A stretch of 45,515 nt of DNA from an uncultured Opitutia bacterium. Its GTDB lineage: Bacteria > Verrucomicrobiota > Verrucomicrobiia > Opitutales > Opitutaceae. Location: contig CAIQKV010000037.1 of NCBI GenBank assembly GCA_903872505.1, forward strand, positions 1 to 45,515. The letters run 5' to 3'. Positions within the stretch are counted from its first letter, which is position 1; every line of letters begins with the position of its first letter. Made by a program: the position numbers and the translations under genes. The notes beneath the pieces were generated by a model. The model made no database searches, was not told where the DNA came from, and saw only the letters and a program-made list of their open reading frames with translations. Below, piece after piece: positions 1 through 45,515 of this stretch.

Positions 1-181
1 AGCCGGAAGCCAGGAAACCAAGAACCCGGAAACCAATCCTTATCGCGAAAGCGCAGAAGGGCGAAGGCACAGATGTGATGCATCGCGGGACCGGCGGGAC
101 TGTCATGCATCCCTTTCCGGGTATTTCCATTCCTCCGCGCTTCCGTAATGATGATCGTTCCTGGCTTCCTGGCTTCCGGCT
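1..181. repeat. Inverted repeat arms around a short spacer with dispersed-repeat text
   Basis: The first 25 bases (AGCCGGAAGCCAGGAA and on) pair with the reverse complement of bases 157-181 at 23 of 25 positions. The arms are built from a repeated AGGAAGCC unit. Between them, about 44-72 carries a loose tandem of GCGAAAG, GCGCAGAAG, GGCGAAGG and GCACAG units. No convincing coding sequence is present in 1-217, which is the downstream end of the minus-strand Gfo/Idh gene. The repeat may continue left of the window. Function is unknown; it may be a dispersed non-coding repeat or a processing or termination structure. Confidence 0.55.
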
Positions 182-196
182 AAATCTACTTCGGCC

Positions 197-221
197 GTGC
201 TCTCCGTGCCTCTGTGGTTAA
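197..221. repeat. Short CACAGAGG/CACGGAGAG-type dispersed repeat at a stop codon
   Basis: Read on the minus strand this begins at the stop codon of the Gfo/Idh gene (TTAACCACAGAGG, then CACGGAGAG and CACGG), so the repeat unit includes or directly follows the stop. It is a degenerate tandem of about nine bases. Similar text occurs at 44-72 and 27604-27635 in this window. My recollection is that near-identical strings are scattered through many environmental bacterial genomes, but I cannot verify that here. Confidence 0.4.
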
Positions 222-1369
222 GCCTTCGGGGGCCCGCCCAGGTCCGGCACTGCCAGCTGCACCCCGCCCTGCTCCGCCGAGTCGTGGGCGACCAGCCCGG
301 GAATCATGTAGCGCGCCGCCTGCCAGACGTGGTTGGGCGGCTGTTCGCCGGTGACGCACGCCTTGACGAAGTCGTCCACGAGAAACTGGTGCGAGCCCCA
401 GTGGTTGTTCGGCAGCGTCGCGAATTCCTTCGGCAGCCGGGCGGTGTCGTGCGCCGCCGCCGTGCCGCCATAAACGCCCGGCCGCAGCGTGAGAATATCG
501 TCGAGCCGCTTGGTGTCCGCGAAGCCCTTGCCGATGATCACCCGGCCGGCCTGGGTGTACTCGAAACTCGCCTCGGTGCCGCAGAGGGTCATGAACTCGC
601 CGCCGGGATGGCCCACGCGGCGGAATTCGTTCACCCGGGCGCAGGCGCCGTCGCTCATGGCGAACAGCGCAGTCTCGTTGGAGAAGGCATTCCGGTACTT
701 GTTCACCTGCGGGTCGTAGATGCCGTCGGGATGCCGGTCGCGCCAGCCCAGCGCCGACACGCGGGTCATGTGCGCGCCGGTGACGCCGATGATCTGGCTC
801 GTCGAATGCGTCGGGTAGTGCATCGGCGGGGAGCCCGCGAGCTCGAGGAACCGGTCGCCCGTGCGGGCGCGGATGATGCCGCGCGAGTCGATGCTGGTGA
901 TGTCCCAGTCGTGATGGTAGCTCGCCTCCGCGTAGGTGATGTCGCCGAAGACCCCGCGCCGGTGCTGTTCGCGGCACCACACGACATGCGGGTAGTAGTA
1001 GCTCGTCTCGCCCATCATGTAGATGCGGCCGGTCTGCTCGACCGTGCGGACCAGCTCGGTGATCTCGGGAATGTTCTCCGCGCAGGGCACCGCCGAGTAG
1101 ACATGCTTGCCCGCCCGCAGCGCCTTCACCGCCTGCGGACCGTGCAGCCAGTGCTGCGTGATGATGGCCACCGCGTCCACGTCGGTGCCGAGGATGTCGT
1201 CCAGCGAGGGACAGGTGCGCAGGATGCCGAATCTGTCCGCGTTGGCCCGCAGCTTTACCGCGTCAAGGTCGCACAGCACGACCTCCCGCACCAGCGGGTG
1301 CGCCTTGAACAGCGGGATGAAGCCCTGGGCCATCTGGCCCGTGCCGACCATGCCGATCTTGATGCTCAT
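218..1369 (-). CDS. Gfo/Idh/MocA family protein lacking the EKP lysine
   Basis: This 383-residue protein has an N-terminal Rossmann dinucleotide-binding fold (GMVGTGQMAQGF, residues 6-17) and a C-terminal Gfo/Idh/MocA alpha/beta domain. The family normally oxidises or reduces sugars and sugar alcohols with NAD(P). Where family members carry the motif EKP, with a catalytic lysine, this protein reads AVP (residues 93-95, in GKHVYSAVPCAEN). Either the chemistry is altered or another residue serves. Its ATG overlaps the TGA of the upstream DUF4091 gene in an ATGA, with GGGAGGT just upstream as ribosome binding site, so the two are translationally coupled. The partner suggests a role in breaking down a sugar released by the DUF4091 protein. 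The cofactor-binding fold is clear; the substrate is unknown. Confidence 0.85.
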   Translation of the reverse strand: MSIKIGMVGTGQMAQGFIPLFKAHPLVREVVLCDLDAVKLRANADRFGILRTCPSLDDILGTDVDAVAIITQHWLHGPQAVKALRAGKHVYSAVPCAENIPEITELVRTVEQTGRIYMMGETSYYYPHVVWCREQHRRGVFGDITYAEASYHHDWDITSIDSRGIIRARTGDRFLELAGSPPMHYPTHSTSQIIGVTGAHMTRVSALGWRDRHPDGIYDPQVNKYRNAFSNETALFAMSDGACARVNEFRRVGHPGGEFMTLCGTEASFEYTQAGRVIIGKGFADTKRLDDILTLRPGVYGGTAAAHDTARLPKEFATLPNNHWGSHQFLVDDFVKACVTGEQPPNHVWQAARYMIPGLVAHDSAEQGGVQLAVPDLGGPPKA

Positions 1370-3570
1370 TTGACCTCCCTCGCCGCCGTCTCGATCGCGG
1401 CCCGCATCGCCGCCACCTGCCGGATGACCGCGTCGTCGTCACCGAGTTTCTTGGGGTCGCGAAACCCTTCGAGTGCCGCGGCCACCGGCGCCGGCAGCTG
1501 GCCGCCGTGGTGCCCGCGCAGCCAGCTCAGTTTCTCGAACTCCTCGATGCCGTCGCGCAACATTTCCCAGTGGACTGAACTGCGCGGCCCCGGGTAAAGC
1601 AGAAACTCGTCCCCCGGCGGCAGGTCGCGCCGCCACGGGTGGCACGAGTAGAGCGTCTCATGGAGCGGGTTCTCCGGCCAGGTCGTCAGCGCCCAGCGCG
1701 CCATGCCGTCGTAGCCGTTCACAAACGCGTAGTAGCCCACCCACACGGCCTCGGCCGGCGGGCTCGTGACGAAGGTGTTCGGCCGCTTCGGGTCGAGGCA
1801 GATGTAGAACGTCGTGATCCGGCCCTCGCGGCGGCGCTGGGCGATGTCGCGCAACAGGTCGTCGCCGGCGTGGTCGAGGATGATCGTGAAATCGGCCAGA
1901 TCCAGGCCGGCGTAATGCGACGAGGTCTGGTTGCCCGCCAGCGCGGCCTTCAGGCGCGGCGCGTTGGCGCGCATCACCTCCATCATCGCCTGCATCATCG
2001 CCGCCGGCGCCTCGTCCACGCCGATCCGCGTGCGCTCCAGCCAGCCCTTCGCCGCGAGGTGTTTTTCGAAATCCTTCAAAAACGGACCCCAGTAATCCGC
2101 GTAGCTCGCCGTGCCCGGCTCGCTCATCGCGAAGCGCGTGTCACCCGTGGCGGCGTCGGTGTACTCCAATGCGCCCGACCACGTCAGCAGCGAGTAGCAA
2201 TTGATCTGCTGGGAAATCCCGCAGCCCATCGCGAACTCCACGTAGCGGTCGAACACCGTGTAGTCGAACTGCCACGAGCCGTCCGGCCGCTTCACGTGCG
2301 TGACCATCGTGTCGTAGTCGTCATAATCCCGCTTGCCCCACGGACGCGGCGTGATGGTCGCCGTGATCACCTTCTGCCCGGCGTGCGCCAGCTCCAACAG
2401 GTACGGCCGCATGACCGCGAAGTGCTCGTCGCTCCAGGGTTTCACCCCGTGCATCCGCGCGATCGACCAAGGATGCTGGAAGATATCCAAGTGATACTTC
2501 CAATCCGCCGGCGCCGGCAGCGTCGCGGGCAGGATCTCCAGCGTCACCGGGAAAACCTTCGGCTCCGTGCCGTCCGCCCGCAGCGTCAGCGCGCCCGTGT
2601 AAGTCCCCGGGATGGCGTCGCGCGGCGTCTCCACCGTCAACCACACCGCGCGGAAAGAACCCGCCGGCATGTCCACACGCTCGGCGGCGTCGAGCACATC
2701 GCCGACCAGTTTCCCGTCGGCCAGCACGTTGCGCACGAAGCGCGTCCGCACCGCCGCAGCCGGCAACTCATGCCCCGCCGCATCGCGCAGGGCCGAAACC
2801 GTCGCCCGCAGGCCCGGCCGCTCCGCCACGGTCCACACGACAAATTGTCCGTGAATGCGTTCACCCCGCCACGCGGTGCCCTGCCAAGACTGCGCCACGG
2901 AGTAAATGGGCCATCCTTGCCATTTCGTGCCGCTCCACACCAACGGGACGTCTGCAGAATATTGATGATCGAGATCACCGACTCCGCCATGAAGTTCACT
3001 TCCCGTCCGAACCGCGTAGGCCGAAAGCTTCGAAATCATCGGGCCCTCGTCCGGTTTGGAACTGCCGGTGACGGTCAACCGGACGGCGCGGAGCAGCTTC
3101 GCCACCGGCAACCTCACCTCAAGCCCCTGCGCCGGGATCAGTGCCTCGCCGGTGCGCTGGTCGTGCAGCATTTCCCAGGTCGTGCCGTCCGCAGAGCCCT
3201 CGATGAAAAAATTGAACACGCGCGTGTTCGGCGCGCGCAGGTGGAGGTTCAGCTGCGCGATGGGACGCGCCTCGGGCAGCTCGAATTTCAGCCACGCGGG
3301 AAAGTGCTTCGAGGTCCACCACATCACCGTGTCGTCGCGCACGGCGTGGTTCTGGACCAGGTCCGGCCGCTGCTCGTCGTCATGGCCCGAGGCGGTGACC
3401 TTCGCCCCGGCCAGGACGTCGCCCAGTTCCACGTCTTTGAGCAGCGGGGGCTGCGGCTCGTAGGGGAAGTGGCGCGCCACAAACGGCTCGGTGACCGGTC
3501 CGGCCGCGAATGCCGCCACCCCCAGCAATCCGCTGAGCCAGCCGAGGCGCACCGCAGGCTTGATCATCAT
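1366..3570 (-). CDS. Secreted DUF4091 glycoside hydrolase-like protein with F5/8-type domain
   Basis: The protein has about 734 residues. A hydrophobic signal peptide (VRLGWLSGLLGVAAFAAG) is followed by an F5/8 type C/CBM32-like sandwich at roughly residues 40-175. A central TIM-barrel-like region carries the acidic motif GVDEAP near residue 516. The C-terminal segment has the WVGYYAFVNGYDGMARW pattern typical of DUF4091. Proteins of this architecture are thought to be glycosidases, but the activity is generally not established. It is probably exported to the periplasm or outside. I chose the ATG at 3570 because it puts the signal peptide close to the N terminus; an in-frame ATG at 3618 adds 16 residues. 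The stop codon overlaps the start of the Gfo/Idh gene by four bases, so both form one unit. Confidence 0.85.
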   Translation of the reverse strand: MMIKPAVRLGWLSGLLGVAAFAAGPVTEPFVARHFPYEPQPPLLKDVELGDVLAGAKVTASGHDDEQRPDLVQNHAVRDDTVMWWTSKHFPAWLKFELPEARPIAQLNLHLRAPNTRVFNFFIEGSADGTTWEMLHDQRTGEALIPAQGLEVRLPVAKLLRAVRLTVTGSSKPDEGPMISKLSAYAVRTGSELHGGVGDLDHQYSADVPLVWSGTKWQGWPIYSVAQSWQGTAWRGERIHGQFVVWTVAERPGLRATVSALRDAAGHELPAAAVRTRFVRNVLADGKLVGDVLDAAERVDMPAGSFRAVWLTVETPRDAIPGTYTGALTLRADGTEPKVFPVTLEILPATLPAPADWKYHLDIFQHPWSIARMHGVKPWSDEHFAVMRPYLLELAHAGQKVITATITPRPWGKRDYDDYDTMVTHVKRPDGSWQFDYTVFDRYVEFAMGCGISQQINCYSLLTWSGALEYTDAATGDTRFAMSEPGTASYADYWGPFLKDFEKHLAAKGWLERTRIGVDEAPAAMMQAMMEVMRANAPRLKAALAGNQTSSHYAGLDLADFTIILDHAGDDLLRDIAQRRREGRITTFYICLDPKRPNTFVTSPPAEAVWVGYYAFVNGYDGMARWALTTWPENPLHETLYSCHPWRRDLPPGDEFLLYPGPRSSVHWEMLRDGIEEFEKLSWLRGHHGGQLPAPVAAALEGFRDPKKLGDDDAVIRQVAAMRAAIETAAREVK

Positions 3571-3722
3571 GCGCCTGAAGCTGGCGGCCGCATTTCGCGG
3601 CTTCAACGCGTTTTGCACCGAATTATCCGCGTTCCGGGCGGGGCGACCGGCGGTCGTTCCGGCAAATTCGCGTTCGCCAATCCCGTTTGGCCGACCTAAC
3701 TCCTCCCCAACCCCCGACCCCG

Positions 3723-4805
3723 ATGCCGGCCAAGCACGACGAACCCTACCTCAGCGCCAACGAGCGCCACCCCGAGCGCTCGATCCAGTTCGATTTCGTC
3801 CGGGCCACCGAGAACGCCGCGCTCAGCGCCATCGACTGGCTCGGCCGCGGCGACAAGGAGTCGGCCGATGCCGCCGCCAGCGACGCCATCCGCGGCACGC
3901 TGGAGCAGAGCGACCTCAGCGGCGAGGTCGTCATCGGCGAGGGCATCAAGGACAACGCCCCGGGCATCTTCCTCGGCGAAAAGCTCGGCTCCTGGAAATT
4001 CCCCTCCCCGCGCTTCAACATCGCCGTGGACCCGATCGACGGCACCACGAACATCTCGAAGGGCCTGCCCAATTCCATCTCGGTCATGGCCGCCGCCCAC
4101 GTGCCGCACGGCGCCGAGGCGGCCATGATCAACATCCCGACGTTTTATTCCGAGAAACTCGCGTACGGCCCCGACGTCGTCGCCGCGATGGAGCGGGACC
4201 CGTCGGTGCGCTTCACCCTCGACACGCCGGTCGCGCAGATCCTGGAGCGCGTCGCCAAGGCGCTCGGCAAAAACGTCCACCAGGTCTACGTCGTCCTCCT
4301 CGACCGCCCGCGCCACGCGAAACTCATCGCGGAGGTCCGCGCCGCGGGCGCGGCCCTCCGGCTCATCTCCGACGGCGACGTGACCGCCGCCGTCTCGCCC
4401 TCGCTGCACGACTCCGGCGTCGACCTCTACCTGGGCACCGGCGGCTCCCCCGAGGGCGTGCTCACCGCCGCCGGCGTGATGGCGCTGGGCGGCGAACAGC
4501 AGCTGCGCATGTGGCCGCGCGACGACGCCGAGCGCGCCGAGATCAAAAAGACCCCCGCCGCGGCCGACCTCGGCCGGATCTACTACGCGAAGGACCTCGT
4601 GACCAGCCCGAGCGCCATCTTCTGCGCCACCGGCATCAGCGACAGCCCCCTGCTGCCCGGCGTGCGGCTGATCGGCCGCAAGGTCATCACGCACTCCATC
4701 CTGATGCGCTCGCAGAGCCGCACCGTGCGCTACATCAAGACCGTGCACGACCTCGACTTCAAAACCATCCGCCGTTCCCCCGACCGCCGGGATCATTACG
4801 TGTAA
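3723..4805 (+). CDS. glpX: Fructose-1,6-bisphosphatase class II
   Basis: This 360-residue cytoplasmic enzyme hydrolyses fructose 1,6-bisphosphate to fructose 6-phosphate in gluconeogenesis. Class II (GlpX) motifs are all present: GRGDK (residues 41-45), GEGIKD (72-77), AVDPIDGTT (101-109) and GTGGSPEG (238-245). D44, E73, D103, D106 and E244 match the metal-binding acidic residues of the family. The start at 3723 (MPAKHDEPY) is preferred; an upstream in-frame ATG at 3687 would add 12 proline-rich residues with no family counterpart. It is slightly longer than Escherichia coli GlpX. It is divergent from the DUF4091 gene and is followed after about 30 bases by a PhyH gene. In a sugar-acid specialist it would supply hexose phosphates during growth on C3 products. 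Confidence 0.95.
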   Translation: MPAKHDEPYLSANERHPERSIQFDFVRATENAALSAIDWLGRGDKESADAAASDAIRGTLEQSDLSGEVVIGEGIKDNAPGIFLGEKLGSWKFPSPRFNIAVDPIDGTTNISKGLPNSISVMAAAHVPHGAEAAMINIPTFYSEKLAYGPDVVAAMERDPSVRFTLDTPVAQILERVAKALGKNVHQVYVVLLDRPRHAKLIAEVRAAGAALRLISDGDVTAAVSPSLHDSGVDLYLGTGGSPEGVLTAAGVMALGGEQQLRMWPRDDAERAEIKKTPAAADLGRIYYAKDLVTSPSAIFCATGISDSPLLPGVRLIGRKVITHSILMRSQSRTVRYIKTVHDLDFKTIRRSPDRRDHYV

Positions 4806-4835
4806 GGTCGGCGGCCGCCACCCAAAGCCCCTCCT

Positions 4836-5681
4836 GTGCCCAAGCTCCTCACCCCCGCCCAGGTCGCCCAGTTCCGCGAGGATGGTTACGTGCATCCGAT
4901 CCGGGTGATGTCGGAATTGCAGGCGGCCGATCTGCGGGCGCGGTTGGAAGCGTACGAGGCCGCGACGGGCGGTCCGCTGAAGGGCGCCTTCCGGCATAAA
5001 ACCCACCTGCTGTTCGCGTGGCTCGCCGAACTTGTGCACCATGCGACGATCCTCGACGCGGTGGAGGACCTGTACGGCCCGGACCTGTTCTGCTGGTCCT
5101 CGAGCTTCTTCATCAAGGAACCGCGCACCCCGGCGTTCGTTTCGTGGCACCAGGATTCGACCTACTGGGGCCTGAACAAAACCGACGTCGTGACCGCGTG
5201 GATCGCGCTGTCCCCCTCGACCAAGGCGAACGGCGCGATGGAGGTCATTCCGGGGACGCACCGGCTGAGCCAGGTTCCGCACCGCGACACCTTCGCCAAG
5301 GACAACATGCTCACGCGCGGGCAGGAGGTCGCCGTCGAGGTGGACGAGACCAAGGCCGTCACCATCGAACTGCGACCCGGCGAAATGTCGCTCCATCATG
5401 TGCTGCTCGTGCACGGCTCGGCGCCCAATCCCTCCGATGTCCGCCGTATCGGGTTTGCCGCCCGCTACATCCCCACCTCGGTCCGGCAGCAGTCCGGCGA
5501 GCGCGACTCGGCCACCTTGGTGCGCGGCCGCGACGCCTTCGGGCATTTCGAGCCCGAGCCGCGCGCCACCCGGGATCTCGATCCGGCGTTCGTCGCGCTG
5601 CACCGCGACATCGCCGAGCGCAACGCCCGGATCCTCTTCCGCGGGACCGGCGTGAAGAGCTTCAACGAACCCGCGCGCTGA
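4836..5681 (+). CDS. Phytanoyl-CoA dioxygenase (PhyH) family protein
   Basis: This 281-residue protein has a double-stranded beta-helix fold of the Fe(II)/2-oxoglutarate-dependent dioxygenases. The iron-binding triad is visible as H105 and D107 (SWHQDSTYW) and H193 (LVHGSAPN). R203/R204 (DVRRIGF) lies where the 2-oxoglutarate-binding arginine is expected. The start is GTG at 4836. The gene lies about 30 bases after glpX on the same strand and may be cotranscribed, although no functional link is obvious. PhyH proteins oxidise very diverse small molecules, and the substrate cannot be read from the sequence. It is cytoplasmic, with no signal peptide. Confidence 0.88.
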   Translation: MPKLLTPAQVAQFREDGYVHPIRVMSELQAADLRARLEAYEAATGGPLKGAFRHKTHLLFAWLAELVHHATILDAVEDLYGPDLFCWSSSFFIKEPRTPAFVSWHQDSTYWGLNKTDVVTAWIALSPSTKANGAMEVIPGTHRLSQVPHRDTFAKDNMLTRGQEVAVEVDETKAVTIELRPGEMSLHHVLLVHGSAPNPSDVRRIGFAARYIPTSVRQQSGERDSATLVRGRDAFGHFEPEPRATRDLDPAFVALHRDIAERNARILFRGTGVKSFNEPAR

Positions 5682-5705
5682 CTCGCCCGGGGCCGCTGCG
5701 CCGGT

Positions 5706-6194
5706 TCAGGTAACCAAGGCCATCAGGCCGCCCGCCTTTTTCTCCGGGTGGGCCTTTTTCACCTGCGCCGGCACGACGAGGACCGGGCAGGGCGCCTTCA
5801 GGAGCACGCCGTGGGTCGTGCTGCCGACCAGCAGGTCATAAAAGGCGGTGTGGCCGTGCGAGCCCATCACGATGTAATCCGCCTCGAGGGCCTCCGCCTG
5901 CTTGAGAATGTGGGTCGACGGCGGCCCGGTGAATTGCAGGGTGTCGCTCTCGACCCCCGCCTCCTTCAGTCGGCCGGCCAGCCGCTCGAGCTGCTTGGCG
6001 GCGGCCTTCTCGCTCACCAGCATGATCTCACCGATGTTCACCAGGTAGGGGGCGTACTCGCTCGTGATGATCGGCGGTTGCGTGACATTGAGCAGCACCA
6101 CGCGGCCGTTTTGTGCCTGGGCGAGCGACGCCGCCGCGGCCACCACCGCATCCGTGATGCCCGAGAAATCGACAGGGGTGAGGATCGTTTTCAT
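5706..6194 (-). CDS. Universal stress protein (UspA family)
   Basis: This 162-residue single-domain Usp protein starts with the typical MKTILTPVDFS strand. It carries the ATP-binding signature G-x2-G-x9-G-S at G111, G114, G124 and S125 (GSHGHTAFYDLLVGS), so it is likely an ATP-binding type that dimerises. Such proteins modulate survival under stress or starvation; a precise role cannot be given. A lysine-rich C-terminal tail of about 18 residues (KKAHPEKK) follows the conserved core. The gene is convergent with the PhyH gene, with only about 24 bases between them. It is divergent from the tmRNA gene across a 262-base gap in which I see no gene or clear promoter. Confidence 0.93.
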   Translation of the reverse strand: MKTILTPVDFSGITDAVVAAAASLAQAQNGRVVLLNVTQPPIITSEYAPYLVNIGEIMLVSEKAAAKQLERLAGRLKEAGVESDTLQFTGPPSTHILKQAEALEADYIVMGSHGHTAFYDLLVGSTTHGVLLKAPCPVLVVPAQVKKAHPEKKAGGLMALVT

Positions 6195-6456
6195 GCCGGT
6201 AATCTAGCACAGGCCCCCGCCCGGGCTGCGCGTGGATTGCCGGAGCCTGCGCGGATTTTGCGCGGGTCGCACAACTCCCTGCCCGCGATTCGGTTCGGTT
6301 CCGCCAGTTGGCCCAAAATCCGCCGGAAATCCGGCGCTTCCCTCCCCGCTTGCGTTTTACCTCAGGCGGACCATGGTGCGCCTCCCGTTCTTTGATTGGT
6401 CGCACAGACCAGTCGCATCCTCTTTCATCTTTCCCCAGTTTCTTCTTTTCAGCTTT

Positions 6457-6815
6457 GGGGGTGTTCCGGATTCGACCCTTGGTTGGAGTGCGCCGCTGCC
6501 CTGTCGAGAGTCGGAGGTCTCTCGTAAAATCCCCTTCGAAAAACATAAATGGCAACAACGAAGAAATGCTAATGGCTGCCTAATTCAGGCTCCACGTTTG
6601 CCCGGCGACACCTGCTAGCCGGAGCGAACGACGACAGCAGGAATAGCGTGCGGAGCCGTCCGCGGTGCGCACGCCGTATCTTCAATCCGGGGACTGGCTG
6701 GAGCCTGAGCGCGCGTGATCGCTTGGTTTCGGCGAGATAAAACTCACGCTATACAAGGTAGACGCGGTGCGCGAAGGTCAGGGGCACGCGGGTTCAACTC
6801 CCGCCACCTCCACCA
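6457..6815 (+). ncRNA. ssrA: Transfer-messenger RNA (tmRNA)
   Basis: This is a one-piece tmRNA of 359 nucleotides, which rescues stalled ribosomes in trans-translation together with SmpB. The 5' end GGGGGTG pairs over 7 bp with CACCTCC (6805-6811), and the encoded discriminator A and CCA end at 6815. The conserved TTCCGGATTCGAC follows the 5' strand. The T arm is GCGGG (6788-6792), loop TTCAACT, CCCGC (6800-6804). The tag reading frame ends at TAA 6581-6583 and most simply starts at GGC 6551, giving GNNEEMLMAA. The tag ends in MAA rather than the usual LAA. The region between tag and acceptor domain is GC-rich and could form the usual pseudoknots, which I did not fold. The exact resume codon is inferred. 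Confidence 0.95.
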
Positions 6816-6816
6816 T

Positions 6817-6841
6817 TTTTCTTTCCGAATCGGAAAGAAAA
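6817..6841 (+). terminator. Perfect 11-bp hairpin directly behind tmRNA
   Basis: The arms TTTTCTTTCCG (6817-6827) and CGGAAAGAAAA (6831-6841) pair perfectly around the loop AAT, starting two bases after the tmRNA CCA end. It probably marks the 3' processing or termination region of the tmRNA transcript. The U-run lies in the 5' arm rather than after the stem on the plus strand. Confidence 0.5.
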
Positions 6842-6879
6842 GTGCCCTCCGCAGCCTCGGCAAAGGAGGGCGCCAAAAA

Positions 6880-6905
6880 GCCGGCTCGCGAGAGCCGGCC
6901 TTTTT
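6880..6905 (+). terminator. Rho-independent terminator
   Basis: The arms GCCGGCTC (6880-6887) and GAGCCGGC (6892-6899) form an 8-bp perfect stem with loop GCGA, followed by C and TTTTT. The stem is preceded by AAAAA, so it could work on both strands. It is the best candidate for the end of the tmRNA transcript. Confidence 0.85.
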
Positions 6906-7085
6906 GTGGCCGCGATAATCAACGACCAGTGGGCCGGCCGGTTTTGCCTGGCCCGAAAGCAGCCCAGGTTTGGCCACCCGGCCATGGCTTCCCGTCGGGG
7001 GCAGCAGACCATGGGTGATCACGCCCAGGCGTTTGGGAATTCGCCTCGATTCAGGTCCACGCGCGGTTATCAAAAGCCTTTCTCC

Positions 7086-8252
7086 GTGACCTCACCCACC
7101 ACTGCCGCGGCCAAGAATGAATCCGATCCGTGGTTCGCGAATCTCCAGGGCCGCGTCGCCGACCTGATCGAGCATGCGCGTCGGGCGCATCCGCTCGGCG
7201 TCACCGCGTACACGCCGGCCGCCTTCGGCGCGGAGTACCCGGCGCTGTACCTGCGCGACTTCACCTACATGGCGGAGTCCGCGCCGGAATTCATCCCGCC
7301 CGAACACGTGCGCGCCATCCTCGGGCTGTTCGCGGCCCACGTGTCGCCCGCGGGCCTTTGCCCGGAGCGCATCAGCAACGAGGGCGAAGTAATCTACATC
7401 TGCCATGGCGGGCGTCCGGTGACGGACGCGCCCCTGTTCCTCGCCAAGCTGGCGCGCGCCTGCCTGCGCCACGGCGGCGAGACGGGCTGGCTCGCGGGGA
7501 TCTTCCCCGTGCTCGAGCGCACGTTCGCCACCGTGCCCGTCGAGGCCTCGACGGGGCTCGTGTGGATCGATCCCGCGCATCCGCACACGGCCTACGGCTT
7601 CACGGACACCATCGCGATCACAGGGCGCCATCTGTTCTGCTCGCTGCTGCGCGGCGAGGCCGCGGAGATCCTGGCCGAGCTGGCGGGCCGGCTCGGTCAA
7701 CGCGAACCCGGCGCACGCTACGCCGCCGAGGCGGCGCGCATCCGCGCGGGTCTCGAGCACCTGTGGTCGCCCGAGCACGGGCTGTACCTGGCCGGCTCGG
7801 TGGATTGCCGCCAGCCCGACGTGTGGGGCTCGGCCTATGCGGGGAGCATCGGCGCGCTCGACCCGGCCCGGCACCGCCGCGTCGCCGAGACGCTGCTGGC
7901 CCGGCGCGAGCGCTTTCTCCTCCGGGGCCAGGTCCGGCACCTCCCGTTGCCGGAATTCTGGGAAAAACGCGTGGTCGTCGCGGAGTGGACCGAGCCGGGC
8001 ACCTTCCAAAACGGCCCGTACTGGGGCACGGCCACGGGCTGGATGGCGGAGATGTTCGAGCTGGCCGCCCCCGGCGCCGGCCTCGCCCTGCTCCGCGAGC
8101 TCGCCGCGGACTTCGAGGCCAACGGCGTCTGGGAATGCATCGGCCCCGACGGCCACGCGCGCGTCGCCAACAACCTTTCCTCCGCCTGCCTGCCCTACGC
8201 CGCGTGGAAAAAACTCCGCGGGACGGACGGACGCCCCCGCCCGGCGCCCTGA
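7086..8252 (+). CDS. Predicted six-hairpin (alpha/alpha-barrel) glycosidase
   Basis: The protein has 388 residues if the GTG at 7086 is the start. The frame is open back to 6906, but those 60 residues run from the tmRNA terminator and look non-coding. The sequence shows repeated helix pairs typical of six-hairpin glycosidases. Conserved-looking aromatic and acidic patches include YPALYLRDFTYMAE near the N terminus, TAYGFTDTIAITGRHLFCSLL mid-protein and GPYWGTATGWMAEMFEL near the C terminus. D and E residues in LRDF and GFTD are candidates for catalysis. There is no signal peptide, so it is probably cytoplasmic. I recognise the fold, not a specific family. It stands alone between the tmRNA and the convergent sugar-acid operon. 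Confidence 0.72.
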   Translation: MTSPTTAAAKNESDPWFANLQGRVADLIEHARRAHPLGVTAYTPAAFGAEYPALYLRDFTYMAESAPEFIPPEHVRAILGLFAAHVSPAGLCPERISNEGEVIYICHGGRPVTDAPLFLAKLARACLRHGGETGWLAGIFPVLERTFATVPVEASTGLVWIDPAHPHTAYGFTDTIAITGRHLFCSLLRGEAAEILAELAGRLGQREPGARYAAEAARIRAGLEHLWSPEHGLYLAGSVDCRQPDVWGSAYAGSIGALDPARHRRVAETLLARRERFLLRGQVRHLPLPEFWEKRVVVAEWTEPGTFQNGPYWGTATGWMAEMFELAAPGAGLALLRELAADFEANGVWECIGPDGHARVANNLSSACLPYAAWKKLRGTDGRPRPAP

Positions 8253-8256
8253 CCTT

Positions 8257-8274
8257 GCCCGGCCCGGGCCGGGC
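8257..8274. terminator. 18-bp perfect GC palindrome between convergent genes
   Basis: The sequence GCCCGGCCCGGGCCGGGC is its own reverse complement and lies in the 36-base gap between two convergent genes. It has no U-run, so if it ends transcription it would do so by a very stable hairpin alone. A bidirectional terminator is the simplest reading. Confidence 0.4.
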
Positions 8275-8288
8275 CCAATCGCGGGAGT

Positions 8289-9347
8289 TCAGCTCCGGCC
8301 GAAGTGGGCGAGATTGAACTCCGCGAGGGCCTGCTGCATCGCGACGATGTTTTGCCGCGGCATGCCGGGGCTCGTGCCGCCGCCCACCGAGAGCACGATG
8401 CCCTCGCCGCCGCTCTTTTCCAGCACGTCCAGCGTCGCGGCCCGCACCTCCGCCGGCGTGCCGCGCACGCCGATCTCGAGGGGATTCACGTTGCCCATGA
8501 GGCACAGGCGGTGGCCGACCCGCGCCTTCACCTTGGCGAAGTCGGTCTGCTTGCCCCAGTTGAGCATGTTGAAGCCGCAATCGGGCAGGTGCTCGAGGCA
8601 CGCCTCGATCGAGGCGTCGTTGTGGTAGAGCTTCACCCAGTCCGGCGGAAACGCGTCGCAGATCCGCTTCAGGTAGGGGTGGCAGAACTCCATATAATGC
8701 TCCTCGTTCACAAAGCCGACGATGTCGTCGAGGAGGAAGATTCCCTCGACCGTCGGCCCCATGGCCTTCGCCTGCGCCTTGAGCCAGTCGATGATGAGGC
8801 GCGTGCAGCGGTCGAGAAGCTTGTGCACCCACTCGGGTTTTTCGACGAGGTCCATCATCAGGTCGCTCGTGTTGCGGACAAAGCCGGCGGTGCACATCGG
8901 GCCGCGGGCGGTGGCCATCGTGAAGATTTCGCCGGTGTCGAGCACCTGCTGGCGCTGCATGCGGAGGCGGTGGAGCGTGAGCGCCATGAATGAGTCGGCC
9001 TCGACCTCGACCTCGGGGAGTTGGTCCATGTCCTCGATGTTGTTGAGCATGTGGACCTCGCTCGGGGTGTTGTTGGGCCAGAACTTGATCTTGGTCCCGA
9101 GGACGGACGGCTCGGCGGCCATGCCGTACTCCAGCCACCAGCCGGGCACGAAGATGATGTCCGGAAATTCGCGATGGATCCTGTGGTGCGACTGGAACCA
9201 CACCTGCGGGTCCAGGAAGAAGTCCAGGTGGCTCACCCCGACGTAGCCGGGGATCCACGGGCTGTCGATGATCAGCGCCATCGGCACCTTATCGAGCTTC
9301 TCGCGCCGGGCGGCTTTTTTAAACGTGCTCCATTGGGCGGGGGTCAT
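8289..9347 (-). CDS. Uroporphyrinogen decarboxylase-fold (URO-D) protein in a sugar-acid operon
   Basis: This 352-residue protein has the URO-D TIM-barrel pattern. Recognisable segments are LDKVPMALIIDSPW near the N terminus, IFLLDDIVGFVNEE mid-protein, KLYHNDASIEACLE, and LCLMGNVNPLEIGVRGTP with GIVLSVGGGTSPGMPR near the C terminus. The URO-D superfamily includes haem-pathway decarboxylases and cobalamin- or corrinoid-linked methyltransferases. This protein is the last gene of a four-gene unit with mannonate dehydratase, a YjhG-type dehydratase and a FAH-family enzyme, and no haem gene is nearby. A role in a sugar-related carbon or methyl transfer is inference. The start is ATG at 9347, 24 bases after the uxuA-like stop. 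Confidence 0.82.
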   Translation of the reverse strand: MTPAQWSTFKKAARREKLDKVPMALIIDSPWIPGYVGVSHLDFFLDPQVWFQSHHRIHREFPDIIFVPGWWLEYGMAAEPSVLGTKIKFWPNNTPSEVHMLNNIEDMDQLPEVEVEADSFMALTLHRLRMQRQQVLDTGEIFTMATARGPMCTAGFVRNTSDLMMDLVEKPEWVHKLLDRCTRLIIDWLKAQAKAMGPTVEGIFLLDDIVGFVNEEHYMEFCHPYLKRICDAFPPDWVKLYHNDASIEACLEHLPDCGFNMLNWGKQTDFAKVKARVGHRLCLMGNVNPLEIGVRGTPAEVRAATLDVLEKSGGEGIVLSVGGGTSPGMPRQNIVAMQQALAEFNLAHFGRS

Positions 9348-9371
9348 GGGAGTGAGGGGTCGCCAAAGTGT

Positions 9372-10436
9372 TTATTTGAGGGATTGGAGGCCGGCCTTGA
9401 GGTAGCCCAGCGCAAACGCCATGCCGGCATGCCACGGGGCGGCGCAGCTCATCTGCGGGGCGTGGTCGGGGATGATGACGCCCTCAAACCCGTTGCGCTG
9501 CAGGATCGCGAGCACCCGCAGCACGTCGACCTCGCCGTCGTCGATGAAGGTCTCCTTGTAGTGCGGCACCTTGCCGCGGACGTTGCGCAGGTGCACGTAG
9601 CCGAGCCGGTGCTGGCGCGAGTAGCGGTCGACGACGTCGTAGATGTCCCCCTCGGTCATTTCCGCGAGCGAGCCGACGCAGAACTCGAGCTGGTTGGCCG
9701 GGCTGGGATTCATGTCGAGCACGCGCTGGTACAGCTGCGGCTGATAGACCAGACGGGGCTGCGCGCGAATCGTCGGCATCGGCGGATCGTCGGGATGCAG
9801 CGCCAGGCGCACGCCGGCCTCCTCGGCAACCGGCAGGACGTCGTTCAGGAAGCGTTCCAGCCGGCTCCAGAGCTGCTCCGGCGTCGCCGACGGCACCACG
9901 CCAGGCGGCGCCTTCGGGTCGTAGACCATGTTCCAAACCATGCCGTTGGGCATCGGTTGGTCGTACGGGCCCTCCATGCCCACGGAGGGCGCCGCGCCGC
10001 GCGCGTAGGTCCCCTTGGTGCGACCCGCCACACCGGCGATGGAGAAATTGTAACCCATGACCGGGATGCCCGCGCGTCCCATCCGGCGGAGGATGGTCTT
10101 GACGTTCTCGATGTGCCGCGCGCGCTGCGGGCCGTCGAGCAGGATGTCGTGCCAGTGCGCCGGGTCGAAATTTTCGATTGCCTCCAGCTTGAGGCCGGCC
10201 GCTTCAACGTTGCGGCGGAGTTCGGTCATCTCCTCCTCCGTCCACAGTTGGTCCGGGTCACCCGCGCGGCCCCAGCCCCAATCCGTGCCGGTCGGCTGGT
10301 CGTCCGGCCCCGTCTGCGCCCCGCCGCGAAAATAGTCCACAAGGTGCGCGACAATGTGCGTGGCGCCGGTCTGGCGCGCGAAATCGAAATTTTCGCGCGT
10401 AAGCATGTGCCGGTAGAGTCCGAGTCCGAGTTTCAT
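9372..10436 (-). CDS. uxuA: Mannonate dehydratase-like protein (UxuA family)
   Basis: This 354-residue protein belongs to the UxuA TIM-barrel family, which dehydrates D-mannonate to 2-keto-3-deoxy-D-gluconate in glucuronate breakdown using Mn2+. The metal-site residues of known UxuA proteins are matched by H214 (LALHPDDPP), C253 (EFCVGS), H282 (GYVHLRNVRG) and D324 (IIPDHAPQ). MGYNFSIAGV (residues 127-136) is also typical. It is about 40 residues shorter than Escherichia coli UxuA. It is cytoplasmic and third in the operon, 63 bases after the YjhG-type dehydratase. Close homologues sometimes act on other aldonates, so the substrate is probable rather than certain. Confidence 0.87.
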   Translation of the reverse strand: MKLGLGLYRHMLTRENFDFARQTGATHIVAHLVDYFRGGAQTGPDDQPTGTDWGWGRAGDPDQLWTEEEMTELRRNVEAAGLKLEAIENFDPAHWHDILLDGPQRARHIENVKTILRRMGRAGIPVMGYNFSIAGVAGRTKGTYARGAAPSVGMEGPYDQPMPNGMVWNMVYDPKAPPGVVPSATPEQLWSRLERFLNDVLPVAEEAGVRLALHPDDPPMPTIRAQPRLVYQPQLYQRVLDMNPSPANQLEFCVGSLAEMTEGDIYDVVDRYSRQHRLGYVHLRNVRGKVPHYKETFIDDGEVDVLRVLAILQRNGFEGVIIPDHAPQMSCAAPWHAGMAFALGYLKAGLQSLK

Positions 10437-10499
10437 GGAAAAGGCGGCGCGGGTTGACGGCCCATCGGGGCGGCCGGGCCGGCGACGGGTGGCGTGGGA

Positions 10500-12437
10500 T
10501 CAGGAGCGTGGGTTTCCGGCCAGCAGGGCGCAAATCCGATCCGTGTCGTACACGCATCCCCCCCAGCTCCCGCCGCTGGCATTCTGCAGCGCCGCCCACA
10601 ACCGGGTGTCATCCGGCAGGTCGGGATGCAGCTGCAGTTTCCCGCTGGGCGGGCGCGTCGCCAGCACGGCGGCGTCGACGGAAACCACCTCGACGGTTCC
10701 CTCCAGCTTCCGGGTGTCGATGGTGATCCGGATGACATCGCCGTCGTGCACCTTCCCGAGCGGGCCGCCCGCCCACGCCTCCGGGCTGACATGCCCGATG
10801 CAGGCGCCGGTGGAGACGCCGGAAAACCGCCCGTCCGTCACGAGGGCGATCGACCGGCCGTGCGGGTGGTATTTGAGGGCCGAGGTGATCTGGTAGGTTT
10901 CCGGCATGCCGATGGCCGGGCCGATGCCGGCCAGCACGATGGTGTCCCCGGGCTTGATCGCGCCGGCCGCGGTGGATTTGACCGCGGCGATCGCGGCGGC
11001 CTCGGAGCCAAACACCCGCGCGGGTCCCTCATGGCGATACACGCCGTTCGCATCGAGGAGCTCGCGGTCGATGGCGGTGCTTTTCACCAGCGCGCCTTCC
11101 GGCGCGAGATTGCCGCGCAGGAACGTGATGGTGCTGGTCAGGCCGGCCGTCTTGGCCCGGGCGGGCGACAGGATCACCCGGTCGGGATCGATCCGGTCGA
11201 GCTCGAGGAGCTTGGCGCGCAACCGGGCGCGCCGCTCGGATTTCTCCCACCACTGGAGATTCTCGCCGAGCGTCTGGCCCGTCACGGTCAGCGCCTCGAG
11301 CTGGAGCAGCCCGAGGTCGCGCAGGTGCAGCATCACCTCGGGCACGCCCCCGGCCAGGAAGACCTGCACGGTGGCAAAATGCGTGGGCCCGTTCGGCAGA
11401 ACATCGACCAGCCGCGGCACCGCCGCGTTGATCCGGGCCCAGTCGGCGGCCACCGGCCGGCGCAGGCCGGCAGCGTGGGCGATGGCGGGCAGGTGCAGGA
11501 TCAAGTTGGTGGATCCGCCGAACGCAGCGTGCACCACCATCGCGTTGTGCAGCGCGGCCTCGGTGAGGATGTCGGCGGTTTTGAGGCCGCCGCGGTCCAG
11601 CGCCAGCAACGCCAGCGCGGAACGCCGGGCCAGGTCCAGCCAGATGGCCGCGCCGGACGGGTTCAGCGCCGCGTGCGGCAGCGCCAGGCCCAGGGCCTCG
11701 CCGACGACTTGGGCCGACGCCGCCGTCCCCATGAACTGGCACCCGCCGCCGGGGGAACCGCACGCCTTGCAGCCCATTTCCACCGCGTAGCCGAGCTCGA
11801 TTTCGCCGTGGGCAAACCGGGCGCTGAGTGTCTGGACCTTCGCCGTGTCCTCCGCCTCCTCGGCCAGGAGGGTGACCCCGCCCGGCACCAGCACGCCCGG
11901 CAGCTGTTTCGTGCCCGCCAGCGCCATCATCATCGCCGGGAGTCCCTTGTCGCAGGTCGCAATGCCCAGCACGCCCCGCCCCGTCGGCAGCGAGCGGATC
12001 AGGCGGCGAAACACCGTCGCGGCATCGTTGCGATACGGGAGGCTGTCGAGCATCCCGCTGGTCCCGTTGGTGCGCCCATCGCAGGGGTCGCTCACATAGC
12101 CCGCAAACGGGACCGCGCCCTCCGCCGCCAGCGTCCGGGCGGCCTCCTCCATGAGCAGGCCGACTTCCCAGTGGCCGGTATGATAGCCGAGCGCCACCGG
12201 CGATCCGTCCGGCGCCCGGATCCCGCCCTGCGTGCTGAGGATGAGAAACTCACGCCCGGACAGCTTGCGCGGGTCCCACCCCATCCCGGCATTTTGCGTC
12301 AGCCCGAAAATCTCGCCGCTCGGCGCCGCGCGCAGCCGGCGGGCCGTGAGCGACAGGCGCCCGGACGGCCCGGGCGCCGTGGTGCGCAGCGTGTAGATCG
12401 CCGGGTTGGCGGAATCGAGAAAGTCGGGATGGGGCAT
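10500..12437 (-). CDS. YjhG/YagF-type sugar-acid dehydratase (IlvD/Edd family)
   Basis: The protein has 645 residues, close to Escherichia coli YjhG and YagF, which dehydrate D-xylonate. The pattern [20 protein letters not shown] (residues 116-135) is distinctive for this subfamily. Three cysteines expected to bind the iron-sulfur cluster are seen in DPCDGRT (C119), CDKGLPA (C162) and [11 protein letters not shown] (C233). The reaction would turn an aldonic acid into its 2-keto-3-deoxy form. The start at 12437 (MPHPDFLDS) is preferred; the frame runs 42 residues further upstream into the FAH gene, which is not credible coding. It follows the FAH-family gene by 34 bases in one operon, a pairing expected for non-phosphorylative pentonate breakdown. 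Confidence 0.9.
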
Positions 12438-12471
12438 GGCGGCTAGGTTTGGTCGCCGGATGGCGGCGGCT

Positions 12472-13296
12472 TCATCCGACGGGGTTGGCCAGCGTGCCGA
12501 CCGTGCCGATGGTGATCCGGATCTCGTCCCCGTGCTGCAGGGTGAAATAGTCGGGCGGAACAATGCCGGTCCCCGTCATGAGGTAACAGCCGTGGGGAAA
12601 ACGATTCTCGCGGTACAGCCAGTCGGCCAGCGACGGGAGCGGCCGCTTGATTTGCCCGACGGTGGTCTGATCGGCGAAGACCTTCGCGCCACCCCGGAGA
12701 ATCTCGATCGCGATGACGGTGTCGGCGGACGGCAGGTCCGGTGAGACCACCAGGCAGGGACCGAGCGCGGCGCTGCCGTCGTAGACCTTGGCCTGGGGCA
12801 GATAGAGCGGGTTCTCGCCCTCGATGTCGCGGGACGACATGTCGTTGCCGATGGTGTGGCCGAAAATCCGCCCGTGGGCATTGATCGCCAGGGTGAGCTC
12901 CGGTTCCGGCACATTCCAGCGCGAGTCCGACCGGATGCGCACCGCCATCCCGGGTGCGGCCACGCGATGCGGGGTCGCCTTGAAGAACAATTCCGGGCGC
13001 TCCGCCTCGTAAACCCGGTCATAGAAGCTCCCGCCCCCGGCCGTTTTCGATTCCGCCATGCGGGCGGTGCGGCTCCGGAAATAGGTCACGCCCGCCGCCC
13101 AGACTTCCTGAGACTGCAACGGCGCGAGCAGCCGGCCCAGTTGCGCCACGTCCCGGGCGGCGGCCAGTTGCTCGCGGAGCAAGCGTGACGGCTCGGCGGC
13201 GGAAAAAAGCTGGTCGAGGGAAAAGGCCGGCGGCAGCAGTCTCAGCTGCCGGTCCTGGGCCACGACCAGGCCGTCTGCGGTGGAGTAGAGCTTCAT
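12472..13296 (-). CDS. Fumarylacetoacetate hydrolase (FAH) family protein, possible 2-keto-3-deoxy-sugar-acid dehydratase
   Basis: This 274-residue protein has the FAH catalytic domain in its C-terminal two thirds. Metal ligands are visible as E131/E133 ([12 protein letters not shown]) and D152 ([19 protein letters not shown]). FAH-family members include hydrolases, hydratases and the 2-keto-3-deoxy-pentonate dehydratases of Weimberg-type pathways. Because the next gene encodes a YjhG-type aldonate dehydratase, I infer that this enzyme acts on the resulting 2-keto-3-deoxy acid. The start is ATG at 13296 with AAGGA at suitable spacing; an upstream in-frame ATG at 13431 would add 45 unconserved residues. 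It is the first gene of the operon and divergent from a PhyH gene across a 208-base gap. Confidence 0.87.
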
Positions 13297-13504
13297 CGAT
13301 TTCCTTGGGAAGATGGGCCGCAACCCGGCGGCAGCCGGGCGGGCATCATGGCGGGGAACATGGAATTCGGACTGGATGCGGGTTGATCGGGCAGGCGGGT
13401 GAACCTGACGGCAACGCGCGGCATTTGGCAATGCATCGCTCCGGCGGGAAGATCCGGCTTGCGCCGGCGCCCGTTACCGCGTTTCCGGTCTGAGCGCGAT
13501 TCGC

Positions 13505-14338
13505 ATGGCCCCGCCCGCAACCCCCGCCCCCGTGACCGTCCCCACCCCCGCCGAGCGGTTCACATTCGAGAACCGCGGCTACCTGGTCCTGGAAAATTTT
13601 CTCGCGCCCGACCATGTCGCCCGCCTCCTGGCCGCGGTTGACCGCGCCGTGGCGCGCCGCCGCCAGCAGCTCGCGCTCGATCCCGCGCGCGCCCGCACCA
13701 CGCTGGTGAACGGCGAAAAAAGCACGCGCCTGCTGTACCTGCTCGAGGACGACCCGCTCTTCCTGGAGCTGCTCGACTGGCCGGCGCTGATGCCCTACGT
13801 GCGGGAGCTGCTCAACCCGAAGTTCCATTATCACGCGTCCGACGTGATCGTGGAGCAGGGCCGCGACTACCTGAACCGCAAGGGCGACTGGCACATCGAC
13901 GGCCACGACCGCGGCTACCGCGCCCTGCGCCGGCCGATTCCGCTCCTGCAGCTCAAGGTCGGTTTTTACCTCAGCGACATGACCCAGCCGTGGCGCGGCA
14001 ACCTCACGGTCGTCCCCGGCAGCCACCAGGCCAACCTCGAGCCGGATCCCGCCGACCTCCAGCGGCGCGACCTGTTTCCCGGCGCCGTGCAGGTGTGCGC
14101 GCCGGCCGGCACCGCGATCCTGTTCCACAACGCCATCTGGCACACCGCCGCGCCCTTCAACCGCCCGGAGGACGGCCGCACGATGCTCTACTACGCCTAC
14201 GAGCACCACTGGATGCTCGGCGCCGAGGGCCACTGGGACTACTCGCCGGACTTCTACAACCACCGCCTCTCGCCAGCGCAGCGCCTGCTCTTCCACGGCT
14301 GCCTCTTCGAGCCGAAAGAGCACCGGCATTTCTTCTGA
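13505..14338 (+). CDS. Phytanoyl-CoA dioxygenase (PhyH) family protein
   Basis: This 277-residue Fe(II)/2-oxoglutarate oxygenase-fold protein is only distantly similar to the one at 4836. The iron ligands are H130 and D132 (DWHIDGHDRGY) and H213 (NAIWHTAAPFN). VPGSHQANLEP (residues 170-180) is the usual PhyH loop. R220 or R224 may bind 2-oxoglutarate. The start is ATG at 13505. It shares its upstream region with the divergent sugar-acid operon, so it may respond to the same signal. The substrate is unknown; a hydroxylated small molecule or glycan component is conceivable but not shown. Confidence 0.87.
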   Translation: MAPPATPAPVTVPTPAERFTFENRGYLVLENFLAPDHVARLLAAVDRAVARRRQQLALDPARARTTLVNGEKSTRLLYLLEDDPLFLELLDWPALMPYVRELLNPKFHYHASDVIVEQGRDYLNRKGDWHIDGHDRGYRALRRPIPLLQLKVGFYLSDMTQPWRGNLTVVPGSHQANLEPDPADLQRRDLFPGAVQVCAPAGTAILFHNAIWHTAAPFNRPEDGRTMLYYAYEHHWMLGAEGHWDYSPDFYNHRLSPAQRLLFHGCLFEPKEHRHFF

Positions 14339-14511
14339 GCAATGCCGCCTTCACCACGCGGGTTGAGATCGTTGAGGAGCCTTCCGTCAACGAGGACCGA
14401 CCCCGGGTCCCGGCGCGCGCATGACCGCCGGCGACAGACGGTTTCAGGGTGCTTCCGGCCTGCGCCGCAACGGACGGCATCATTTCTGCTTACCAGCCAC
14501 ATCTCACCGCC

Positions 14512-15243
14512 ATGAAAAACTACCGCGTTTCAGGCCGTTTCCTTCCGCGGGTCCCTGCTGGAATCAAACGGATTCTCGCGGGGGCCGTCATGCTTGCCCT
14601 GTTCGAAACCGCGGTCGCCGGCGAACCCTCCACGCTGGCTGCCCTGCACGAGAAGGCGGTTAATGGGGATGCCGGTGCCCAATTCGCCCTGGGCAACGCC
14701 TTGGCGGAAGGCAGCGGGTTGGCCAAGGATCTCGCCCAGGCCGCCCAGTGGTACCGCCGGGCCGCCGTCAACGGGATGCCGGAGGCCCAGTTCAACCTCG
14801 GAGTGATGTATGCGGGCGGCATCGGGGTGACCCAGGACCATGGCATGGCCGCCGTGTGGTTTCTGCGGGCCGCGAGCCAGGGCATGGCGGAGGCCCAGTT
14901 CAACCTCGGCACGTTGTTTGCCGAGGGCGAAGGCGTGCCGCCGGACCGGGCCGAGGCCGCCAAGTGGTACCGCAAGGCCGCCGAGCAGGGCTACGCCGAG
15001 GCGCAGTGCAACCTGGGCGTGATGTACTGCAACGGCGACGGGGTCGCCCGGGACCTGATCGAGGCGCACGTCTGGTTTCATGCCGCCACGGCGAACGGCG
15101 ACAGCAGCGCCCGCACCAATCTGGCCCGCATCGAGGCCGAGATGACGGCCGGCCAAAAAACGGCGGCGCTGGAGCTCGCGCGCAAGCGGTTCGGGCACTC
15201 GCTGAACCAGGAACCGCTCGGAGCCGGCGCCAACCACGGCTGA
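14512..15243 (+). CDS. Secreted Sel1-repeat protein
   Basis: This 243-residue protein has a basic N terminus and hydrophobic stretch (ILAGAVMLALFETAVAG) that form a probable signal peptide. About five Sel1-like repeats of roughly 36 residues follow, with the pattern A-x-Y/W-Y-R-x-A-A-x-x-G-x-x-E-A-Q-x-N-L-G. Examples are AAQWYRRAAVNGMPEAQFNL and AAKWYRKAAEQGYAEAQCNL. Sel1 repeats form alpha-helical solenoids that mediate protein-protein contacts. It is likely periplasmic. The start at 14512 (MKNYRVSG) is preferred to the upstream ATG at 14449, which lacks a sensible signal peptide. The 173-base gap before it holds no gene I can support. Confidence 0.88.
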   Translation: MKNYRVSGRFLPRVPAGIKRILAGAVMLALFETAVAGEPSTLAALHEKAVNGDAGAQFALGNALAEGSGLAKDLAQAAQWYRRAAVNGMPEAQFNLGVMYAGGIGVTQDHGMAAVWFLRAASQGMAEAQFNLGTLFAEGEGVPPDRAEAAKWYRKAAEQGYAEAQCNLGVMYCNGDGVARDLIEAHVWFHAATANGDSSARTNLARIEAEMTAGQKTAALELARKRFGHSLNQEPLGAGANHG

Positions 15244-15348
15244 GCCGGCCGGAGCCGGCCACGGGCTTGACCGGCGGCACGCGTGGCGCGGCCTTGGGGT
15301 GAGCTTGTCTTTGTCGCACGGCGCGCCCTGAGTGGCGCCTCTGCCGTG

Positions 15349-17286
15349 ATGAAACCATCCACCCGCCGCGATTTCCTCAAGGACGCCTCGCTCCTCGCCG
15401 CCAGCCTGCCGGTGGCCTCCCTCGCCTTCCCCCCGCTCCTGCGCGCCGACCCCTCCTCACCCCCGCCGCCCATGCCCCGCCCCGCCTCCTCCCCCGCCCC
15501 CGTCAGCCGCGACGCCTTTCGCGCCCATCTGCTCCGCGCGCTCGAGGCCAAGCTCCCGGCCATCCTCGCAACCGTCCGACCCAACGGCCAGTTCGGCACC
15601 GAGCCGTGGATTGTGCGCGACCAGGACGCCATCCTCACGCTGGCGCTGCTCTACCATTGTGAGGGCGGCCCGCATTACCGGGACCCGAAGTTCCTCGAGC
15701 TCATCGCGGCTGGCGGCCGCTACCTGCGTGCCCGGCAGGACGCGAAGGGCATGTACCCCTTCGACAAAAAGGACGGCTCCAACTGGGGCCCGATCTACAT
15801 GCCCTGGACGTATCTGCGCTGGATCGTCACCTTTCAGCTCATGGCCGCGGACCTCGCGCCCGCCGACCACGCCATCTGGACCGAGGGCCTGAAGCTCGGC
15901 TACGGCGGCATCGCCGCGACCGAGCTCAGCTCGCGCAGCAACATCTATCCCGGCCCGCTGACCGGCGCCCCGCCACTCCAGCCGGGCGAGGTCCGGCCGT
16001 GGATTCACAACATTCCCTGCCACCACGCCACGGGACTCTTCCTCGCCGGGCGCCACTTCGGGCGGCCCGACTGGGAACAGCAGGCGCGCGATTACATGCA
16101 GCTCGTCGTCGCCGCGCAGTCGGAACACGGCTGGTGGACCGAGCACCGCGGCCCGGTCGTGCTCTACAACCGCGTCTACCTCGAGGCCCTCGGCGTCTAC
16201 CACGCCCTCAGCGGCGACGCCGCGATCCTGCCCGCGTTGGAACGGGGCGACCGCTTTCATCTCAACTACGTCTACCCCGACGGCGCGATGATCGAGACCG
16301 TGGACGAGCGCAATCCCTACCACCCCCTCAAAGTGGTCCATGATCCCAAAGGCAAGGTGCGCTATCTCCCCGCCGGAGTCGCCATTCACCCCGGGCTCTA
16401 CTTCACCGACCCCGGCCGCGCCCTGATCGCCCACCAGTGGCCGCTGGTCGCCAACCGCGACCCCGCCGAGCTCGACGCCGCGGAGTTTCTGTATCTCTTC
16501 CTGCCCAAGACGGACGCCGGCTTTGCCTTCACGAGCGCGCCCGCCCGCCGGTTCCGCATGGGGAATGACGCGCTCATCGCCCGCGAGGACCCGTGGCTGC
16601 TCAGCTTTTCCGCCTACTGCTGCGCGCGCACGCCCAACCGTTTCATCCAGGACCGGCAGAACCTGCTCAGCGTCTACCATCGCGACGCCGGCCTCATCCT
16701 CGGCGGCGGCAACACCAAGCTGCAGCCGCTCTGGAGCACGCTGACCGTCGGTGACACCAGCCTCCTCACGCCGATCGGCGCCAAGCGCGAAACCAACCTG
16801 GCCCCCGACTTGCCGCTGGCCTACACCCCGGAGCACTGCGTCATCACCGAATCCGCGCCGAACCGCTGGACGCAGCGGATCACCGCCGCGGGCGCGGTGG
16901 CCGACCTCTCGTGCGAGATCGCGTCCGACACTACGCTGCGGCTCAGCGCCACCCTTGTGCAGGCCGCGCCCGATGGGCGCCCCGCCGCCGTGCACCTCAC
17001 CTTAATCCCCTATCCGGAAAGCCCGGTTACCTTCTCCGACGGCACCCGCGCGGACATCGCCGCCGCCACCAAGTGGGAGAAAACCGGGCTCACCAGCGTC
17101 GGCCACCACAACTGGCAGCTCACCGTCCCCACAGGGGCGCGCATCACCTGCCCGGTGCTGCCGCACAATCCCTACACGACCGACGGCCACGCCGACGCAA
17201 CCGAAGGCCGCCTCGTCGTCTCGCTGCCGCTGGACCGCGCGGGCGCGGTCCACGACCTGGCACTGTCGGTCTCCGGCATTACCTGA
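15349..17286 (+). CDS. Tat-exported protein with predicted alpha/alpha-toroid fold, possibly polysaccharide-active
   Basis: The protein has 645 residues. The N terminus carries a twin-arginine signal (TRRDFLK, residues 5-11, then a hydrophobic stretch ending in LRA), so it is probably exported folded. A proline-rich linker follows. The middle holds long helical repeats with aromatic and histidine patches such as GSNWGPIYMPWTYLRW, IHNIPCHHATGLFLAGRHFG and HGWWTEHRGPVVLYNRVYLEALG. The C-terminal part looks beta-rich. This layout resembles toroid-fold polysaccharide lyases and hydrolases, but I do not recognise a named family. The start at 15349 places RR at the proper distance; the frame is open to 15283. 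Context supports glycan breakdown. Confidence 0.75.
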   Translation: MKPSTRRDFLKDASLLAASLPVASLAFPPLLRADPSSPPPPMPRPASSPAPVSRDAFRAHLLRALEAKLPAILATVRPNGQFGTEPWIVRDQDAILTLALLYHCEGGPHYRDPKFLELIAAGGRYLRARQDAKGMYPFDKKDGSNWGPIYMPWTYLRWIVTFQLMAADLAPADHAIWTEGLKLGYGGIAATELSSRSNIYPGPLTGAPPLQPGEVRPWIHNIPCHHATGLFLAGRHFGRPDWEQQARDYMQLVVAAQSEHGWWTEHRGPVVLYNRVYLEALGVYHALSGDAAILPALERGDRFHLNYVYPDGAMIETVDERNPYHPLKVVHDPKGKVRYLPAGVAIHPGLYFTDPGRALIAHQWPLVANRDPAELDAAEFLYLFLPKTDAGFAFTSAPARRFRMGNDALIAREDPWLLSFSAYCCARTPNRFIQDRQNLLSVYHRDAGLILGGGNTKLQPLWSTLTVGDTSLLTPIGAKRETNLAPDLPLAYTPEHCVITESAPNRWTQRITAAGAVADLSCEIASDTTLRLSATLVQAAPDGRPAAVHLTLIPYPESPVTFSDGTRADIAAATKWEKTGLTSVGHHNWQLTVPTGARITCPVLPHNPYTTDGHADATEGRLVVSLPLDRAGAVHDLALSVSGIT

Positions 17287-17317
17287 CTTTCTGGTCCGCC
17301 ATCAGCCCAATTGCGCT

Positions 17318-17335
17318 GGTGACAGGCAAGTCACC
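17318..17335. terminator. Weak hairpin between convergent genes
   Basis: GGTGAC and GTCACC form a 6-bp stem around a 6-base loop in the 69-base gap between two convergent genes. No U-run follows. The position fits a terminator but the structure is weak. Confidence 0.25.
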
Positions 17336-17355
17336 GTACCTCTGTCACGAATTTG

Positions 17356-18468
17356 CTATGGCTTTGATTTGGCCGGCTCGACCATCTCGGGTGAGCTAAC
17401 TTTGCGCATCAGAGGCACCGTTTGCGCGTATTGCCGCAACTGACCCTCTTTTTCTTTCTGGAGCAGGTTGTCCAAACTGGCCGCTCTGGGCCATGCTTTG
17501 TCCCCCTTCTTGAGCTGCGTGGGATCGGTGTAGTGCGCATAATACTTAAGCACCACTTGCCATGCGCGATACAGGCGGTCGTCCGTCCGCTGCTGCAGGT
17601 CATCCTGGATCAGCGAGGCGACAAATGCGCAAACGAGCATTTGCTGCGCCGCCGGATCAACCTGCGGATCACCCATCCACGGCCGGGCTTCCTTGGCAAT
17701 CGGGTAAGAGCCGGCCGGCAAGTCGCCCATGTACCGGAGGAGGATGGCCACCGCCTTCTCGTAGCCTCGGTCATCGAGGCCCTCGATCCGCTCGGTGAGG
17801 TCCCCTACGGCCCCGGCGATCTCCTGCGGCGTTGCAATGGCGCCCGGCGCAATCTCGACCTGGACCCGCTCCATGACCGCAATCAGTTCCTGGCGGACCG
17901 CAGCGACCTGGTCCGCGCTCGTTCCCTTGGAAATGTGCAGGTCGATCCAGGTGCCGGCCTTGGCCAGCTCCGCGCGCAAGTTAACCGATGCCCCGGTGTG
18001 TCCCTTGATGACGAAGGGCAGATCGTAAAGCACCAGCTCCCATTGGCCGATTTTGCCGAAGATCACATTCGCCGGGGCGGTTGAAGGGTTTGCGTAAAAC
18101 CGTGCAGATTCGCTTTTCCAAAAAGGCAGCAGCCCTTTGTAGCGGTAACTTTGCTCGTACCAGCCCGAGAGCGTGATGCCCCCGCTCTGGATGAAGTTAA
18201 AATACCGCGGACCGTTCATCACGAACATGTCCATTTCCTGGAATGAATTCGCGTCGGGAATTCTTAAAGTCACCGCACTTTGAAAATACGAAACGACCCA
18301 GCGGCCGCCCTTCTTTTCGATCTTCAGGGTTTCCTCGGCCGGCTTGGCCTGGCCCGGGTTCACCCATGCGCCTAGTGTGATCAGCAGGCAAAAAGCCGCC
18401 CTCTTCCAGCTTTGAGGTATATTGAGGAGTGTTTTCAAGACTGGGAAGACGTCGTTGTCCCCCATCAT
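17356..18468 (-). CDS. Secreted protein of unknown function, last gene of amino-sugar operon
   Basis: The protein has 370 residues. A signal peptide is likely (WKRAAFCLLITLGAWVNPGQA). A beta-rich N-terminal half (GGRWVVSYFQSAVTLRIPD, FGKIGQWELVLYDLPFVIKG) is followed by a helical C-terminal half with charged segments. I recognise no family. The first codons are ATGATGGGG; the first ATG overlaps the stop of the esterase gene (ATGA), so it is translationally coupled to it. Base composition, especially in the 5' half, is visibly less GC-rich than the neighbours, which suggests later acquisition or different selection. It is probably periplasmic. Its place in the operon is the only clue to function. 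Confidence 0.75.
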   Translation of the reverse strand: MMGDNDVFPVLKTLLNIPQSWKRAAFCLLITLGAWVNPGQAKPAEETLKIEKKGGRWVVSYFQSAVTLRIPDANSFQEMDMFVMNGPRYFNFIQSGGITLSGWYEQSYRYKGLLPFWKSESARFYANPSTAPANVIFGKIGQWELVLYDLPFVIKGHTGASVNLRAELAKAGTWIDLHISKGTSADQVAAVRQELIAVMERVQVEIAPGAIATPQEIAGAVGDLTERIEGLDDRGYEKAVAILLRYMGDLPAGSYPIAKEARPWMGDPQVDPAAQQMLVCAFVASLIQDDLQQRTDDRLYRAWQVVLKYYAHYTDPTQLKKGDKAWPRAASLDNLLQKEKEGQLRQYAQTVPLMRKVSSPEMVEPAKSKP

Positions 18469-19619
18469 TTCAGCCAGCGGTCGAACCAGCCGAAGGCCTC
18501 CGTCTGCATCGCGCGGTTGAACTGGTGGTCGCCCGGATACCACGAGCAGCGGTAGCTCTCCGGCTGCCCGCTCGCGGCATAGACATTTTTCAGCATGCCG
18601 TCGGCCCGCTCCATCTCGGAGCGCGAAAAGAACGGGTCGTCCCGGGTGTTGAGCACCAGCGTCGGCAGCGGCGCGCGCAGCCCGAGGATCTCCGGATAGT
18701 CGAGGTCGCGCGGCAGCAGCGGCACGTAGCACATCCAGGTGTGCGTGTAGCTCTTATGCAGCAGGTAGTCGCGCCAGGTCGTCATCATGCCCACGCAGAC
18801 TGTGCACCGGATGCGGTCGTCCATCCCCGCCAGAAACACCGTGCGCAACCCTCCGCCGGAAAGTCCGCCGCAGCCGACCCGCGCCGGGTCCACATCGGCC
18901 CGCGCGCACAATACATCGAGCGCCACGCGGTCCTCGACCGCGAACACGCCCGGCCACGTGGTGCCGGCGCTGAAGAGCGATTTCGCCATCACATGCTCGT
19001 GCTCGGCGGCCCAGTCGTTGTACGCGGCGATACCCGCGGGCGAATCATCGGTGTCGTCCTTAAGGCCGCCGTGGATCACCGGCGGCGTGTCGGCGAGCCG
19101 CACCTTCCGGCTGCCGAAGGCATACGCATCGTGCACCAGCACGACGTAGCCGCGGTGCGCGAGTTCGTTGGCCCAGGCCAGGCCCTCGTAGGCGTCGGCG
19201 CGGTGCTGGACAACGAGCGGATGGATGGCGCGGCCGGTCTGCGCGATCTTCTCCTTGCCGAAAAACTTGAACCGGCCGTGGTCGTGCAGCGCCAGCACCC
19301 CGGGCAGCCGGCCGGTCGCGCCGGCGGGCTTCAGCACCAGCGCGTGCGTCGGCGGGCCGTACGGCAGCCGCCAAGAGATCTCTTCCACCGCGAGCCCGTC
19401 GTAAACGAAGCTCCGGCGCACCTCCGCCACGATTGCTTCCGGTCGCGGCGGTGGCGCCATGCAGGCCGTCACGCGGGCACGGGCGGCGGCGCGGCGCGCG
19501 GCGAATTCACCCGGCGGACACTGCTGCAGCGAAAGCGGGCCGGGTGCGTCCGGGACCAGCGAGGCGGCCCACGGGCCGTACGCGCCAATCATCGATTGCC
19601 CGGGCGATGGCGGCTTCAT
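18465..19619 (-). CDS. Alpha/beta hydrolase (acetylxylan-esterase-like family)
   Basis: This 384-residue alpha/beta-hydrolase has nucleophile S254 in GGLSGGG, acid D327 or D328 in LNTRDDPFF, and H365 in PGDHQF. The oxyanion region is near LALHDHGRFKFFGKE (residues 109-123). Such enzymes typically remove acetyl or other ester groups from carbohydrates. No signal peptide is seen, so it probably acts in the cytoplasm on imported sugars. The start ATG at 19619 overlaps the nagA stop (ATGA); an ATG nine bases further upstream is also possible. It lies between NagA and an unknown secreted protein. De-esterification of amino-sugar oligosaccharides fits the context but is inference. Confidence 0.82.
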   Translation of the reverse strand: MKPPSPGQSMIGAYGPWAASLVPDAPGPLSLQQCPPGEFAARRAAARARVTACMAPPPRPEAIVAEVRRSFVYDGLAVEEISWRLPYGPPTHALVLKPAGATGRLPGVLALHDHGRFKFFGKEKIAQTGRAIHPLVVQHRADAYEGLAWANELAHRGYVVLVHDAYAFGSRKVRLADTPPVIHGGLKDDTDDSPAGIAAYNDWAAEHEHVMAKSLFSAGTTWPGVFAVEDRVALDVLCARADVDPARVGCGGLSGGGLRTVFLAGMDDRIRCTVCVGMMTTWRDYLLHKSYTHTWMCYVPLLPRDLDYPEILGLRAPLPTLVLNTRDDPFFSRSEMERADGMLKNVYAASGQPESYRCSWYPGDHQFNRAMQTEAFGWFDRWLK

Positions 19620-20764
19620 TTGGTCCACACGACCTCGCGCACCGGCTCGCCGGCAAAGTGGATTTCAACCCGCGAGCCCGCCGCCGTCTCGTGGAGCAGG
19701 CAGAAATCAGCCGGCGCCCCCGCCACCAACGACGGCGGCAGCCCGGCAAACTGCGCCGGCTGGGTGGAGAAGAAATGCCACACGTCCTTGGGCGACTTTT
19801 TCAGCATCTCCGCCGCGCGGCGGACGCCCTCGAGCGGGGTGAGGCTCGAGCCGGCGTAGTTGACCTTGCCCGGCTGGCGGACGATCCCGTCAGCGCCGAC
19901 CTCCACCTGCATGCCCGCGAGCGGAAAGATGCCCGGGCCCGCGCCGGCGGCCGACATCGCATCGGTGGTGTAGCAGATGCGCGACGCGTCAAGCGCGCGG
20001 TGAAACAGCCGGAAGAGCATCGGCGAGACGTGGATCCGGTCCGCGATCAGGCTCGCGCGCAGGCCCGGCTCGTCGAGCACGCGAAAGGCAATGTTGTCAT
20101 GCCGGTCCCACGTCGGCGGGCAACCGTTGCCGAGATGGGTGAAACCCTCCGCCCCGGCCGCGACGGCGGCAGCGAGCTGCGCCGGCGTGGCGTCGGTGTG
20201 CCCGAGCCAGACATGGAACCCGAGTTCACGCGCGCAGTGGATCGCCGCGGGCGCCTCCGGCCATTCCGGTGCGAGCGTGACCAGCACGGGATCGTCGGCG
20301 GTCACCGCCTTCAGCTCGCGCAGCCGCGCCGGCGTGGGCGCCACCATGAATTCCGGCGGATGCGCGCCGTGAAATCCGGGCGTCGCGCTCATGAACGGGC
20401 CTTCCATGTGCCAGCCGGCGATCCGGCGTGTCAGCCGCGGCGACGCAGTGCGCAGCGCGCGATAATGCGTCAGCCGCGCCAGCATCCGGTCCCACCGGTC
20501 GGTGATGAGCGTGAGGAGGAAGCGGCTGCAGCCCGCGGCCGCGAGCCCGGTCGCGGCCCGCTCGAGGTCGGCGCCCGTGACGCGGTCGTTCTGAAAATCC
20601 ACGCCGGCAAAGCCGTTGACCTGGATGTCCACCAGCGGCGGCAGCAGCACCGGCAGGCCCGCCGGGGCGCCGGCCAGCGGTTCGATCGACTGGATGCGGT
20701 CGTCTGCGCACGTCAGGCGGACGGCCCGGCCGGAGCGCTGGTCGATCGCATCGCAGGTGGTCAT
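19616..20764 (-). CDS. nagA: N-acetylglucosamine-6-phosphate deacetylase
   Basis: This 382-residue amidohydrolase removes acetate from N-acetylglucosamine 6-phosphate, giving the substrate for the adjacent NagB. Metal and catalytic residues of NagA proteins are present: E121 (WHMEGPF), H189 (LGHTDA), H210 (THLGNG) and D268 (TTDAM). The first strand reads VDIQVNGFAGVDF (residues 45-57) where many amidohydrolases have a HxH pair. The start is ATG at 20764, 14 bases after the nagB stop; the longer open frame overlaps nagB and is not credible. The stop overlaps the next gene in ATGA. It is cytoplasmic. Identification is strong because nagB is directly upstream. Confidence 0.92.
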   Translation of the reverse strand: MTTCDAIDQRSGRAVRLTCADDRIQSIEPLAGAPAGLPVLLPPLVDIQVNGFAGVDFQNDRVTGADLERAATGLAAAGCSRFLLTLITDRWDRMLARLTHYRALRTASPRLTRRIAGWHMEGPFMSATPGFHGAHPPEFMVAPTPARLRELKAVTADDPVLVTLAPEWPEAPAAIHCARELGFHVWLGHTDATPAQLAAAVAAGAEGFTHLGNGCPPTWDRHDNIAFRVLDEPGLRASLIADRIHVSPMLFRLFHRALDASRICYTTDAMSAAGAGPGIFPLAGMQVEVGADGIVRQPGKVNYAGSSLTPLEGVRRAAEMLKKSPKDVWHFFSTQPAQFAGLPPSLVAGAPADFCLLHETAAGSRVEIHFAGEPVREVVWTK

Positions 20765-20778
20765 GGCCGAAAGGGCGT

Positions 20779-21558
20779 TCAGCGGGTGAGCAGCGACGCC
20801 GAGTCGGCGTCGAGATAGAGGACGGCGTGCGCCTGCCGGCGGAGCCAGCTGCCGGGGCAGGCGGTGGCGACCGGGCCCTCGAGGGAGGCCCTGACCGCCT
20901 CGGCCTTCCGCTTCTCCGGCACGACCGCGATCATGCGGCCGACGCGGCAGAGCGTGGGGATCGTCAGCGTGATGGCGTAGGCCGGCACGGCGTCGAGGTT
21001 CGGGAAATGCCCCTCGCCCACCTGCTGCCGGCGGCATTTTTCGTCGAGCTCCACCAGCTTGATCGGCTCCGGGTCGGCGAAGTCCGCCACCGCCGGGTCG
21101 TTGAACGCCAGGTGACCGTTCTCACCGATGCCCAGGCAGCAGAGGTCCACCGGCGCCGCCGCGAGCGCCGCCGCGTAGTCGCGCATGGCCTGGAGCGGCT
21201 CGAGCGCGTCGCCCTCGAGGTAGTGCGCGGCGCCGGGCTTCACCCGGTCAAAGACCCGCTGCTTCAAATAGCGGCGGAACGAGGCCGGGTGCGTGATCGG
21301 CATCCCGAGGTATTCGTCCATGTGAAACAGCTCGACCTTCGACCAGTCGATGCCGGCCCGGCGTGTGAGGCAGTCCAGGAACTGGTCCTGCGAGTTGCCC
21401 GTGGCGATGATTGCCCGGGCGCGGCCGCGGGCGGCGATTGCCGCCGTCAGCACGGTGGCGGCGTCCTCGGCGGCTGCCGCGGCCAGGTCGGCCAGCGCGG
21501 CAAAAATGCGGACCGGCAACCGGTCCGCGTGGAAAGATCTCGCAGGGGATGAAGGCAT
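20779..21558 (-). CDS. nagB: Glucosamine-6-phosphate deaminase (NagB family)
   Basis: This 259-residue protein of the NagB/RpiA fold converts glucosamine 6-phosphate to fructose 6-phosphate and ammonia. Motifs are FHMDEYLG (residues 78-85), with acidic residues at the expected place, and GIGENGHLAFNDP (143-155), with catalytic H149. The start at 21558 (MPSSPARS) fits the family N terminus; an upstream in-frame ATG at 21576 cannot be excluded. It is followed by nagA after 14 bases. Its first codons and about 60 upstream bases are duplicated at 26198-26324, in front of the heparinase-like gene. It is cytoplasmic. Confidence 0.9.
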   Translation of the reverse strand: MPSSPARSFHADRLPVRIFAALADLAAAAAEDAATVLTAAIAARGRARAIIATGNSQDQFLDCLTRRAGIDWSKVELFHMDEYLGMPITHPASFRRYLKQRVFDRVKPGAAHYLEGDALEPLQAMRDYAAALAAAPVDLCCLGIGENGHLAFNDPAVADFADPEPIKLVELDEKCRRQQVGEGHFPNLDAVPAYAITLTIPTLCRVGRMIAVVPEKRKAEAVRASLEGPVATACPGSWLRRQAHAVLYLDADSASLLTR

Positions 21559-21615
21559 GGCCGAGGAGAAAACCATCGGGCAACCGCGGCGGGTGACAAC
21601 GGAAAAGCGCCGGGC
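21489..21615 (-). repeat. nagB start-region repeat, copy 1 (intact gene)
   Basis: This 127-base segment covers the bases just upstream of nagB and its first 23 or so codons. It matches 26198-26324 at 114 of 127 positions without gaps, by my manual alignment. It contains the inverted repeat GGACCGG/CCGGTCC (21510-21526). Similarity stops sharply upstream of 21615, so the copied unit is promoter-proximal DNA plus the gene start. Confidence 0.9.
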
Positions 21616-21666
21616 CGTCCCCGTCAATTTTCCCCGCGCGCCGGCCGATCGCGCGGCGGAGTGCCA

Positions 21667-23028
21667 TCACTCCGGCAGCGTGATTTCATAGCGATAGCTG
21701 TGGGGTGGAACGCCGCAGGACTCGGACCGGCCCACATCGCCCGGGCAACCGGTCATCACGAGCACGATGTTCCGGGTCTCGCGGTCCTCGTAACGCCGGA
21801 AGTTGGAAAACCGGATGTTGGCCGGCTGGCCGGCGGCGGCATCGCGGCTCTCGATGACCGTCACCGTCTCGGGCATCACGCGCAGCGTCTTCAGGTCCAT
21901 CTCGGCAATCTGGAGCGTGGTGCGCGGATCGCAGGCGACCGTGGGCCGGTCGAGGATGTTGGTGATGAGATAAAGCCGGCCGTTCTTGGTGGAGCGGAAC
22001 ACGTGCGTCAGGCTGGCCGGGCAATACACCTGCCGCCCGTCGGTAAAGCGGAGGAGCTCGGGCTCGCTCCAGGTTTTCCCCTGGTCACTCGTCGTGGTGA
22101 AGAACCGGCCGCTGGGGACCGCGATCTGGAAGTTGCCCGGCGTGTAGGCCCGCATGGTCATGAGCCAGCGGCCGTCCGGCAGCAGGGCAACGGAAGGCTC
22201 GTCGCCGCCGCTGTAGGAACAGTCGGGATTGACGGTCGCATAGGCGGTCAAGGCCCAGTCCACCCCGCGATCATCGCTGCGCCAGGCGCCCACCAGGCAG
22301 GCGCTGCTGTAGCGGTGGAGTTCGTTTCCCGGTACGCCGAAAAACGGGAGCAGAAACCGGCCGTCGGGGAGCCAGACGGGGGTGACGCCCTGCACGCCCC
22401 CGCTGTTCTGCCCATACCAGAGGCCGGGCGCCCAGTGCGTCGGATCGAATTCCGGGCCCGAGCAGACGAGCTGCTCCGGCTCCGACCACGTCCTGCCGCC
22501 ATCCCGCGAAAGCTGGGTCCACAGCAGGCCGGTCCGGCCGACCGGGGAGCCTTTGATCCACGGCAGGATCCCGTCGATCGTTTCCGTCGTCCGGTACAGG
22601 CGCAGCAGCGTCCCGGTCTTCGGGTTGTAGATGTAATTCGGGTCCTCGCGGTTGAGGATCCACCGTCCGTGGATCGGGGTCGCGGCCGCCCAGGTGCCGC
22701 CATTTTCCCACGTGCGCCCGTTGTCCGGGCTGCGCCGCAGCAGGGGTTCTCGGGGATGATGGTCGCGAATGCTCTGTCCCCGGACGGTGAAATAAAAGCC
22801 CCGCTGGCCGCCAAACGTGAGCGTCTCCATGAGGATATTCCGGTCCGGCGAGACATAACCCAGCCATCCCACCACCGCTTCCTCGAGCATGCTGGGCTGC
22901 TCCCAGTGGACCGTGCGCACCACCTTGATCGCCGGCGCAGCGGGAACTCCACCGGCGGCACCGCTGCCCGCGGCGAACCCCAGCACCAGTCCCGCTGCCA
23001 GCTGAAGCATTGGCCCAGGGTAGTTCAT
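21667..23028 (-). CDS. Secreted sialidase-like BNR-repeat protein
   Basis: This 453-residue protein has a predicted signal peptide (MLQLAAGLVLGFAAGSGA) and at least four Asp-box motifs: SPDNGRTWE, SRDGGRTWSEP, SDDRGVDW and SDQGKTWSEP. The fold is expected to be a six-bladed beta-propeller of the sialidase superfamily. Members include exo-sialidases and other glycosidases or lectin-like proteins, so the Asp boxes do not prove sialidase activity. It is probably periplasmic or outer-surface. The start at 23028 gives a short basic-poor N terminus; ATG at 23010 is an alternative. It lies between the heparinase-like gene and nagB, about 108 bases from each. Confidence 0.85.
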   Translation of the reverse strand: MNYPGPMLQLAAGLVLGFAAGSGAAGGVPAAPAIKVVRTVHWEQPSMLEEAVVGWLGYVSPDRNILMETLTFGGQRGFYFTVRGQSIRDHHPREPLLRRSPDNGRTWENGGTWAAATPIHGRWILNREDPNYIYNPKTGTLLRLYRTTETIDGILPWIKGSPVGRTGLLWTQLSRDGGRTWSEPEQLVCSGPEFDPTHWAPGLWYGQNSGGVQGVTPVWLPDGRFLLPFFGVPGNELHRYSSACLVGAWRSDDRGVDWALTAYATVNPDCSYSGGDEPSVALLPDGRWLMTMRAYTPGNFQIAVPSGRFFTTTSDQGKTWSEPELLRFTDGRQVYCPASLTHVFRSTKNGRLYLITNILDRPTVACDPRTTLQIAEMDLKTLRVMPETVTVIESRDAAAGQPANIRFSNFRRYEDRETRNIVLVMTGCPGDVGRSESCGVPPHSYRYEITLPE

Positions 23029-23137
23029 GTCGGAAGAAACCAAAGCTGCGTGACGCCCGCCAGCATGACCCCGGCGCACGGCCGGGGCAAGCCACGGCTT
23101 GAGCTGCGTGGCGCCGCAAACCGCCGCGCCCCTCCGC

Positions 23138-26100
23138 TTAATCGGTGGCCGCGAAGATCGCCTCTTCCGCCGCGCCCCGCCGCCGCGAGACCTGGATGCG
23201 CGGAGGGACGACTCCGCCGCCGTCCTTCGCTTCCAGCTCGCAACGCACCCGGTCGGTACCCCAGGGCCCGGTCACGGTGAAAACCACCGCGTCCCCGGTC
23301 CGGTCCACCCGCACCTGCGGCTCCCCGGCGCCCTGGGCCAGCGGATAGGGCAGCAGCAGCGCCGCGAGCGTCATGGTCCGGGCGGGCTCGACCTGCGTCA
23401 GAACCAGATTGTGAGTCAGCACCACCCCGTCTGCCGCGTAGCTGCCGGTGGCGGCGGCCAGGGGCTGGAGGCTGCCGATCGCCAGCAGCATGCCAGCCTG
23501 CCGGCCCCGCAGCCGGATGAGGCCGGAGGGAAGGTCGATGTTCTCGAACGGCACGCCGGAGTGATAGTTCCACTCCAATCCGGATTCGTCCGCCTGCACT
23601 TCATCCAGGATGAGAAAGTAGTGCGGCCGGACAAACAGCACTCGCCGCCGGTAGTGGGCGAAGGCCCGGTAGGAATTGCGGAGGTCGGCGGAAAGATAAT
23701 CGCACGCTTCGCCGAAGGTGACCCGCTCCAGCACCACGGCGCGTTGCGGGTCGCGGTAGTCCTGATTGCGGCCCCGGAGCGTGACCAGGTTGTGGTGATT
23801 GGTGTCCTTGAAGAAGTAGTGCTCCGGGTCCTGGTAATCGAGGACCCCCGGGTCGGCGGCGAACCGTTCGCCGTGGGCCTCCAGGATGAACTGGCCCTTG
23901 TCGAAGTGGGTGTGGTCGAACGTCTGCGGCCCGCCCTCGAAGAGGAACAGCAGGTCGCCGCGGTGGCACCCGGTGCGCAGCGTGATCCGGTCGCAGACCT
24001 CGAAGCGCCGGCCCGGGGGCAGCTGCGGCGGGGCCGGCGTGCCCTTGACGAACAGCAGAAAATCCATGAGGCCCGACGTCGTGTAGGAGCCCGCGATCGC
24101 CCGGCCGAAATAGGTGCTGCCGGGGGGATGGGGCTGGCGGGCGTAGTACTCATGCCACAGCCAGAGGGCGTTGGCGTTAGCGTAGTACTTCGCAAAAAAC
24201 AGGAAGGAGCTGTTCTTGAAACTGTAGCTCACGCTCTCGATGCAATCGCCCAGCGGCAGGAACGACAGGCGCTCCCGCGCCAGCGAGCGCAGGTGCATCA
24301 GGTAGTCCATCGTCCGGCCGAGATGCTCGGGCGCGTAGTCCCGCACCTGCCAGCCCTTGTGCCGCGTGATCGCGAGGAGGGCGGAGACCGCATACTTGGT
24401 CGTGTATTCCCAATAGCCCGGTCCCTCATTCGTGGCCCCGTCCGTCTTGTAATAGTTGTGCATCATCCGCGGGAACCACTGGATGCCCCGCTCGAGGATC
24501 GCGTCCACGTCGGGATGGCTGCGCCGCGCCACCAGGCAGGCAAACACCAGCCCCGCCGTGTAGACCGCCCCCTGGTTGCTGTTGAGCAGGTAGCCTTCGC
24601 CGAAGAGGCGCAGATACAGGTCGAGCCACGGCAGGGCCTTTTCGTACAGGGCATCCTCGACCGCCCGCCGCTCCGCGTCCGACAGGAGCGGATGGATGAA
24701 ATCGTAGCACAGCGCGACGCACTCGGCCGTATGCGACTCGATGAACGGGGCCCGGTATCCGGGCAGCCCGCAGGGAATGCGGCTGGGAAACCCGGCCTGC
24801 CAGGCCAGGCAGCCCAGCGCGGCAAACAAGCCCCGGCGCGCGGTCTGCCCGTGGCGCAGGTCGCCCGTCAGGGCATAGGCGACGGCGCCGTAAACCATGC
24901 AGCTGTTCAGGTGGTAGAGTTCGTCGGACGGCGAGACCCGGCGCTCGCAGCCCTGGTTGGCGATGTTCACCGGCAGGTACCGGCCGGCGAAACGCTCCGG
25001 CCGGTAATCCAGATGGGCGGCCGCCTCCGCGATCATCTCCGCGGCGATCTTGTGCAGCGGGCCGGGTGCCTGCGCCGCCGCGCGCAATTTCAGGAAATCC
25101 TCGCGGCCGATCAGGAGGCCCACCGGCAGGATGCCCGCCTCGAGGTTCTCGACGCGGGTCGGCGGTGGCACCGCCGGGATGCCCCATACCTGCCCCGCCT
25201 CGGCCGGATCGGTCCCCGTGCGCTCCAGCAGAACCCAGCGGATCGCGGTCGCGACCTGCACCCCGATCGCCTCGCCGATGGCCGCCTCCGCCTGCTCCAG
25301 CTCGAAGGTCAGCGCCGTCAGCCGGCGCCCGGAGATCAGCGCGCGGATCTCGTCGCCGCCGCCGAGCCCCCGTCGCCGGTCGATGGCCCGCACCGACACG
25401 CCGTCAATCTCAAGGACGAAGCTGAAATTCGCGCGGCGGTCCGTCGCCGTCCAGACCGTCACGGCCTGGTAGCCCGAAATATCCACGTCCATCCTCCGGG
25501 TGTAGGCGGTCTGGTGCCGGCGGCCCGGCTTTTGCAGGTAGCGCAGGTTCGCATACATCCACTCCACGTCCAAGGACTGCTCGCCATCGGGCAGCGCGTT
25601 CCGGCCGGTGTGCGTCCAATCAGCCCGGTCCCACATCCGCGGGTGGAGAAAATTCACCACCATGTCCTCGCCGGGCGTGACCGGGACGAGGGGCGAGTCG
25701 CCCGGCCACGTCACCGTTCCCAGCGCGAGCACCGTGCCGTTGAACGTGGTCGTGCCGGCGGTGAGGCGGAGGCGCTTGACGTCGTGCAACCCGGCCGGAT
25801 GGCCGATCGGCTGCAGCGACGCGACGGTGAAATGCATCGTGTTCCAGCCCGACCACTCGACGACAAAGCTGGTCCGGTAACCCGTGGCGACCGGCACATC
25901 CGCCGCGGCCGTGCAGTCCAGGACCACGTCGACCATCAGCATCGTGGCCCGGTTGGATTTCACCGGGACGCCGATCGCCCAAACCTTTCGGCCCGGCGCC
26001 GGGGCCGCGAGGTCGGCGGAGAAAACCCTGGCTACCGCGGTGTCCCAGACCTGCCGGGGCTGCTCCTCGGCGGGGTTTCCCGGGTGGTGGGCAAACCCGA

Positions 26101-26161
26101 CGCCAGCCCCCCGGGCGGGAGTCTCGCGGTTCATGAGCCCAGCGCCGGGGTCAGGTTTCAT
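23138..26161 (-). CDS. Heparinase II/III-like protein with long N-terminal beta-rich region
   Basis: The protein has 1007 residues. The first 320 or so are beta-rich and contain two possible carbohydrate-binding sandwiches (EWSGWNTMHFTVASLQPIG; VDISGYQAVTVWTATDRRAN). The middle is an alpha/alpha toroid with NEGPGYWEYTTKYAV. The C-terminal heparinase II/III beta domain has the signature HTHFDKGQFILEAHGERF followed by DPGVLDY. The fold fits a polysaccharide lyase acting on uronic-acid-containing glycans such as glycosaminoglycans. No signal peptide is visible, so a cytoplasmic location is likely. The start is ATG at 26161 or 26134. A nagB-derived short ORF overlaps the 26161 start. It heads the six-gene amino-sugar operon. 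Confidence 0.85.
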   Translation of the reverse strand: MKPDPGAGLMNRETPARGAGVGFAHHPGNPAEEQPRQVWDTAVARVFSADLAAPAPGRKVWAIGVPVKSNRATMLMVDVVLDCTAAADVPVATGYRTSFVVEWSGWNTMHFTVASLQPIGHPAGLHDVKRLRLTAGTTTFNGTVLALGTVTWPGDSPLVPVTPGEDMVVNFLHPRMWDRADWTHTGRNALPDGEQSLDVEWMYANLRYLQKPGRRHQTAYTRRMDVDISGYQAVTVWTATDRRANFSFVLEIDGVSVRAIDRRRGLGGGDEIRALISGRRLTALTFELEQAEAAIGEAIGVQVATAIRWVLLERTGTDPAEAGQVWGIPAVPPPTRVENLEAGILPVGLLIGREDFLKLRAAAQAPGPLHKIAAEMIAEAAAHLDYRPERFAGRYLPVNIANQGCERRVSPSDELYHLNSCMVYGAVAYALTGDLRHGQTARRGLFAALGCLAWQAGFPSRIPCGLPGYRAPFIESHTAECVALCYDFIHPLLSDAERRAVEDALYEKALPWLDLYLRLFGEGYLLNSNQGAVYTAGLVFACLVARRSHPDVDAILERGIQWFPRMMHNYYKTDGATNEGPGYWEYTTKYAVSALLAITRHKGWQVRDYAPEHLGRTMDYLMHLRSLARERLSFLPLGDCIESVSYSFKNSSFLFFAKYYANANALWLWHEYYARQPHPPGSTYFGRAIAGSYTTSGLMDFLLFVKGTPAPPQLPPGRRFEVCDRITLRTGCHRGDLLFLFEGGPQTFDHTHFDKGQFILEAHGERFAADPGVLDYQDPEHYFFKDTNHHNLVTLRGRNQDYRDPQRAVVLERVTFGEACDYLSADLRNSYRAFAHYRRRVLFVRPHYFLILDEVQADESGLEWNYHSGVPFENIDLPSGLIRLRGRQAGMLLAIGSLQPLAAATGSYAADGVVLTHNLVLTQVEPARTMTLAALLLPYPLAQGAGEPQVRVDRTGDAVVFTVTGPWGTDRVRCELEAKDGGGVVPPRIQVSRRRGAAEEAIFAATD

Positions 26162-26267
26162 CGGTTGCCTTTTGGCGGGCGACGGTCGCCGCCCGCCCGG
26201 CCAGCGGGGCAGAAATCCGGACCGGCAGCCGGTCCGCGCGGAAGAATCGCGCAGGGGTGGAAGGCAT
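26151..26267 (-). pseudogene. Truncated nagB copy, 38-codon leader ORF overlapping the heparinase-like start
   Basis: From ATG at 26267 the frame reads MPSTPARFFRADRLPVRIS, matching the NagB N terminus (MPSSPARSFHADRLPVRIF), then diverges and stops at TGA 26151-26153. The last 11 bases overlap the first codons of the heparinase-like gene if that gene starts at 26161. It cannot encode an enzyme. It may be a relic, or a translated leader that couples to the downstream gene. Confidence 0.7.
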
Positions 26268-26324
26268 GGCCGAGAAGAAAACCATCGGGCAACCGCGGCA
26301 GGTGACAACGGTAAAGCGCCGGGC
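26198..26324 (-). repeat. nagB start-region repeat, copy 2 (leader of heparinase-like gene)
   Basis: This is the second copy of the 127-base nagB start region, about 90 percent identical without gaps. Here it lies about 37 to 163 bases upstream of the heparinase-like start, in the same orientation as in nagB. The GGACCGG/CCGGTCC inverted repeat is kept. Differences fall in all three codon positions, so the copy does not look maintained as protein. Confidence 0.9.
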
Positions 26325-26325
26325 A

Positions 26326-26342
26326 AAAACCCGGCGGGTTTT
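26326..26342. terminator. Hairpin with T-runs on both strands upstream of the heparinase-like leader
   Basis: AAAACCC and GGGTTTT pair over 7 bp around GGC, and T-runs follow on either strand (GTTTTT on plus). It lies in the divergent gap between two gene starts, where a terminator is unexpected. It could insulate the two promoters or act as an attenuator if transcription of the heparinase-like gene starts further upstream. Confidence 0.35.
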
Positions 26343-26380
26343 GTTTTTGCGCAATCCCGCGCCACCTGCACGCTCCCGCC

Positions 26381-27286
26381 ATGCCCGCCCCCACGCGCAT
26401 CGTTGACTCCCACCAGCACGTCCGCTGGCACCAGCGCGACGAACACGGGCTCGTCGCCGACCTCGACGCCCACGGCATCGGCTACGCCTGGCTGCTCACC
26501 TGGCAGCTCGGCCCGGTCGAGCAGTCGCCGCAGCACGCTTCCTATCTCAACCCGGCGCTCACCCTGCCCGACGGCTCCCACCCGGGCATCCCGCTGTCCG
26601 AGCTGCTGGCCGTGCGCGAGATCTACCCCCGGCGCTTCGTCGTCGGCTACTGCCCGCACCCGCTCTGGCCCAGCGCCCCGCAGCTGCTGGAGGCCGCCCG
26701 CCACATGCACGACGTCCGCATCTGCGGCGAATGGAAGTTCCGCGTGCCGTTCGACGACCCGCGCTGCCTCGCGCTCTTCCACATGGCGGGAAAGTTGAAA
26801 CTTCCCGTGGTGCTGCACCTCGACGTGCAGTACCTGCCCGATCCCGCGACCGGCGCGCCCCACTATCAACCGCAATGGTACGGCGGCGACGTCGGCGCCC
26901 TCGACCGCGCGCTCACGGCGTGCCCCGAGACCACCTTCATCGGCCACGCGCCCGGTTTCTGGCGCGAGATCAGCGGCGATGCCGACACCAGCGCCAGCGC
27001 CTACCCGCACACCCCCGTGACGCCCGGCGGCCGGCTGCAGCCGCTGTTCGACCGGCATCCCAACCTCTCCGCCGACCTCTCGGCCGGCTCGGGCCGCAAC
27101 GCCCTTGCCCGCGACCCGGCCCACGCCGTGCAGTTCCTCACGCGCCACGCGGACCGGCTGCTGTTCGGCCGCGACTACTACGGCACCGAGCTGCACACGT
27201 TCCTGCAGACGCTCCCGCTCAGCGCCGACGTCGTGGAGAAAATTTACTGGCGCAACGCCGAAAAACTCGTCGCCCCGCCCAAATAA
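26381..27286 (+). CDS. Amidohydrolase-2 family metal-dependent hydrolase
   Basis: This 301-residue TIM-barrel protein starts with the HxH metal motif DSHQHVRW (H11, H13). Further metal or active-site residues are likely in VVLHLDVQ, FIGHAPGFW and LLFGRDYYG (catalytic aspartate). This amidohydrolase group includes lactonases, decarboxylases and hydrolases, for example sugar-acid lactonases. The substrate is not readable. It is cytoplasmic, with start ATG at 26381. It opens a plus-strand group with DUF1330, GH38 and SRPBCC genes and is divergent from the heparinase-like operon. Confidence 0.85.
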   Translation: MPAPTRIVDSHQHVRWHQRDEHGLVADLDAHGIGYAWLLTWQLGPVEQSPQHASYLNPALTLPDGSHPGIPLSELLAVREIYPRRFVVGYCPHPLWPSAPQLLEAARHMHDVRICGEWKFRVPFDDPRCLALFHMAGKLKLPVVLHLDVQYLPDPATGAPHYQPQWYGGDVGALDRALTACPETTFIGHAPGFWREISGDADTSASAYPHTPVTPGGRLQPLFDRHPNLSADLSAGSGRNALARDPAHAVQFLTRHADRLLFGRDYYGTELHTFLQTLPLSADVVEKIYWRNAEKLVAPPK

Positions 27287-27293
27287 CACTCCC

Positions 27294-27599
27294 ATGTCCG
27301 TTTACGCCGTCGCGCTCATCATGATCCACGACCGGACTGCTTATACCCAATACGAGGCCGGCTTCGCGGAGATTTTCAAACGTCACAAAGGCGAGCTGCT
27401 TTCAGTGGAAGAGTCGCCCCGAGTGATTGAGGGCGAATGGCCTTTCACCCGCACCGTGCTGCTGCGGTTCCCGTCAGACGCCGATTTTCGGGCCTGGTAC
27501 GACTCCCCGGCATACCAATCACTCGCGCTACATCGCCTGCGAGGCTCCTCCGCCCAGCTGGTCCTGATTTCCGGCCGCGACTCGCAGCCGCCGCGCTAG
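27294..27599 (+). CDS. DUF1330-like small protein
   Basis: This 101-residue protein has the ferredoxin-like alpha/beta pattern of DUF1330. YAVALIMIHDRTAYTQYEAGF is at the start, followed by ESPRVIEGEWPFTRTVLLRFPS, then DADFRAWYDSPAYQ and LHRLRGSSAQLVLISG. Dimeric proteins of this fold bind or modify small molecules, but DUF1330 has no established activity. The start is ATG at 27294, seven bases after the amidohydrolase stop, so the two are probably cotranscribed. Base composition is a little lower in GC than its neighbours. Confidence 0.82.
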   Translation: MSVYAVALIMIHDRTAYTQYEAGFAEIFKRHKGELLSVEESPRVIEGEWPFTRTVLLRFPSDADFRAWYDSPAYQSLALHRLRGSSAQLVLISGRDSQPPR

Positions 27600-27603
27600 A
27601 ATC

Positions 27604-27635
27604 ATGCTCCGCGCCTCTGCGGCTTTGCGTGACAC
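27604..27635. repeat. Dispersed repeat of GCGCCTCTGCGG/TTTGCGTGA type
   Basis: Bases GCTCCGCGCCTCTGCGGC followed by TTTGCGTGAC form a degenerate tandem with a period of about nine. It lies between the DUF1330 stop and the GH38 start. The GH38 reading frame is open through it, which would add 18 residues of repeat-derived sequence, so the real start is taken downstream. It is related to the repeats near 44-72 and 197-221. Confidence 0.4.
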
Positions 27636-27657
27636 CCTCCGAGCTCCCCTCCTTTCC

Positions 27658-30114
27658 ATGAAGAAATTCACGATCCACGTCATCCCCAACGCCCATCTCG
27701 ATCCCGTCTGGCTCTGGGATTTTCGCGAGGGCCTCAACGAGGGCGTGGCCACCTGCCGGACGATGCTCGACCTGCTGGACGCCGAGCTGGACCTCACCTT
27801 CATCCGCGGCGAGGCGGCGATCTACGAGCACGTGCGGCGCACCGACCCCGCGACGTTTGCGCACATCAAAAAGATGATCCGCACCGGCCGCTGGGAGGTC
27901 GTCGGCGGCACGTGGATCCAGCCCGACACCAACCTGCTCGAGAGCGAGGTCCTCTGCCGGCACTACGAGGTCGGCCTGCGCTATTTCCGGGAAAAACTCG
28001 GCGTGGCGGTGAAGAGCGGCTGGCAGGCCGACTCCTTCGGCCACACCGCCGGCCTGCCCGACGTGCTCGCCGCGGGCGGGCTGGAGAATTTCGCGTTCAC
28101 CCGTCCCAACCGGGAGGATTTCATCATCAAGACCCCCGCGTTCTGGTGGCACGGCCGCGGCGGCGCGAAGATCCTGGGTTACCGCGCGCCCATCGGCTGG
28201 TACGGCTGCGAGCGCGACGAGGTCACCCGCCGCTTCGACGAACTGGTGCCGTACGCGAAAAAATCGACCCTCCGCAACATCGGCATGTTCGTCGGGCTCG
28301 GGAACCACGGCGGCGGCCCGAGCCGCCGGATCGTGGCCGACATCAAGCAATGGGCCGCGGCGCACCCGGACTTCGAGGTGCGCTTCGGCGGGCTAAACAG
28401 CCTCTTCGCCGCCCTCCGTCGCGAAGTGGCCGCGCCCGGCGGGCCAAGGATCGCCGACGTGCACGGCGAGATGAACTACTGCCAGCGCGGGTGCTACTCC
28501 GCCGTCGCGCGCTTCAAGCACGGCTACCGGCGCGCCGAGCACGAGCTGCTGCGCGGCGAGCGCACGACCGCGCTGCTGGCGCACGCCGGGATCGCCCCGG
28601 CGACGGATCTTTCCCGGCCGTGGGAATCCGTTCTCTTCAACTCGTTCCACGACATCCTTCCCGGCTCGAGCATCGAGCGCGCCTTCGATGAACAGATCGA
28701 CGAGGTCGGCGGCGCGCGTCACGCGGTGCGCCACCAGACTTTCCAAGCCCTCAACCACCTCGTGGGCCGCGTCCGCATCGCCCTGCCCGCCGTCGGCCGC
28801 GATCACCCGAAGGCCGTGCCCTTCCTTGTCTGGAACCCCCACCTGCGCCCCGTGCGGACGTTTGTCGAGATCGAGGCCTGCCTCGATCACCGGCCAATCG
28901 CCCAGTATCAGAACCGCGCCGAAAAACTGCCGCTCGAGGTGCGGGTCGGCGGAAAACGCGCCGCGTTCCAAGTCATCGAGACCGAGCACGAGTCCTTCGG
29001 CGACCTCGCCTGGCGCAAGCGCGTGGTCGTGCCGATCACCCTCCCCGCCGCCGGCTGGAATCTCGCGACGGTCGGCTGGGTCGAGGGCTCCCAGTCGCCC
29101 GCCCTGCCCCGCACCGCCACCGGACGCGGCACGTCGATCCGCAACGACTTCTACCAAGTCTCCGCCAAGCCCGGCGCGGGCGGCATCTCGGTCCGGCATC
29201 GCGGCCGTTCCCTCTTCGGCGCGCGCGGGCTGCAGCTCAGCACACTCGCCGACAACTGGGGCTCGTGGGGTTCCATGAACGAGTCCGCGCCAGGTGTCCG
29301 GCTCACCGAGGAAATCGGCCGCTGGAAGATCGCGCGCGTCGCCGTGACCGAGAGCGGGCCGCTCCGCGCCGCCCTCGTCGTGCGGCTCACGACCAATCGT
29401 GCGCATGCCGACCTGACCCTGCGGCTCACCGCCGGTGTCGAGGAGGTCGCGATCGAGGCCCGCGTCTTCACCGACCTCGAGGCCGCACGCATCAAGCTCG
29501 TGCTCCCCAGCGCCCGCACCGTCGAGTGCGAGGTCCCCGTTGAGCGCGTGAAACGCTCGATCGAGGGCGAGATCCCCGTGCTGCGCTGGCTGAAGGCTCG
29601 CAACGGCAGCAAGGGCTTTTCCCTCGTGAGCGATGTGCTCGCCAACTACGACCTCGAGGGCGGCGACCTGCGCGTCACGCTCGCCCGCGCCACGCGCTAC
29701 GCCCGCGCCGAAAACCTCGACCAATCCAAGGCCTGGTGGCGCCCGGCCACCGACCGCGGCGAGCTCCGCGAGAAACTCACGCTGCTCCCGCTCTCCGCCC
29801 CCGTCGTCGAGGCGGCCGAGCTGCTGAGCCAGCCGCCGCTCATCACGATGGCCTGGGAAAACCGCACCGGCACCCTTCCGACCTCGGGCTCGCTCGCCGC
29901 GCTCACGTCCCCCGACGTGCAACTGCTCGCTCTCAAGTCCGGCCCCAACGGACGCGGCCTCGAGTTGCGCGTGAAAAGCTACGCCAAATCGCCCCGCCGG
30001 CCCGTGCTCCGCCTCGGCCGGAAAACCATCCGTCTCGGACCCGTCTCACCCGGCGGAGTCGCGACTTTCCGCGTCACCGGCGCTGCCGCCCGCCGGATCA
30101 TGCTAGGCCGCTGA
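27658..30114 (+). CDS. Alpha-mannosidase, glycoside hydrolase family 38
   Basis: This 818-residue GH38 retaining alpha-mannosidase is zinc-dependent. The zinc-binding NAHLDPVWLW motif gives H13 and D15. The nucleophile is D125 in WQADSFGHT. The helical domain carries FNSFHDILPGSSIE, and the C-terminal half is the beta-sandwich region of the family. No signal peptide is present, so it should act in the cytoplasm on imported mannosides. The start ATG at 27658 is preferred; an upstream ATG at 27604 would translate a dispersed repeat. It lies 58 bases after DUF1330 and 14 before the SRPBCC gene on the same strand. Confidence 0.93.
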   Translation: MKKFTIHVIPNAHLDPVWLWDFREGLNEGVATCRTMLDLLDAELDLTFIRGEAAIYEHVRRTDPATFAHIKKMIRTGRWEVVGGTWIQPDTNLLESEVLCRHYEVGLRYFREKLGVAVKSGWQADSFGHTAGLPDVLAAGGLENFAFTRPNREDFIIKTPAFWWHGRGGAKILGYRAPIGWYGCERDEVTRRFDELVPYAKKSTLRNIGMFVGLGNHGGGPSRRIVADIKQWAAAHPDFEVRFGGLNSLFAALRREVAAPGGPRIADVHGEMNYCQRGCYSAVARFKHGYRRAEHELLRGERTTALLAHAGIAPATDLSRPWESVLFNSFHDILPGSSIERAFDEQIDEVGGARHAVRHQTFQALNHLVGRVRIALPAVGRDHPKAVPFLVWNPHLRPVRTFVEIEACLDHRPIAQYQNRAEKLPLEVRVGGKRAAFQVIETEHESFGDLAWRKRVVVPITLPAAGWNLATVGWVEGSQSPALPRTATGRGTSIRNDFYQVSAKPGAGGISVRHRGRSLFGARGLQLSTLADNWGSWGSMNESAPGVRLTEEIGRWKIARVAVTESGPLRAALVVRLTTNRAHADLTLRLTAGVEEVAIEARVFTDLEAARIKLVLPSARTVECEVPVERVKRSIEGEIPVLRWLKARNGSKGFSLVSDVLANYDLEGGDLRVTLARATRYARAENLDQSKAWWRPATDRGELREKLTLLPLSAPVVEAAELLSQPPLITMAWENRTGTLPTSGSLAALTSPDVQLLALKSGPNGRGLELRVKSYAKSPRRPVLRLGRKTIRLGPVSPGGVATFRVTGAAARRIMLGR

Positions 30115-30128
30115 CGATTGGTTCCATC

Positions 30129-30587
30129 ATGCCTCGGATTGAGATCATCACGTTCATCGCCGCCCCCATTGAGCGGGTCTTCGATCTCGCACGGAGCATC
30201 GACGCGCATGCGGCCAGCCAGATCCGGCACGAGGAAAAAGCCGTGGCCGGTCGAATCTCTGGGTTGATTGAGGAGGGCGAGGAGGTCACTTGGGAGGCAA
30301 TCCACTTCGGTATGCGCCAGCGCCTGACCAGTCGGATCGTGGCGATGCGGCGTCCAACGTATTTCCGGGACAGCATGGTGCGCGGAGCCTTCAAAAGGAT
30401 TGATCACGATCACCTGTTTGAAATCGCGCCGAACGGCACCTTGATGAAAGACGTCTTCGAATTCGAATCGCCGCTTGGCTTGCTGGGTAAGTTGGCTGAC
30501 TGGCTTGTCATCGCGCGCTATTTGCACCGGCTGCTCGAAGAACGAAACCAAGTGTTGAAGCAGCTCGCGGAATCGCCGCAAACATAG
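30129..30587 (+). CDS. SRPBCC (START/polyketide-cyclase-like) family protein
   Basis: This 152-residue helix-grip-fold protein has a typical SRPBCC start, EIITFIAAPIERVFDLARSID. The central GEEVTWEAIHFGMRQRLTSRI and the C-terminal helix WLVIARYLHRLLEERNQVLK also fit. SRPBCC proteins bind hydrophobic ligands; cell-envelope or cofactor roles are known for some. The ligand here is unknown. The start is ATG at 30129, 14 bases after the GH38 stop. Base composition is less GC-rich than GH38. It is convergent with the heparinase-like gene on the minus strand. Confidence 0.82.
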   Translation: MPRIEIITFIAAPIERVFDLARSIDAHAASQIRHEEKAVAGRISGLIEEGEEVTWEAIHFGMRQRLTSRIVAMRRPTYFRDSMVRGAFKRIDHDHLFEIAPNGTLMKDVFEFESPLGLLGKLADWLVIARYLHRLLEERNQVLKQLAESPQT

Positions 30588-30611
30588 AGGCGTAGACTCG
30601 TCTCACCGGCA

Positions 30612-32813
30612 TCAGGCGTCCCGCCACGCCAGCTCCCACTTGAATACCGCGCGGGCGGTGTGCCGCGCGACCACGATCTCCGTGCCCACGGCGCCCTCGT
30701 GCGGATACGCAGCGACGAATTGTTCCGGCTGCACGTGAATCGTGGTGCCGGCGGCGGATGCGACGCTCAACCGCGCGGCACAACCCGGCCCACGCAAGGT
30801 GAATCCTGCGCCGCGCGCACTGACCTTCGCCCAGGTGTGCCAGTGCCAGGCAATCTCCTCCGGGCGCGCAAGCTCTACCGTGTCCACGCCGCGCAACGAG
30901 CCATCCGCGGCGATCGTCACCACGCGGGTGTGCCGCCGCACGCCGAGATGCGGCAGATACGCCGCCTCCAGCTCGGTGCGAATCGTCACGCTCTTCCCCT
31001 GCACGATCACCCGCGGTTCCGGCGGGATGAAGTTCTCCGCCAGATAATCCGGATACCACACGCAGCCGTCGCCCACCTGTCCACGGCCATCGATGGTGAT
31101 GAGATTGTGCAGCGCCGTGTCCCGCCGGTAGAGCGGACCCGGTCCGCTCCCCACAAATGTGCCGCCGCGCCACACCAGCACCGCACCGTTGCACGGGTCG
31201 GAGTGACCGTAGCCGCCCACCTCCCCCGCGGCGCGGCGTTGCCGGCCGAGCGGCGCCCCAGACCGCAGGGTGACCAGCGTGTCGCCCCGCCGCACAAACA
31301 CCTGCCCGCCGTCGGGAAAGGCCGTGACGCCCTCGCCGGCTGCTCGTGCCTTCCGGCTGACGTCGTGCCACAACAGCTCATAGATGCGCCGGCGCGGCGG
31401 CGCATGCCGGTGGTCGGTGTTTTTGGGCGATTGCGTCAGCAAGCGCTCGCCGAGCGCCTGCGCCTCCGCCGAACCGGTGCGGTGCGCGATGAGCAGATGA
31501 CACCAACTGTCGCCCGTCACGCGGTACTGCGGGTCGCCAAAGGTCACGCCCTGCCGGTCGTCGGGCGAGGTCGCCGCCGCGCGAAACCGTGACGCCGCGG
31601 CAAAATACGGCGTGGCCCGCCACAGGTCCTCGCCAGTGCATTGCCGGAACAGCTCGAGCCAGCGCAGCAGGAAACCGTGCTCGTAGATCCACAGGTTGAG
31701 TCCGTGCGGGAAAAATCCGTCCGCCGGCAGCATGGCCAGCACGCGCGTCAGCGCCCCGCGCAACTCCGCCGCCCAGGTCGGCGCCGCCGGATGCTCGTCC
31801 CAGAACAGGAACGAGAAGGCCAGCAGCCCGAGCCCGCACCCGAGGTAATGCGCCTGCGCGTAGTCGCGTCGCGCCGGGTTCAGGTGTTTTCGGCAGATGG
31901 CGGCGATTTTCCACAGCCGCTTTTTTGCCCGGGTCCGCTGCGCCGGGGAGAGTGTCGGCTGCAACCAGTCGTAGGCCGCACAGAGCACGTAGAGCACCTC
32001 GCCGCTCTGCGTGTCGATGCCCAGCGGCCCGAAGTCCGGCCGCGCGGTCTCGCGCAGGTAGGCAAAAAAAGTGCGTTGCGCCCACGCCGCCGTTTTTCGG
32101 GCTGGTCGCAGCAGCGCGCAGCCCGCCGCGATGAGCGTCCGGTCCGCCCCGGTCATCCGCTCGGGCCCCGGCAGCACCTTGCCCTCGGGTGTGGTCTGGT
32201 AGCGCAAACCCCACGATGACTTCACCAGCGCCTGGATTCGCCGCCAGTGCGGCGCCCGCGGGCCGCGCAGCTGCGCACGCAACGCGGCCAGTTCCGGGCC
32301 GGCGACCACCAGCCGCGGATGCATGCCGCGCAACCCCGGACGCAGCTTCACCGGCTGTGCGAGGGCGCGGGCCGGCATGTTGGCCAACACTTGCGCGCGG
32401 ATCGGCCGAAGGCGCCGATCGGGTGAAAACAACTTCACGGTGGGACCCAGCCCGTGCTCGCAGGCGAAAGTCACCCGGAGTTCGCCGGTGATTTCTTCGT
32501 CACCCCGGAAATAGTATTTGCCGGCGACCTCCCCGCCGCCGGTGAGCAGCCGCAGCCCGGGCAGCTCGGGAATTCCGCGCCAGCCGGGCCACGGGCCGAC
32601 CCGCATCCCCGGCGGCTTTTCCGCATAAACCGTATTCAGAAAGGTCGGCGGCAGTCCCGGCGCCCGGAGCCGCGCGAACCGGCAGAATTTTTCCAGGTAA
32701 CCCGGCGGCAGGGCCAGCCCGACCTCGACCAGCACCGCCCGGCGCACCGGCCGGCCGGTCTTCGCCCGAAATTCACCGGCGCCAGATTTCCGAAAAATGA
32801 GGGTCCGGGCCAT
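30612..32813 (-). CDS. DUF4962/heparinase II/III-like polysaccharide lyase
   Basis: This 733-residue protein has an N-terminal DUF4962-like beta region to about residue 170 and a central alpha/alpha toroid (NPARRDYAQAHYLGCGLGLLA; GLNLWIYEHGFLLRWLELF). The C-terminal heparinase II/III sandwich contains GYGHSDPCNGAVLVWRGGTF and ALHNLITIDGRGQVGDG. Related lyases (PL15, PL17 and neighbours) cleave alginate, heparin or other uronate polymers. No signal peptide is seen. It is the last gene of the seven-gene ABC-transporter unit, with its ATG two bases after the stop of the upstream gene. The fold is clear; the substrate is not. Confidence 0.82.
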   Translation of the reverse strand: MARTLIFRKSGAGEFRAKTGRPVRRAVLVEVGLALPPGYLEKFCRFARLRAPGLPPTFLNTVYAEKPPGMRVGPWPGWRGIPELPGLRLLTGGGEVAGKYYFRGDEEITGELRVTFACEHGLGPTVKLFSPDRRLRPIRAQVLANMPARALAQPVKLRPGLRGMHPRLVVAGPELAALRAQLRGPRAPHWRRIQALVKSSWGLRYQTTPEGKVLPGPERMTGADRTLIAAGCALLRPARKTAAWAQRTFFAYLRETARPDFGPLGIDTQSGEVLYVLCAAYDWLQPTLSPAQRTRAKKRLWKIAAICRKHLNPARRDYAQAHYLGCGLGLLAFSFLFWDEHPAAPTWAAELRGALTRVLAMLPADGFFPHGLNLWIYEHGFLLRWLELFRQCTGEDLWRATPYFAAASRFRAAATSPDDRQGVTFGDPQYRVTGDSWCHLLIAHRTGSAEAQALGERLLTQSPKNTDHRHAPPRRRIYELLWHDVSRKARAAGEGVTAFPDGGQVFVRRGDTLVTLRSGAPLGRQRRAAGEVGGYGHSDPCNGAVLVWRGGTFVGSGPGPLYRRDTALHNLITIDGRGQVGDGCVWYPDYLAENFIPPEPRVIVQGKSVTIRTELEAAYLPHLGVRRHTRVVTIAADGSLRGVDTVELARPEEIAWHWHTWAKVSARGAGFTLRGPGCAARLSVASAAGTTIHVQPEQFVAAYPHEGAVGTEIVVARHTARAVFKWELAWRDA

Positions 32814-32815
32814 GG

Positions 32816-34192
32816 TCAGGACAGGCGCTTCAATTCGACGTCGTCAAACCACACGCGACCCGTGCCGTCGAGTTCGAGCACCAGGTGCACGCGGTCCGGC
32901 GCAGGCGCCAGCCGCGGGGTCTCGACGTGCAGTTCATCCCAATCCCGGTCCCCGCTACGGAGCCAGGCGCTGGCAAAAACCTCGTAGCCCGCCACATCAA
33001 ACATGCTGCCGCGTCCCGCGCGGTGCACGCGCAGCGCGATCCGCATCCGCCCGCGCACGCCGCGTATCCGGACCTTGGCGGTGAGCCGCAACTTACCGCC
33101 GCGCCGGAACGCCGGTTCGCCGAACGCCGGCCCGAGCGTCGTCGCCTGCCAGGCGGAGCGCGCCGCCGCGCGATGCCGGAGCCGCAGCGAATACCGGTCG
33201 CCGCAGCCGACGCGGGTGTCGCGGGCAAACTCGACAGTGCGCGGGTTGCCCCGCGTGACCGCCTGCTGCCACGGCCATGCGGTGTTGCGGTCGATCTCCG
33301 TGCTCCGGAACGTGGCGCGAAAATTGTGGCGGCTTCCGGTGTAGACGGGCGTGTCCGCCGCCGCACCCGGCGAGCGCAGGACGGCGCGCCGCCGCAGCCG
33401 CCCGGCCTCCACCCGGCCCAGCACACCGAGCGAGTAGTCGGCCGTGCGCACCGTGCCCGGCGGGAGCACTACCGCTTTGCCGCCGCACCCGGCGCGAAGC
33501 CCGAAGTGCGTGTCCCACATGTAGGCGCAGATGCCGGCCTCGGCCCGCGTCCCTCTGCCCAGCGTGATCACCGGATTCTCGTCCTCCGTCACCCACGCAA
33601 ACCGGTCGCCCGGACCCAGCCTCAGCCGCTGCTTGTCGGGACTCTCGAGATGGTGATGGGCGATCGCTTCCACCCGCGCGCCGCGCTGCACCAGGCACGA
33701 CTGATACCGCTTCGGCGCCCGCCCGGTCGGCGAGAACACGCCCGCGGGCCAGAGTGTGCAGAACGCCAGTTCGCCATGGTCCGGTTGCGGCGTCACCCGC
33801 CAGCCGGGTCCGGGCGGAATCTCCAGCCGCGCCGACACCTCCACCGTGACGCGCCCGCGGGCATCGGCCCGGAACGTCACCGCATAATCGCTGAATGCGC
33901 AGGACGAGCGCGTGGCGCCCGTCGCCCGCAGTCGCAGCCAGCCCGGCCCGGTCTCCGGCTCACCGAGCCGGAGATGCGAGTCCAGGCTCCGTTCGGGGTC
34001 CTGATGGTTGGCGTATTGCCGCCAGTACAGCGGCACGCCCACGTCCCGCCCGACCAGCGCGGGCGCACCGGGCACGGGGAAAAAATCCACCAGCGCCAGT
34101 CTCCGCACCTCCGCCACCCGCCGGCCGCCCAACCGGATGCGCCCGCCGTCGCGGGCGGTGCGCGCAAAGGAAAATGTCGGCGCGCTGCTCAT
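32816..34192 (-). CDS. Unknown beta-rich protein with C-terminal carbohydrate-binding-like domain
   Basis: This 458-residue protein belongs to no family I recognise. The N-terminal two thirds are beta-rich, with PRs such as VPLYWRQYANHQDPERSLD, WRVTPQPDHGELAFCTLWPA and AGICAYMWDTHFGLRAG; the pattern suggests a large beta-sandwich acting on a sugar. The C terminus (DWDELHVETPRLAPAPDRVH and GRVWFDDVELKRLS) resembles jelly-roll carbohydrate-binding modules. There is no signal peptide. Its ATG overlaps the stop of the solute-binding protein gene in ATGA. Together with the lyase gene downstream it probably handles the oligosaccharide imported by this ABC system. Confidence 0.7.
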   Translation of the reverse strand: MSSAPTFSFARTARDGGRIRLGGRRVAEVRRLALVDFFPVPGAPALVGRDVGVPLYWRQYANHQDPERSLDSHLRLGEPETGPGWLRLRATGATRSSCAFSDYAVTFRADARGRVTVEVSARLEIPPGPGWRVTPQPDHGELAFCTLWPAGVFSPTGRAPKRYQSCLVQRGARVEAIAHHHLESPDKQRLRLGPGDRFAWVTEDENPVITLGRGTRAEAGICAYMWDTHFGLRAGCGGKAVVLPPGTVRTADYSLGVLGRVEAGRLRRRAVLRSPGAAADTPVYTGSRHNFRATFRSTEIDRNTAWPWQQAVTRGNPRTVEFARDTRVGCGDRYSLRLRHRAAARSAWQATTLGPAFGEPAFRRGGKLRLTAKVRIRGVRGRMRIALRVHRAGRGSMFDVAGYEVFASAWLRSGDRDWDELHVETPRLAPAPDRVHLVLELDGTGRVWFDDVELKRLS

Positions 34193-35547
34193 GGCTGGTT
34201 TCGCGCCGCCGCCAGTTCGCGCTCGAGCGCGGCCTTCCACGCCGGGCGCAGCGCCGTGGAGCGCAGTTGCCGCTCCAGGTCCTCGCGGACCCCGGCGTTG
34301 ATCCCGGGCACCGCCGCCACGACCTCGTCCAGCGTGGCGTCGCCCGCCCACAGCCGGTCGAGCCAGGGCTGCAGCCGCGACATCACCGGCGACATCGACC
34401 AGCTGGCGAAGCGCACGAAATAGCGCGGGTCGCCGCCGGCGTGCGCCTCGCTCCGCGCCCACACCTCACGGAAGCCGGTGCCGCGGAGCCGCGGATACTT
34501 CGCCTCCCAGGCGCGCGCAAAGTCGACGTCGCCCAGCACCGGGTTCGGCTGGTACGGCGCCGCCTCCCCGACCAGCCAGGCGAGGGTTCGCCAGGCGTCG
34601 GCCGGGTGCTTGGTCGCCGCGCTGATCGACAGCCCGCCGCTGGCCGAGCGGAAATAGCGCGGCGCTTTCTGCCCGAAACGAGGCATCGGCGCCACGCCCC
34701 AGTCGATCGTCAGCGTCTCGATCAGCCCGGGATGCGGCACGGCCTCGACCAGCATTGCGACGCGGCCGGACTCGAGCATCTGCCCCGCCTGCATGCCCAG
34801 CGCCTGCACGCGCCGGATGTCGGGCATGACGCCCTCGCAGATCAGCGCGAGATAGGCGGCGTAGACCTCCCGGGACTCCGGCGGGATGGAGAGCAGCAGC
34901 GCGCCGCGGGGAATCGGTGCGTGGTTCATCTGCTCGAGGGCCTCGATGAAATGCGCCGGGATGAACACGCCGTAGCGTGCGGGCCGGGCACCATCCTTGT
35001 TCGCCAGCGTGAGTTTCCGCGCGGCGGCCGCGAAATCTTCCCACGTCCAGTCCGGCGACGGCGACGCGAGCCCCGCCGCGGCGAAGGCCGCGCGGTTGTA
35101 GTAGACCCCGCAGGTGTGCGTCCAGTTGCTGACACTGTAGATTCCGCCGTTCACCGACGGCGCGGCGGCGCGGATCTCGGGCCGCAGCCGCGTGAAAAAC
35201 GGGTCGTGCTCCGCAAAGGGCCGCAAATCGAGCAGCCGCCCCTCGGCGGCGAGGCGGTCGCGCACCGCCCCGTTGGTGTAGAAGACATCGGGCGCCTGGC
35301 CCGCGGCGATCATCGCGTAGAGTTTTTCCTCGCCGCTGAACGGGTTCAGTTTCACCCGGATGCCGGTGCGCGCGAGGAAACCCGCCTGCTCGCGCGAGAG
35401 CGCCGCGATGTCGGAGGTGCTCGCCGCGCAGTTGTAGACGACGGTGCGGTCGTCCCCGGCCCGGGGGCCGCAGCCCGCGAGCAGGAACGCCAGTCCGGCG
35501 AGAACCGGGAGCGTAGCCACGAGCGTGAGCGAGTGGAGAGACTTCAT
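34189..35547 (-). CDS. Sugar ABC transporter solute-binding lipoprotein
   Basis: This 452-residue family-1-type extracellular solute-binding protein has a lipobox (LAGLAFLLAGC) with C26 as lipidation site. Ligand-domain motifs include GEEKLYAMIAAGQAPDVFYT, VNGGIYSVSNWTHTCGVYYN and DWTWEDFAAAARKLT. It would capture an oligosaccharide in the periplasm and deliver it to the permeases encoded just upstream. The gene is separated from the MalG-like permease gene by about 200 bases filled with a hairpin-rich repeat, unlike the tight ATGA junctions elsewhere in the unit. The start is ATG at 35547; the longer open frame runs through the repeat. Confidence 0.92.
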   Translation of the reverse strand: MKSLHSLTLVATLPVLAGLAFLLAGCGPRAGDDRTVVYNCAASTSDIAALSREQAGFLARTGIRVKLNPFSGEEKLYAMIAAGQAPDVFYTNGAVRDRLAAEGRLLDLRPFAEHDPFFTRLRPEIRAAAPSVNGGIYSVSNWTHTCGVYYNRAAFAAAGLASPSPDWTWEDFAAAARKLTLANKDGARPARYGVFIPAHFIEALEQMNHAPIPRGALLLSIPPESREVYAAYLALICEGVMPDIRRVQALGMQAGQMLESGRVAMLVEAVPHPGLIETLTIDWGVAPMPRFGQKAPRYFRSASGGLSISAATKHPADAWRTLAWLVGEAAPYQPNPVLGDVDFARAWEAKYPRLRGTGFREVWARSEAHAGGDPRYFVRFASWSMSPVMSRLQPWLDRLWAGDATLDEVVAAVPGINAGVREDLERQLRSTALRPAWKAALERELAAARNQP

Positions 35548-35576
35548 TTTGCTCCGCCGATGGCTTCCCGTCCGGG

Positions 35577-35707
35577 GGTGGAACGCGTTGCCCCCAACGC
35601 GTTGGTTTGGAGTTGGAGCCGCGGCGCCACCGCCGCGGATGGATCCGGGACGCGGCGAGGGCGCCGCATCTCCACGATCAAGCGCATTGGGGGCAAGGCG
35701 CTCCACC
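35577..35707. repeat. Four-hairpin palindromic element between ABC permease and binding-protein genes
   Basis: The element begins GGTGGAACGCGTT and ends GGCGCTCCACC, so its tips are inverted. It holds four stem-loops with four-base loops: AACGCGTTG/CAACGCGTT (35582-35603), CCGCGGCG/CGCCGCGG (35619-35638), GCGGCG/CGCCGC (35652-35667) and AGCGCATTG/CAAGGCGCT (35681-35702, one mismatch). A further hairpin CGGGTC/GACCCG lies at 35712-35726. The outer parts match the element at 42073-42149. It resembles a REP/BIME-type cluster. Confidence 0.85.
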
Positions 35708-35749
35708 TTGGCGGGTCGGAGACCCGGCCTGCTTGGCGATTTGAGAATT

Positions 35750-36628
35750 TCATTTGCCCGCCCCCATCGTGATGCCGCGGATGAAGTGCCGCTGGGCGAT
35801 GAAGAACAGGATGACGTTCGGCGCGAGCACGAGCAGCGACGCCGCCATGAGGACGTTCCACTCGACGACGCCGGAGCCGAGCACCTGGGTCTTCATGAGG
35901 TTGAGCCCGAGCGTGAGCGTGGCCTTCTCCGGCGAGTTGAGGTAGAGCAGTGGCCCGAAGAAGTCGTTCCACGTGCCGATGAAAGTGAAGATGAGCACGG
36001 TGGCGACGGCCGGGCGGGCCTGGGGCAGGACCACGCTCCACCAGATCCGCAGCCGCGAGGCGCCGTCGATCCGCGCCGCCTCCTCGCTGTCCGGCGGGAT
36101 GGTCAGGAAAAACTGCCGGAGCAGGAAGATGTAGAACGGCGACCCGAACAGGCTCGGCACGATGAGCGGGAGGTAGGTGTCCACCCAGCCGAGTTTCGCG
36201 AACACCAGGTACAGCGGGATCATCGTGACCTGCCCCGGCAGCATCATCGTCGCGAGGCAGAGCGCGAAGAGCGCGTCGCGTCCCGGGAAACGGAACCGCG
36301 CAAACCCGTACGCCACCAGCGCGGAGGACAGGACGGTGGCGGCCATGACCGGCGCCGTGATGAGCACGGTGTTGAGCAGGAAGCGCGGCACCGGGAGGAT
36401 CGTGACGGCCCGCGCGTAGTTCTCCCAGTGCAGTGGGACCGGCAGCCAGCGGTAGGGCTGGGCGAACACCGCCGCCAACTCGTGCAGCGACGAGCTCAGC
36501 ATCCACACCACCGGCAGGCTGAACAGCGCGCCCAGCGCCACCAGCGCCGCATAGGTGAGCCCGATGCGCACCAGCGGGCCGGCCGGGGTGGCCGGGGTGA
36601 TTGGGGATAAAAATTCGCGCGGCTTCAT
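35750..36628 (-). CDS. Sugar ABC transporter permease (MalG-type)
   Basis: This 292-residue inner-membrane permease has about six transmembrane segments, for example GLTYAALVALGALFSLPVVWM and VLISAPVMAATVL-like helices. The EAA loop, EEAARIDGASRLRIWW (residues 182-197) then PQARPA, contacts the ATPase. It pairs with the MalF-type permease encoded immediately upstream, its ATG overlapping that gene's stop in ATGA. No ABC ATPase gene is nearby; a shared MsmK/UgpC-type ATPase elsewhere in the genome is expected. The longer open frame in this register extends across the MalF gene and is a shadow. Confidence 0.93.
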   Translation of the reverse strand: MKPREFLSPITPATPAGPLVRIGLTYAALVALGALFSLPVVWMLSSSLHELAAVFAQPYRWLPVPLHWENYARAVTILPVPRFLLNTVLITAPVMAATVLSSALVAYGFARFRFPGRDALFALCLATMMLPGQVTMIPLYLVFAKLGWVDTYLPLIVPSLFGSPFYIFLLRQFFLTIPPDSEEAARIDGASRLRIWWSVVLPQARPAVATVLIFTFIGTWNDFFGPLLYLNSPEKATLTLGLNLMKTQVLGSGVVEWNVLMAASLLVLAPNVILFFIAQRHFIRGITMGAGK

Positions 36629-37521
36629 GCGGCCTCCGATTCGTAGTGCACGCGCTCCCGGGCCAACCGGAAGGCCAGCGCGCTGCAGCCGGTGATGAGC
36701 ACGAACAGCGCCCAGGCCAGCGCCGACGCGTAGCCCATGTCGAACTCCTGAAACGCCTTCTTGTAGATGTAGAGGACGATGAAGAGCGTGGCCTGGTTCG
36801 GGCCGCCCTCGCTGCCCGGCTGCACGCCGCCGGTCATCACGAACGCCTGGGTGAACACCTGCAGCGCGCCGACCAGCCCCATGATGAGGTTGAACAGCAG
36901 CGCCGGCGAAATCATCGGCAGCGTGATCGCAAAGAACCGCCGCACCGGCCCCGCCCCGTCGATCGCCGCGGCCTCGGTCAGCTCGCGCGGCACGCCCTGC
37001 AGCGCGGCGAGGAAGATCACCGCCTGCCCGCCGGCCGTCCACAGCGACATCAGCACTAGCGCGGGCTTGGCCCACGCCTCGCTCTGCAGCCACAGCGGGC
37101 CCGCCAGGCCGCAAGCGCGCAGGCCGGCGTTGAGCAGGCCGAACTCGGGATTCAGCAGCCAGAGCCACAGCAGCGAGAGCGCCACCGTGTTCGTGACGGA
37201 GGGCAGGAAGAACAGCGTGCGGAAAAACCCGAGGCCGCGCACCGGGGCGTTGAGCAGCAGCGCCAGCCCGAGCGAGAGCAGCAGGCCGGCGGGCACGCCC
37301 ATCGCCGCATACGCGGCCGTGTTGCCGAGGCTGCGGTAGAACAGCGGGTCCGCCGCCAGCCGCCGGTAGTTCTCGAGGCCGAGCCACTGCGGCGGCGACA
37401 GCAGGCTCGCGGAGGTGAAACTCAGGTAGAGCGAGTAGAGCATCGGCCCCGCCGTCAGCAGCGCGAAGCCGATTACCCACGGCGACACGAACAGCCAGCC
37501 CTGGCGGTGCTCGGCTTTCAT
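36625..37521 (-). CDS. Sugar ABC transporter permease (MalF-type)
   Basis: This 298-residue membrane protein has the start typical of sugar permeases (WLFVSPWVIGFALLTAGPML), six predicted membrane segments, and the EAA loop LTEAAAIDGAGPVRRFF (residues 181-197) followed by ITLPMISPA. It forms the import channel with the MalG-type partner. The ATG at 37521 overlaps the stop of the toroid-like gene (ATGA), and its own stop overlaps the malG-like start in the same way, so the three genes are translationally coupled. The substrate is probably an oligosaccharide matching the lyase and glycosidase genes around it. Confidence 0.93.
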   Translation of the reverse strand: MKAEHRQGWLFVSPWVIGFALLTAGPMLYSLYLSFTSASLLSPPQWLGLENYRRLAADPLFYRSLGNTAAYAAMGVPAGLLLSLGLALLLNAPVRGLGFFRTLFFLPSVTNTVALSLLWLWLLNPEFGLLNAGLRACGLAGPLWLQSEAWAKPALVLMSLWTAGGQAVIFLAALQGVPRELTEAAAIDGAGPVRRFFAITLPMISPALLFNLIMGLVGALQVFTQAFVMTGGVQPGSEGGPNQATLFIVLYIYKKAFQEFDMGYASALAWALFVLITGCSALAFRLARERVHYESEAA

Positions 37522-39407
37522 CGGGGCGGCGGCACCGCGGGAAAGGCCGCATAGGCCTCGGCGCCGTACAGGGTCGGCGGATCGAGCAGCGGCCGGCCCT
37601 CCGGTCCGCCGGTCGCCTCGAGATGCTCGACCCGGGCGTCCGCGCCGTTGATCGTCGCATGCTCGATCTCCTCCGACCATGGGTTGACCGCCAGCTCGAG
37701 CACCTCCGCCCCGCTCCGCACCCGCGCCACCCGCCGCCGCCCGCCGGGCACGAGCGTGTCGGTCAGGGCGATCTTCGCCGCGTGCGTGTCGAGCGCCGCG
37801 ACACTGGCGAAGTCGGCGGTGGTCCAGAGCTCGCAGTAGAACCCGTTCTGCCAGCCGCGGAGCTCGTCGCGCGGCCAGTCGCGCGCGGGGCCGTCGGAGT
37901 TGGCGATCGAGACGATGAGGCAGCCGTTAGCCAGGCGCACCGTGACCGGCGTCGCCCCCGCCGCGGGCTGCGGTGCGAGCGGGATCAGCACCCCGAGCGT
38001 GCGGGCGTCGCGGAACACGATCCGGCTGCCCGCGCGCAGCGACTGCGGCAGCGGACCCGCCGGCCGGCCGTCGAGCCACAGCTCGTCGAACGGCGCGTCG
38101 TGCGAGAAGATCACGTCCACGCGGAAGCGCGCGACGCCGCGGTGGCCGACGCCCTTCGGCGCGTAGAGCAGCAGCGCGCGGTTGCGGTGCTGCAGCGCGA
38201 AGGTCCGCCCCTCCTCGTAAAGGTAGCTCGCGTCGGTCGTGCCGCCGGTCACGTGCACCCGGTTGGGCTGGTGGACCTCGGCGTCGTTGAACACGCCGCG
38301 GGCGAAGATGGACCGGAAGTCCGCGCAGGACTGCACCGGCGTGCCCCGGCGGATCCGCGCCATGAAGGCGTCCGAGTGGCCGGCGTTGACGTAGGGCCGC
38401 GCCGCCGTGCCGAGGGCAAATTCCGCCGTCTGGTAGCTCACCAACTCGCTCCAGCCGCCGGGGTAGAGTCCGTCCTCGAAGCGGCGCGAGGCGTGGTTCT
38501 CGTGGTAGCTTTCGCCGTAGGTGGTGAGCCGGAGCAGCGACGGCAGCGGCTTGGAGAACGCCAGCCGGCGCGCCTCTGCCGGCACGTGGAAGGGCGTGAT
38601 GGCCGCGAGCGCGTTCTGCAGGATCGCCGACGGGTGCCCGATGCCGAGCGCGCGCTCCGGCGCGAGGAAGAGCGGCTCGTCGAACGCCACCGCCAGCGTG
38701 CAGTGCATCCCCGACCACCCGCCGAGCGAGTCGTCGAGGTACGAGCGCGAGTGCGGGCCGGCGAACTGCTGGCTCGGTGCGTGGTAGAACAGCGCCGACT
38801 CGATCCACAGCCGCTCCTCCAAAAACCGCGCGCATCGCCGCGCCTCGGCGTCCCGGGCATGTTCCGCGATCAGCGCGAGCCACCACAGGTCGAGCGCGGT
38901 GTAGGTGAGGCTGTTGTACTCCGAAAACACCGCCTGCCGGCGGCGGGCGTGACGGCGGTCGCCCGTTGTCGTCCGCAGCGCCGTCAGCCGCCCCCGCCCG
39001 CTCGCCACTGCGAGCGGCACCCCAAAGCGCTCGCCGCCGAGGATCAGGGCGCACCAGGCCGCGAGCGGGTGGTTGACATTGCCGTCGTGCCACTCCGCCA
39101 GCGCGGCCTCCGGCAGCATTTTCTTCACCTCCCGGTCGAGATGCGCGGCTGTCGCCGGGGAAATTCGCCCAGGCAGGGCGAGCAGGATCGCCAGCATCGT
39201 CGCGGGCGTGTGGGTGCCGTCGGCACTCTGCGCCTCGCCCAGCAGCCGGTCGCCCTGCGCGCGTTCCCCCGCATCCTCCGCATGCAGCAGCGCGATCGCA
39301 TACCACAGCGTGTCACGCGGCCCGACGCACTGGCGGGTCGCCGGCTCGTACCACGTCGCGCCGTGGACGCGGGCCAGGTCGGTGAGCCGCCGGCCGATTG
39401 CGTTCAT
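37518..39407 (-). CDS. Unknown toroid-like protein in ABC sugar operon
   Basis: This 629-residue protein has a helical N-terminal two thirds that looks like an alpha/alpha toroid (DTLWYAIALLHAEDAGER; FSEYNSLTYTALDLWWLALI; LDDSLGGWSGMHCTLAVAF). The C-terminal third is beta-rich. Motifs such as TYGESYHENHASRRFEDG and GLYPGGWSELVSYQTAEFAL could form an active site, but I do not recognise the family. There is no signal peptide. It is coupled by ATGA overlaps both to the Gfo/Idh gene upstream and to the MalF-type permease gene downstream. A cytoplasmic glycan-processing role is inferred from fold and context only. Confidence 0.75.
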   Translation of the reverse strand: MNAIGRRLTDLARVHGATWYEPATRQCVGPRDTLWYAIALLHAEDAGERAQGDRLLGEAQSADGTHTPATMLAILLALPGRISPATAAHLDREVKKMLPEAALAEWHDGNVNHPLAAWCALILGGERFGVPLAVASGRGRLTALRTTTGDRRHARRRQAVFSEYNSLTYTALDLWWLALIAEHARDAEARRCARFLEERLWIESALFYHAPSQQFAGPHSRSYLDDSLGGWSGMHCTLAVAFDEPLFLAPERALGIGHPSAILQNALAAITPFHVPAEARRLAFSKPLPSLLRLTTYGESYHENHASRRFEDGLYPGGWSELVSYQTAEFALGTAARPYVNAGHSDAFMARIRRGTPVQSCADFRSIFARGVFNDAEVHQPNRVHVTGGTTDASYLYEEGRTFALQHRNRALLLYAPKGVGHRGVARFRVDVIFSHDAPFDELWLDGRPAGPLPQSLRAGSRIVFRDARTLGVLIPLAPQPAAGATPVTVRLANGCLIVSIANSDGPARDWPRDELRGWQNGFYCELWTTADFASVAALDTHAAKIALTDTLVPGGRRRVARVRSGAEVLELAVNPWSEEIEHATINGADARVEHLEATGGPEGRPLLDPPTLYGAEAYAAFPAVPPPR

Positions 39408-40417
39408 GACAACACCATCGCCGCGGCGTAGGGCGGCGCGGTCAGGTCCACGGTGCGCCCGGTGTGGATGGACTCGATGGCCGCCAGCATGACCGCCGTG
39501 GTCCGGCGGGCCGACCGGATGGAGCACGGCGAGGGTTGGTTATTGGCCAGCGCCGAGACGAACGCCCGGTCGATCACGGCGGCGCCGTCCTCGGGTTGCG
39601 CGGGATGCTCGGTGATTTTCTTGTCCTCGCGCGTCATGAGCGAGTTGAGCCGGTTGTAGAGGCTGAAGCTGCGCGCCCCGTCGGACTGCTGGAGCGCGAA
39701 CTTCGAGGAATGCGGCGACACCCCGCAGTCGCCCACGGCCACGTTCGCCACCGCGCCGTCCGCAAAGGTCAGCGTAATCGCCGCCGTGTCCACGATGTCG
39801 CGGGTCGGATGGTGCCGGTTGCCGCCCGCCGCGTAGACGCGCACCGGGGGCGTCGGGTGCAGGTGCAGCACCGTGTCCACGATGTGGCAGCCCTGCGACA
39901 GCACGTTGCCGCCGCCCTGCACGGGGTCGTTGGCCCAGAAGTCGGACGCCCAGTGGTCGTCGAGCACCTGCGCCACGGTGAGCGTGGGTTTCGCCAGGAA
40001 CGCCTTCGCCGCCGCCACCGCCGGGAAAAACCGCAGCTTGAAACCCGAGCTCGCGGTGACGCCCGCGCGCTCCACCGCCGCCACGATGCGGTCGCAGTCG
40101 GCGAGCGTGAGCGCGAGCGGCTTCTCCAGGAAGAAATGCTTGCCCGCCGCGGCGGCCGCCTCGGCCAGCGGCGCGTGCGTGTGGTGCTGCGTGCAGATCC
40201 ACACCGCCTCGATCTCCCGGTCGGCCCAGATCCGGGCGACGTCCGTCGTGGCGTAGTCGGCGCCGTATTTTTGCCGGAAATCCTCCGCGCGCGCCGCGTC
40301 GAGGTCGGCCACCGCGCCCAGCTTCACGCCGGCGAAGGTGGCGAGGAACTTGGCATGCTCGGCGCCGTAGCTGCCGCAGCCGATGATCGCGACGCGAATG
40401 ACCCGGGGTGTGCTCAT
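39404..40417 (-). CDS. Gfo/Idh/MocA family oxidoreductase
   Basis: This 337-residue NAD(P)-dependent sugar dehydrogenase-like protein has the Rossmann motif AIIGCGSYGAEH (residues 10-21). It carries the canonical EKP with catalytic lysine (K99, in GKHFFLEKPLAL) and the typical GGGNVLSQGCHIVDTV with its histidine in the substrate domain. In contrast to the protein at 218-1369, the active site looks complete. It is cytoplasmic. The start is ATG at 40417, and it is the first gene of the seven-gene unit, with its stop overlapping the next gene in ATGA. It may oxidise a monosaccharide released inside the cell. It is divergent from the GH106-like gene across a 105-base gap. Confidence 0.92.
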   Translation of the reverse strand: MSTPRVIRVAIIGCGSYGAEHAKFLATFAGVKLGAVADLDAARAEDFRQKYGADYATTDVARIWADREIEAVWICTQHHTHAPLAEAAAAAGKHFFLEKPLALTLADCDRIVAAVERAGVTASSGFKLRFFPAVAAAKAFLAKPTLTVAQVLDDHWASDFWANDPVQGGGNVLSQGCHIVDTVLHLHPTPPVRVYAAGGNRHHPTRDIVDTAAITLTFADGAVANVAVGDCGVSPHSSKFALQQSDGARSFSLYNRLNSLMTREDKKITEHPAQPEDGAAVIDRAFVSALANNQPSPCSIRSARRTTAVMLAAIESIHTGRTVDLTAPPYAAAMVLS

Positions 40418-40522
40418 GGCGGAGGGAAAGCAAACGCCCGGCGCCGGGCGCGAACAAGCTTTTTGCCCGCGTCCCGGCCCCGGCCGCACTTTCTATTTCC
40501 CTCCGGCGGGCGAACCCCTAGC

Positions 40523-43027
40523 GTGCGCGTTCCCTTGAAAAACCTCCCCTCCGGCCCCGACCTCGCCCCGCGCTACTACACCTTCTGGTCCATCAACGGC
40601 GCGCTCGACCAGCCGCGGCTGCAGCGGCAGCTCGCCGACTTCCGCGCCGCGGGCCTGCACGGGGTCGTGTTTCATCCGCGCTTCTATCCCGGCCAGCCGC
40701 CCTACATGAGCCCGGCCTACCTCGCCGAGGTCTCCGCCTGCATCCTCCACGCCAAGAAACTCGGGCTGCGCTTCTGGCTCTACGACGAGAACGGCTGGCC
40801 CAGCGGCACCGGCGACGGCCAGGTGCTCAAGAAATATCCCGACAGCGGCGCCTGGCGACTCGACCTCACCCCGGAGCCCACCGCCCTGTCCGTGGGCTCG
40901 TTCACGAGCCCGGGCCTCAACCACCTGTTTCCTGGATCCGGGGCCACCCCCAAAACCTGGTACCTCACGCCGCACCAGATCAACTACGTCGATTCGCTCG
41001 ATCCCAAGGTCCTGGGCCACTTCCTGGAGCTCATCCATGAACGCTACCGCACCGGGCTCGACCCCGAGGCCTTCGCGTACGTCGAGGCTTTCTTCGCCGA
41101 CGAGCCCGAGTCCGGCATCATCAAGGATCCCTTTCCGGTCGTCGCCGGCATTCCGTGGACCCCGGCCATGCCGGCGCGCCTGAAGGAAAAGCTCGGCGCC
41201 AACTTCGCGGAAAAACTCCCGCTGCTTTTCACGCGCGGCCCCGGCTATCAGGAAGTGCGCACCACCTACTGGGAACTCGTCACCGACGTGCTGATCGACG
41301 GCTTCTTCGCGCCCTACCTCGCGTGGTGCGAAAAAAACGGCAAGCAGTTCATCGGCCACGTGAAGGGCGAGGAACACCCGCTGTTCCAGCTGCCGATGGT
41401 CGGCTCCTGCCACCGCATCTTCCGCCACCTGAGCATCCCGGGCATCGACTCGCTCGAGCGCTATCCCGCGCTGGATTTCTACCCGCGGCAGGCCGCCGCG
41501 GCGTCACGCCAGTTCAGCACCGGCCGCAGCATGGTCGAGTGCTTCGGCGGCGCCGGCTGGGGCGCGTCGCCCGAGGACCTCGAGCGCTACCTGCTCTGGC
41601 TCGGCCGCAACGGGCTCACCGACTTCGTCTTTCACCTCAGCCAGTACCGCCTCGACACGCCGGCGCTGACCGACTGGCCGCCCTCCGAGCCGCTGCACCT
41701 GAGCTGGCGCGAGGCCTTTCCCGAAATGCTCGACCGCGTGACGCGCGAGCTGACCACCCGCCCGCCGGCCGTGCCCGACACCCTCGTCGTGGCGCCCTAC
41801 CGCGGGCTCATGGCCGAGTACGAGCCGTGGGAGCTGTTCCAGACCAACCAGCACGTCGCCACGACGTTCCCCGACACGCCGGCGAGCCGGATGAACACCG
41901 CCTTCCTCGCCTCGCTGGAAAAACTCAAGGCCGCCGGCATCGCCTACGACCTCACCGACGAGCGCACCCTCGAGACCGACGGCGCCATCGAAAACGGCCG
42001 CGTGCGGCTCGGTTCGGCCACGTACGCGCATCTCGTGGTCGATCCCGCCGCCATCCTGCGCGGCGATTGGAAGGTGGAACGCGTTGTCCCTAACGCGTTA
42101 ATTACCTCTGTCCTTTCAAACCAGCGGGTTGAGGGCAACCCGCTCCACCCCCAGAAAGCGGCCGCCCAGCCCCGTCCCGCCAAGGACAACGGCCCCTACT
42201 GCGAGGTCCCACTGGAGTGGCAGATCCCGGCGCTGCCGGAGAACGCGTGGCTGATCGAGCCCCGGCGCACCGCGCCCCGCGAGTACACCGCGACCTTCAC
42301 CACCGCGTTCGACGCCGCCAACCCGGCCGGGTTGCACCTGCACTTCGCCGACGACCTCGCCGAGGCGAGCCTCGACGGCCAGCCGCTCAAGCTCACCGCG
42401 GGCTACGACGGCGCCCTGGCCACCCCGCCCGCACTCGGCGCGGGTGAGCACACGCTGCGGTTTCGCACCGTGCGCGAGTTTCCCGCCAAGCCTTACGTCT
42501 GGCTCAAGGGGGCGTTCACGCTGCCCAGCCGCTCACCCTACGCGCCCGGTCCCAGCGGCACCGTCCGCACCGCCGGCCCGTTCGTCGCCGGGGTCGGGGC
42601 CGTGGCCGCCGCGGGCGAACTCGCCGCCGCCGGCTTCCCCTTTCTCAACCAGCCGCTCGTGGCCGGTTGCACGTTCATCCTCCCTGCGCCCGTCACCGCA
42701 CTGCGCTTCACCGGCGTCCTCGGCGACGCAGCGCGCGCCACCATTGACGGCCAGCCGGCCGGCTGGGCCTGGGGACCCGACTGGCAGCTGGAACTGGCGC
42801 AGCCCCTCGCCGCCGGCACGCACCTCCTTCGCCTCGAGCTGGTGCCCAGCACCTTCAATTTCTTCGGGCCGCATCATTACTACCACGGCGACTGGCACGT
42901 CGTCAGCCCGGGCCAGATCATCGGCGAGAAGAATTTCGCCGACCTGCCCGACGCGCCGGCGAACACCCACGTGCCCGAGTGGCATTTCAAGCCCCTGCGG
43001 CTGCCGGCCCGGCTGGTGGCGTGGTGA
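40523..43027 (+). CDS. GH106-like glycoside hydrolase carrying an in-frame palindromic insert
   Basis: The protein has about 834 residues. The N-terminal barrel starts RYYTFWSINGALDQPRLQRQ and has LRFWLYDENGWPSGTGDGQ (residues 80-100 region) and AYVEAFFADEPESG, patterns typical of GH106 alpha-L-rhamnosidases and relatives. The C-terminal half contains beta-sandwich domains (REYTATFTTAFDAANPAGLH). No signal peptide is present. The start is GTG at 40523 or TTG at 40535; the ORF is open far upstream antisense to the Gfo/Idh gene, which I disregard. Residues about 517-543 (VERVVPNALITSVLSNQRVE) are encoded by a palindromic repeat and are probably an insertion. Rhamnosidase activity is a guess; membership in a GH106-related group is likely. 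Confidence 0.78.
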   Translation: MRVPLKNLPSGPDLAPRYYTFWSINGALDQPRLQRQLADFRAAGLHGVVFHPRFYPGQPPYMSPAYLAEVSACILHAKKLGLRFWLYDENGWPSGTGDGQVLKKYPDSGAWRLDLTPEPTALSVGSFTSPGLNHLFPGSGATPKTWYLTPHQINYVDSLDPKVLGHFLELIHERYRTGLDPEAFAYVEAFFADEPESGIIKDPFPVVAGIPWTPAMPARLKEKLGANFAEKLPLLFTRGPGYQEVRTTYWELVTDVLIDGFFAPYLAWCEKNGKQFIGHVKGEEHPLFQLPMVGSCHRIFRHLSIPGIDSLERYPALDFYPRQAAAASRQFSTGRSMVECFGGAGWGASPEDLERYLLWLGRNGLTDFVFHLSQYRLDTPALTDWPPSEPLHLSWREAFPEMLDRVTRELTTRPPAVPDTLVVAPYRGLMAEYEPWELFQTNQHVATTFPDTPASRMNTAFLASLEKLKAAGIAYDLTDERTLETDGAIENGRVRLGSATYAHLVVDPAAILRGDWKVERVVPNALITSVLSNQRVEGNPLHPQKAAAQPRPAKDNGPYCEVPLEWQIPALPENAWLIEPRRTAPREYTATFTTAFDAANPAGLHLHFADDLAEASLDGQPLKLTAGYDGALATPPALGAGEHTLRFRTVREFPAKPYVWLKGAFTLPSRSPYAPGPSGTVRTAGPFVAGVGAVAAAGELAAAGFPFLNQPLVAGCTFILPAPVTALRFTGVLGDAARATIDGQPAGWAWGPDWQLELAQPLAAGTHLLRLELVPSTFNFFGPHHYYHGDWHVVSPGQIIGEKNFADLPDAPANTHVPEWHFKPLRLPARLVAW
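42073..42149. repeat. 77-base palindromic element inside a coding sequence
   Basis: The element begins GGTGGAACGCGTTG and ends CAACCCGCTCCACC. It forms two hairpins: AACGCGTTG/TAACGCGTT (loop TCCC, one wobble pair) and AGCGGGTTG/CAACCCGCT (loop AGGG). The first 27 bases match the element at 35577 at 25 positions. It lies within the GH106-like gene without breaking its reading frame. Confidence 0.85.
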
Positions 43028-43043
43028 AGCCCGGTCCGCCGCC

Positions 43044-43844
43044 CTACGGCGCGGGTTTTTCCATCTCGGCCAGGCGCTCCCGGACGATGTAGTGGCGCAG
43101 GTCGCGCGGATTCTCCGCGAGAAAAGTCCGGTAATACTTCGCCGCTTGCGGCCGGTTGCCCGTCAGCCGCGAGAGTTCGGCGATCTGCACCAGGGTCTCG
43201 GTGCGCGCCGTCCAGTCGAGCCGGCCGAGCCGCTCGGCCGCGAGCAGGTGCGGCAGCGCGCCCGCGGCCGGGAGCCGGTGGAAGAACACCGCCTCCGCGA
43301 TCGCGAGGTGCAGTTCGCTTTCCGCTACCGGTGTGTGGGTGTGGGCCAGCAGTTTCTCCGCCGCGGCGACGCGGGTCGCCGGCGGGACGGACGGATCGGG
43401 CCCGTAGAGCTCGAGGAGCGCCAGCCGGCCCAAAGCCGACTGGGCCCAGACCGAGTTTTCGTGCTCGGCGATCAGCCGGCGGAACTGGCGCGCCGCCTCG
43501 GCGGGATCAGGCTGCGGCTGGTGATGCTGCGCGATGCGCCCGAGGAAAAACCGCGCGCCCTGCGCGGGATCGTCCCCGCCGCTGTCGGCCAGCGCGGTGA
43601 AGAGCGCGCGGGCCTCGGCGATCTGGGCGAAGGTGACCGGCTGCTTGTCCAGCAGCGCCACGCCGCGGCCGAACCGCGCCTCGCGTGCCACCGCGGGATC
43701 AGCCGCGGCCAGGTACCGGTCGAAAACCTGCAGCGCCGGTGCGGCCCGGTAGCCGGCCAGCGCCTGCCAGCCGGCCGCGAGCTCGGAGCCGGCGGCGGTC
43801 ACCGCGGCGAGGACCAATCCGGTGAGGAGGAGCGCGCGTTTCAT
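43044..43844 (-). CDS. Secreted TPR-like helical repeat protein
   Basis: This 266-residue protein has a signal peptide (MKRALLLTGLVLAAVTAAGS) and tandem helical pairs resembling tetratricopeptide repeats. Examples are QVFDRYLAAADPAVAREARF, EAARQFRRLIAEHENSVWAQ and QAAKYYRTFLAENPRDLRHY. Such solenoids mediate protein interactions, probably in the periplasm. The ATG at 43844 overlaps the stop of the solute-binding protein gene in ATGA, so the two proteins are made together, and physical interaction is plausible. The gene is convergent with the GH106-like gene, with 16 bases between them. Confidence 0.82.
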   Translation of the reverse strand: MKRALLLTGLVLAAVTAAGSELAAGWQALAGYRAAPALQVFDRYLAAADPAVAREARFGRGVALLDKQPVTFAQIAEARALFTALADSGGDDPAQGARFFLGRIAQHHQPQPDPAEAARQFRRLIAEHENSVWAQSALGRLALLELYGPDPSVPPATRVAAAEKLLAHTHTPVAESELHLAIAEAVFFHRLPAAGALPHLLAAERLGRLDWTARTETLVQIAELSRLTGNRPQAAKYYRTFLAENPRDLRHYIVRERLAEMEKPAP

Positions 43845-45418
43845 GGGCGGGCGCCCGCGGGCGCGGGGAGCGTGGCGCGGATTTGGTAGAGGTTGATCTC
43901 GTTGGACAGCGTCACCAGCCGGAGCGTTTCCGGCCGCCGGTCCGGCGGGGCCAGCTCGAGCAGCGCGGCGCCCGCGCTGTCCTCCCGGCGGATGTTGCCC
44001 AGCCCGGCGATCAGGTCGCGCCGCAGGCCGTCGCGCACCCGGCCCCCCATGCCGCGGTTCATGGCCGAGCGGAAGGCGTCCACGCTGCCGTCCGGGCTCC
44101 ACAGGGTGTAGAGGATGCTCAGGACCAGGTCCTGGGAATCGCCGTGGTTGTTCGGCCCGAGGAAGCCCCCGTACCAGTTGTAACCCTCGGACTGGAGCTG
44201 GAACTGGGCGGCAAAATCGGACGGCTTCACCCCGGCGACGATGGGGAGCCAGTTGCTCACCGTGGTGAAGATCGTGCTGCCTTCCTGGCTGCTCATGAAC
44301 CGGAGGAAATCCAGCGCCTCCGCGCGGTGCGGCGTCCAGCGGTTGAGATAGAACGGCATGCCGGTGATGACCTGCCCCTCGCTGAAGGGGCCGCGGGCGT
44401 AGCGGCCGTAAACCGGGTCGTCCTCACGCGGCGAGGGATACCGGAAGGCGCCAAGCGCAAACGGGCAGAGCTGCTGCAGGCTCGTCGCCTCCCAGCTCGG
44501 CGCGACCACCATCACCGCGCGGCCGCTGACGAAGTCCGTCAGCGCGGTGTCGCGCTCGCGCTGCAGGAAGGCGGGCGTGCACTGCGCGCCGAATTCCCGC
44601 AGCTCCGCAAAGCCGGCGACCAGCTCGGGCGAGTCATAGCTCCACTCCCCCCGCAGGTAGGAGACGGCCAGCGGGTGGGGCTCGAGTTTCAGGCGGTGCT
44701 GGAAGTCGATGCGCTCCGCCAGGCCGGTGCTCAGGTTGCTGACGATCTCGTTGGTGAGGTTGATGTGGGTCGTGCGCGAGTTGGCCAGCGGGGCCAGGTT
44801 CAGCCCGTGCGCCGCCGAGTAGGCGCGCACCTCGGCGCAGATGGCCAGAAACTCCCGGTAGGTCCGCGGCGGCGTGTCGCGGCCGGTGATGGTGCGCAGC
44901 AGGGCCCGGTTGTACACGATCCGGCTCATGCCCGTGGTCATCGAGACGCCGTAATACTGGCTGAGGCTCTGCACGTAGTTGTCCGGGCTCGTCATCCCGT
45001 CGATGAAGGTGTCGCGCCACGGCACGCCCTCGAGCGGCGTGCCGCGGTTGTACGGGTTGGGCTGCATCACCTCCGCGGTGAGCGGCGAGAAATTCCGCAC
45101 CGTGTCCGGCCAGGGCCAGGAATACTCCGCGATGTCCGGCCCGGTGCCGCCGACCATCTGGGTCTGGATCCACGGCAGGTACACCCGGTCGGGCGCGGCG
45201 ATCTGGATGACGTGCACGCGCGGGTTCAGCTGCTCGTAGCGGCGGATGATGGCGTCGATCGCGTCGCGCACCCCGCCCTCCAGCTGCCACTGCGAGATCC
45301 GGATCGTCACGCGGTCCGCGCGGACCTCCTCCACGTGCCGCCGAAACACGAGGAACGCCGAGGCGGCGTACGCGGTGCCGAGCAGCAGCAGGGCGACGGT
45401 TTTTCCGGAAAACTTCAT
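43841..45418 (-). CDS. Membrane-anchored extracellular solute-binding protein
   Basis: This 525-residue family-1-type solute-binding protein is related to sugar ABC binding proteins. The ligand domains start ITISQWQLEGG-like (VTIRISQWQLEGGVRDAID), with VVGGTGPDIAEYSW-like and FMSSQEGSTIFTTVSNW segments. Instead of a lipobox it has one hydrophobic helix (KTVALLLLGTAYAASAFLVF, residues 6-25) followed by RRHVEEVRADR, so it is probably tethered by an uncleaved signal anchor. It is longer than most such proteins. No permease gene is seen here; permeases may lie right of the window. The start is ATG at 45418; the region 45419-45515 upstream holds no gene I can support. Confidence 0.85.
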   Translation of the reverse strand: MKFSGKTVALLLLGTAYAASAFLVFRRHVEEVRADRVTIRISQWQLEGGVRDAIDAIIRRYEQLNPRVHVIQIAAPDRVYLPWIQTQMVGGTGPDIAEYSWPWPDTVRNFSPLTAEVMQPNPYNRGTPLEGVPWRDTFIDGMTSPDNYVQSLSQYYGVSMTTGMSRIVYNRALLRTITGRDTPPRTYREFLAICAEVRAYSAAHGLNLAPLANSRTTHINLTNEIVSNLSTGLAERIDFQHRLKLEPHPLAVSYLRGEWSYDSPELVAGFAELREFGAQCTPAFLQRERDTALTDFVSGRAVMVVAPSWEATSLQQLCPFALGAFRYPSPREDDPVYGRYARGPFSEGQVITGMPFYLNRWTPHRAEALDFLRFMSSQEGSTIFTTVSNWLPIVAGVKPSDFAAQFQLQSEGYNWYGGFLGPNNHGDSQDLVLSILYTLWSPDGSVDAFRSAMNRGMGGRVRDGLRRDLIAGLGNIRREDSAGAALLELAPPDRRPETLRLVTLSNEINLYQIRATLPAPAGARP

Positions 45419-45515
45419 GGGTGCGCGCGCGGTGTAGACCAAACCGGCGCGTTCGCCAAGCGGTCGCTGCACGATTCTTCCGCCGGCCGGGATCGCTGCG
45501 CAGCCTGGTGTGGCA

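Follow-up and report, generated by a model that had tools for sequence, protein, structure and literature searches.

The window is the whole stretch of DNA that was analysed, 45,515 nucleotides from the genome of an uncultured Opitutia bacterium (G000). It contains a protein-coding gene whose reading frame passes through a short palindromic repeat, as well as a second repeat doublet. A tmRNA gene (Rfam RF00023) is found at 6457-6815. The features under discussion are the following.

35577..35707, + strand: 131-base REP doublet, the second in the window, outside the conserved genes and enclosing a nested pair of GGAG-tagged palindromes
40547..43027, + strand: host gene as far as protein orthology reaches, 826 aa
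42073..42149, + strand: 77-base element, interpreted as a REP doublet (REPIN), with GTGG tags outwards, in frame as KVERVVPNALITSVLSNQRVEGNPLHP
42074..42099, + strand: left REP arm, GTGGAACGCGTTGTCCCTAACGCGTT, tag in codon phase 0
42123..42148, - strand: right REP arm, GTGGAGCGGGTTGCCCTCAACCCGCT, identical to the arm at the same site in genome G161
42161..42199, + strand: what may remain of an older spacer and right arm of GTAG type, agreeing with orthologue G240 at 28/39 bases, ungapped and in frame; tentative

Orthology of the host protein extends from about 40547 through the end of the frame, and since it begins near 40547, the gene probably starts there, on the evidence of sequence comparison, rather than at 39464. 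The dN/dS ratio is about 0.09-0.19 in seven orthologue pairs with the linker left out, which indicates that the gene is maintained; a broken gene is unlikely, with this ratio and no stop in any of 24 orthologue rows. The GH106-like label given in the earlier note finds no support: no Pfam family was detected in the 826-aa protein at E<=1, and a 15-row profile compared with solved structures retrieved T4 lysozyme alone (E 0.5-0.6). Neither a GH106 family model nor a solved structure was thus matched, and a remote relation is possible. A single-sequence fold model of the protein has a mean pLDDT of 36 and is useless.

The element at 42073-42149 starts with GGTGG and finishes with CCACC, with two head-to-head hairpins between, each having an 8-base stem and a 6-base loop. 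Its predicted DNA fold has an energy of -19.2 kcal/mol, compared with a mean of -9.2 (sd 2.3) for shuffled sequences, none of 200 being as low. The reading frame is open across the element, and orthologues with 49-85% protein identity extend on both sides of it. The description of a 77-base two-hairpin element with inverted tips that is read in frame and adds a peptide segment is therefore borne out. No Rfam family covers the element. Its two inverted REPs (42074-42099 and 42123-42148) with a spacer are the arrangement that defines a REPIN, and the GTGG at both outer ends corresponds to the unpaired GTAG tag, or variant of it, found at one hairpin end in REPs of the GTAG superfamily. The most fitting reading is a genuine in-frame REP doublet of a kind already known.

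The many dispersed copies of a short stem-loop that are typical of the GTAG superfamily are present as well. A 101-base query detects 26 places in G000, the query site included; a strict arm pattern (GTGGARCGCGTTGYCC) occurs 24 times and a more general one 68 times in the 3.55 Mb genome, with no match to the reversed control of either. On the search for further copies proposed in the earlier note, the repeat is not unique to this site. Within the stretches of G000 that were examined (34 entries in 33 stretches, including the window, plus 15 arms in 11 more), the left arm has five identical copies, counting the one at the site, and the right arm is the sole copy. These stretches gave 53 of the 68 general-pattern arms, and one entry (L282:1333) is a chance match. 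At the level of the family, 85 of 252 genomes contain the strict pattern and 12 of 252 a reversed-control match, one each, by hand count of the table. At least 115 stretches in public genomes have a match, and all of the 80 listed have titles that name Verrucomicrobia or one of its subgroups. A search allowing two mismatches was unspecific (88 matches vs 51 in the control). Arms with GTGG and GTAG tags co-occur in the same genomes, and two members of the genus, G163 and G164, have 46 and 64 GTGG arms, respectively. The GC-rich genome and the low complexity of linkers might allow a palindrome to arise by chance in a repetitive linker, but 68 arms against none in the control, and the failure of any of 200 shuffles to fold equally well, refute this explanation and leave it virtually no probability.

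A close relation between the element and the doublet at 35577 had also been proposed, and this holds in part. The two are 93% identical over the left 27 bases and have inverted tips, but the doublet at 35577 is 131 bases long and has a second palindrome inside. It sits upstream of a lipoprotein-like start. The GGAG-tagged palindrome nested in it is also found in a second in-frame palindromic insert, at about 2370-2440 of L282 (G000:C28), in the GH38 mannosidase gene described below; among 18 aligned orthologues, that GGAG insert is common to G000 and G170 only.

In-frame GTGG-tagged REP doublets in genes of a verrucomicrobium, Opitutus terrae, have already been published (Di Nocera et al. 2013, PMC3733652). 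There, the GTAG-20 repeats carry a GTGG tag in most copies, the inserts add 20-30 residues, and linkers are suggested to tolerate them. The present family resembles GTAG-20 in its short GTGG- or GTAG-tagged hairpin, head-to-head doublets, occurrence in Verrucomicrobia, in-frame inserts and RAYT-kind transposase, with the sequence-level comparison covering the GTGG tag and not the consensus. REPINs and their link to RAYTs have been defined elsewhere (Bertels and Rainey 2011, PMC3116915; PMC8049555). Those of Pseudomonas fluorescens likewise have an inverted REP doublet as the unit and an association with RAYTs, but are described as extragenic (PMC3116915), whereas the present doublet is read in frame in genes.

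The earlier note compared the element with the Rickettsia palindromic elements (RPE), in a different phylum. The resemblance in behaviour stands: RPE are in-frame palindromes in genes, and Rickettsia orthologues have been reported with different RPE types at one place (PMC3767692). The affiliation, however, is with REPs and REPINs having RAYT-like transposases, for which in-frame insertion in Verrucomicrobia was already on record. Membership of the RPE themselves is very improbable despite the shared behaviour, as the RPE tag is CGTC (PMC3733652) and the tag here is GTGG or GTAG; this separation is by tag and not by RPE sequence. No dedicated transposase is known for RPE, in contrast to the RAYT-like genes of the present family.

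A Y1 transposase (PF01797) was detected in 216 of 252 family genomes and in 9 of 12 in the genus. G000 gave no match to PF01797 at a limit of 0.001, a model that misses some RAYTs of this branch: of three RAYT-like proteins encoded beside the same arms elsewhere, two reach only E 0.0096 and 0.071, and the absence in G000 is consequently weak. Three such RAYTs also had no match in 269 kb of the genome's own sequence (43 stretches plus the window, out of 3.55 Mb). As no transposase was found in G000, present mobility there is unproved. In other genomes, RAYT-like genes do adjoin the same arms. Three of the 80 public contigs listed (L045, L083 and L089) have such a gene, as detected by querying with seven frames taken from loci of the genus (the L225 and L230 frames do not look transposase-like), and among 77 transposase loci two, L256 and L259, carry the same arms on both sides or nearby, with a weak match at L258. 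All five proteins score 60-72 bits with NF047646 (REP-associated tyrosine transposase), below the cut-off of 80. The suggestion that the element may be mobile can be retained as 'probably mobile'. Inverted GTRG hairpins also border some genus transposase loci (L226, L227, L230, L232 and L234), and there they are of other, varied kinds.

Comparison of the linker across species gives a more complicated history. Of the 24 aligned orthologue rows, those of G165 and G166 stop at a contig border and are excluded from the arm count; hidden REP copies were considered as a cause of these breaks and rejected, as the G165 ends overlap in the GC-rich linker and no REP is visible by eye in the ends of either. 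Strict arms are present in the linker of 9 of the remaining 22 orthologues (G000, G161, G170, G169, G171, G237, G041, G238 and G240), with the right arm only in G161 and G237 and the left only in G170 and G169. The strict left tags share phase 0 (7/7) and the strict right arms phase 1 (7/7), at nearly the same codon in the carriers. The rest of the 22 orthologous genes contain no strict arm, and the reversed control has no match. By eye, a GTAG doublet that the strict pattern does not cover is present in the linker of G037.

The search for a gap in homologues, proposed as a check in the earlier note, gives a mixed picture: some close relatives are without the repeat, and others have a different REP at the same place. 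In G167 and G168, both close relatives, the gene is under constraint without a doublet, and G163 and G164, rich in GTGG arms as they are, have no arm in this linker. The non-carrier linkers differ much in length and sequence, and a clean empty site is absent. In a tree built without the linker columns, the GTGG carrier G169 and the GTAG carrier G171 are sister to each other (100/99), and G161 (GTGG) is grouped with G167 and G168, which were scored as having none. Tag types are not clearly clustered on this tree, with 9 changes compared with a mean of 10.0 in shuffles, 48 of 200 of which were as low. A remnant of older arms was looked for in 14 comparisons, with p values of 0.001 for G240, 0.012 for G238 and 0.019 for G168, where another stretch was matched; G167 (0.097), G237 (0.105) and the other nine, G171 and G037 among them (at least 0.26), were not significant. 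Three orthologues (G238, L172; G240, L175; G037, L170) have a second GTAG-tipped in-frame insert about 100 residues past the linker, and the other rows are without it. The linker of G237 (L165) has a further insert, in frame, inside the left-arm loop.

These data are probably explained by a non-autonomous REPIN that landed in a variable linker and persisted there, its arms or doublets being replaced by other REPs with the frame kept. RAYT transposases are thought to copy such a family as single-stranded hairpin DNA. One doublet would have inserted into the linker of the host gene and may have been kept because its arms have no stop in the frame used and because the linker tolerates extra residues. 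Such doublets would then have persisted across several lineages, and arms or whole doublets, with GTGG or GTAG tags, may have been swapped for other REPs by further insertion or by exchange between copies. The arms themselves differ in the frames that they leave open: every one of the 23 distinct GTGG arms collected lacks a stop in + frames 0 and 1 and - frames 0 and 2, and the 14 GTAG arms are open in + frame 0 in 14/14 and in + frame 1 in 0/14.

Repeated independent insertion, in which a tolerant linker is struck again and again by different REPs with neither inheritance nor exchange, has slightly less than an even chance of being correct. It would account for the differing types in the sister species G169 and G171, for the linker of G239 (L168), where by eye the doublet is of an unrelated GTAG REP and the right arm is in another phase, and for a further downstream unit in G161 and G170 that matches a hairpin beside a G170 transposase (p 0.001 each). 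Similarly, of the eight arms of G041, six share the genome's own loop GACC, both linker arms among them, and the GH38 doublet of G000 is in a different left phase from those of four relatives. However, the constancy of phase at nearly the same codon argues against independent events, given that GTGG arms are open in two + frames. The right arm shared by G000 and G161 is seen nowhere else in either, and the arm at the site in G237, with a CGCG stem, is unlike most arms of that genome. Persistence of an inherited doublet with later replacement of its arms is consistent with these latter observations.

Selection for the hairpins themselves has also to be considered; they might, for instance, delay the ribosome as interdomain structures of the mRNA. 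In nine doublets, both partners have changed in 13 of 16 stem pairs, and 95.8% of cells pair, a value reached in 0 of 500 shuffles and compared with 28-43% in slid controls; these doublets were chosen for visible arms and their register was set by hand, so the result leans towards pairing. The set omits G237, whose left arm has a nested insert, G239 (another family) and worn cases. Further pair types show no excess over shuffles (428/500). Two-sided changes fit whole-arm replacement as well as selection, as arms borrowed from other REP copies would yield the same pattern, and the genes of G167 and G168 are constrained without any doublet. Selection is favoured by the location of the four supported in-frame cases described below, yet it is overall an improbable explanation.

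Four genes of G000 have an in-frame REP that is backed by orthologues or Pfam, namely the host gene and the three listed here. All four REPs are in a linker, and three are between Pfam domains.

DEAD-box helicase: REP near residue 480, between DeaD_dimer (372-429) and DbpA (545-610)
GH38 mannosidase: REP near residue 617, between the middle domain (510-615) and the C-terminal domain (690-885)
NAD synthase (L405, G000:C2), - strand: single GTAG-type arm at 254-262, in frame, between CN_hydrolase (2-254) and NAD_synthase (282-529), by Pfam

In the GH38 gene, a doublet is at the same place in 5 of 18 aligned orthologues. In the helicase, an arm-like match is found in 2 of 22 rows, G000 and, with the tag changed, G012. 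Frames of at least 300 aa were considered in the first survey and of at least 250 aa in the second, and the long frames that span REPs elsewhere in this GC-rich genome (e.g. L266, L271, L275, L281 and L286) were judged spurious by eye.

A broader reading, advanced tentatively and more doubtful than probable, is that REPs have standing landing sites in the interdomain linkers of a few genes in this bacterial family. An old doublet would have been inherited across genera and its arms overwritten from the genomic pool of REPs, so that selfish repeats rewrite the same orthologous stretch with frame and hairpin kept, and sister species come to differ. In-frame REP doublets are themselves already known; what is new is the history of a site across species, with changes of type at one linker. 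Here one linker was compared across genera, a comparison that the available text of the O. terrae study (PMC3733652) does not include. No paper on REP turnover in one linker of Verrucomicrobia was found in a literature search that had most subscription journals outside its range. The locus provides a multi-species example of a selfish repeat turning into, and remaining, protein sequence, and orthologues with GTGG, GTAG, other or no REP in one linker permit direct tests of insert neutrality and of sequence exchange between REP copies. The window itself also encodes, at 27685-28710, a protein distantly related to the GH38 mannosidase (28% identity, E 2.1e-23).
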